Positions 1-42,350 of a stretch of DNA of 42,350 nucleotides are shown here, piece after piece. Numbering within the stretch: position 1 is the stretch's first letter; the number at the start of each line of letters is the position of its first letter. Under the pieces are notes generated by a model. The model saw nothing but the letters and a program-made list of their open reading frames with translations. It did not search any database and was not told the DNA's origin. Origin of the DNA: Alphaproteobacteria bacterium (GTDB lineage Bacteria > Pseudomonadota > Alphaproteobacteria > Rs-D84 > SZUA-605). The DNA lies in assembly GCA_003250835.1 (NCBI GenBank), contig QKJL01000018.1:1-42350 (forward strand), read 5' to 3'. Made by a program: the position numbers and the translations under genes.

Positions 1-22
1 TTTTTTTACTATTAATATATTC

Positions 23-49
23 AAAAAGATAGCCCCAGACAGGGGCTAT
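23..49 (-). terminator. intrinsic terminator of small protein 1
   Basis: ATAGCCCC-loop-GGGGCTAT followed by a T-tract on the minus strand. Confidence 0.85.
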
Positions 50-52
50 TAC

Positions 53-391
53 TTAATATGCATATTGATATGATGAAGGTCTCCCTTCTTGTAACATTTG
101 ATTAATTAAAATCAATACTCTCACCCACTTCGTTTTTTTACCATACAAAGGTGAGACGTTTGTAATAAAACGATCTATTTCACGACCGTTTTTAAATATT
201 ATTTTTAGATGCCCTGCTTGTGAATATCTAATATTCAAAGCATGTTTCCTTTCCTTTTTATCCAGACGATTTACTTGACCGCCCAGAAAAGAGAAAAAAT
301 ACTCTCCATTTGCCATTATCCCCAATATGCTTCCATCAGGGTATTCATGTTGTTCAATGAATGTGACTTCTTTTAATTTTAGATTACTCAT
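53..391 (-). CDS. small orphan protein (DGSI family, copy 1)
   Basis: 112-aa ORF; TTGACA-N16-TATATA-like promoter upstream; own terminator; shares YPDGSILGI and LYGKKTKWVRV with the next ORFs. Confidence 0.7.
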   Translation of the reverse strand: MSNLKLKEVTFIEQHEYPDGSILGIMANGEYFFSFLGGQVNRLDKKERKHALNIRYSQAGHLKIIFKNGREIDRFITNVSPLYGKKTKWVRVLILINQMLQEGRPSSYQYAY

Positions 392-465
392 AAGGCTTAT
401 AATTTAGGTGTAACTTCTAGTTGGTTATTTTTTTATATACCCCTTCTTTATTTTTGTCAAACATC

Positions 466-493
466 AAAAAAAGAAGGTCCCTTTCGGGACCTT
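466..493 (-). terminator. intrinsic terminator of small protein 2
   Basis: AAGGTCCC TTTC GGGACCTT plus T-tract on minus strand. Confidence 0.85.
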
Positions 494-496
494 TCA

Positions 497-811
497 TTAA
501 AAAGCTGCTACAAGTCTTCTTAAACGAACTCTTACTCTCATTCGCTTAATTTTTTTCCCTCTTAAAGGGAATAATTTTTTTTCCGCTAAAATTTGTTCTA
601 CAGAAGTTTCAAGGTTTTTATTTCCTTCCCTCCACTCCAATATATTCCGCACCCCATCATAACGATGCTGATCTGGAATATAATTTAAAGATTTAGCGTT
701 TTTCATATTTGGTGGAAGTATATCCTTTTTTCCACCTTGAAAAAAGAAACTAAATTCGTTTTTTTTGTTAACGGTCATGATACTGCCATCATAAAAATTC
801 GTTTTAGCCAT
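497..811 (-). CDS. small orphan protein (DGSI family, copy 2)
   Basis: 104-aa ORF with FYDGSIMTV and LRGKKIKRMRV; promoter TTGACA/TATAAA upstream; own terminator. Confidence 0.7.
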   Translation of the reverse strand: MAKTNFYDGSIMTVNKKNEFSFFFQGGKKDILPPNMKNAKSLNYIPDQHRYDGVRNILEWREGNKNLETSVEQILAEKKLFPLRGKKIKRMRVRVRLRRLVAAF

Positions 812-824
812 AGTATAATTTTTA

Positions 825-842
825 TTTGATTAATAATAGGTT
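825..842 (-). promoter_or_regulatory. leader motif AACCTATTATTAATCAAA
   Basis: Minus strand, downstream of the -10, 31 nt before the ATG at 811; recurs elsewhere in the window. Confidence 0.6.
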
Positions 843-885
843 TTTCATAATTTTTATATAAGAGAATTCTTTTTTTGTCAACGCA

Positions 886-911
886 TAAAAAAAAGAGCCT
901 GAAGGCTCTTT
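886..911 (-). terminator. intrinsic terminator of small protein 3
   Basis: AAAGAGCC TGAA GGCTCTTT plus T-tract on minus strand. Confidence 0.85.
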
Positions 912-919
912 CTTTTATA

Positions 920-1288
920 TTATGAGGCAAATGCCCACATCTTCTTTAAAAGGTTTTTCTTGAGAGGGATACAATCCACCTCCGGATCATATCTTTTCAA
1001 CTCATTTTTTTTATCCGTTATTTCCACCACTCTCGTTTTAGGATCATACTTCATTAAAGCATATTTAGGTGAACGAATAATTTTTTCAAGATTACCTTTA
1101 TAAATAAAAATTGATGACAAGTTTACACAAATGCCGATTATACTCCCATCTTCTGGAAAATAATCAATCTTTACAAATTTTTCATCCCTGTAAAGCTCTT
1201 CCCCATGCACAGTGAGAATGAAAGTAATTCCATCCTCACTCACGACCTTTGTTTGGTCACGGTACGTTAATTTCTCTTTATAATTCAT
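920..1288 (-). CDS. small orphan protein (DGSI family, copy 3)
   Basis: Start moved to MNYKEKL (ORF track starts at 1354) because the promoter TTGACG/TAAGAT and leader motif lie within the longer ORF; contains FPEDGSIIGI. Confidence 0.65.
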   Translation of the reverse strand: MNYKEKLTYRDQTKVVSEDGITFILTVHGEELYRDEKFVKIDYFPEDGSIIGICVNLSSIFIYKGNLEKIIRSPKYALMKYDPKTRVVEITDKKNELKRYDPEVDCIPLKKNLLKKMWAFAS

Positions 1289-1379
1289 TATTATATAGGT
1301 TTTATAGGTTGCATAATAAAAAATACTTGTATCCATCTTAGCAAATACAAGCATTTTTCGTCAATCACTAATTTAGGAT

Positions 1380-2396
1380 TTATTTCTTCTTATCAAAAAG
1401 AGTTGGTTCCCCCGGACTTAAATTATTTAGGAATGGATTTTCTCCCACCGTTTTTGTTTTTAGATTATTCATTAATTCTTCGTTACTGATTTGTTCAATA
1501 TTTTCAGCTTTTAATGGTAAAATTTTTTCTTCTATATTTGATGTATTTATAAAATCAGTTTCATCAATTCCTTCTTCTTTTATCACCACAGTTTCTTTTA
1601 TTTCTTCGGTATGTTCTATTTTTACTGTTGATTGAGATTGTTTAGCAGCCGCCTGCGCTTTTATTTTATCTGCCAATGTTTCTTCTTTTACTTCTTGTTC
1701 ATGTGCTTCATTAAATGCTTTCATCAAGATATCGTATACACGTCCCAATGATCCTTCTTCCATAAATTGAATAATGAATTGATCACGGTCATAACTTTGT
1801 AATGCTTTTAGGAAACGATCAAAACGTATTGTAAACAAACTCATTTCTTGAGATAACGTTTGATTCTTTTTAAAGTTACGGCGGATTTCTTCATAAATTG
1901 ATGGATTTTTTTCAATTGCACGTAAAAAACTGCGGCACAACACCCATAGATCTTGTGTTTCTGGACGCGAGTCGATTGATGGCAATTCTGGTAAAATTGC
2001 TGCTCTGCGGATTATGCGACGGAGCGTTTCATAAAAATCTTGGTAAATAATTGGTAAGTGATTGAAAAACTGAGATGTATATCCCATATGACGCAATTCA
2101 ATTAGATTCTTTGTAATTGCTTCTAGTCCTTCAAGTGCGATTCGATTTTCAGTGAACAATTTTTTGAATTTTTGATCATCTTCAGTTTCTTTTAATTGTG
2201 TAAAGAAAAAATTTAACCCTAAAAGGATAACCAAGATTGGAAAAAAGAATAAAAATGTACGCGTTGCAAATAATCCATTAATTCCATTTCCGACTCCTTG
2301 AATTTCTGCGGTCGAATCAGGTGCACTAGCAATGATTAAGGCCCAAATAGCCCCTGTTATAACTAATATAGATGTACTGATAAGTAATTTACGCAT
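1380..2396 (-). CDS. membrane protein of unknown function, two N-terminal TM helices and long cytoplasmic tail
   Basis: 338-aa ORF with two hydrophobic segments, then charged/coiled region; SD AGAGGAAT upstream. Confidence 0.7.
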   Translation of the reverse strand: MRKLLISTSILVITGAIWALIIASAPDSTAEIQGVGNGINGLFATRTFLFFFPILVILLGLNFFFTQLKETEDDQKFKKLFTENRIALEGLEAITKNLIELRHMGYTSQFFNHLPIIYQDFYETLRRIIRRAAILPELPSIDSRPETQDLWVLCRSFLRAIEKNPSIYEEIRRNFKKNQTLSQEMSLFTIRFDRFLKALQSYDRDQFIIQFMEEGSLGRVYDILMKAFNEAHEQEVKEETLADKIKAQAAAKQSQSTVKIEHTEEIKETVVIKEEGIDETDFINTSNIEEKILPLKAENIEQISNEELMNNLKTKTVGENPFLNNLSPGEPTLFDKKK

Positions 2397-2520
2397 GTTA
2401 TTGATTCCTCTTGATTTTTTTATTTTATTTCTCTTTTTATGCCTTTATTTTACCTCAAAATGGTACAGAATCATAGCCTTTCTTTATTTTTTTTTGAGTC
2501 AAGTGGAAAATTTGCAAAAA

Positions 2521-2604
2521 CCACTATATTTTCGGTTGCATTGCATTCTTATAATACTATATATTGTATCTACAAGGGAAAGGAAAAACACTAAATCGTT
2601 GTGT
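2521..2604 (+). promoter_or_regulatory. candidate NrdR-type operator (three dyads) in nrdD promoter region
   Basis: CCACTATATTTTCGGT (2521-2536), ATACTATATATTGTAT (2554-2569), ACACTAAATCGTTGTGT (2588-2604); TATAAT at 2550-2555. Confidence 0.55.
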
Positions 2605-2613
2605 TTCTCTCAC

Positions 2614-2643
2614 ATTGAATTAAGAAATTCTTTTTAATTCAAT
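2614..2643 (+). promoter_or_regulatory. leader hairpin just upstream of nrdD SD
   Basis: ATTGAATTAA-N10-TTAATTCAAT, 10-bp perfect stem. Confidence 0.5.
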
Positions 2644-2683
2644 AATATATGAAAAAATATCTAAAGGGAAGGGAGATAGGGAA

Positions 2684-4747
2684 ATGCCAAAATCAGAGGC
2701 ACCTACACAATTTAAGACTACTTTAAAAAGCGTTATTACACGCAAAGGCGAAAAAGTTGATTTTACCGCAGATCGTATTTTCGAAGCGATTTGTGCTGCT
2801 GCTCTGGAAACAGGTGAATTTAAAGCCGATCAAGCAGCTGTTATTACTAAAAAAGTCGTTCGCATCTTAGAAAAAAAATATAAATCCCCTGATTCTTGCC
2901 CATCTATTGAAGAAATCCAAGATACTGTTGAATTAACCCTTGCAAATAATGATCATTTTGAAACTGCAAGGGCTTATATTATGTACCGTCAAAAACGTGA
3001 CTTAGCTCGTGAAGATGATCGCGTAATGATTGACGTTCAAGAATCTATGGAAGATTACTTGAAACAACTTGATTGGCGTGTAAATGAAAATGCTAATCAA
3101 GGTTATTCTCTTGGTGGAATGATCCTTAATAATGCTGGTAAAATTACAGCTAATTATTGGTTATCACACGTTTATCCAAAAGAAATTGGTGAAGCGCACC
3201 GTAATGGTGATTATCACATCCATGACCTTTCAATGCTTGCAGGTTACTGTGCTGGATGGTCATTGCGTACTTTATTAGAAGAAGGTTTCAATGGCGTACC
3301 TGGATTTATCGAATCAGGGGCTCCTAAACATTTATCAGCTGCTGTTGGTCAAATGGTTAACTTTATGGGAACTCTTCAAAACGAATTTGCTGGGGCACAA
3401 GCGTTTAGTTCTGTTGATACTTATCTTGCTCCATATATTAAATTAGATAACTTGCCATATGAACGTGTTAAACAATGCATGCAAGAATTAATCTTTAATT
3501 TAAATGTTCCATCACGTTGGGGAACTCAAACACCATTTACAAACTTCACTTTTGATTGGGTTTGTCCTGAAGATTTACGTTCTGTGAAACCTTTGATTGG
3601 TGGTAAACCAGTAGATTTCACTTATGCAGATCTACAAGAAGAAATGGATATGATTAACCGTTCTTATATCGAAGTGATGACAGAAGGTGATATCAAAGGT
3701 CGTCCATTTACATTCCCTATTCCAACATACAACATCACAAATGATTTTCCTTGGGAATCACCTGCGATGGAACCATTGTTTGAAATGACTGCAAAATATG
3801 GATTACCTTATTTCCAAAATTTTGTGAACTCAGATTTAAAACCAACTGATGTGCGTTCAATGTGCTGTCGTTTACGTTTAGATGTTAAAGAGCTTTTAAA
3901 GCGTGGTAATGGGCTTTTTGGTTCTGCTGAACAAACTGGTTCAATTGGTGTGGTTACAATTAACTGTGCACGTTTAGGATACCTTTTCAAAGGTAATAAG
4001 GAAGCTTTGCTTGCTCGTCTTGATCAATTATTGAACATGGCAAAGAAAAGTTTGGAAATTAAACGTAAAACAATCAAACGTTTATTAGATGGTGGACTTT
4101 ATCCATTTACAAAACGTTATCTTGGTACATTTAATAACCATTTCTCTACTATCGGTGTTAACGCGATGAATGAAATGATCCGTAATTTCACACGCGATCA
4201 AGAAGATATCACAACAGAAGCAGGTCAACGATTGGCAAATGAAGTATTAGATCATATTCGCGATCGCATGGTTCAATTCCAAGAAGAAACAGGTAACTTA
4301 TATAACCTAGAAGCAACACCTGCTGAAGGTGCGATGTACCGTTTTGCTCGTGAAGATAAAAAACGTTTTGATGATATTATACAAGCTGGTACACCTGAAG
4401 CACCGTTTTATACAAACTCATCTCAAATACCAGTAGGTTATACAGATGATCCGTTTAAAGCATTAGATTTACAAGAAACACTTCAAAGCAAATATACAGG
4501 TGGAACAGTGCTTCACATGTATATGGGAGAACGTTTATCTTCTGCTGATGCTGCGAAGAAATTTATCAAAAAGGTATTTGAAAATTATACATTGCCTTAT
4601 TTGACAATCACACCGACATTTTCAATTTGTCCAAAACATGGTTACTTACCAGGCGAACATGAATTCTGTCCAAAATGTGATGCAGAAATTGAACAAGAAA
4701 AAACAAGTTGCCCAGCTTGTGAGATATCAGAAACTGGCACAGAATAA
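2684..4747 (+). CDS. nrdD: anaerobic ribonucleoside-triphosphate reductase, main subunit lacking the C-terminal glycyl-radical segment
   Basis: NrdD-type sequence (N-terminal ATP-cone-like region, C-terminal CPKHG..CPKC..CPAC zinc site); strong SD. Confidence 0.95.
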   Translation: MPKSEAPTQFKTTLKSVITRKGEKVDFTADRIFEAICAAALETGEFKADQAAVITKKVVRILEKKYKSPDSCPSIEEIQDTVELTLANNDHFETARAYIMYRQKRDLAREDDRVMIDVQESMEDYLKQLDWRVNENANQGYSLGGMILNNAGKITANYWLSHVYPKEIGEAHRNGDYHIHDLSMLAGYCAGWSLRTLLEEGFNGVPGFIESGAPKHLSAAVGQMVNFMGTLQNEFAGAQAFSSVDTYLAPYIKLDNLPYERVKQCMQELIFNLNVPSRWGTQTPFTNFTFDWVCPEDLRSVKPLIGGKPVDFTYADLQEEMDMINRSYIEVMTEGDIKGRPFTFPIPTYNITNDFPWESPAMEPLFEMTAKYGLPYFQNFVNSDLKPTDVRSMCCRLRLDVKELLKRGNGLFGSAEQTGSIGVVTINCARLGYLFKGNKEALLARLDQLLNMAKKSLEIKRKTIKRLLDGGLYPFTKRYLGTFNNHFSTIGVNAMNEMIRNFTRDQEDITTEAGQRLANEVLDHIRDRMVQFQEETGNLYNLEATPAEGAMYRFAREDKKRFDDIIQAGTPEAPFYTNSSQIPVGYTDDPFKALDLQETLQSKYTGGTVLHMYMGERLSSADAAKKFIKKVFENYTLPYLTITPTFSICPKHGYLPGEHEFCPKCDAEIEQEKTSCPACEISETGTE

Positions 4748-4839
4748 GAAATTATTCATTTTCAAGTTAAAAGACTTAAAACTTGGAAATGGACATTATT
4801 ACTAAAATTGACTAAACTAAAGGAAAAAGGGAGGAGCTT

Positions 4840-5031
4840 ATGTCAAAACCTGTAAATACACAAAGAACACGTTGTGAAACTTGGACTCGCGCGATGGGAT
4901 ACATCCGTCCGACGGCTAATTTCAATGTTGGAAAAAAATCTGAATATAATGACCGTGTTTACTTTACAGAACAAAAAGCTTTTGCTCAACCTTCACATTG
5001 TGAATTTATGAAAGATAATATTGCAGCTTAG
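4840..5031 (+). CDS. separate glycyl-radical domain of class III RNR
   Basis: 63 aa, TRCETWTRAMGYIRPTANFNVGKKSEY (RxxGY glycyl-radical motif); SD GGGAGGAG; between nrdD and nrdG. Confidence 0.85.
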   Translation: MSKPVNTQRTRCETWTRAMGYIRPTANFNVGKKSEYNDRVYFTEQKAFAQPSHCEFMKDNIAA

Positions 5032-5050
5032 TTCCATATGGAATTAAGCT
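5025..5050 (+). terminator. terminator/attenuator-like hairpin overlapping the radical-domain stop codon
   Basis: AGCTTAGTTCC ATAT GGAATTAAGCT followed by CTTTTATCC. Confidence 0.5.
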
Positions 5051-5081
5051 CTTTTATCCTTTTTAAACGATTGGAGTAAAA

Positions 5082-5768
5082 TTGATGATTAATGTTGGAG
5101 GGATTGTTCCCTTAACGACTATTGATTTTCCAGGGCGGCTTTCAGCCGTCATTTTTTGCCAGGGATGTCCTCTGCGCTGTGTGTATTGTTCAAATACAGA
5201 ATTATTGGAATGTCGTGAAACTGATTATGATTGGAATAAGATTGTTGCGTTTTTAGAAAAACGTTCAAAGGTATTAGATGGCGTTGTGTTTAGTGGTGGA
5301 GAAGCACTTATGCAACCTGATATTATTCCAGCAATGAAACAAGTTAAAGACATGGGATATGAAGTTGCTGTACACACCAATGGTTTTTACATTGACCGTT
5401 TAAAACAGGCTTTACCATTACTTGATTGGATTGGACTTGATATTAAAACCCTTCCTTCACTTTATCGTCCAATGACAGGTATTCCGAAAAGTGGTGATTA
5501 TGCCATTGAAAGTTTGGATCTTATCTTACAATCAAACGTTCCTTTTGAAGTTCGTACCACTTGCGACCCTCGTTTTTTAACCAAAGAAATTATTCTTGAA
5601 CTTGCACAACTTTTATCTAAAAAAGGTGTGAAACACTATGCTTTACAGGAATATAAACCTTACAATGAAGACAAAACTACTGATGATGAGCGTCAACAAT
5701 TCTTCGTAGATGAAGAGTTTAAGAAAAAAGTTACCTCATTGTTTGACACGGTTGATTTTCGTCGCTAG
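5082..5768 (+). CDS. nrdG: anaerobic RNR-activating protein, radical SAM
   Basis: CQGCPLRCVYC radical SAM motif; FSGGEALMQ; context. Confidence 0.93.
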   Translation: MMINVGGIVPLTTIDFPGRLSAVIFCQGCPLRCVYCSNTELLECRETDYDWNKIVAFLEKRSKVLDGVVFSGGEALMQPDIIPAMKQVKDMGYEVAVHTNGFYIDRLKQALPLLDWIGLDIKTLPSLYRPMTGIPKSGDYAIESLDLILQSNVPFEVRTTCDPRFLTKEIILELAQLLSKKGVKHYALQEYKPYNEDKTTDDERQQFFVDEEFKKKVTSLFDTVDFRR

Positions 5769-5798
5769 TATACCCATATCAAATAAAAAGGAAAAAAA

Positions 5799-6725
5799 AT
5801 GCGTAGAAAAGTAGTTATTATTGGTGCTGGATGTGCGGGATATACCGCAGCGATTTATGCTGCACGTGCTGGGTTAGAACCAGTTGTTATCACAGGTGAA
5901 AATGTGGGTGGACAATTGACACTTACTCATGAAATTGAAAATTACCCTGGTTTTATTCATCCATTATCTGGAATTGAATTAACTGATAATATGTATGAAC
6001 AAGCTAAACGTTTAGGTGCTGAATTTATTATTGATAATGTGGAAAAAATTTCATCACATTCTCATCCATTTGTTATTCATACATCACAAGATCGCCACAT
6101 TGAAACAGATTCAATTATTCTTGCAACAGGAGCAAGCGCACGTTGGTTACACGTACCTGGTGAAGAACAGTTTCGTGGAAAAGGTGTATCAGCCTGTGCC
6201 ACATGTGATGGATTCTTTTATCGTGGGAAAACAGTCATAGTTATTGGCGGCGGGAACACAGCAGTGTATGAATCTATTTACTTATCAGATATTGCTGAGA
6301 AAGTTTATCATGTACACCGTGGTGATTTTTTCCGATGTGAAAAGGTATTAGAAGAACAATTATTACAAAAAGAAAATGTTGAAATCATCTGGAATTCTGA
6401 AGTAACAGAAATTATGGGTGATCAAGGTGTTGAACGCGCACGTGTTGTTAATCGTCAAACAAATGAAGATCAAATTCTTGAAATTGATGGGATCTTTGTG
6501 GCGATTGGACAAGAACCAAGTACAAAGTTTTTGAAAGGTTCTGTTGACCTTGATGACCGTGGCTTTATTTTAACAAAACCAGATTCAACACAAACAACAA
6601 TTGAAGGTATTTTTGCAGCGGGTGATGCGATGAATCCTACATTCCAACAAGCAATTATTGCAGCGGGAACAGGATGTCAGGCAGCATTAGAAGTTGAAAA
6701 ATATTTAATTAAAAGACAGAAATAG
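5799..6725 (+). CDS. trxB: thioredoxin-disulfide reductase
   Basis: GAGCAGYTAAIYAARAGL FAD motif, CATCDGFF redox motif, GGGNTAVYE. Confidence 0.95.
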   Translation: MRRKVVIIGAGCAGYTAAIYAARAGLEPVVITGENVGGQLTLTHEIENYPGFIHPLSGIELTDNMYEQAKRLGAEFIIDNVEKISSHSHPFVIHTSQDRHIETDSIILATGASARWLHVPGEEQFRGKGVSACATCDGFFYRGKTVIVIGGGNTAVYESIYLSDIAEKVYHVHRGDFFRCEKVLEEQLLQKENVEIIWNSEVTEIMGDQGVERARVVNRQTNEDQILEIDGIFVAIGQEPSTKFLKGSVDLDDRGFILTKPDSTQTTIEGIFAAGDAMNPTFQQAIIAAGTGCQAALEVEKYLIKRQK

Positions 6726-6770
6726 ACCGTTTTTATACCGTCTTTATCATACAAATAATAGAGGTACAAT

Positions 6771-8201
6771 TTGACGAACGAAATTGCTGATAAATTAAAA
6801 AATATTCCTGAACGTAATGTTCCAATCTTGGAAACAGAAGCATTTCCGAAAGGCTTATCTGAGGATATTATTCTTAAAATCTCTGCTTTGAAAAATGAAC
6901 CAGAATGGATGCTGGATATTCGTTTAAAAGCTTATCGCGCCTGGCTAACTATGACAGAGCCTCATTGGGCTGAATTTGATTATCCACCGATTGATTATCA
7001 AGCGTATTCATATTACGCGACCCCAAAAGATCAAAAGAATGCACCTAAAAATTTAGATGAAGTTGATCCAAAGATTAAAGAAGTTTATGACCGTTTAGGT
7101 ATTCCACTGGAAGAACAAAAACAATTAGCTGGGATTGCCGTTGATGCCGTGATTGATAGCCAATCTGTTGCGACAACTTATCGTAAAGATCTTGCTGATC
7201 TTGGTATTATCTTCTGTTCATTCTCAGAAGCTGTTCAAGAGTATCCTGAGCTTGTAAAGGAATACTTTATGTCTGTTGTTCCGATGAAAGATAATTACTT
7301 TGCTGCACTCAATACAGCGGTATTTTCAGATGGAACATTTGTATACATTCCCAAAGGTGTTAAATGCCCTATTGAACTTTCAACTTACTTCCGTTTAAAT
7401 ACACAAGCTGTTGGACAGTTTGAACGCACGCTTATTATTGCCGAAGAAGGTTCTGAAGTTTCTTACTTAGAAGGTTGTTCTGCGCCGCAATATGATGATA
7501 ATCAATTGCATGCTGCTGTTGTTGAAGTAATCTGTAAAGAAAAATCTAAAGTATTCTATTCCACTGTTCAGAACTGGTACGCTGGGGATGAAAATGGTAA
7601 AGGTGGAATTTATAATTTCGTGACCAAACGTGCAACAACAGAAGCAGATGCATTTATGCGTTGGACTCAGTTAGAAGTTGGTGCGCGTTATACTTGGAAA
7701 TATCCAAGCTGTATTTTAAAGGGAGATCGATCACGTGGTGAATTTTTCAGTATTGCACTGACAAATAAATCTCAAGAAGCTGATACGGGGACAAAAATTA
7801 TTCACCTTGGTAAAAATACGACATCAAATATCGTATCGAAAGGTGTGTCACTTGGTAAATCAACTCAGACTTATCGTGGGTTAGTTCACATTTCTCCGAA
7901 TGCTGATGGTGCCAAAAATGCAACTAAATGTGACAGTTTAATTATTGGGGATAAAGCCTCTGGCCACACTCTTCCTATTAACAAAAATATGAATCCAACT
8001 GCGATCATAGAACATGAAGCGACTACATCTAAGATTAGTGATGAAAAGCTATTCTATTTGCGCGCACGTGGATTAGATGAAGATACTGCAACCGGTTTGA
8101 TTGTGAATGGTTTTTGTAAAGACGTTCTCTCATACCTGCCTATGGAATTTGCGATGGAAGCAAAACAATTAATTGCCCTTCACTTAGAAGGTAAACTTTA
8201 G
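6771..8201 (+). CDS. sufB: Fe-S cluster assembly protein SufB
   Basis: SufB family ([36 protein letters not shown]); TTG start. Confidence 0.95.
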
Positions 8202-8209
8202 GAGTTATT

Positions 8210-8947
8210 ATGTTAAACGTTGAAAATTTATATGTACAAATTGAAGACAATAAAATCGTAAAAGGTATTTCTTTGGCGATTGAATCAGGGGATGTGCATT
8301 TATTGCTTGGCCCGAATGGATCTGGTAAATCCACTTTTTGTAAAGCACTTGCTGGTGCACCTGAAACCGAAATTATAGGTGGAACAGTTACTTTTAATGG
8401 TGAGGATTTAGCTGATATGCCCGTTGAAAAACGTGCGCAAAAAGGACTTATTCTTTCGTTCCAAAATCCACCTGAAATTGCAGGACTTTCTGTTGCTAAT
8501 TTCTTAAAATATGCGATTAATGAAAATCGTCGTGCGAATGGAGAAACTCCATTAACTGCTCCTGAATTCTTCCAAGAAGTATATGGCGCTTGTGAATATC
8601 TTGGGATTGATCGTGCGTTATTAACCCGTGGATTAAATGAAAACTTTTCTGGTGGAGAAAAGAAAAAATGTGAAATGCTTCAACTTTTACTTTTGAAACC
8701 AAAAGTTGCTTTATTGGATGAACCTGATAGTGGTGTGGATATTGATGCTCAAAAAATTATTTTGAAAACAATTAATACATTGCGTGAACAATTTGGTACA
8801 AAGTTTTTAATCATTACTCATACAATGGATTTTGCTTTGGCTCTTCCAACGACACATGTTCATATTTTCAAAGATGGGAATATTGCCGAATCAGGTGGTC
8901 ATGAATTACTTGAACGATTACAACGTGAAGGATATTCAGAATTCTAA
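8210..8947 (+). CDS. sufC: Fe-S cluster assembly ATPase SufC
   Basis: Walker A GPNGSGKST, signature FSGGEKKKCEMLQ. Confidence 0.95.
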   Translation: MLNVENLYVQIEDNKIVKGISLAIESGDVHLLLGPNGSGKSTFCKALAGAPETEIIGGTVTFNGEDLADMPVEKRAQKGLILSFQNPPEIAGLSVANFLKYAINENRRANGETPLTAPEFFQEVYGACEYLGIDRALLTRGLNENFSGGEKKKCEMLQLLLLKPKVALLDEPDSGVDIDAQKIILKTINTLREQFGTKFLIITHTMDFALALPTTHVHIFKDGNIAESGGHELLERLQREGYSEF

Positions 8948-8956
8948 ATATTTTTA

Positions 8957-8989
8957 AAAGCAATGATCTATTCATTGCTTTTTTCTTTT
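8957..8989 (+). terminator. terminator after sufC
   Basis: AAAGCAATG-loop-CATTGCTTT plus T-tract. Confidence 0.85.
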
Positions 8990-9037
8990 TCAATTGTTAG
9001 AATTGTTTTTATTACAAAGAGATAGAGGAGTTTTATT

Positions 9038-10081
9038 ATGGCTGGACCAGTTAATTTTTTTGCGATACTTGGATCGTTTGTGCTTTCAGGTTATTTAATG
9101 GTAATTGGAAAAACAATTCTTATTCCATTTATTCTTGCCCTCTTCTTTTGGTATCTTATTCATGCAGTTGCTTCATTTTATAAACGCGCATTACCCGATC
9201 ATTATGCAGATACATTTTTACCCAAGCTCGCTTTACCTTTTTCACTGTTAGCCGTTATTGGTATGATTGTTGCAATTGTTTATGGCATTCGTACTAACTT
9301 GACTGAAGTGATTGCAATGGCACCTATTTATCAAGAAAAACTTCGTATTCTTGCTGAAAAAGGATTGAATGCTATTCCTTTTGACCATGATTTCACAGTG
9401 AGTCAAATTACTGAAAAAATCAGTTTACCAAAGATTATTGGTATGTTTGTAGGCAGTTTAACAATGATTATCAAAACCACAGGTTTGATCTTGTTATATG
9501 TTGTTTTCTTATTAGCAGAAGCAGGATTATTCCAAGAAAAATTAAATCATCTTTCATCAAATGTATTTAAATTTAAAAAGAAAAATGTTTTGCAAAATAT
9601 TGATGAAAAAATCAAACTTTATTTAACTGTGAAAACAATGGTTAGTATTTCAACAGCGTTAATCAGTTATGTAATTATGAAATCAGTTGGATTGGACTTT
9701 GCTTCATTCTGGGCTGTTGTCATCTTTTTACTTAATTACGTTCCAACATTTGGATCAATCATTGGTACCTTATTCCCAGTTACTATTGCACTTGTTCAAT
9801 TTGACAGCCTCACACCATTTTTAATTGTTGCGATTGGAATTTCTTTAGCTCAAATTATTATTGGTAACATTATTGAACCACGTATTATGGGAAATTCACT
9901 CAATTTATCTCCGTTAATGATCATGCTCTCACTTGTGATTTTTGGCATGCTATGGGGTGTACTTGGCATGTTTGTTTGTGTTCCATTGACAGTGATCCTT
10001 ATGATCGTTCTTTCTGAATTTAAGTCAACTCGTTGGGTAGCTGTTATGATGTCCCAAAATGGAAAATTAGAAATTGAATAA
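9038..10081 (+). CDS. AI-2E family (PerM/YdiK-like) transporter
   Basis: Multi-TM protein with family-type NYVPTFGSIIGTLFP and GNIIEPRIMGNSLNLSP. Confidence 0.85.
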   Translation: MAGPVNFFAILGSFVLSGYLMVIGKTILIPFILALFFWYLIHAVASFYKRALPDHYADTFLPKLALPFSLLAVIGMIVAIVYGIRTNLTEVIAMAPIYQEKLRILAEKGLNAIPFDHDFTVSQITEKISLPKIIGMFVGSLTMIIKTTGLILLYVVFLLAEAGLFQEKLNHLSSNVFKFKKKNVLQNIDEKIKLYLTVKTMVSISTALISYVIMKSVGLDFASFWAVVIFLLNYVPTFGSIIGTLFPVTIALVQFDSLTPFLIVAIGISLAQIIIGNIIEPRIMGNSLNLSPLMIMLSLVIFGMLWGVLGMFVCVPLTVILMIVLSEFKSTRWVAVMMSQNGKLEIE

Positions 10082-10588
10082 TTAAACTTTTGCGAGAAAA
10101 CGCCAGTGTTTATCAACGCCCTGCTTTAAACCTATGCGGGGCGTTGTTTCATAGTCATACTCAATCTCAGTTTGTTCAACAAAAAATTTATTATCTGTAA
10201 ACAGATCTACGCCATTTTGATCTTTTGTAATTCCAAAGTATCGTGTCAATTTTCCAGGACCATTGTAATGCACACCATCATCCCCGATTACCCCTCGAAT
10301 CAGCACTGCAGCTGGGATCCCATGATCTTCTGCGATAAAGTTCATACAATGATACATCCCATAAATCAAATACACATAAACTAAACCTGGGTGATCAAAC
10401 ATGATTGCATTACGTGGTGTTTTACCTTTGTGTGCGTGAGACCCTTCATCTGGTTCTGCAGCACCTCCATATGCTTCGGTTTCGGTAATCACACCTGTTT
10501 TTCCATTAAAGTGAATACGGGCACCCAGTAATTCTTTTGCCACTGTTAATGTTGGTTGATTAAAAAATTCTTTTATCAGTTTTTTCAT
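10082..10588 (-). CDS. 3-methyladenine DNA glycosylase (AAG/MPG family)
   Basis: TEAYGG..DEGSHAHKGKTPRNAIMF, YGMYHCMNF; start trimmed to MKKLIKEFF. Confidence 0.9.
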   Translation of the reverse strand: MKKLIKEFFNQPTLTVAKELLGARIHFNGKTGVITETEAYGGAAEPDEGSHAHKGKTPRNAIMFDHPGLVYVYLIYGMYHCMNFIAEDHGIPAAVLIRGVIGDDGVHYNGPGKLTRYFGITKDQNGVDLFTDNKFFVEQTEIEYDYETTPRIGLKQGVDKHWRFLAKV

Positions 10589-10700
10589 CCCTTTATTATG
10601 ATGATTATCCTTTGTATTTTCAAGTCTGATTTTTCTTGCAATTTTTAAAGTGTTGTGGCATTGTTGGGACATTCAAAATTTTAACAAAGGAAGTGTTTTT

Positions 10701-11267
10701 ATGAAAGTAGATGCAAGTCAAATTCGTATGGGATCAATTATTTTGCACAAAGGTAAAAAATGTGTTGTGTTGAAACGCGATACTGTAAAGCCTGGAAAAG
10801 GTCCTGCTTATGCTCAACTCGAACTCCGCGATATCGAAAGTGGATCAAAAATGAACGATCGTTTTAATACTTCTGATAAAGTGGAAAAATTGGAAACATC
10901 TGATTTGAAATGCCAATTCCTTTATGCAGATGCTGATGGACTTAATTTCATGAATACTGAAACATATGACCAATTTACTTTACCAGCAGATATTATGGGT
11001 GAACAACTCCCATTTTTAACAGATGGAATGGAAGTTAATCTTAAACTTGTTGATGGAGAACCATTTTCAGTTGGCTTACCACAAAGCGTTATCTGTACAG
11101 TTGCTGATACAGAAGCTGTGGTAAAAGGTCAAACAGCTGCTTCATCAAATAAACCTGCTACACTTGATAATGGATTGCGTATTATGGTACCTCCATTCAT
11201 TACAGTTGGCGAAGAAGTGGTTGTGAACACTCAAGATATTGCTTATATGGAACGTGCTAAAAAATAA
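10701..11267 (+). CDS. efp: translation elongation factor P
   Basis: MKVDASQIRMGSII, VKPGKGPAYAQ loop; SD AAAGGAAG; start trimmed from ORF track. Confidence 0.93.
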   Translation: MKVDASQIRMGSIILHKGKKCVVLKRDTVKPGKGPAYAQLELRDIESGSKMNDRFNTSDKVEKLETSDLKCQFLYADADGLNFMNTETYDQFTLPADIMGEQLPFLTDGMEVNLKLVDGEPFSVGLPQSVICTVADTEAVVKGQTAASSNKPATLDNGLRIMVPPFITVGEEVVVNTQDIAYMERAKK

Positions 11268-11836
11268 TGAACTTACTTAATCGTGATTACGATAAATATT
11301 TGTCAGGGAAAGAAACTTTACAACTGGCGGCTCATAAATCGCCAGTGTATACCTTTTTAAATTTTTGGTTTAAGTTTTTCTTTGGTTTTATTTTCTTTGG
11401 AATCATTTTTGTGATGAAACATAAAATTAATTTATTTATTTTAAATTCATTTGCTGATTTATCACCTTCGATTATTTCGATTTTTAACACAGCTTTGATT
11501 TGGACAGCTGTTTTATACCTTATTATGATTTCAACATCGTATTTACGTTTACGTGCTTTCACTTATTTATTAACTGATCAATCTTTGTATATTGTGTCTG
11601 GACTTTTAAGTAAAAAATCTATTCACATTCCATATGATCAAGTAACTGACACTGAAGTTGATCAAAGCTTTTTTGATAAACTGATTTATAACGCAGGTAC
11701 ACTTAAAGTGAATACTTCTGGTAACCCTGCATTTATTAACTCTGGCACTCATGAATTAGATATGGCATATGAAGGTATGCTTACTAAGATTGAACATCCA
11801 GTTAAATTCAAAAACATTATTTCAAAGCATCTTTAG
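11267..11836 (+). CDS. membrane protein with bacterial PH-like (bPH2/YdbS-type) domain
   Basis: Two TM helices then ISTSYLRLRAFTYLLTDQSLYIVSGLLSKKSIHIPYDQV. Confidence 0.7.
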   Translation: MNLLNRDYDKYLSGKETLQLAAHKSPVYTFLNFWFKFFFGFIFFGIIFVMKHKINLFILNSFADLSPSIISIFNTALIWTAVLYLIMISTSYLRLRAFTYLLTDQSLYIVSGLLSKKSIHIPYDQVTDTEVDQSFFDKLIYNAGTLKVNTSGNPAFINSGTHELDMAYEGMLTKIEHPVKFKNIISKHL

Positions 11837-11837
11837 A

Positions 11838-13124
11838 ATGACTCATACAACTGACACTCAACTTATTGAATTAACGATAGATTCCATTGGTCACGAAGCT
11901 GATGGTATTGCCACACTTGATGATGAAAAAGTTTTCATCCCTTATACTTTGCCTGGTGAAACTGTTTTAGTTGAACGCCCACAATCTCGTCGTCACAAAC
12001 AAAGCAAACAACTCTTTTTACGTGAAGTAAAAAAAGAATCAGAAGATCGTCAAAAACCTTTCTGTCCTCTTTTCACACAATGCGGTGGATGTTCTGCTCA
12101 ACATATGACACCTGAATATTATTCGACTTGGAAACGTAATGCTTTAGCAAAAACTTTATCTCAACATGGTGTTGAAACACCTCTTGCCGATACTGTTTCT
12201 GTACCTCATAAATCTCGACGTCGCGTCTCTATGTCATATAAACATATGAAAGAAGGCAATTTCATTCTTGGATTCCGTCGCGCGATGTCTAACTTTACAA
12301 TCGATATTGATACCTGTCCCTTGATTGTAGACGAGTTAAATGCACTCATTGCACCAACAAAAGAATTACTACATAAAATTACCCTTCCGGGTTCAACAGG
12401 TTTTGTGAACATCACAGCCGTTGAAAATGGATTTGATTTTGTATGGTCTCCACACCGTAAAATCCCAATTGATTTATCAATTATTGATCCATGTACAGAA
12501 TTTGCTCAACAGCATCGAATCGTTCAAATGACTCGTGCTGGAAAAGAAATTATCTTTAAATCAAATGATGCTGTGATCAATTTTAATGGTGTCAAAATTG
12601 CGATGCCACCATCCGCTTTCCTTCAACCAAGTATCGAAGGTGAACATGCATTGGTTAATCTTGCTGTTGATGCGATTGATGAATATGCACCAAATGCCAC
12701 ACGCTTTGCTGACCTCTTTTCAGGTCTTGGAACGTTTACTATTCCTTTGGCGCAACGCCCAAATTCAAAAGTTGTGGCGGCTGATATTTTCTCACCTTCT
12801 GTTGAAAAACTAACCGATAAAGGTTTTCAAAATATTAAAGTTGAAGATCGTAATTTATTTGAAGAACCATTGGATGCAGATGAATTAAACAAGTTGGATG
12901 TTGTTGTACTCGATCCTCCACGTGCGGGATGTTTTGAACAAGCCAAAAAACTTGCAGACTCTGATGTGAAGTTAGTTGTTTACGTTTCATGTGGTCCAGC
13001 GACGTTTGCTCGTGATGCAGCTATTTTAATGGATGGTGGATATGAATTAGAAAAACTGACCCCAGTGGATCAGTTTCCATATACTCCGCATTTAGAACTT
13101 GTTGGCGTGTTTATTAAGCGTTAA
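11838..13124 (+). CDS. class I SAM-dependent RNA (uracil-5) methyltransferase, TrmA/RumA family
   Basis: TRAM-like N-terminus, CPLFTQCGGCSAQH Fe-S motif, DLFSGLGTFTIPLA, DPPRAGC; start trimmed to MTHTTD. Confidence 0.88.
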   Translation: MTHTTDTQLIELTIDSIGHEADGIATLDDEKVFIPYTLPGETVLVERPQSRRHKQSKQLFLREVKKESEDRQKPFCPLFTQCGGCSAQHMTPEYYSTWKRNALAKTLSQHGVETPLADTVSVPHKSRRRVSMSYKHMKEGNFILGFRRAMSNFTIDIDTCPLIVDELNALIAPTKELLHKITLPGSTGFVNITAVENGFDFVWSPHRKIPIDLSIIDPCTEFAQQHRIVQMTRAGKEIIFKSNDAVINFNGVKIAMPPSAFLQPSIEGEHALVNLAVDAIDEYAPNATRFADLFSGLGTFTIPLAQRPNSKVVAADIFSPSVEKLTDKGFQNIKVEDRNLFEEPLDADELNKLDVVVLDPPRAGCFEQAKKLADSDVKLVVYVSCGPATFARDAAILMDGGYELEKLTPVDQFPYTPHLELVGVFIKR

Positions 13125-13905
13125 GTTCTTCGATTTTTTCTTTCAGTTTCAAGAGGTCTTCCCAGGCCTCTTTTTTCTTAGATGGATCTTTGATCAAGAA
13201 TGTTGGGTGGTAAATTGCCATTGCTGGAATCCCATTGTAATCCAACCATTTTCCGTGGATACGTGTGATTCCTAATTTTTCACCAGTTAATGTTTGTGCC
13301 GCTGATCCCCCAAAGAAAACAATTACTTTTGGTTTAATCAATTCAATATGTTTTTTAATGAATGGGAGGCAGATTGCCACCTCTTCTGATGTTGGTGCAC
13401 GATTTCCTGGTGGACGCCAATTAATCATATTTGTTACATATGTATTTTCTTTGCGTGATAGTCCAATTGCCCCGAGCATTTTATCCAACAACTCTCCTGC
13501 ATTTCCAGCGAATGGTAAACCAGCACGATCTTCGTCAGCATTCGGTGCTTCGCCAATACACATCACAGTTGGTTCATTTTCAAATCCGTCCCCAATGATT
13601 GTGCTCATCGCAAACTTCTTTAAACTGCAGCCATCAAACTTTTTAATTTCAGTTTTGAATTCATCCAAATTAGCGATGCCTTCACATAGTTTTTGACTTT
13701 CGATTGCGCCTTGGATTGGTTTATCTGCCACCACAACGCTTTCTTTTTTGAACATTTCTCGAGTCGCGGATTGTAATCCTGATACGTTAGGACTCTTTTC
13801 AACTTTGAAATGAAAATAATCCTGCGGAATATCTGTTAGGAATTCATCGACCCCCGAATCATAGAAAAATTTAAGTAAATTTATGCTGTTATCTGTGTTT
13901 TTCAT
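13114..13905 (-). CDS. uracil-DNA glycosylase (family 4/5-like)
   Basis: IGEAPNADEDRAGLPFAGNAGELLDKMLGAIGL, NWRPPGNRAP. Confidence 0.9.
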   Translation of the reverse strand: MKNTDNSINLLKFFYDSGVDEFLTDIPQDYFHFKVEKSPNVSGLQSATREMFKKESVVVADKPIQGAIESQKLCEGIANLDEFKTEIKKFDGCSLKKFAMSTIIGDGFENEPTVMCIGEAPNADEDRAGLPFAGNAGELLDKMLGAIGLSRKENTYVTNMINWRPPGNRAPTSEEVAICLPFIKKHIELIKPKVIVFFGGSAAQTLTGEKLGITRIHGKWLDYNGIPAMAIYHPTFLIKDPSKKKEAWEDLLKLKEKIEELNA

Positions 13906-13991
13906 GTCTTTGCTGTTGCAATTCGTTTTTTTCTTCTTATAATTGGAATTTAGCTTAACGTTAAACTACAACTTTATCAAGGAGAAATATC

Positions 13992-14450
13992 ATGAATAAG
14001 TTTTTTAAATTTGCTGGTGTTGCTGCGACGGCTGTAATGCTTTCAGCATGTTCACAAGAATTGTCATTGGGCGATCCAATTGACGGTATCGAACCAGGTA
14101 CTGCAGAAGATTTTGCTGCACGTGCTGGTGACAAAGTATACTTCGATTATGATCAATACAATGTACGTGCAGATGCTGAACAAACATTAACATTACAAGC
14201 ATTGTGGATGAACACATATGCTGATACGAATGTTCAAGTTCAAGGTCACTGTGACGAACGTGGAACTCGTGTTTATAACCAAGGATTGGGCGAACGTCGT
14301 GCTGATGCTGTTAAAGACTTCTTAGTTGCTAACGGTGTTGATGCTACTCGTTTGAGCACAATTTCTTACGGTGAAGAACGTCCAGAAGTTGATGGACATG
14401 ACGAAGCTGCTTGGGCGAAAAACCGCCGTGGCGTTTCTGTTGTGAAATAA
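13992..14450 (+). CDS. pal: peptidoglycan-associated lipoprotein
   Basis: Lipobox LSAC, OmpA C-like domain VYFDYDQYNVR, GHCDERGTRVYNQGLGERRA. Confidence 0.95.
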   Translation: MNKFFKFAGVAATAVMLSACSQELSLGDPIDGIEPGTAEDFAARAGDKVYFDYDQYNVRADAEQTLTLQALWMNTYADTNVQVQGHCDERGTRVYNQGLGERRADAVKDFLVANGVDATRLSTISYGEERPEVDGHDEAAWAKNRRGVSVVK

Positions 14451-14470
14451 TCAACATATCAGTTGAAAAG

Positions 14471-14498
14471 ATCCCCTCCAATTGGCGGGGATTTTTTT
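14471..14498 (+). terminator. terminator after pal
   Basis: ATCCCC..CCAATTGG..GGGGAT plus T7. Confidence 0.85.
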
Positions 14499-14534
14499 AT
14501 GGCAGAATTTTAGTGTATTTGATACAATCATTTT

Positions 14535-15080
14535 ATGAAGAAAATTATTTATCTTGATATGGATGGTGTGCTTGCTGATTTTGAAACGCGTATTCAAACA
14601 GTTAAATGTGATAACGGGTGGGAACATCTTTGCTTTCGCTATCCTTATACACCTGAAGCGAAACAATTGTTACCTGAATTTTGGCATGCCGTTAAATCGC
14701 ATCCTGATTTTTTTATTTCACTTCCATTAATGCCACATGCTCAGCTGCTTTGGGATTATTGTAAACAACATGCTGATGACTTATTTGTTCTTACCTCTAT
14801 TCCACGCGGGTATGATACAGAAGAAAAAAATAGAATTGCGGCACAGAAATTACTTTGGATCCAACAAAATCTTGATCCATTATTTCAGGAAGATCATTTT
14901 ATTGGTTTGTTTGAACATCATGAAAAGAAGGCTGATTATGTTGTTCCCTCTTCTCCCGATCAACAAATTTTAATTGATGATTTGCCTCGCTATCTTGATC
15001 CATGGATAAAGGCTGGTGGCACTGGGATTTTATACAATGATCACCACACTGCAATGGAAGAGCTCAAAAAAATCTTCTGA
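14535..15080 (+). CDS. HAD hydrolase, 5'(3')-deoxyribonucleotidase-like
   Basis: YLDMDGVLADFE; FVLTSIPRG; ILIDDLPRYLDPW. Confidence 0.8.
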   Translation: MKKIIYLDMDGVLADFETRIQTVKCDNGWEHLCFRYPYTPEAKQLLPEFWHAVKSHPDFFISLPLMPHAQLLWDYCKQHADDLFVLTSIPRGYDTEEKNRIAAQKLLWIQQNLDPLFQEDHFIGLFEHHEKKADYVVPSSPDQQILIDDLPRYLDPWIKAGGTGILYNDHHTAMEELKKIF

Positions 15081-16415
15081 TTATTTTTTCTTTAAGCTGT
15101 TTAATAAATCAGATAATTTGAGATATTCGATTGAATCTTTTTTCAATTTATCTTTGGCACGTTTAATTTGTTTTAAGGCCTCTTTTTTATCACCGATGGC
15201 TGCATAATATTCTGCAAGTGCATAGAATGCCTTTCCTTCATCTTCACTGCGTCCATATCCAATTGAAAGTAATTTCCACCCATAGGCGATTGATTTATCA
15301 ATACCAAGCGCTTTGTTCAAATCTTTGATTGCTGATTTTTCCTGTCCTGGTGTTTGTAATTTTGCTTCCGCTAATTGCACCAAGATTAATGGATGTTCAT
15401 CTGAATATTTTGATGCCAATTCAAATTCTTTTTGCGCCTCTTTTACATCGCCTCTTTCAAATAAAATTTGTCCTTTGATTTCGCGATAGTATGGGTCATT
15501 TGGTGATTGCTTTAACAATACATTAATTTCTTTTTCTGCACGGTCATAATGATTATGTTTTAAGTATGACAATGTACGTGCATAACGATCTGCTTCACTA
15601 TTACCTTTATATGTTGTTGCTATTTCATATTCAGTCCATAAGTATCCAGCAAACTTTGCTTTCACACGTTGAAATTCTTCTTCATCTTTATTAGATTTTT
15701 TTTGAGCCAAGATCGAATCTATTTTTATCTTTTCTTCGATATGTGTTTTACGATCTTCTGTTAATGGGTGAGATTGCCAATATGGAGATGATTTAGGTGA
15801 CAACATTTGTTCTTGTTCAATGATCTCCATAAATTCCAATAACCCTTTTCCAGATTGATTGGTATCCGCCAATAAATTCAACCCAAATTCATCCGCCATT
15901 TCTTCTTCTTTTCGTGTATATGATAGTACTGAACTTTGAGCCATTGACGTTGATCCTAGTAAGATGGCTGTTCCTAATTCTCCGCCGCCGTTTCCAGAAC
16001 CTGCGGCCATCGCGGCAGCCCCCAATGCCATTCCGATCATTGCCTTTATTTGAGCGGCTTTGATTTCTTTATTTAAACGTACCAAATGCCCACCCATCAT
16101 ATGACCAGTTTCATGGGCAATTACCCCAGATATTTGATTTGCATGTGTTGCAGCTGTAATTAATCCCGCATAAATAAACAGATTTTGTCCCCCTGCCACA
16201 AATGCATTTACATTTTCATCTGGGATTAAATAAATGTTTACTCGTTTTGGATTCAGATCCGCACTTTCGAAAATTGGGATTGATAATTCGCGTATGAATT
16301 TTTCGATTTCAGCATCACGCACCAGTGATAATGCATTCGCTGAATTTGAATAAGAAAAAACCAGCCATGCACATAGCATTAGTATGCGTATAATGAAGGC
16401 TGGTTTCTTTTTCAT
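15081..16415 (-). CDS. periplasmic M48 family metalloprotease with TPR region (BepA-like)
   Basis: Signal peptide, VIAHETGHMMGGH (HExxH), EEEMADEFGL, C-terminal TPR-like repeats. Confidence 0.9.
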   Translation of the reverse strand: MKKKPAFIIRILMLCAWLVFSYSNSANALSLVRDAEIEKFIRELSIPIFESADLNPKRVNIYLIPDENVNAFVAGGQNLFIYAGLITAATHANQISGVIAHETGHMMGGHLVRLNKEIKAAQIKAMIGMALGAAAMAAGSGNGGGELGTAILLGSTSMAQSSVLSYTRKEEEMADEFGLNLLADTNQSGKGLLEFMEIIEQEQMLSPKSSPYWQSHPLTEDRKTHIEEKIKIDSILAQKKSNKDEEEFQRVKAKFAGYLWTEYEIATTYKGNSEADRYARTLSYLKHNHYDRAEKEINVLLKQSPNDPYYREIKGQILFERGDVKEAQKEFELASKYSDEHPLILVQLAEAKLQTPGQEKSAIKDLNKALGIDKSIAYGWKLLSIGYGRSEDEGKAFYALAEYYAAIGDKKEALKQIKRAKDKLKKDSIEYLKLSDLLNSLKKK

Positions 16416-16418
16416 TTA

Positions 16419-18401
16419 TTATCCTTTTTTATTATTAGGATTTTGTTTTTTGTTTCCGTTGTTTCCATTGTTTCCGTTATTGCGGTTACGATTTTGGTTA
16501 TTACGATTTTGATTATTACGGTTACGATTACGGTTACGATTGCGGTTACGGTTTTTATTATTTCCACCGCTGCGATTTTGGTTTGAACGACTTGATGTTG
16601 TTTCTACTTCAAACTTATCTCCGAACAAACGTTCCCATAATGTTTTCTTTTCAGGATTACGACGTGTCATCTCTGCTACTTGCATACGGTCACGATTAGC
16701 CTTTTGCAAGTTTGAACTTTGATGGTCAGTATTTACAGCTTTCTTTTCTTTCAAATACGCGCCTGTTTTTTCATCTTTTTTCAAACGTGTAATTTGATAA
16801 TCAAAGAATGATACCAATGTTTCATCACCGTTAATTACAATATTTGTTTTGTAATTCTTTTCTAAAGATAAAATATCTTCACGTTTTTGGTTTAAGATAT
16901 ACAATGCTACGTCAGATGGTAAGTTTACATAGAAACGTTCACTTGGACGGTGAATTACTTCTTCTTCTAATTGACGAATTAATAATACTGCTGATGTTTC
17001 TACTGATGGTAAAATTCCACGGCCATGACAATGTGGACATGGTAAGTATGATGATTCAGTGAAACTTGCACGTAGACGTTGACGTGATAATTCCATTAAT
17101 CCAAATCCAGAAATTTTACGCATTTGAACTTTTGCACGGTCATCACGTAGGGCTTCACGCATACGTTGTTCAACTGCACGGTTATTCTTTTCTTCTTCCA
17201 TATCGATAAAGTCGATTACAACCAATCCTGCCAAATCACGTAAACGTAATTGACGTGCAACTTCTTCGGCTGCTTCTAAATTTGTATTTAGTGCAGTTTC
17301 TTCGATTGAACGTTCACGAGTTGAACGGCCAGAGTTCACGTCGATTGCCACCAAAGCTTCTGTTTGGTTCAATACAATTGTTCCACCACTTTTTAATTTT
17401 ACTTCTGGTGAGTGAATTGTTTGCAATTGTTTTTCGATATTATAGTGAATAAACAATGGCACTTGTTCTTTGTAATGTTTGATCAAACGTGTGCTTGGTT
17501 TTCCACATAATTCTTTATAAAATGTACGTGCTTCTTTTATTGTTTCTTCACCTTGGATGATAATTTCTTTTACATCGCTTGATGCCATGTCACGTAATAC
17601 TTTTTTAATCAAGCTTCCTTCTTCGTAAATTTTTGAAGGTGCTGATGCTTCCAATGTTTTTTCGCGAATTGAATTCCATAGGTTAATTAAGTAATCAAAA
17701 TCTTGTTTGATTTCTTCTTTTGTACGATCTACCCCTGCTGTACGCACGATTGATGTCATGCCTTCGGGAATTTTAAATCCTTTTAAAACATCACGTAATT
17801 TTTTACGATCTTCACCTTTGAAAATTTTACGTGAAATTCCATATGAACAACGACGGTTGCTGTTTGGCATTAACACAGAATAACGACCTGCCAATGATAG
17901 GTAAGTTGTTAATGCAGCACCTTTGTTTCCGCGTTCTTCTTTTACACCTTGTACTAAGATTACTTGGCGAGGTTTAATTACTTCTTGAATTTTGTATTTG
18001 CTTTGCAAATCTTTCCAAGAGCCTTCTTTTCCATCGTCATCATTTGAAAATGTTTCAATTGTTTCTTCGTTTTCGTCTGGCACAATATCAGCTTCTTCTT
18101 CTGATGCAGGTGCACAGCCTTTTTGACTTTCAATTAATTTTTGTTTGTCTTCATTTGGGATTTGGTAATAATCTGGATGAATTTCAGAAAATGGCAAGAA
18201 CCCATGACGGTCCATTCCATAGTCCACGAACGCAGCCTGAAGCGATGGTTCAACACGCACCACTTTTGCTAAATAAATATCACCTTTAATTTGATTTTTT
18301 GTTGTTGTCTCTAGATCAAAATCTTCGATATAGTTTCCATCTAGGACCACTGCTCGAATATCTTCCTGGTGGAGAGCATCGATCAATATTTTTTTGCTCA
18401 T
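16419..18401 (-). CDS. rne: ribonuclease E/G
   Basis: S1 domain, VAIDVNSGR, DFIDMEEEKN, CPHCHGRG Zn-link; N/R/G low-complexity tail. Confidence 0.93.
   Translation of the reverse strand: MSKKILIDALHQEDIRAVVLDGNYIEDFDLETTTKNQIKGDIYLAKVVRVEPSLQAAFVDYGMDRHGFLPFSEIHPDYYQIPNEDKQKLIESQKGCAPASEEEADIVPDENEETIETFSNDDDGKEGSWKDLQSKYKIQEVIKPRQVILVQGVKEERGNKGAALTTYLSLAGRYSVLMPNSNRRCSYGISRKIFKGEDRKKLRDVLKGFKIPEGMTSIVRTAGVDRTKEEIKQDFDYLINLWNSIREKTLEASAPSKIYEEGSLIKKVLRDMASSDVKEIIIQGEETIKEARTFYKELCGKPSTRLIKHYKEQVPLFIHYNIEKQLQTIHSPEVKLKSGGTIVLNQTEALVAIDVNSGRSTRERSIEETALNTNLEAAEEVARQLRLRDLAGLVVIDFIDMEEEKNNRAVEQRMREALRDDRAKVQMRKISGFGLMELSRQRLRASFTESSYLPCPHCHGRGILPSVETSAVLLIRQLEEEVIHRPSERFYVNLPSDVALYILNQKREDILSLEKNYKTNIVINGDETLVSFFDYQITRLKKDEKTGAYLKEKKAVNTDHQSSNLQKANRDRMQVAEMTRRNPEKKTLWERLFGDKFEVETTSSRSNQNRSGGNNKNRNRNRNRNRNRNNQNRNNQNRNRNNGNNGNNGNKKQNPNNKKG
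16440..16570. repeat. low-complexity repeat encoding (N/R/G/Q)n tail of RNase E
   Basis: Reiterated cgattacggttacgattgcggtt-like units and gtttccattgtttccgtt units. Confidence 0.8.
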
Positions 18402-18688
18402 GTATAAAACTCCTTTGTATATACTTTTCTTTTTTTAGCATTTCTTGCCCAAAAGATCGTCCACAATCCTGATTACATACGTTGGCGACGCAATACATTG
18501 CCGTCGCATTGTCGGATTTCATAATTTCATAGTGGTAAACTGATTGCCCGATTTGTTGGCAAGAAAATACAACCCGATTAATCCATTGTTGTAATCGAGG
18601 TTGCAGAACCGTTGAAAATTTTTGTGTTATTTTTTTTAACATTTTTTGTTTTCGTGCTTTTATGGGCCTCATGCCCAAATTTTTAAGC
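18402..18688 (-). promoter_or_regulatory. long structured 5' leader of rne
   Basis: Promoter TTGTCT-N17-CATATT near 18724-18696; hairpins TTAAG ACAG CTTAA, TGGGC ATGAG GCCCA, GCGACG(G)CAAT..ATTGCGTCGC, CGATTA..TAATCG. Confidence 0.5.
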
Positions 18689-18740
18689 TGTCTTAAATAT
18701 GGCTTAAAACACATTAAAAGACAAGGAAAAAATTTTAACC

Positions 18741-18769
18741 TTGTACTTTTTCTCTGTTTTTCATATAAT
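18741..18769 (+). promoter_or_regulatory. sigma70-like promoter for 18806 ORF
   Basis: TTGTAC-N17-TATAAT. Confidence 0.7.
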
Positions 18770-18805
18770 AAGCAAGAACATTCTTTATACATGAGGAGAA
18801 GTATA

Positions 18806-19369
18806 ATGACGGTAATTTTTTCTTATATTTTATTTATCATTGTTTTTGGGGCTGTGTTTTCTCTTTTACGCGTTACGCACAGTGAACGTTTATCTGTGAA
18901 TAAAACGATTATTATTGGTGGGATGAGCTTTTTCTTTTTTATCCTTCAACTTCTTTCATTATTTACTGGTATGCTTGGGGTTATATTGGCTTGTATCGGC
19001 ATTTTACATAGCAAAACAGCACCTAAAAAAGAACGTCTCTTTCAATTTGAATTTCAATTAGCGCTTGCTTTCTTTTTAACATTGATTGGTTATCACCTGG
19101 GATACCAAGTGTTGTTTATTTTACTTTTACCTGAACTTATTGATTTGCTAATGTTCATCATTAAACGTTTTACACATACAGGACGCAGTAAAGCAAAGTT
19201 ATTTTATTTAAACTTAACAACACCTGTTCAATTTAAACATTTTAATATTTTAACTGGGATCCTTGCATTTTTAAGTGCAGGTGTGATTGGTTTTTCATCA
19301 AACAATACTGCTGTTTTTGTATTGGCATTAATTGTGACCATGTTATCCCATGAATCCCAACAAAACTAA
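18806..19369 (+). CDS. multi-TM membrane protein of unknown function
   Basis: Start trimmed to MTVIFSYILF with SD AGGAGAAG; several hydrophobic helices. Confidence 0.75.
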   Translation: MTVIFSYILFIIVFGAVFSLLRVTHSERLSVNKTIIIGGMSFFFFILQLLSLFTGMLGVILACIGILHSKTAPKKERLFQFEFQLALAFFLTLIGYHLGYQVLFILLLPELIDLLMFIIKRFTHTGRSKAKLFYLNLTTPVQFKHFNILTGILAFLSAGVIGFSSNNTAVFVLALIVTMLSHESQQN

Positions 19370-19377
19370 TTTCAATA

Positions 19378-19408
19378 AAAAAGCGGCTGAGTTAGCCGCT
19401 TTCTTTTT
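19378..19408. terminator. bidirectional terminator between 18806 ORF and lon
   Basis: AAAAGCGGCT GAGTT AGCCGCTTTCTTTTT. Confidence 0.85.
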
Positions 19409-21806
19409 ATCTGTTAATATCATTTGGTTTATCACAGTATTTATCTTTACCGTAATATTCTTTTTCCAAATCAAATCCGGCTGGTAGAGGCACCATCTTT
19501 TGTGTTAATGCATGTTCCAATACTTCATCTGCTGTTTTCACTGAGATTATTTCCAAGCCTTCTTTTACACTTGCTGGAATTTCTTCCAAGTCTTTTTCAT
19601 TATCTGCTGGAATCAATACTGTTTTAATTCCCCCACGTAATGCTGCAAGAAGCTTTTCTTTTAACCCACCAATTGGTAAGACGCGTCCTTGCAATGTAAT
19701 TTCACCAGTCATCGCAATATCTTTACGCACAGGAATTCCCGTTAAGTTTGATACAATAGCCGTACACATTCCAATTCCTGCTGATGGACCGTCTTTTGGC
19801 ACTGCACCTTCTGGCATGTGGATGTGCAAATCTTTACGATCAAAATCTTTTGGATGAATTCCAAATGGAATTGCACGTGAACGTACAAATGATTTTGCAG
19901 TTTCAATTGATTCTTTCATCACATCACCCAGTTTACCAGTGATCATAAATTTTCCTTTACCTGGCATTGTAACCGTTTCAATTGATAGCAATTCACCACC
20001 AACACTTGTCCAAGCCAATCCAGTTACCACACCCACTGTATCTTTTTCATGCGCACGTCCAAAATCAAATCTTTTCACACCTGCATATTCTTTTAGATTT
20101 TCTGATGTAATTTCAATACTTTCTTTGTCTGTTGTTTCCAATTCTTGCAATGATTTACGGATAAGTTTTGCAATCATTTGATTGAGTTTACGTACCCCTG
20201 CTTCACGTGTATAGTAACGAATTGTATCACGAATAGCTTCATCATTGATTGACCATTCATTTTCTTTTATTCCATGATCTTTCATTGCATTTGGAATCAA
20301 ATGTCGTTTTGCAATTTCCATTTTTTCATCTTCTGTATATCCAGAAAGATTAATGATTTCCATACGATCTAATAATGGATATGGAATACGTAATGAGTTT
20401 GCAGTTGTAATAAACATCACATCTGATAAGTCATAATCTGCTTCGATATAATGATCATTAAATGTTTTATTTTGTGATGGATCCAATACTTCCAATAATG
20501 CTGATGTTGGATCACCATGCCAATCAGAACCCATTTTATCAATTTCATCCAATAAGATAAGTGGATTTGTTGTTCCTGCTTTTTTCATTGCATTGATGAT
20601 ACGTCCTGGTTGAGATCCTATGTATGTACGACGGTGTCCGCGAATGTCTGCTTCGTCACGTACGCCACCCAATGAGATACGCACAAATTCACGTCCCACT
20701 GATTTCGCAATTGATTGTCCCAATGATGTTTTACCTACCCCTGGAGGACCTACTAAACACAGTACTGTTCCACCTGTTTTTCCTGTACGTTTTTGTACTG
20801 ACAAATGTTCAAGGATACGTTCTTTTACTTTTTCTAAACCATAGTGATCAGCATCCAAAATTTCATTTGCTTCTTTGATATTATTTTTTAATTGTGATTT
20901 TTTATTCCATGGTAAGTCAAAGATCCAATCTAAGTAATTTCTTACCACTGTTCCTTCTGCTGACATTGTTGGAATTTTTTTCAATTTCTTAATTTCTTCA
21001 CGTACTTTATCAGCAATTGTTTTTGGCAAATTTGTTTCTTTGATTTTACTTTCATATACTTGATCTTCTGCTTCATCTTCACCCAATTCTTTTTGGATCG
21101 CTTTCATTTTTTCATGTAAATAAAATTCACGTTGGTTTTTATCCATTTGGAATTTTACACGTGTTTGAATTTTTTCATCTAATTTTGATGAAGCGATTTT
21201 TTCTTCCACGATTTCAATAAATCTTGCCAAGCGTGCTTCAATTGATGGCAATTCTAAAATCTCTTGTTGTTCTTCCAATGGTACTTCGATGTAATTTAAG
21301 ATCATATCCACAATCCCACCAAAGTCTTTTACTTTACGAATTGCTTCTGGTGCATCCCCTGGAATACGACGTGATAATTTTGCATAGTATGAAAAAGCAT
21401 CAACCAACATTTTGATTGCTTCTTTTACAACTGGTTTATCTTTTAATGAATTAATTGTTTCCAAAATTTTAACATGTGAAAAAATTGTATTTTTTTCGAT
21501 TGTTGTATTTTCTAATTGGATTAATGATTTTGCTTCCGCCAAAATTTTTACCGTTCCATCTGGTAATTTTAAGAATTGCAAAATATCACACAACACACCT
21601 TTATTATAAATATCTTCGATCCCTACTTCTTCAATATCTGGATCCACTTGTGTTGCCAAGACAATGCCTGCGTTTTTGTTCATTGCTTCTTCTAATGCTT
21701 GGATTGATCCTTCACGTCCAATAAACAAAGGTACGATCATTCCTGGAAATACTACGATGTCACGTAATGGAAGAACTGCATATTTTTTTTCTGAAATTTT
21801 AGGCAT
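19407..21806 (-). CDS. lon: ATP-dependent protease Lon
   Basis: LON domain, [15 protein letters not shown], catalytic PKDGPSAGI. Confidence 0.97.
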
Positions 21807-21886
21807 TTTATTCCTTTATAATTTTATGTTTTTTGATGAGCTATATTTAATACGTTTTATCACTAAAACAAGTAGTCATGATGATT

Positions 21887-22312
21887 TTATTTTTCCAATT
21901 GGAACAGTATTGCGTCTTCGGTTGGGCTTTGATAATAATTAGGTCGTTCTCCTATTTTTTTAAACCCACATTTTTCGTATAGTTTTATTGCTGGCATATT
22001 TGTTTTTCTTACTTCTAAAAATATTTTGTGTCCAACCTCTATCGAATCAATATAGTGTTGTATCAATTTTTTTGCGATCCCTTTTTGACGCATTTCTTGA
22101 TCCACAGCAATGGATAAAATCTCACTTTCTATTGATACCACTTGTAATAAAATAAAACCAAGTATTTGATTATTTTCCCAGTATGCCCAGCCCATTACGC
22201 CAGCGTTTAAAGAATTTTCAATTTTATCAGATGACCATGAGGTTAGATTTGCTTGTTCTGCGATCAAGCCACATTGATGACAATCAGACAAAGTAATTGG
22301 TTTAATTAACAT
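21887..22312 (-). CDS. rimI: ribosomal-protein-alanine N-acetyltransferase-like GNAT
   Basis: GNAT with EILSIAVDQEMRQKGIAKKLI; overlaps tsaB end; start trimmed to MLIKPITL. Confidence 0.8.
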   Translation of the reverse strand: MLIKPITLSDCHQCGLIAEQANLTSWSSDKIENSLNAGVMGWAYWENNQILGFILLQVVSIESEILSIAVDQEMRQKGIAKKLIQHYIDSIEVGHKIFLEVRKTNMPAIKLYEKCGFKKIGERPNYYQSPTEDAILFQLEK

Positions 22313-22922
22313 TCTTTTTCTTTGCGTAGTGGCCTTTGATATAAAATGGCTTTGCATCATTTGCAGATATAACATCACCAGATCTCATTACCTGATCAAC
22401 TGTTATCCAATTTTCTAATGATGTTTGTCCTGTACATTCTTCGACCATATCACCTAAATACAGATCATATTCATTTGTTGCCCAGTTATTTTGCACTGTT
22501 TCTTTTGATAAGGGTTCTTGGCAGATTGTTAATTCTCCGTTGATATGTTTTGCAACATAGTATTCTTCTGCTCCACATTTTAAGACTGCCAACCAGTTTT
22601 TATCTGCATATGTTTCTTTCCATACCTCAAATACATTGATTCCTGTTATTGGTGCATTCAACCCAACAGATAATCCTTTTGCTGCTGCAATTCCTATACG
22701 AATACCCGTAAATGAGCCTGTCCCCGTAATTGTAAGGACTTTTGTGATTTCTTGGACCTTTATTCCTGCATCCATACAGACGCCAGCGATCATCCCCGTT
22801 AAATGTGTACTTAGGTCCTTTGTTTCCGTTGTTTCACGTTTATAGAGACCACCAGGTGTTTGCAGCCCTACGGTCGCAGGACAGCCACATGTATCAATAC
22901 TGATTATTACTTCTTTTTTCAT
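22302..22922 (-). CDS. tsaB: tRNA threonylcarbamoyladenosine biosynthesis protein TsaB
   Basis: ISIDTCGCPATVGL, GTGSFTGIRIGIAAAKGLS; start trimmed to MKKEVI. Confidence 0.9.
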   Translation of the reverse strand: MKKEVIISIDTCGCPATVGLQTPGGLYKRETTETKDLSTHLTGMIAGVCMDAGIKVQEITKVLTITGTGSFTGIRIGIAAAKGLSVGLNAPITGINVFEVWKETYADKNWLAVLKCGAEEYYVAKHINGELTICQEPLSKETVQNNWATNEYDLYLGDMVEECTGQTSLENWITVDQVMRSGDVISANDAKPFYIKGHYAKKKNVN

Positions 22923-23042
22923 AAGGATTACATTAGCACCCTTATTCTTTATACGCAATAAGAAAAGACTTGACAAAAATTAATTTCCATGGAAAATCAG
23001 AGGGGTTAAACATTGTTTTAGAAATTATTAAAAATTATAAAT

Positions 23043-23960
23043 ATGAAAAAATTAGTTATTTTATTGGCGGGAATCGCCTTGGTATTTGCTTCATGCGAAA
23101 AAATGGAGCCTATTTTTGAAGAAGCCCCTGAAGCTGAGACCCACGTATGGGGATTTGTCATTGAAGTACCTAATAGTACTTGTGACTATCCTTATACTTC
23201 ACAAGGTTTTAGTGATGAGTTAACAACAACTGGTTTTTATAGTTTTGAAGGCACTGAAGAAGAAGCTTTTCAAAATTATGAATTACTAGAGATGCAACTA
23301 CGTAATAATGTCACATCTTTTAGCGTCAATCTATATAGAGATCTTTTTTATTTTAATCCTGGACATGAATACCTTGTGAATTCGATGCCTCGGACTGAAA
23401 ATATGGAAATTAATATTTTGATTTTTCAAGATGAGACATTTATCACAAGTAAAGATCTAACCTTGTATGCGGATTACCATCCACATCGTGATGTCATTAC
23501 TTCTGAGGCTGGCGATACTCTTTATATTCAGGATAGTATTATGAATATAAACTATATTCCTGGCGATCCGATTGAAACTGTTACATATGATAGTAGTTCC
23601 ATTACACGGAGCCTTACATTTAACAACCTTGTTGATTCAACAAGTGTTGATGTAACAATTACCAGCACGTTTATCAATCAAATTGATAGTATTTGGTGGG
23701 TTCCTGATCCAATTGATACCGCTGGTGGGCAATGGGTAACAGTGACAGAAATTGATACTGCTTATCAATACAATGATACTACATTGTACTTTGTGTTCGA
23801 TAGCCTATCAGCTACTGTCAGCTGGACTGAATGGACTTACTTCAGTAATACGGATAGAACATATCCCCTTGTTGCTGATACAACCTGGACACCAATTGAT
23901 GAACTAATTTTCTTACCTCCTACTATTGAAAGATGCGATAGCATCCCGTATGTGAGGTAG
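23043..23960 (+). CDS. putative secreted lipoprotein, Bacteroidota-like signal peptide, unknown function
   Basis: MKKLVILLAGIALVFASCEK lipobox; no SD; AT-rich leader. Confidence 0.75.
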   Translation: MKKLVILLAGIALVFASCEKMEPIFEEAPEAETHVWGFVIEVPNSTCDYPYTSQGFSDELTTTGFYSFEGTEEEAFQNYELLEMQLRNNVTSFSVNLYRDLFYFNPGHEYLVNSMPRTENMEINILIFQDETFITSKDLTLYADYHPHRDVITSEAGDTLYIQDSIMNINYIPGDPIETVTYDSSSITRSLTFNNLVDSTSVDVTITSTFINQIDSIWWVPDPIDTAGGQWVTVTEIDTAYQYNDTTLYFVFDSLSATVSWTEWTYFSNTDRTYPLVADTTWTPIDELIFLPPTIERCDSIPYVR

Positions 23961-23983
23961 GCAGCTTTTTCATACTAATGTTC

Positions 23984-24015
23984 AAAGAGGTCGCTTTTTA
24001 GCGACCTCTTTTTTA
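23984..24015. terminator. bidirectional terminator
   Basis: AAAGAGGTCGCT TTTT AGCGACCTCTTTTTT. Confidence 0.88.
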
Positions 24016-24019
24016 TTTG

Positions 24020-25642
24020 TTATTTTTTCATTGCATCCACAAATGATACAAATAGTGGATGTGGTTCGAATGGACGTGATCTTAATTCCGGATGGAATTG
24101 CACCCCAATAAACCATTTATGATCTGGACGTTCCACAATTTCTGGTAATAATCCATCTGGTGATTTACCCACCACGATCATTCCATTTTCTTTTAATGCA
24201 TTTTCATATTTATTATTCACTTCATAACGATGACGATGACGTTCACAAATATCTGATTCACCATAGATTTCTTTTGTTTTACTTCCATCTTCGAGATGAC
24301 ATGGATATCCACCCAAACGCATTGTTCCACCCATATCTGAATTTTTTGTACGGGTTTCAATACGTCCGTCTTTTTCCCATTCAGTAATCAGAGATACAAC
24401 TGGTGTTCCTTCTTTTGATAATTCAGAAGATACAGCATCCCTTACACCAACAAGGTTACGCATTGTTTCAAGTACGGCCATTTGCATTCCGAAACAAATT
24501 CCAAAGAATGGGATATTGTTTTCACGTGCATATTGTACAGCGAGCATTTTTCCATCTGTTCCACGGCTTCCAAATCCACCAGGAACTAAGATACCATCTG
24601 CATTTTCAAATGCTTTTTTAGCTTCTTCCATTGTATTAATTTCTTCGGTGTTTACCCAATCAATTTCTACCTTTGTTCCATTTTCAACACCGGCGTGGAA
24701 TAATGCTTCTGATAATGATTTATAGGCATCTGGTAATACTACGTATTTCCCCGCAATTGCCACACGTACTTTCCCATTATTTTTCGCAAAATCTAATTTC
24801 TTTTCAAAGCCTTCCCAACTGCATAGATTAGGTTCTTGATTAATTGGTAATTTAAAATATTCACATACTTGTTGATCCATTCCTTGTCCATGATATACAC
24901 ATGGGATTTTATAAATATTATCTACATCAACTGCACTTATTACGCGTTCTGGTTTCACGTTACAGAACAAAGCAATTTTACGACGTTCATCTTCACCCAT
25001 ATAACGGTCTGCACGACAGAGCAACATGTCTGGTTGAATTCCATATGATAATAAGTTATGTACTGATTGTTGAGTTGGTTTTGTTTTTAATTCACCCGCT
25101 GTTGGAATATATGGTAACAATGTTAAATGCATGAACATTACATTTTCACGCCCTTTTTCATTTGCAAATTGGCGAATCGATTCTAAGTATGGAAGCCCTT
25201 CAATGTCCCCAACTGTTCCACCCAATTCACATAATACAAAATCTTCATCATCTACGCCTGCTGCAATAAAATCTTTGATTTCATTTGTTACGTGTGGAAT
25301 CACTTGTACTGTCCCGCCGAGATAATCTCCACGACGTTCTTTCGTCAATACACTCCAATATATTTGACCTGTTGTAATATTGTCTGATTTTTTTGATGAT
25401 ACGCCTGTGAAACGTTCATAGTGACCAAGATCAAGATCTGTTTCCGCCCCGTCATCTGTTACATAACATTCCCCATGTTGATAAGGTGACATTGTCCCTG
25501 GATCAACATTTAAATATGGATCCAATTTTTTATTACGAACTTTGTATCCACGTGCTTTTAGCAATGCTGCCAATGCTGCTGATGCGATACCTTTACCCAA
25601 TGATGATACCACCCCGCCGGTGATAAATATATAGCGTGCCAT
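24020..25642 (-). CDS. pyrG: CTP synthase
   Basis: [26 protein letters not shown] glutaminase motif. Confidence 0.97.
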
Positions 25643-25696
25643 TTCAGATCTCCTTCCCTTTTTCCCTAAAAAATCTGGCGTAAAAAATCCCGTTGC

Positions 25697-26026
25697 TTAT
25701 TTTGCTAACGGGACAGTTGGTTTAGTTTCAGTTTTATCTGCTGATGCTGGTGCAGCTTCTTCAACATTGATCATGCCGTCTTTTGGAGCCCCACCATTTT
25801 GTTTATACACCATCAGTGATAAAATAAAACTGATTACGAAGAAAGCAATTGCCAACACATTTGTTGCTTTCGTTAAAAAATCACCTGCTGCTACGCCTGT
25901 CATCATTCCGCCGAATTTAGATCCGCCGCCAATTCCAAGCACGCCACCTTCTGATTTTTGCATTAAAATTACACCAACCAATGCGATGGCAACGATTACA
26001 AGTACTGTCATTAAAAATGGTATCAT
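25697..26026 (-). CDS. secG: preprotein translocase subunit SecG
   Basis: Two TM helices, VGVILMQKSEGGVLGIGGGS; terminator overlaps stop codon. Confidence 0.9.
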   Translation of the reverse strand: MIPFLMTVLVIVAIALVGVILMQKSEGGVLGIGGGSKFGGMMTGVAAGDFLTKATNVLAIAFFVISFILSLMVYKQNGGAPKDGMINVEEAAPASADKTETKPTVPLAK

Positions 26027-26094
26027 TTCATTATTCCTTTCTTATTAATAAATTTGATTATAAACATATGCGACTTAGAGTCAAGATTTGTTCA

Positions 26095-27423
26095 TTAAAC
26101 ATTTTCAGATAATTGTTCTTTTATCTTTTTTACTTCTTGTTTTGATAACGGCTGGACTTCTTCTGATAAATAATCACCCAAATGTTTTAAGAAGCTTGTC
26201 TTTCCTTCTTTATTTACATTAATGGCCTGAATATTATTACGACGCCATGTTGATTTTACATCATCCACATTTGCTATTTGACCGTTTTCAATTAATACAA
26301 TTCCTTCGAATTCGATTTCTTTATCGAATTTCTTTTTTAATTCTTTGCGAGCTTCCACCAAATCATAGGCAGGTGATTGCATCGTTCCATTATCCGACAT
26401 CCATACAGGAGCATGTCCATCAATTTTTTCTTCGTCTGCCATCCATGATGCATTTTGATTAATTGTTTTTACCAATACAGCTTTTTCTTCACTGATTGCC
26501 AATAAATCAATATTATGCTTTTTCAATACTTCAGTTTCAAATAATACATATCCTTTTTCTTTGAAATTTTTTCCAAACTTCACTTCTTTTTCAGGAATAG
26601 GTTTCTGTTCTTTATTTTCAATATTATTTTTCTTAGGTTGATTTTGATTATTCTTTTTTTCACCTTGATTTTTATTCTGGTTATTTACTTCTTTTTTATT
26701 TTCTTTTGCTTTTGCAGCTTGGGCATGTTTTGATTTTTGTTCGTGCGATTGCAAACGTGATAAAATATCATCAATTGAACTTTCTTCTTCCAACGTAGGT
26801 TTACGCGGTATACCCGCTGCTGCTGGACGTTCTATTTCTACTGATGGTTTTGGAGTAGATACAGGTTGTGCACTGACAACTGGTTTATTTGCAGATTGTG
26901 TTTGTTTTTCTTCTTTTGTTTCACCAGAACTTTCTTTTTTAACACCTTCTTCCATTTCTTTTACCATTGCTTCTGGGAAATATGGTTTTGCTTCGGCTAT
27001 CTTTTTCTTTTCAAAAATTTCACGTGGCATTCCTGGTTCAATTTTCTTAGGCTCGTCATCCAATCCTAATAATTCTTCCACTTCTTCTTCGATTGGTTTA
27101 ATGATGTGCTTTTTAACAAATGCATAAACTGTTTTTAAATATTGCTCAACACTGCTTAATAAGTCTAATTGCACCCATAGTACCCATCCAGCTATGAAAA
27201 TTGGCACAAATGCTAATAGATATAAAATAAAGGCCCATTCACGCACTGTGTCGATATGCCATCCATGGTTCCAAATATATTGAAGATAACGCCAATGACG
27301 TGCTGAGGTCAGATCAAAGCCCCATTTAAGATACAAGAGGATATTTGAAAATGTCGTAAATATTGCAAACCAGATAACTCCGGTCAGTCCATTACGCAAT
27401 AATGTACGAAAATTTTTCAACAT
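26095..27423 (-). CDS. membrane protein with low-complexity linker and C-terminal NERD/endonuclease-like domain (tentative)
   Basis: Two TM helices, K/N/E/Q linker, then NIDLLAISEEKAVLVKT...SPAYDLVEARKELKKKF. Confidence 0.5.
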   Translation of the reverse strand: MLKNFRTLLRNGLTGVIWFAIFTTFSNILLYLKWGFDLTSARHWRYLQYIWNHGWHIDTVREWAFILYLLAFVPIFIAGWVLWVQLDLLSSVEQYLKTVYAFVKKHIIKPIEEEVEELLGLDDEPKKIEPGMPREIFEKKKIAEAKPYFPEAMVKEMEEGVKKESSGETKEEKQTQSANKPVVSAQPVSTPKPSVEIERPAAAGIPRKPTLEEESSIDDILSRLQSHEQKSKHAQAAKAKENKKEVNNQNKNQGEKKNNQNQPKKNNIENKEQKPIPEKEVKFGKNFKEKGYVLFETEVLKKHNIDLLAISEEKAVLVKTINQNASWMADEEKIDGHAPVWMSDNGTMQSPAYDLVEARKELKKKFDKEIEFEGIVLIENGQIANVDDVKSTWRRNNIQAINVNKEGKTSFLKHLGDYLSEEVQPLSKQEVKKIKEQLSENV

Positions 27424-27492
27424 TTTTATCCCTGTTTAATTAGTGGTATTATTTTGCTGAGGTTAGCAATTCTGAGTAATTTTGTCAATTAA

Positions 27493-28269
27493 TCAATTCA
27501 CAAGGATTACATCCGTACATTTTCCAGTTTTAGGGTCAATGTCAAATATTACACCACTGACTGTTCCCACCCCTTCGGCAGGTTCCAGACGGCGTGATTC
27601 AGCTGATTCCAATAAACGTGGTAATGCACTTTCTGTTTTCGCGCCGAGCATTGAGTTTTGATCTCCACACATTCCAAGATCTGTGATATATCCTGTTCCA
27701 CCTTCCAAGATTTTCAAATCAGATGTTTGTACGTGTGTATGTGATCCAAAGACAGCAGAAACCTCCCCTTTTAGGTAATGTCCCATTCCAACTTTTTCCG
27801 AGGTTGCTTCGGCATGAATTTCAACAATTTTAATTTTAATATCTTTATATTCATCCAAAATCTTACGTACTTCATGATATGGATTTGATGGTTCACGGCG
27901 TGGATCATCCATATACAGACGTCCCATTACACTTATAAACAAGATCTTTTCTTTGCCTGTATTTAACACCACATGTCCACGACCTTCTTTTACTTTCGGT
28001 AAATTCGCTGGACGTACAACGTTTGGATATTTATCAGCCACTTTTAATGTATCACGATCAGTATAATGATCACCTGTTGAGATAATATCTACCCCGCAAT
28101 CAAATAGTTCCCCCGCGATACGATCTGACATTCCGAATCCATGTGCAGCGTTATCTGCATTTACAATCACACAATCCAGATTATATTTTTCCTTTAATAG
28201 AGGAAGATCATTTTCAATTGCCAAACGGCCTGCTTTTCCCGCGATATCACCTAATGCTAGTACTTTCAT
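27493..28269 (-). CDS. YmdB-family (TIGR00282-type) metallophosphoesterase
   Basis: MKVLALGDIAGKAGR, VNADNAAHGFG, HAEATSEK, GSHTHVQTSD; start trimmed. Confidence 0.9.
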   Translation of the reverse strand: MKVLALGDIAGKAGRLAIENDLPLLKEKYNLDCVIVNADNAAHGFGMSDRIAGELFDCGVDIISTGDHYTDRDTLKVADKYPNVVRPANLPKVKEGRGHVVLNTGKEKILFISVMGRLYMDDPRREPSNPYHEVRKILDEYKDIKIKIVEIHAEATSEKVGMGHYLKGEVSAVFGSHTHVQTSDLKILEGGTGYITDLGMCGDQNSMLGAKTESALPRLLESAESRRLEPAEGVGTVSGVIFDIDPKTGKCTDVILVN

Positions 28270-29210
28270 TATCCCACTTTCTTGTGATAGACGACTCTGT
28301 TGCCGCCTCGTTCTTTTGCTATTTTCGCACATTGTCGCGCTTTGTCAAATAGTTCTTTATGCCCATCACCTGATAATGGGTGAATTGCGGCCCCAATACT
28401 AAAGGAAATACTTGGTAATATATCCCCAATGATTTTATCTTTTTCCAATGCATCCATTACTTTTTCAATCGTATCGTGAATATCTTTTTGTGTAAACTTA
28501 TCCAAAACGATAAATGCAAATTCATCATCTTTGATACGGGCAATTGATGATTCCGCTGGTAAGTTTTGTTGTAATATTCGTGATAAACGACGTAAAATTG
28601 CATCCCCTGTTTCAAATCCAAAACGAGAATTTAATGTTTCAAAATTATCAATATCCATATAAAAGATTGAAGCCATAGATCCATTTTCTCTTACAATATA
28701 CATTGCATGTTCAAGACGATTTAAAAATGCCCCAGCTGAAATTAAACGTGTCATCATATCGTGATGAGCTGGATGTGGGAATTTTTCAGCATCACTTGCA
28801 GATGGCATTTCATACATTCCAATAATATGTTGAATTGGTCCATTAGGTTTATTAATTGCACTGAATTGAGCCGCCAGCGCCAATAGACGACCTTTTTTCG
28901 TACGGAGCCACAATGTTCCTTTCCAGCCTCCGTTATGAATAATCTCATTAAAGATTTGTTCGTATTCAATTTCTTTATTTTCGTATCCATCAAACAACAT
29001 TGATAATGGTGCATAACGCACTTCAAGATCATCATATCCTGTTAAATCTTTGAATGTATTATTAATTGATATAATACGCCCCACATTATCACATAAGATT
29101 GTTGGCGTAAAATTTAACTCAAACAATGCAGACAACACTGATGGTATTTCCATTTCTTCTAATGGTAAATTACATGGATAAACGTGTTTCTTAATTACGT
29201 GTTTTGGCAT
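28269..29210 (-). CDS. PAS-GGDEF protein with degenerate signature
   Basis: PAS-like N-terminus, MDIDNFETLNSRFG, IARIKDDEFAFIV in place of GGDEF; stop/start overlap TAATG with the next gene. Confidence 0.85.
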   Translation of the reverse strand: MPKHVIKKHVYPCNLPLEEMEIPSVLSALFELNFTPTILCDNVGRIISINNTFKDLTGYDDLEVRYAPLSMLFDGYENKEIEYEQIFNEIIHNGGWKGTLWLRTKKGRLLALAAQFSAINKPNGPIQHIIGMYEMPSASDAEKFPHPAHHDMMTRLISAGAFLNRLEHAMYIVRENGSMASIFYMDIDNFETLNSRFGFETGDAILRRLSRILQQNLPAESSIARIKDDEFAFIVLDKFTQKDIHDTIEKVMDALEKDKIIGDILPSISFSIGAAIHPLSGDGHKELFDKARQCAKIAKERGGNRVVYHKKVG

Positions 29211-29265
29211 TGTTATTTTCCCTTCCTTTTTACACGAGATAATTATACCTGATTTTCAGTAAAAA

Positions 29266-29300
29266 GAAAAGCCCTGGTTCACGTTTGAACTCAGGACTTA
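29266..29300 (-). terminator. intrinsic terminator of 40-aa ORF
   Basis: AAGTCCTGAGTTCA AACG TGAACCAGGGCTT followed by T-rich tract. Confidence 0.8.
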
Positions 29301-29327
29301 ACATCGCGTCTTGCTTGCTTGTACATT

Positions 29328-29450
29328 TTAGTATGCGCTAAGAATTCTTAGCTGGTTTTGTTCCCACAAGTAAATATCATCATTAAAAGAATAACTGATT
29401 TTACCTGTTTTTTTCTTTGGTTTTTTATTTTTTTCAGTTTTTTGATCCAT
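29328..29450 (-). CDS. 40-aa small protein
   Basis: MDQKTEKNKKPKKKTGKISYSFNDDIYLWEQNQLRILSAY; promoter TTGACT-N16-TATAAT upstream, terminator downstream; not in ORF track. Confidence 0.5.
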   Translation of the reverse strand: MDQKTEKNKKPKKKTGKISYSFNDDIYLWEQNQLRILSAY

Positions 29451-29513
29451 AGGTAGAATAATTTAGTTTTTCTTCATTATAGTTATTAATTTACTGAAGT
29501 CAATTTTCTACAT

Positions 29514-29543
29514 AAAAAAGAGGCATACATTGCTGTACACCTC
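29514..29543 (-). terminator. terminator of Cys-rich mini-protein unit
   Basis: GAGGTGTACA GCAA TGTATGCCTC plus T6. Confidence 0.85.
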
Positions 29544-29549
29544 ATTGGT

Positions 29550-29648
29550 TTATACTTTTCTACGACTACATCCGCCGCAGTCTAATTTTGCATTCATCGA
29601 CTTACATCGCCGATAATTTGCACATTTTACCACTGTAAACTTTTGCAT
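29550..29648 (-). CDS. 32-aa Cys-rich small protein
   Basis: MQKFTVVKCANYRRCKSMNAKLDCGGCSRRKV; not in ORF track; terminator directly downstream. Confidence 0.5.
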   Translation of the reverse strand: MQKFTVVKCANYRRCKSMNAKLDCGGCSRRKV

Positions 29649-29670
29649 ATGATTAAATTTTAATAAATAA

Positions 29671-29877
29671 TTATTGTAGTAATGCTCTTGCCCGTATTGC
29701 AGGAGGATGAAGTAATCCATTCACAATATGTGATGGCATATCATCTTCTACTAGTAAATAGGCTTGGGGCCCATATTTACAAAATGAGGTATGGTTTGGG
29801 CATACTCTACCCGATTTACCATGCTCTTTACAATCTCCGCAACTTATAAACTTTGATTCTGCTACTGATTTACTCAT
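29671..29877 (-). CDS. Cys-rich small protein (CPxH...CxYGP family, copy 1)
   Basis: CGDCKEHGKSGRVCPNHTSFCKYGP; start trimmed to MSKSVAE because the longer ORF (29937) starts inside a terminator hairpin. Confidence 0.7.
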   Translation of the reverse strand: MSKSVAESKFISCGDCKEHGKSGRVCPNHTSFCKYGPQAYLLVEDDMPSHIVNGLLHPPAIRARALLQ

Positions 29878-29900
29878 ATCTATAATAGTTTTCTTTTCTG

Positions 29901-29932
29901 AAAAAAGCCCTACACATGACTGTGAAGGACTT
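29901..29932 (-). terminator. terminator of 30176 unit
   Basis: AGTCCTTCACA GTCA TGTGTAGGGCT plus T6 on minus strand. Confidence 0.75.
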
Positions 29933-29963
29933 TTCATTATTAACCCAAAATTAACCTATGAAA

Positions 29964-30176
29964 TTAATTTAAATACTGTTGCTGTAAATAAGCAGGAGTA
30001 TTTTCATCCAATAACATAATTTTATCAGGTCCATATTCACAGACCGCACCATTATGTTCTGGACAGATATTTCCTGCTTGTCCTTTTTTAGGACAATTTT
30101 TTCCGCAGTTTGATTTTTGTTGAGTTAACACTACCGTTGGTCTATTACAGAGACCCGAATTTATTATTTTCTTCAT
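29964..30176 (-). CDS. Cys-rich small protein (CPxH...CxYGP family, copy 2)
   Basis: NCGKNCPKKGQAGNICPEHNGAVCEYGP; promoter TTGACA-N16-TAAGAT upstream. Confidence 0.7.
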   Translation of the reverse strand: MKKIINSGLCNRPTVVLTQQKSNCGKNCPKKGQAGNICPEHNGAVCEYGPDKIMLLDENTPAYLQQQYLN

Positions 30177-30192
30177 ATGTTTAATTATTTTT

Positions 30193-30206
30193 TTAATAAA
30201 TAGGTT
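30193..30206 (-). promoter_or_regulatory. leader motif AACCTATTTATTAA
   Basis: 30 nt before the ATG at 30176, just after TAAGAT -10. Confidence 0.55.
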
Positions 30207-30250
30207 TTTGCTCTATCTTAGCAGATGAACCTATTCTGTCAAGTCTCGAA

Positions 30251-30697
30251 TTATTTAAGTGATTGAGCTGCGTTATTTGCCAATTGATCAACACGCTCAT
30301 TTTCTGGATGGCCAGCATGACCTTTTACCCAATGCCATTCTATTTTATGTCTTTGCACCTGTTCATGCAGTGCTTGCCACAATTCTTTATTCTTTACTGG
30401 TTTACGCGCAGCTGTTTTCCAGCCATTTTTAATCCAGCCATGAATCCATGTCATCATGCCATTTTTTACATATTGTGAATCTGTATAGATTTCAACCTCG
30501 CATTCTGTCTTTAATGCTTTTAACCCTTCGATTACTGCGAGCAATTCCATTTTATTATTTGTTGTATTTTTTTCCGCCCCGGACATTTCTTTTTCTTTGT
30601 CCCCAGATATCAACAATGCCCCCCAGCCGCCTGGCCCCGGGTTTCCTAAACATGATCCATCTGTATATAATTTTACTTTTTTCATCATGTCTCGCAT
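30251..30697 (-). CDS. rnhA: ribonuclease HI
   Basis: [55 protein letters not shown]; start may be 30688 or 30685. Confidence 0.95.
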
Positions 30698-30714
30698 TAT
30701 ATCATATTTATTTC

Positions 30715-30748
30715 ATAAAAAAAAGGAGTGACTGTCACATGTCACCCC
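30715..30748 (-). terminator. intrinsic terminator of ncRNA candidate
   Basis: 8-bp stem with one G-U pair and T8. Confidence 0.85.
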
Positions 30749-31124
30749 CCTCACGACTTTTACTCTGCTACCAGAATAATAGGTTTGTAAAAACGAAGTG
30801 CTACCGGATCCGAACCAGTATCTTTGGCCAATGAGCCACTGCTCTCTCCACTACGGCTTTAGTTAACACCAATTTGTCATTCGACTTGTTGATATTGTTC
30901 ATTTCAAGATTTTTACACCTTACCTTCTCGGATATGATCCTTTTCGAAAGCACCATTTCTGGTTTTCATTACTTAATATTAACGTTAATTGGATCCAAGA
31001 CAATCTCATTGTCTTGATTTGCGTTCTTTATAACAGCTCATGTCTCCACGACTGAACAAAGCCTTCACACTTGAGCTAAGCATCTTCTATCGTAATAATA
31101 GGTTTAATAAGTATTCCTACTTAG
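30715..31124 (-). ncRNA. orphan structured ncRNA candidate, ~410 nt
   Basis: Promoter TTGACT-N16-TAGTAT, several hairpins, no ORF above 33 aa, terminator GGGGTGAC-ATGTGACA-GTCACTCC-T8. Confidence 0.6.
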
Positions 31125-31130
31125 TTCTTA

Positions 31131-31158
31131 ATACTATTCTAATATAAAAATCAGTCAA
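31131..31158 (-). promoter_or_regulatory. sigma70-like promoter of ncRNA candidate
   Basis: TTGACT (31158-31153), 16-bp spacer, TAGTAT (31136-31131). Confidence 0.65.
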
Positions 31159-31180
31159 TTATTTTTTATTCTTTTTTTGG

Positions 31181-31208
31181 TTGACTTTAATAAAGGAATC
31201 AGTATATT
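31181..31208 (+). promoter_or_regulatory. rplU promoter
   Basis: TTGACT-N16-TATATT. Confidence 0.7.
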
Positions 31209-31244
31209 GTACACATCTGAATTATGAACAAAAAGGAAATTAAG

Positions 31245-31541
31245 ATGTTTGCTGTATTTAAAACAGGCGGAAAACAGTATAAAGTTCAAAAAGGCGATGT
31301 ACTTTCAATTGAAAAGATTGACGCTGATAAAAAAGTTGAATTTGATGAAGTTTTAATGGTGAATGATACTATTGGAACTCCTGTTGTTAAAGGTGCGAAA
31401 GTTATTGCAGATGTTTTGGAACAAATGCGTGACGAAAAAGTGATTGTGTTTAAGAAAAAACGCCGTCAAAACTATCGTCGTAAAAACGGACATCGTCAAC
31501 ATTTAACAGTAATTAAAATCCAAGATATTAAAGTTGCTTAA
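31245..31541 (+). CDS. rplU: 50S ribosomal protein L21
   Basis: [35 protein letters not shown]; start trimmed. Confidence 0.96.
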
Positions 31542-31573
31542 GCAACCTTAAGGAAAAAGAATAGGAGCATAAA

Positions 31574-31831
31574 ATGGCACATAAGAAAGCCGCCAGTGGT
31601 TCAAAGAACGGTCGCGATTCAGCTGGTCGTCGTTTAGGTATTAAAAAATACGGTGGTCAACACGTACTTTCTGGTAACATCATTGTTCGTCAACGTGGAA
31701 CAAAATATCACGCTGGTTTGAATGTTGGAATTGGAAAAGATCATACTTTATTCGCAACTATTGAAGGTAAAGTAGAATTTAAACGCGGATCACAAAACCG
31801 TAGCTATGTATCGGTATTGCCTACTGAATAA
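31574..31831 (+). CDS. rpmA: 50S ribosomal protein L27
   Basis: [28 protein letters not shown]. Confidence 0.97.
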
Positions 31832-32259
31832 TGAGTGACGATAACGATATATTCGAAAGATTAATGGAACACGTTCAGCCCTTAAAAAACGCTGAACGTG
31901 TTTCAACAAAAACTGCGCCGAAAATTTCTTCTGATCACAAGAATGAAAAGCAGTTTACCCTTAAAATTGAAAAACGCCCTTATGATCGTTCTCTTGACTT
32001 ACACGGAATGCATGAAGATGAAGCATTTTATGTTGTGGAACGTGTTTTTAAAGAAAATCCAGGAAAACAAATCCTTGTTATTACAGGAAAATCAGGCGTT
32101 CTGCGCCAAAACTTTCCACGTTGGTGTGAACTTGGCAAACTTAAACCATTTATTCAATTTTATAATGTAGCTCCAGATGAACATGGTGGAGATGGTGCGT
32201 TTATTGTCACGCTCAAAAAAGCTTCTCAACCAATCTTTGGTGATCAATACATTCGATAA
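31831..32259 (+). CDS. Smr domain protein
   Basis: SLDLHGMHEDEAF, ILVITGKSGVLRQNFPRW; ATG overlaps rpmA stop. Confidence 0.85.
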   Translation: MSDDNDIFERLMEHVQPLKNAERVSTKTAPKISSDHKNEKQFTLKIEKRPYDRSLDLHGMHEDEAFYVVERVFKENPGKQILVITGKSGVLRQNFPRWCELGKLKPFIQFYNVAPDEHGGDGAFIVTLKKASQPIFGDQYIR

Positions 32260-32275
32260 AATACATTCGATAAAA
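32247..32275 (+). repeat. 14-bp tandem duplication at smr stop codon
   Basis: ATACATTCGATAAA twice in tandem. Confidence 0.8.
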
Positions 32276-32278
32276 AAA

Positions 32279-32314
32279 CACCCCTTAATCATTTCTGACT
32301 AAGGGGATTTTTTT
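32279..32314. terminator. bidirectional terminator
   Basis: CCCCTTA-loop-TAAGGGG with A/T tracts. Confidence 0.8.
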
Positions 32315-32771
32315 ATTTTTCTGGCAACTGTAATTCAGGTGCCGTTGCAATCCATTTATTTTCTTCGTCCAAATAAGCAAAAGATAAACCTTCTGATACA
32401 GGTTGATCTTCCCCTCTTAGTTCAACTTCCCCAATATCATCGTAATCACGATGTGACGGTCTTTTTATATACCTTGGATCATTTTCCCATTCTACTAAGA
32501 GACCATTCCATGCACAGCGCTTTTCACCTGTTGTCCAATGCATATCGTGCAGCATAATTGTTCCCGCTGTAGTTTTCAAAGAATCACCCTCAACTTCATT
32601 AGGTAACAATCCAACAACTTCCAACACACGCGGTGGGGTACCGTATTTGTCCATTGTCACAAACAGTGTAATCTTTTTTCCTGTTTTTTTATCAATCGCA
32701 ATCACTTCTTCTGTGTTTGAACACGAAGCAAATACAATTGCAATTAAGACTAATAATAATAGATTTTTCAT
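32313..32771 (-). CDS. orphan lipoprotein
   Basis: MKNLLLLVLIAIVFASCSN lipobox; promoter TTGACA-N16-TAAACT; no SD. Confidence 0.75.
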   Translation of the reverse strand: MKNLLLLVLIAIVFASCSNTEEVIAIDKKTGKKITLFVTMDKYGTPPRVLEVVGLLPNEVEGDSLKTTAGTIMLHDMHWTTGEKRCAWNGLLVEWENDPRYIKRPSHRDYDDIGEVELRGEDQPVSEGLSFAYLDEENKWIATAPELQLPEK

Positions 32772-32780
32772 TTTAATAAT

Positions 32781-32799
32781 GTTTAATTAATAATAAGTT
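32781..32799 (-). promoter_or_regulatory. leader motif AACTTATTATTAATTAAAC
   Basis: 28 nt before the ATG at 32771. Confidence 0.55.
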
Positions 32800-32875
32800 T
32801 TATTAATTGCGAGTTTATCAGATATTTTAAATCTGTCAAATATTCTAAAAAAGCCCCATTTCTGAGGCTAATTTA

Positions 32876-35335
32876 TTATTTTTTTGCTTTCTTTTCTTTT
32901 TCAATCAGAATTCCCATTGCAATATCGAGGGTAATTTCTTGATCTTGATATTCCTTTGGAATTGATGCAGATACGCGACCGTGTTTCACATATGGACCAT
33001 AACGACCTGTTTTAAACCACATGATTTCTTTTTTATCTTTTGGATGTACCCCTAAATTAATTCCTTCAGATCCTTTTTTAGGACTACTATCGATAATTTC
33101 TTTTGCTTCTTCCAATGTTAATGTTAACACATTTTTATCGGCTGGCATTTTATGATATACTCCACCTGATTTCACATATGGACCATAGCGACCAATACCA
33201 ATTTCCACATCTTCTTCTAATTTTTTCGGCAAAGCAATTAACGCCAAGGCTGTTTCAAATGTTACATCTGATGGTTCAATATCTTTTGGCAATGAAACAC
33301 GTTTTGGTTTCTTACCTTTTTCAGCTTCACCTTCTTGAATATAGTCCCCATATGGACCTTTCTTTAAATAAATATTTAATTTAGTTTCTGGATTTACACC
33401 CAATGAAGGCTGTGTTTCACCTTCTGGCATTTCCGGACGTTCTTGACCAGGGAATGGACGTGTATAACGACAATCTGGATATTTTTCACATCCGATAAAT
33501 CCACCAAAACGGCCAATTCTGATCCCAACTTTTGATCCACATTGTGGACACACACGTGGATTTGGCACTTCTTCCGTTGGGACAAAAAAGTATTCACCAA
33601 TTTCATCATCCAACGCTTTTTGGATATCTTCTAATTTTAAATCTGTTGATTCATTTACCGCATCAATAAATGGTGACCAGAAATTATTTAACACCTTTTT
33701 ATAATCTTCACGACCGTTTGCAATATCATCAAGTAAATCTTCTAATTGTGCGGTGTAATCATATTCCATATATTGTTTAAAGTAGTGCTTTAAAAAGGCT
33801 ACTACAATACGGCCACGATCCGTTGCATGGAATTTACGTTTTTCTAATGTCACATATTCACGATCCACAATACGTTTCAAGATTGTCGCGTATGTTGATG
33901 GACGACCAATTCCACGTTCTTCCAAATGCTTCACCAATGTCGCTTCGCTGAAACGTGCTGGTGGTTGGGTAAAATGTTGTTCTGGTTTAATTTCATTTAA
34001 CTTTACAACATCCCCTTCATTTAATGCTGGCAATAATTTTGAATCTTCATCTTCATCCTTATCATCATCTCTTCCTTCTTGATATAAATTCAAGAATCCA
34101 TCAAATGTCATTGTTGTTCCAACCGCACGGAAGGCAGATGTTTTATCTTCGCTTTCTAAATCAGCCCCTACTTGGTTAAATTCAGCTTTTGTCATTTGAC
34201 ATGCTAATGTACGTTTCCAAATTAATTCATATAATTTTGCTTGATCTGGGTTTAATGACGCAGCAGCCATAACAGGTGTCTTTGTAATGTCTGATGGACG
34301 CACCGCTTCGTGGGCTTCTTGTGCATTTTTAGATTTGTTTCCATATTTAACAGGGCTTTCTGGTAAATATTTTTCCCCAAAATCTTTTGCCAACATTGCA
34401 CGGATACTTTCAATCGCATCTTGAGCCAATGCTACAGAATCGGTACGCATATAAGTGATGTATCCATTTTCGTACAATGCTTGTGCTGTTTTCATTGTTT
34501 GATCGGCACTGAAACGTAATTTACGTGATGCTTCCTGTTGTAATGTTGATGTTGTAAATGGTGGGACAGGTGAACGTGTTGTCTGCTTACGTTCTACTTT
34601 TGCCACTTTATATGTTTTGGCATCTAATATTTCTTTTGCAGATTTTGCAGCTTCTTCTGTTTTGAATGAGAACTTTTGGACTTTATCGCCTGAGAACAAA
34701 GTTAATTTTGCTGCAAATTCTTTATCTTCGATATTTGCAAAGGATCCATCCAATGACCAATATTCTTTTGGTTTAAATACTTGGATTTCATTTTCACGTT
34801 CCGCCACTAAACGTAGAGCCACAGATTGCACACGTCCGGCTGATTTTGAACCTGGTAATTTACGCCATAAAACTGGAGATAAGTTAAATCCCACAAGATA
34901 ATCCAATGCTCGACGTGCTAAATATGCATTCACCATACGATCATCCATGCCACGAGGGTTCTTTAGAGCTTCCTGTACAGCACGTTTTGTGATTTCATGG
35001 AATACTACTCGTTTTACTGGTTTATCGCCTATCACCTTGCGTTCACGCAAGATATCAAGCAAATGCCATGAAATAGCTTCCCCTTCTCGATCAGGGTCGG
35101 TTGCAAGAATAAGTTCGTCTGCACTTTTCATTGCATTTGAAATATCACGGATATTTTTTTCTTTTGCTGGATCAATTTGCCAATCCATCTTCCAATCATC
35201 ATCTGTATGCACCGAACCATTTTCTGGCTTCAAGTCTCGCACGTGACCGACTGAGGCCATTACGCGAAAGTCTGATCCGAGGTACTTTGAAATAGTTTTA
35301 GTTTTGGCAGGCGACTCTACAATAAGTAATTTCAT
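32876..35335 (-). CDS. topA: DNA topoisomerase I
   Basis: MKLLIVESPAKTKTISKYLG, YMRTDSVALA, CPQCGSKVGIRIGRFGGFIGCEKYPDCRYT. Confidence 0.97.
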   Translation of the reverse strand: MKLLIVESPAKTKTISKYLGSDFRVMASVGHVRDLKPENGSVHTDDDWKMDWQIDPAKEKNIRDISNAMKSADELILATDPDREGEAISWHLLDILRERKVIGDKPVKRVVFHEITKRAVQEALKNPRGMDDRMVNAYLARRALDYLVGFNLSPVLWRKLPGSKSAGRVQSVALRLVAERENEIQVFKPKEYWSLDGSFANIEDKEFAAKLTLFSGDKVQKFSFKTEEAAKSAKEILDAKTYKVAKVERKQTTRSPVPPFTTSTLQQEASRKLRFSADQTMKTAQALYENGYITYMRTDSVALAQDAIESIRAMLAKDFGEKYLPESPVKYGNKSKNAQEAHEAVRPSDITKTPVMAAASLNPDQAKLYELIWKRTLACQMTKAEFNQVGADLESEDKTSAFRAVGTTMTFDGFLNLYQEGRDDDKDEDEDSKLLPALNEGDVVKLNEIKPEQHFTQPPARFSEATLVKHLEERGIGRPSTYATILKRIVDREYVTLEKRKFHATDRGRIVVAFLKHYFKQYMEYDYTAQLEDLLDDIANGREDYKKVLNNFWSPFIDAVNESTDLKLEDIQKALDDEIGEYFFVPTEEVPNPRVCPQCGSKVGIRIGRFGGFIGCEKYPDCRYTRPFPGQERPEMPEGETQPSLGVNPETKLNIYLKKGPYGDYIQEGEAEKGKKPKRVSLPKDIEPSDVTFETALALIALPKKLEEDVEIGIGRYGPYVKSGGVYHKMPADKNVLTLTLEEAKEIIDSSPKKGSEGINLGVHPKDKKEIMWFKTGRYGPYVKHGRVSASIPKEYQDQEITLDIAMGILIEKEKKAKK

Positions 35336-35424
35336 GGATTTTCTTCTTTCTCTCTTACTGGTTTTATGCTATACTATGATTCGTATTTTTAATCAAATTA
35401 ATCTAATTGGTATTTTTAAGGCTT

Positions 35425-35619
35425 ATGACAGAAAATTGCAAGAACCATTTTAAAAAATCTGTTTTTTCGCTCATTGAAGGCGGATTGTCGGACAGCCAAC
35501 CGGAAGTTCAAATACGCAAAGAACATATTCCACCATACCAACTTTATCAACAATCTCTTGAAATTCTTGCTAAAGATTTTTTACGTAGCACTCAACAAGC
35601 GACAGGCACCGAATCTTAA
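35425..35619 (+). CDS. small hypothetical protein divergent from topA
   Basis: Start trimmed to MTENCKNHF; SD-like AAGG; modest evidence. Confidence 0.45.
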   Translation: MTENCKNHFKKSVFSLIEGGLSDSQPEVQIRKEHIPPYQLYQQSLEILAKDFLRSTQQATGTES

Positions 35620-35661
35620 AACCTTATTGACATATTTTAGTTCTTACTTATAATCTGCTTC

Positions 35662-35675
35662 AACCTATTATTAAT
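35662..35675 (+). promoter_or_regulatory. leader motif AACCTATTATTAAT
   Basis: Seven nt after TATAAT of TTGACA-N16-TATAAT; 30 nt before ATG 35692. Confidence 0.6.
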
Positions 35676-35691
35676 TTAAAAATATTGTTGT

Positions 35692-36093
35692 ATGCAAAAT
35701 GAAAATTCTATTAAGTCAGATGTATTCACCCTTAACCGCAAGTATTTAAAGAATATACTGGTTGCTAATATCGCTGCTATGTTATTTACAATTACTCAAT
35801 TTCCATTTGAGGAATTTAGACAACTCCATTTTTCAGCCGCTGCCAGTTTATTTATCATACTTCTTTTATACTTATTTGATGGATTTAGAAAATACATTAC
35901 ACGAAGGCGCGGGGTATGGACATCGATGATCACTCTTTTCTTACTAATTGGAGTGGATATGTTTTTACTCTTAAAACTGAACATCACCCATATACCTACT
36001 TGGGAATTCCTGACAATTATGACACACTTACTCGTATTTGGCGTTTATTCCAAGACAGAGGGAATTCGGGATGATTTAAGGGCACATAGTTAA
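35692..36093 (+). CDS. small membrane protein, unknown
   Basis: 133 aa, several hydrophobic segments; promoter and terminator frame it. Confidence 0.7.
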   Translation: MQNENSIKSDVFTLNRKYLKNILVANIAAMLFTITQFPFEEFRQLHFSAAASLFIILLLYLFDGFRKYITRRRGVWTSMITLFLLIGVDMFLLLKLNITHIPTWEFLTIMTHLLVFGVYSKTEGIRDDLRAHS

Positions 36094-36122
36094 AAAAAGC
36101 TGGCATATGCCAGCTTTTTTTT
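36092..36122. terminator. bidirectional terminator
   Basis: AAAAAAGCTGGCATATGCCAGCTTTTTT perfect dyad. Confidence 0.88.
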
Positions 36123-36720
36123 ATTTTAAACTTAAAATTTCTAGACGGATTTCTTTCAATCCAATTCCCTTTTCAGAACTTGTTTTTAAGATTTCTGGAT
36201 ACATTGCTGGATGATCTTTTTGATATTCCATTCCAGCTTCGTATACTTTTTTTAATGCACTTTCTTTAATCTTATCTGCTTTTGTTAGCACGATTTGATA
36301 ATTCATCGCACATTCATCGAGCATTTTCATCATTTCAACATCATTATCTTTTATTCCATGACGTGAATCAATCAGCAAGAATACGCGACGCAATGATGCA
36401 CGCCCACGTAAATAATCTTTCATCATTCCTTGCCATGATTTTACTAAATCTCTTGGTGCTTTCGCATAACCGTATCCAGGTAAATCCACCACATACATAC
36501 GATCTGCCCAATTAAAAAAGTTAAGAGATTGTGTACGACCTGGTGTACTTGATGTTTTTGCCAATCCTTTTACACCTGTAATCGCATTAATCAATGATGA
36601 CTTTCCTACATTTGAACGTCCCACAAATGCCACTTCCGCAAATGCATCCCCTGGGATTTGAGAAAGTTTATTAAATGATCCTACAAATTTTGGAGCGCTG
36701 TCCATCCAATCTTTTGCCAT
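36121..36720 (-). CDS. engB: ribosome biogenesis GTPase EngB/YsxC
   Basis: FVGRSNVGKSSLINAITG, DLPGYGYAK, LTKADK. Confidence 0.95.
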   Translation of the reverse strand: MAKDWMDSAPKFVGSFNKLSQIPGDAFAEVAFVGRSNVGKSSLINAITGVKGLAKTSSTPGRTQSLNFFNWADRMYVVDLPGYGYAKAPRDLVKSWQGMMKDYLRGRASLRRVFLLIDSRHGIKDNDVEMMKMLDECAMNYQIVLTKADKIKESALKKVYEAGMEYQKDHPAMYPEILKTSSEKGIGLKEIRLEILSLK

Positions 36721-36724
36721 ATTT

Positions 36725-38338
36725 CTATCCTACTTGTTTTTTAATCAACCACATTTGAGCCACTGATAGAGCATTTGATACTGTCCAGTACAATACTAAT
36801 CCTGATGGTAAACCTGCAAACATGATTAAGAAAATCAATGGCAAGTATTTCAACACCGGCGTTGCAGCATTTTGCTCTGTTCCTTGAATATGTTGTTGCA
36901 CCCACATTGTTACAGCCATTAATACTGGTAATAATCCAATTACAGGCATCCATGCAGGCATTGAGAACGGCAACAACCCAAATAAGTTAAAAATTGATGT
37001 TGGATCTGCTACTGATAAATCAGAAAGATACAAGAAGCTTGCATGACGTAAATCAATTGAAATTAACAACGCCTTATATAATCCAAACAAAATTGGAATT
37101 TGTAAAACCATTGGTAAACATCCTGACATTGGTGACACTTTATGTTTTTGATAGAGTTTCATCAATTCTTGGTTTTGACGCATCTTATCTGTTTTATATA
37201 AGTTTTGGATACGTTTCATTTCTGGTTGCAATTTTTTCATTGCCATCATTGAGCGGAATGATTTTTTTGATAATGGGTACAACAGCAAGCGAATCACCAA
37301 TGTTAGTATGATAATTGCAATCCCCATATTGCCAGTCCATTTTGTTAACCCATTTAATGCATGCGCTAACGGCGCTGCGATAATATGAAATGTTCCATAG
37401 TTGATTGATAAATCTAAACGTTCAAACCCATATTTTTTCATATACGCTTGCACAACATCAGATTCCTTTGCTCCAACATATAAATGTGTTGTGTATTCAA
37501 TTTTTCCGTTTGTTGGGATTACTTTTTTCTCACCAATCATATCTGTTTGCGCGATTGCAAGTTTACCACCTTCTACCACTCCATTATAACGGATTGTATT
37601 ATCTTCTGATGGTACCATTACTAATGTTTGCCAGTATTGATCTGATAAACCAAACCAACCAGATCTTGAAGTATATTCGAACTTTTCATCTTTAAGATCG
37701 TTGTATTTAATTGAATCTAAACTTTCATCAAGATAATGTGTGATTTTTTCATATTGATCTGCTTTTTCATCTTTTTCAAACTTCTTTACCATTTTCACAT
37801 ATGGATACATTGTCAGTTCTTTTGCTGTTTTATTTGTTACAACTTCTTTTACTGTTAATAAATAATTTTCATCCATTGAATATGTACGCACAAATTCAAC
37901 ACCTTTATTATTTTTCCATAACAATACAATTTCATTTTCAGATGTTTTAATTGAACTCCATGATGATTGATCTGATGGTACTGTCATATTCTTATCATCA
38001 GATACCCATCCGATTTCCGCAAATTGATCTTTTGTTAAAACTTTTACATCACCAGAATCTTTTGCAGTTGTTTCTTTGTATTTATTTAAAACAGCACCAT
38101 CCAAACGAATCCCATTTGTATTTAATTCGATTGTCATATTGTCTGTTTTTAATTCAGTTATTTTACGTAGCAAAGGCTTTACTGCTTCTTTTGGTGCAAT
38201 TATTTCAGCCATTTTATCCATTACTACTTGCTGTTGCTTTGGGAAAAAGAAATGTACAATTCCCATTGATAATGCCATAAAAATTAGAAAGCGTGCGAAA
38301 AATTGTTTTGCGTCAGTTTGATTGTTTTGTTGTAACAT
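36725..38338 (-). CDS. yidC: membrane protein insertase YidC
   Basis: YidC periplasmic domain and NMGIAIIILTLVIRLLLYPLSKKSFRSMM. Confidence 0.95.
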   Translation of the reverse strand: MLQQNNQTDAKQFFARFLIFMALSMGIVHFFFPKQQQVVMDKMAEIIAPKEAVKPLLRKITELKTDNMTIELNTNGIRLDGAVLNKYKETTAKDSGDVKVLTKDQFAEIGWVSDDKNMTVPSDQSSWSSIKTSENEIVLLWKNNKGVEFVRTYSMDENYLLTVKEVVTNKTAKELTMYPYVKMVKKFEKDEKADQYEKITHYLDESLDSIKYNDLKDEKFEYTSRSGWFGLSDQYWQTLVMVPSEDNTIRYNGVVEGGKLAIAQTDMIGEKKVIPTNGKIEYTTHLYVGAKESDVVQAYMKKYGFERLDLSINYGTFHIIAAPLAHALNGLTKWTGNMGIAIIILTLVIRLLLYPLSKKSFRSMMAMKKLQPEMKRIQNLYKTDKMRQNQELMKLYQKHKVSPMSGCLPMVLQIPILFGLYKALLISIDLRHASFLYLSDLSVADPTSIFNLFGLLPFSMPAWMPVIGLLPVLMAVTMWVQQHIQGTEQNAATPVLKYLPLIFLIMFAGLPSGLVLYWTVSNALSVAQMWLIKKQVG

Positions 38339-38342
38339 GATA

Positions 38343-38576
38343 TTATTTATCCTCTTTCTTGTCTAAATCTGGTACGGGATCAAACCCGAATTTACCGCCT
38401 GGACGACAGCTGATAATACGCTTTATAGCAAGCTTTCCGCCTGTAATCAAGCCGTATCTTTTAATTGCTTCATAACTGTAGTGTGAACACGTTGGTTGAA
38501 ATCGGCATTGACGCCCAATAATTGGTGAAAGTAGATGTTGGTACAAACGAATTAAAAATAAAGCAATATACTTCAT
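38343..38576 (-). CDS. yidD: membrane protein insertion efficiency factor YidD
   Basis: YQHLLSPIIGRQCRFQPTCSHYSYEAIKRYG. Confidence 0.95.
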   Translation of the reverse strand: MKYIALFLIRLYQHLLSPIIGRQCRFQPTCSHYSYEAIKRYGLITGGKLAIKRIISCRPGGKFGFDPVPDLDKKEDK

Positions 38577-38942
38577 TTATTCGATACCTTCATCCAATTG
38601 ACGATGGATATGTTTTAAACACCAGAGAAAATCTTGTTGCATTTTTTCAAAATCTTCTTCTAATGCATTTCTTTTGGCTACGATTACGTATCCAACCTGA
38701 GATCTTACTGCATGTTTTAATAATTTTGTTAATTCACGAATACGACGTTTAGCTCGATTACGATCCACAGCCAGCTTTGAAACAGCCTTTTTGGACACTG
38801 TAAATCCTACGATTGCCTCACCTTCATCTACATGACAGCAGTTCGATTGCGCGTAAATAGTAAAAGCAGGGGCCGACCAGCGTGTCCCCTGTTTTTGAAT
38901 TTCTTTAAAATCCTGTGATTTCTTTAATCTTTTAATTAGCAT
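38577..38942 (-). CDS. rnpA: ribonuclease P protein component
   Basis: VGFTVSKKAVSKLAVDRNRAKRRIREL. Confidence 0.94.
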   Translation of the reverse strand: MLIKRLKKSQDFKEIQKQGTRWSAPAFTIYAQSNCCHVDEGEAIVGFTVSKKAVSKLAVDRNRAKRRIRELTKLLKHAVRSQVGYVIVAKRNALEEDFEKMQQDFLWCLKHIHRQLDEGIE

Positions 38943-38952
38943 ATCTTGCCAA

Positions 38953-39087
38953 TTACGCAGATAAAACTTTACGTCCTTTTGCGCGACGTGCGTTTAAAAC
39001 CTTGCGTCCATTTGCAGTTGCCATACGTGCACGGAATCCGTGACGTCGAGCGCGAACTAATTTTGACGGTTGAAATGTACGTTTCAT
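38953..39087 (-). CDS. rpmH: 50S ribosomal protein L34
   Basis: [44 protein letters not shown]; missing from ORF track. Confidence 0.97.
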
Positions 39088-39167
39088 CTTTGTTACCTCA
39101 TCATTTTGTTTTTAAGTTGGTGTTTTATATCATCCCGTTACACTAAAGTCAAGGGTAAAACGTCTTT

Positions 39168-40181
39168 TTAATATTTTAATGTGAACCGCACACCGTATTT
39201 TTCATTCTTATTATACATAAAACGTGCATAATATGGTGTATATGTCGTTAAATATGTCCCATAATAGTCATCCCCAATCACACGTTCGTAAAATCCACTT
39301 ACCATTAATTTTTTTGGTAAAATTTCATAATTTACTTCTGTTTTAATTGTATGACCTTGATCATAACGATATTCATATGGGATTGATCCACTGTATTCAT
39401 ATTCTGTTGTACGATAATCTTTATATGTATAATCTAAGCCTACTGAGAATGTTTTACTGAAACGATACAATGCTTCTAATCCAGCATACTCTTGCTTCAA
39501 AACCTTTTGTTCCCATGTTTCACTCTGTTTATATTCTGATTGTTTAAATATCCCCCATTTAAACGCTACTGTCAGATGTGAGAATGTTTTACCAACCTTA
39601 ATTCCCCCACCAATTTTTTCAGCTTCTTCCATCATATCTGATGATGTTTTAGCTTTTGTATAATATCCTTCCAATTGTACTGTAAATGGCAGGTAATCTT
39701 CATCTACTACATTCCATTTAAATCCAAACAGAGGATCATAGCTGTCTGTTTTTAACTCACTCATTTGATATGAGTAATCATTTGATGCCAAACGTTCTAT
39801 ATGTGAATATTGTTCATAACGCCATGTTAAGTATAATGAGAAATTATTAAACACTCCAGTAACAGCAGCCGCATCATAGAACAAGCTGTCACGATGATAA
39901 TAACCATCGCGGTATGTTGTTTTATACTGATTATCATAATCAATATCTTGATCTGATCGCGTTGATCCTACGGCGAAATCCATTTCCCCTTGCTTTGGCA
40001 AATACAAAGGATCGGCCATTGATCGATTTTTATGCGGTTTGTTTTTTTCTAAACGCTCGGCTGTTACTTCAGCTTTCTGTTCTTTATTTTTTTCTGATGA
40101 TTCATTTGCAACTTGTGTAGCATTTGCCCCTGCACTCATCATGCAAACCATTATCCATGATAATAGAATTGCTTTTTTCAT
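39168..40181 (-). CDS. outer-membrane beta-barrel protein, unknown
   Basis: Signal peptide, alternating aromatic beta-strand pattern, C-terminal VRFTLKY. Confidence 0.65.
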   Translation of the reverse strand: MKKAILLSWIMVCMMSAGANATQVANESSEKNKEQKAEVTAERLEKNKPHKNRSMADPLYLPKQGEMDFAVGSTRSDQDIDYDNQYKTTYRDGYYHRDSLFYDAAAVTGVFNNFSLYLTWRYEQYSHIERLASNDYSYQMSELKTDSYDPLFGFKWNVVDEDYLPFTVQLEGYYTKAKTSSDMMEEAEKIGGGIKVGKTFSHLTVAFKWGIFKQSEYKQSETWEQKVLKQEYAGLEALYRFSKTFSVGLDYTYKDYRTTEYEYSGSIPYEYRYDQGHTIKTEVNYEILPKKLMVSGFYERVIGDDYYGTYLTTYTPYYARFMYNKNEKYGVRFTLKY

Positions 40182-40219
40182 TCAGTTTTTCCTTTCTTCA
40201 AAAAAATGCTTAATAATTA

Positions 40220-40822
40220 CTATGGTTTTTTACCTTGTGGCATTTCCACAGGTACTTCGTTTTTATTTTTAAGCTTATCAACAGCAACCCATGTTCCTAG
40301 CCCTGCTGCGATAACTCCTGCTCCTACAGCGACTCCCGTTGCTGTTTTCTTTTTCTTTTCCATTGATACAAGGTCGTCTTGACATTTATTTGTTGTCGCT
40401 TTCCATTCATCAATTGCGGATGTATATTCTGTGTTCATTCTGTCACATTCGATTTTAAAACTGCCATACACATTTTCAATGCGACTTGCAATTTGTTTAT
40501 ATGCTTCTGCTTGGCATGATGCTGATAACCCATTTAAATCGTATCCCGCAGACGCCAATGATTGTTCCATCATTGTAACAGACGTACAATAACTTGCTGC
40601 ACAGGTTTGATTTAACTGTGCTGTAATTTCATTTGTTGGACATGTTGTCGCCGCCGTTGATGATACTGATGAATCCGTTACTCCTGAACGTGCTAATTCT
40701 TCTGCTTGTTCAGCTTCTTCCTGTGCTGCTTTGATCCCATCACCTTTTTGCCAACGCGCTTCGGCTGCAAATGCACAGCATACACATAAGACCATAAAAG
40801 GTATCTTTTTGAATTTAAACAT
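40220..40822 (-). CDS. exported Cys-containing protein with C-terminal Gly-rich TM segment
   Basis: Start trimmed to MFKFKKIPFMVLCVCCAFAAEA; ATGVAVGAGVIAAGLGTWVAV. Confidence 0.65.
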   Translation of the reverse strand: MFKFKKIPFMVLCVCCAFAAEARWQKGDGIKAAQEEAEQAEELARSGVTDSSVSSTAATTCPTNEITAQLNQTCAASYCTSVTMMEQSLASAGYDLNGLSASCQAEAYKQIASRIENVYGSFKIECDRMNTEYTSAIDEWKATTNKCQDDLVSMEKKKKTATGVAVGAGVIAAGLGTWVAVDKLKNKNEVPVEMPQGKKP

Positions 40823-40904
40823 GTTTTTCCTCTTTACTTTTGAGCTCTTCCTCATTATACCATAAATCACGATTAAAGACAATTGCTTAAATTAGGATAA
40901 TGCG

Positions 40905-41588
40905 ATGGAAAATACAAAACATTTAAAACGCTTTTATGGACGCCGTCACGGTAAAGGATTAAGTGACATCAAACAAGATTTGATGGATCAAATGATGCCT
41001 AAACTCGCCCTTCCATTGGCAGATATTTCAGATATGCATTCCTTATTTGGCATGAATGTTGATCGTATTCACCTTGATATTGGTTTTGGTGGAGGTGAAA
41101 ATTTAATTCAACGTATTATTGATCATTCAGTAACAGGCTTTATTGGTGCTGAACCATTTATTGATGGTGTTGGTAGCTTTTTAGCTCATTTAGATAATCA
41201 AGCCGATAAATCATACCAAGAACGTATTCGTTTATTTGCCGATGATGTACGTGATATGATCCCACATTTTCCAGATGCCTCAATTGATAGTTTATCTATC
41301 CTGTATCCGGATCCATGGCCGAAAGCACGTCACCATAAACGTCGTATGATTGTGATGGATAACTTGGATATGTTTGCACGCATTTTGAAATCAGGATCAT
41401 TAATTGAACTTGCAAGTGATATTCCAGATTACATTGAAAATGCATTGGAAAACTTTACAGCACATGATGCATTTGAAATTATTTCTGTTTCAAGAGAACC
41501 ATTTGAAGGATGGACATCAACACGTTATGAACAAAAAGCTATCCGTGAAGGACGTACCCCACAATACGTTACTTTGAAACGTATTTAA
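40905..41588 (+). CDS. trmB: tRNA (guanine46-N7)-methyltransferase
   Basis: LDIGFGGGENLI, IGAEPFIDGVG, YPDPWPKARHHKRRM. Confidence 0.93.
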   Translation: MENTKHLKRFYGRRHGKGLSDIKQDLMDQMMPKLALPLADISDMHSLFGMNVDRIHLDIGFGGGENLIQRIIDHSVTGFIGAEPFIDGVGSFLAHLDNQADKSYQERIRLFADDVRDMIPHFPDASIDSLSILYPDPWPKARHHKRRMIVMDNLDMFARILKSGSLIELASDIPDYIENALENFTAHDAFEIISVSREPFEGWTSTRYEQKAIREGRTPQYVTLKRI

Positions 41589-41652
41589 GACATCTTTTTT
41601 AATGTATTTATTTATATACCCTGTTATACTAACAGGACTGAGGAGAATTATT

Positions 41653-42350
41653 ATGCCCCAAAACAATACGACACAACAACCTACATTACCGAATAGAATC
41701 ATTCCTTTTATGTGGCATTTTTTTCGTAAACATAAATGGAAATTTTTTGGTGTACTTACAACCGTCCTTATCACTTTTTTAGTTGGACGTGTTTCGACGA
41801 AACTCTTATTTCGTGAAATCATTGCTGAGATTGAACATTTTTCAGGTGATAAATCAGCTATTATTGAACATATTGGCATTTTACTTTTTGCCATGATTGC
41901 TGCGGAGGTTATTGCTGAGGTTTCAACAGTTTTACGCGATATATTGGATCGTCATATGACGCCAGTCCTTCGCAAAAACATTAACCTTGAATTACTTGAT
42001 TATACACATAAACATTCTTACACTTATTTTACAGACAATATGAGCGGTTCAGTTGCACGTAAAATCAGTGATATTCAATCAAGTTTATTAGATTATTTTT
42101 ATCCACTCATTACTTGGGAACTTATTCCAAGTATTGGGTTCTTAATCATAAATATTGTTATTTTTTCTTTAATCCACCCTCTTCTTGGAGGAGCATTGAT
42201 TGCTTGGACAATTATTCAATTCATTATCATGATGTTCTCCATCAAAAAATGGAATGTATATCAAAAAGAATCTGCTGAAGCTGATTCAATTGTATCTGGA
42301 AAATTAACCGACAGTTTGATTAATTTTATGAATGTAAAATTTTTCTCACG
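41653..42350 (+). CDS. ABC exporter transmembrane domain, truncated by window end
   Basis: Open frame to window end, MPQNNTTQQPTLPNRIIPFMWHFFRKHKWKFF...; SD AGGAGAAT; absent from ORF track (no stop). Confidence 0.8.
   Translation, partial: MPQNNTTQQPTLPNRIIPFMWHFFRKHKWKFFGVLTTVLITFLVGRVSTKLLFREIIAEIEHFSGDKSAIIEHIGILLFAMIAAEVIAEVSTVLRDILDRHMTPVLRKNINLELLDYTHKHSYTYFTDNMSGSVARKISDIQSSLLDYFYPLITWELIPSIGFLIINIVIFSLIHPLLGGALIAWTIIQFIIMMFSIKKWNVYQKESAEADSIVSGKLTDSLINFMNVKFFS

Follow-up and report, generated by a model that had tools for sequence, protein, structure and literature searches.

A candidate lineage-specific RNA gene between rplU and rnhA in a reduced alphaproteobacterial genome

Our analysis points to a candidate RNA gene in the spacer between rplU and rnhA of an alphaproteobacterium with a reduced genome. 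The segment lies in a 42,350-nt stretch of DNA (the window) from contig C23; the assembly totals 671 kb in 39 contigs and is about 84% complete. Its permuted tmRNA and the affinities of its proteins mark the genome as alphaproteobacterial. To judge from its sequence, it may be a lineage-specific, mainly non-coding transcription unit whose product acts as an RNA in trans, a reading to which we give an even chance. A promoter and terminator, a weak coding signal, a G+C content of 37%, the lack of an Rfam family and a repeated leader motif bear in favor of a non-coding RNA, whereas the lack of a homolog, a mostly chance-like fold and the partial pairing of the second motif copy bear against it. 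An earlier, sequence-only reading had described an orphan non-coding RNA with its own signals and a T-arm-like 3′ hairpin; the separate, mostly non-coding unit with promoter and terminator and without an Rfam family stands, but the T-arm kinship does not.

Table 1. Features of the candidate unit and its neighbors, in window coordinates
Feature	Position	Strand	Basis and remarks
Sigma-70-type promoter TTGACT-N16-TAGTAT	31131..31158	-	9/12 consensus positions; predicted start near 31124
Predicted transcript, ~405 nt	30717..31124	-	promoter to terminator
Leader motif AAACCTATTATT, copy 1	31094..31105	-	5′ end of unit
Predicted outer helix UUACGAU, 5′ strand	31089..31095	-	pairs with GUCGUGA 30757-30751; mean pair probability 0.84
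Predicted closing helix GAAG-A-UGCU, 5′ strand	31079..31087	-	pairs with AGCACUUC 30802-30795; pair probabilities 0.79-0.90
25-codon ORF MLSSSVKALFSRGDMSCYKERKSRQ	31006..31083	-	ATG 20 bases past start of motif core ACCTATTATTA
Perfect 9-bp hairpin CAAGACAAT-GAG-ATTGTCTTG	30996..31016	-	scan; unusual, 0.75% of shuffles
5/7/5 hairpin ACTGG-TTCGGAT-CCGGT (earlier read as a T-arm)	30803..30819	-	present; mean pair probability 0.47
Leader motif AAACCTATTATT, copy 2	30775..30786	-	near 3′ end; partly in predicted hairpin
Intrinsic terminator, 12 pairs then T run	30721..30752	-	scan; ends 24 bases before rnhA
Extended -10 TGATATAAT	30696..30704	-	read from sequence; probably a separate rnhA promoter (ATG 30688 or 30685)
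rnhA (ribonuclease HI)	30251..30697	-	translation; downstream neighbor, outside unit
rplU (ribosomal protein L21)	31224..31541	+	divergent neighbor, outside unit

Boundaries and setting of the unit

Both transcription signals named in the sequence-only reading, the promoter and the strong intrinsic terminator, were confirmed by reading and by scan (Table 1). Transcription would start at about 31124, run divergently from rplU and end at the terminator before rnhA. A promoter-like site for rplU at 31181-31208(+) is divergent from the promoter of the unit. The downstream ORF is one that we take to be rnhA, following the first reading and what is known of the family. Elsewhere in the window, 29671-30176(-) encodes two neighboring small proteins, of 88 and 70 aa, that are rich in Cys and similar to each other (C..HG..G.VCPNH...C.YGP); neither has a Pfam match.

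Coding signal is weak throughout the segment. Its longest ORF is 51 aa (30801-30956, minus strand) rather than the 33 aa first reported, and the plus strand holds one of 47 aa. A hexamer coding score, for which 293 long ORFs of the genome were the training set, stayed below zero in almost every window and frame; its best 90-base window reached 0.33, whereas real coding sequence has a median of 0.77. A pseudogene of a known protein was rejected because six-frame peptides of the segment gave no convincing Pfam match in any frame. The core has a G+C content of 37%, whereas gaps of 150 bases or more in this genome have 30% ± 5%. Among the other gaps of 240 bases or more with G+C-rich 200-base windows, many contain T-box leaders, tRNA or tmRNA, and some contain missed or broken genes.

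A leader motif repeated within the unit

A repeated leader motif, with a 25-codon ORF behind its first copy, is new here and had been missed in the first reading. Besides the two copies in the unit, AAACCTATTATT occurs six more times genome-wide, and its reversed sequence does not occur at all. With up to one mismatch allowed, 35 sites of the core ACCTATTATTA were counted; 23 lie outside long ORFs, as against 3 of 53 for the reversed control. In at least 13 cases the motif precedes an ORF of 95-214 aa, at a distance of 7-30 bases from the ATG. Of 21 gap sites, 8 have TTGAC at 36-43 bases upstream of the motif; copy 1 of the unit is about 15-20 bases farther from its promoter than usual. The motif-led proteins are mutually unrelated, none of the seven compared with Pfam had a match above its cut-off, and the order's other genomes show no motif excess of this kind. 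The motif is thus a 5′-leader element of orphan genes that is private to this genome. By our own rough estimate, a second copy in the unit is a coincidence of about 2%. We had also considered a mobile element with flanking direct repeats, until the repeat proved to be the leader motif.

Copy 1 by itself could simply be an mRNA leader. The main rival to a non-coding unit, which we regard as somewhat unlikely, is a gene for a short peptide or a decayed orphan-protein gene, with the remainder of the segment as a long 3′ untranslated region or as broken-frame remains. The motif-to-ATG distance of 20 bases falls inside the 7-30 bases of the other motif-led genes. The 25-codon ORF scores -0.02 to -0.26, and the first 25 codons of the motif-led genes have weak scores themselves (-0.80 to 0.95); because -0.02 lies inside this range, the score does not speak against a peptide. 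However, the downstream frames carry no clear coding signal, a convincing Pfam match is lacking, and the best tblastn match of the motif-led orphan proteins to the segment was at chance level (E ~0.5).

Folding of the predicted transcript

The 411-nt segment has a folding energy of -106.3 kcal/mol (z = -3.0 against dinucleotide shuffles), and its antisense strand has z = -0.6. Removal of the terminator brought the segment to z = -2.0, and removal of both the terminator and the perfect 9-bp hairpin to z = -1.3. The above-chance folding is mostly the terminator and this one hairpin, and the remaining stability is within reach of chance, so the description of the RNA as structured is weakly supported, with most of the excess stability in two elements. 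The count of 4-bp stems is raised (1.7% of shuffles). The local hairpins originally listed, namely the 9-bp hairpin, AAGTA-GGAA-TACTT, GGAT-CAT-ATCC and GAGC-AGTG-GCTC, are all present in the sequence, as is AGCTCA...TGAGCT (31077-31035), although the latter is absent from the predicted minimum-energy and high-probability fold. The helices predicted to close the structure are given in Table 1.

The hairpin that had been likened to a tRNA T-arm is also present, but it does not support kinship with tRNA or tmRNA, given its loop (UUCGGAU), the absence of CCA, an empty ARAGORN result and the genome's own permuted tmRNA. The loop has G at the position of tRNA A58 and fails the T-loop pattern TTCRANY, and the hairpin is followed by AGCACUUCG, with no CCA. 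Any 5/7/5 hairpin is found in 33% of shuffles, and in 2% when the loop must start with TTCR and G-U pairs are allowed. Neither ARAGORN nor RF00005 detected a tRNA cloverleaf in the segment. An arrangement of a tRNA-like acceptor with a T-arm was rejected because of the T-loop and the absent CCA.

Conservation among relatives

Searches with blastn of the order (201 genomes), the class (385 genomes), phages and plasmids, and a search for one exact pattern in viral contigs, yielded nothing beyond short matches at chance level. The tmRNA of the genome served as a control, and blastn recovered it at 14 of the 29 loci from relatives. Single-sequence covariance models for the two halves of the segment (R1 and R2) were run over the same 201 genomes of the order and also remained at chance level, with best matches of 12-18 bits for R1 and 22.6 bits for R2. 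The best R2 match, with TACGATAGAA in common, was rejected: it sits within an AddA-like helicase gene. In genome G187 (locus L241, ~380-530), an AddA-like helicase gene carries a G+C-rich palindromic in-frame insert with ccctcctcttgggtggggc and ccccccccccaagagggggg-like arms that resembles a repeat element.

Since no homologs were found, there is no covariation to support the predicted helices. Absence of conservation in relatives, which the sequence-only reading had held would count against it, is what we found at the level of the order, among whose searched genomes the family is represented by the source genome alone. A family-specific RNA is compatible with this order-level absence of homologs.

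The absence of conservation in the order also suits an explanation by chance, in which the segment would be an AT-rich spacer left by rearrangement, with an old terminator and an accidental resemblance to a promoter. Adjacency of rplU and rnhA was seen in none of the relatives checked, and promoter-like sites are frequent here, with 12 in 2.1 kb against 7.5 expected. We nevertheless consider this explanation unlikely, given the strength of the terminator, a G+C content above that of other gaps, the repetition of the motif and the persistence of a 526-base gap in a reduced genome.

Relation to rnhA and to T-box leaders

The segment might instead be a regulatory leader of rnhA, an attenuator in which readthrough of the terminator feeds the gene. 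The two share a strand, and the terminator ends close before rnhA. However, the extended -10 TGATATAAT comes right after the terminator, so rnhA would probably need no upstream transcript, and the segment has no Rfam cis-regulatory match, while real T-box leaders in the same genome score 44-90 bits. An attenuator is distinctly improbable.

T-box leaders in particular left no trace in the segment: RF00230 gave no match, and UGGNACC is absent from the rplU-rnhA gap. A degenerate T-box was considered and rejected, as GGUAGCACUUCG agrees with GGUGGCACCGCG at 9 of 12 positions, for which we estimate ~0.5 occurrences by chance, and there is no model match. T-box leaders do occur elsewhere in this genome, at C19:3851-4083(-) and C21:24714-24859(-), with UGGNACC intact, before a tyrS that looks archaeal in type and before aspS. 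They score 90 and 44 bits, respectively, both below the Rfam cut-off of 93. T-box matches were found in 31 of 59 genomes of the order in all, those in other genomes being weaker, and the five relatives checked (L235-L239) have GGTGGNACC before tyrS or aspS. In a 2008 survey of 125 proteobacterial genomes, just two had T-boxes, in both cases with leuA (PMC2494555).

Comparison with known RNA families

The segment matches no known RNA family: the Rfam scan found none at gathering score, and the three matches at E ≤ 10 were at chance level with scores far below the cut-off. The first reading had been unable to match it to RNase P RNA, SRP RNA, 6S RNA or tmRNA, and the Rfam models gave the same result. 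Neither alpha_tmRNA (RF01849) nor tmRNA (RF00023) matched the segment at E ≤ 10, and there was no match to SRP RNA (RF00169) or 6S RNA (RF00013). In the whole-assembly scan at gathering score, tRNAs are present elsewhere in the genome, SRP RNA lies at C3:4851-4944, and no 6S RNA was found. The alphaproteobacterial two-piece tmRNA (RF01849) resembles the segment in size and in having a hairpin beside the predicted closing helix, but the segment has no match to that family, and the genome's own permuted tmRNA is elsewhere (C5:16796-17138, 182 bits).

That the segment is a strongly diverged known RNA, above all RNase P RNA, is very improbable. Its length is right, and RF00010 (RNase P RNA class A), present in 36 of the 41 genomes scanned from the order, is found nowhere in the ~84% complete assembly. 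But the segment lacks the conserved motifs and has no RF00010 match at E ≤ 10, and the relatives' copies are compact (~150-216 bits); the missing gene is more simply explained by an incomplete assembly.

Possible function of the unit

Returning to the non-coding reading, the product would most likely be an RNA acting in trans. Lineage-specific intergenic sRNAs have been surveyed in small-genome alphaproteobacteria, namely Pelagibacter (PMC2704228) and Rickettsia (PMC4683814). The unit resembles such sRNAs in lying in a spacer with a promoter and terminator of its own and in having no Rfam family, but it is longer than most (~405 nt) and is known here from the sequence of one genome. If transcribed, it would add a further lineage-specific RNA gene to an alphaproteobacterial lineage of reduced genome size in which hardly any RNA biology is known.

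Our most specific guess, a speculative one that we make because the motif is present in two copies, is a decoy mechanism. The two AAACCUAUUAUU copies would compete with the 5′ leaders of at least 13 orphan mRNAs for a small RNA or protein by which the element is recognized there. In decoy RNAs of the CsrB/RsmZ type, a repeated motif (GGA) is also present in mRNA leaders, and the unit is similar in that its repeated motif is common to mRNA leaders. In contrast to CsrB/RsmZ, there are only two copies, the motif is AAACCUAUUAUU rather than GGA, the copies are not clearly in loops, and the binder is putative. That the unit represents a new kind of decoy RNA, whose two AAACCUAUUAUUAA copies titrate a putative RNA-binding factor controlling the orphan-gene set, is quite unlikely. 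If the unit is transcribed, its link to the leader element that the orphan genes have in common would offer a handle on how this genome controls its private gene set.

Several further observations concern the leader element and the genome around it. The element in the form AAACCTATTATTAA is found in the window at 831-843(-), 32788-32800(-) and 35661-35673(+) and on contigs C1, C4, C10, C12, C21, C22, C25, C33 and C35. It often lies just 3′ of sigma-70-type promoters, and it is possible that it is a regulon mark or an unusual translation-start element. Lipoproteins with a Bacteroidetes-like look (FASC signal peptides) are encoded in the window at 32313-32771(-) and 23043-23960(+); the former has the leader motif before it and lacks a Pfam match. 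On contig C30 (16283-18087), a phage terminase-like large subunit extends over two reading frames, a remnant of a prophage or of a gene-transfer agent.
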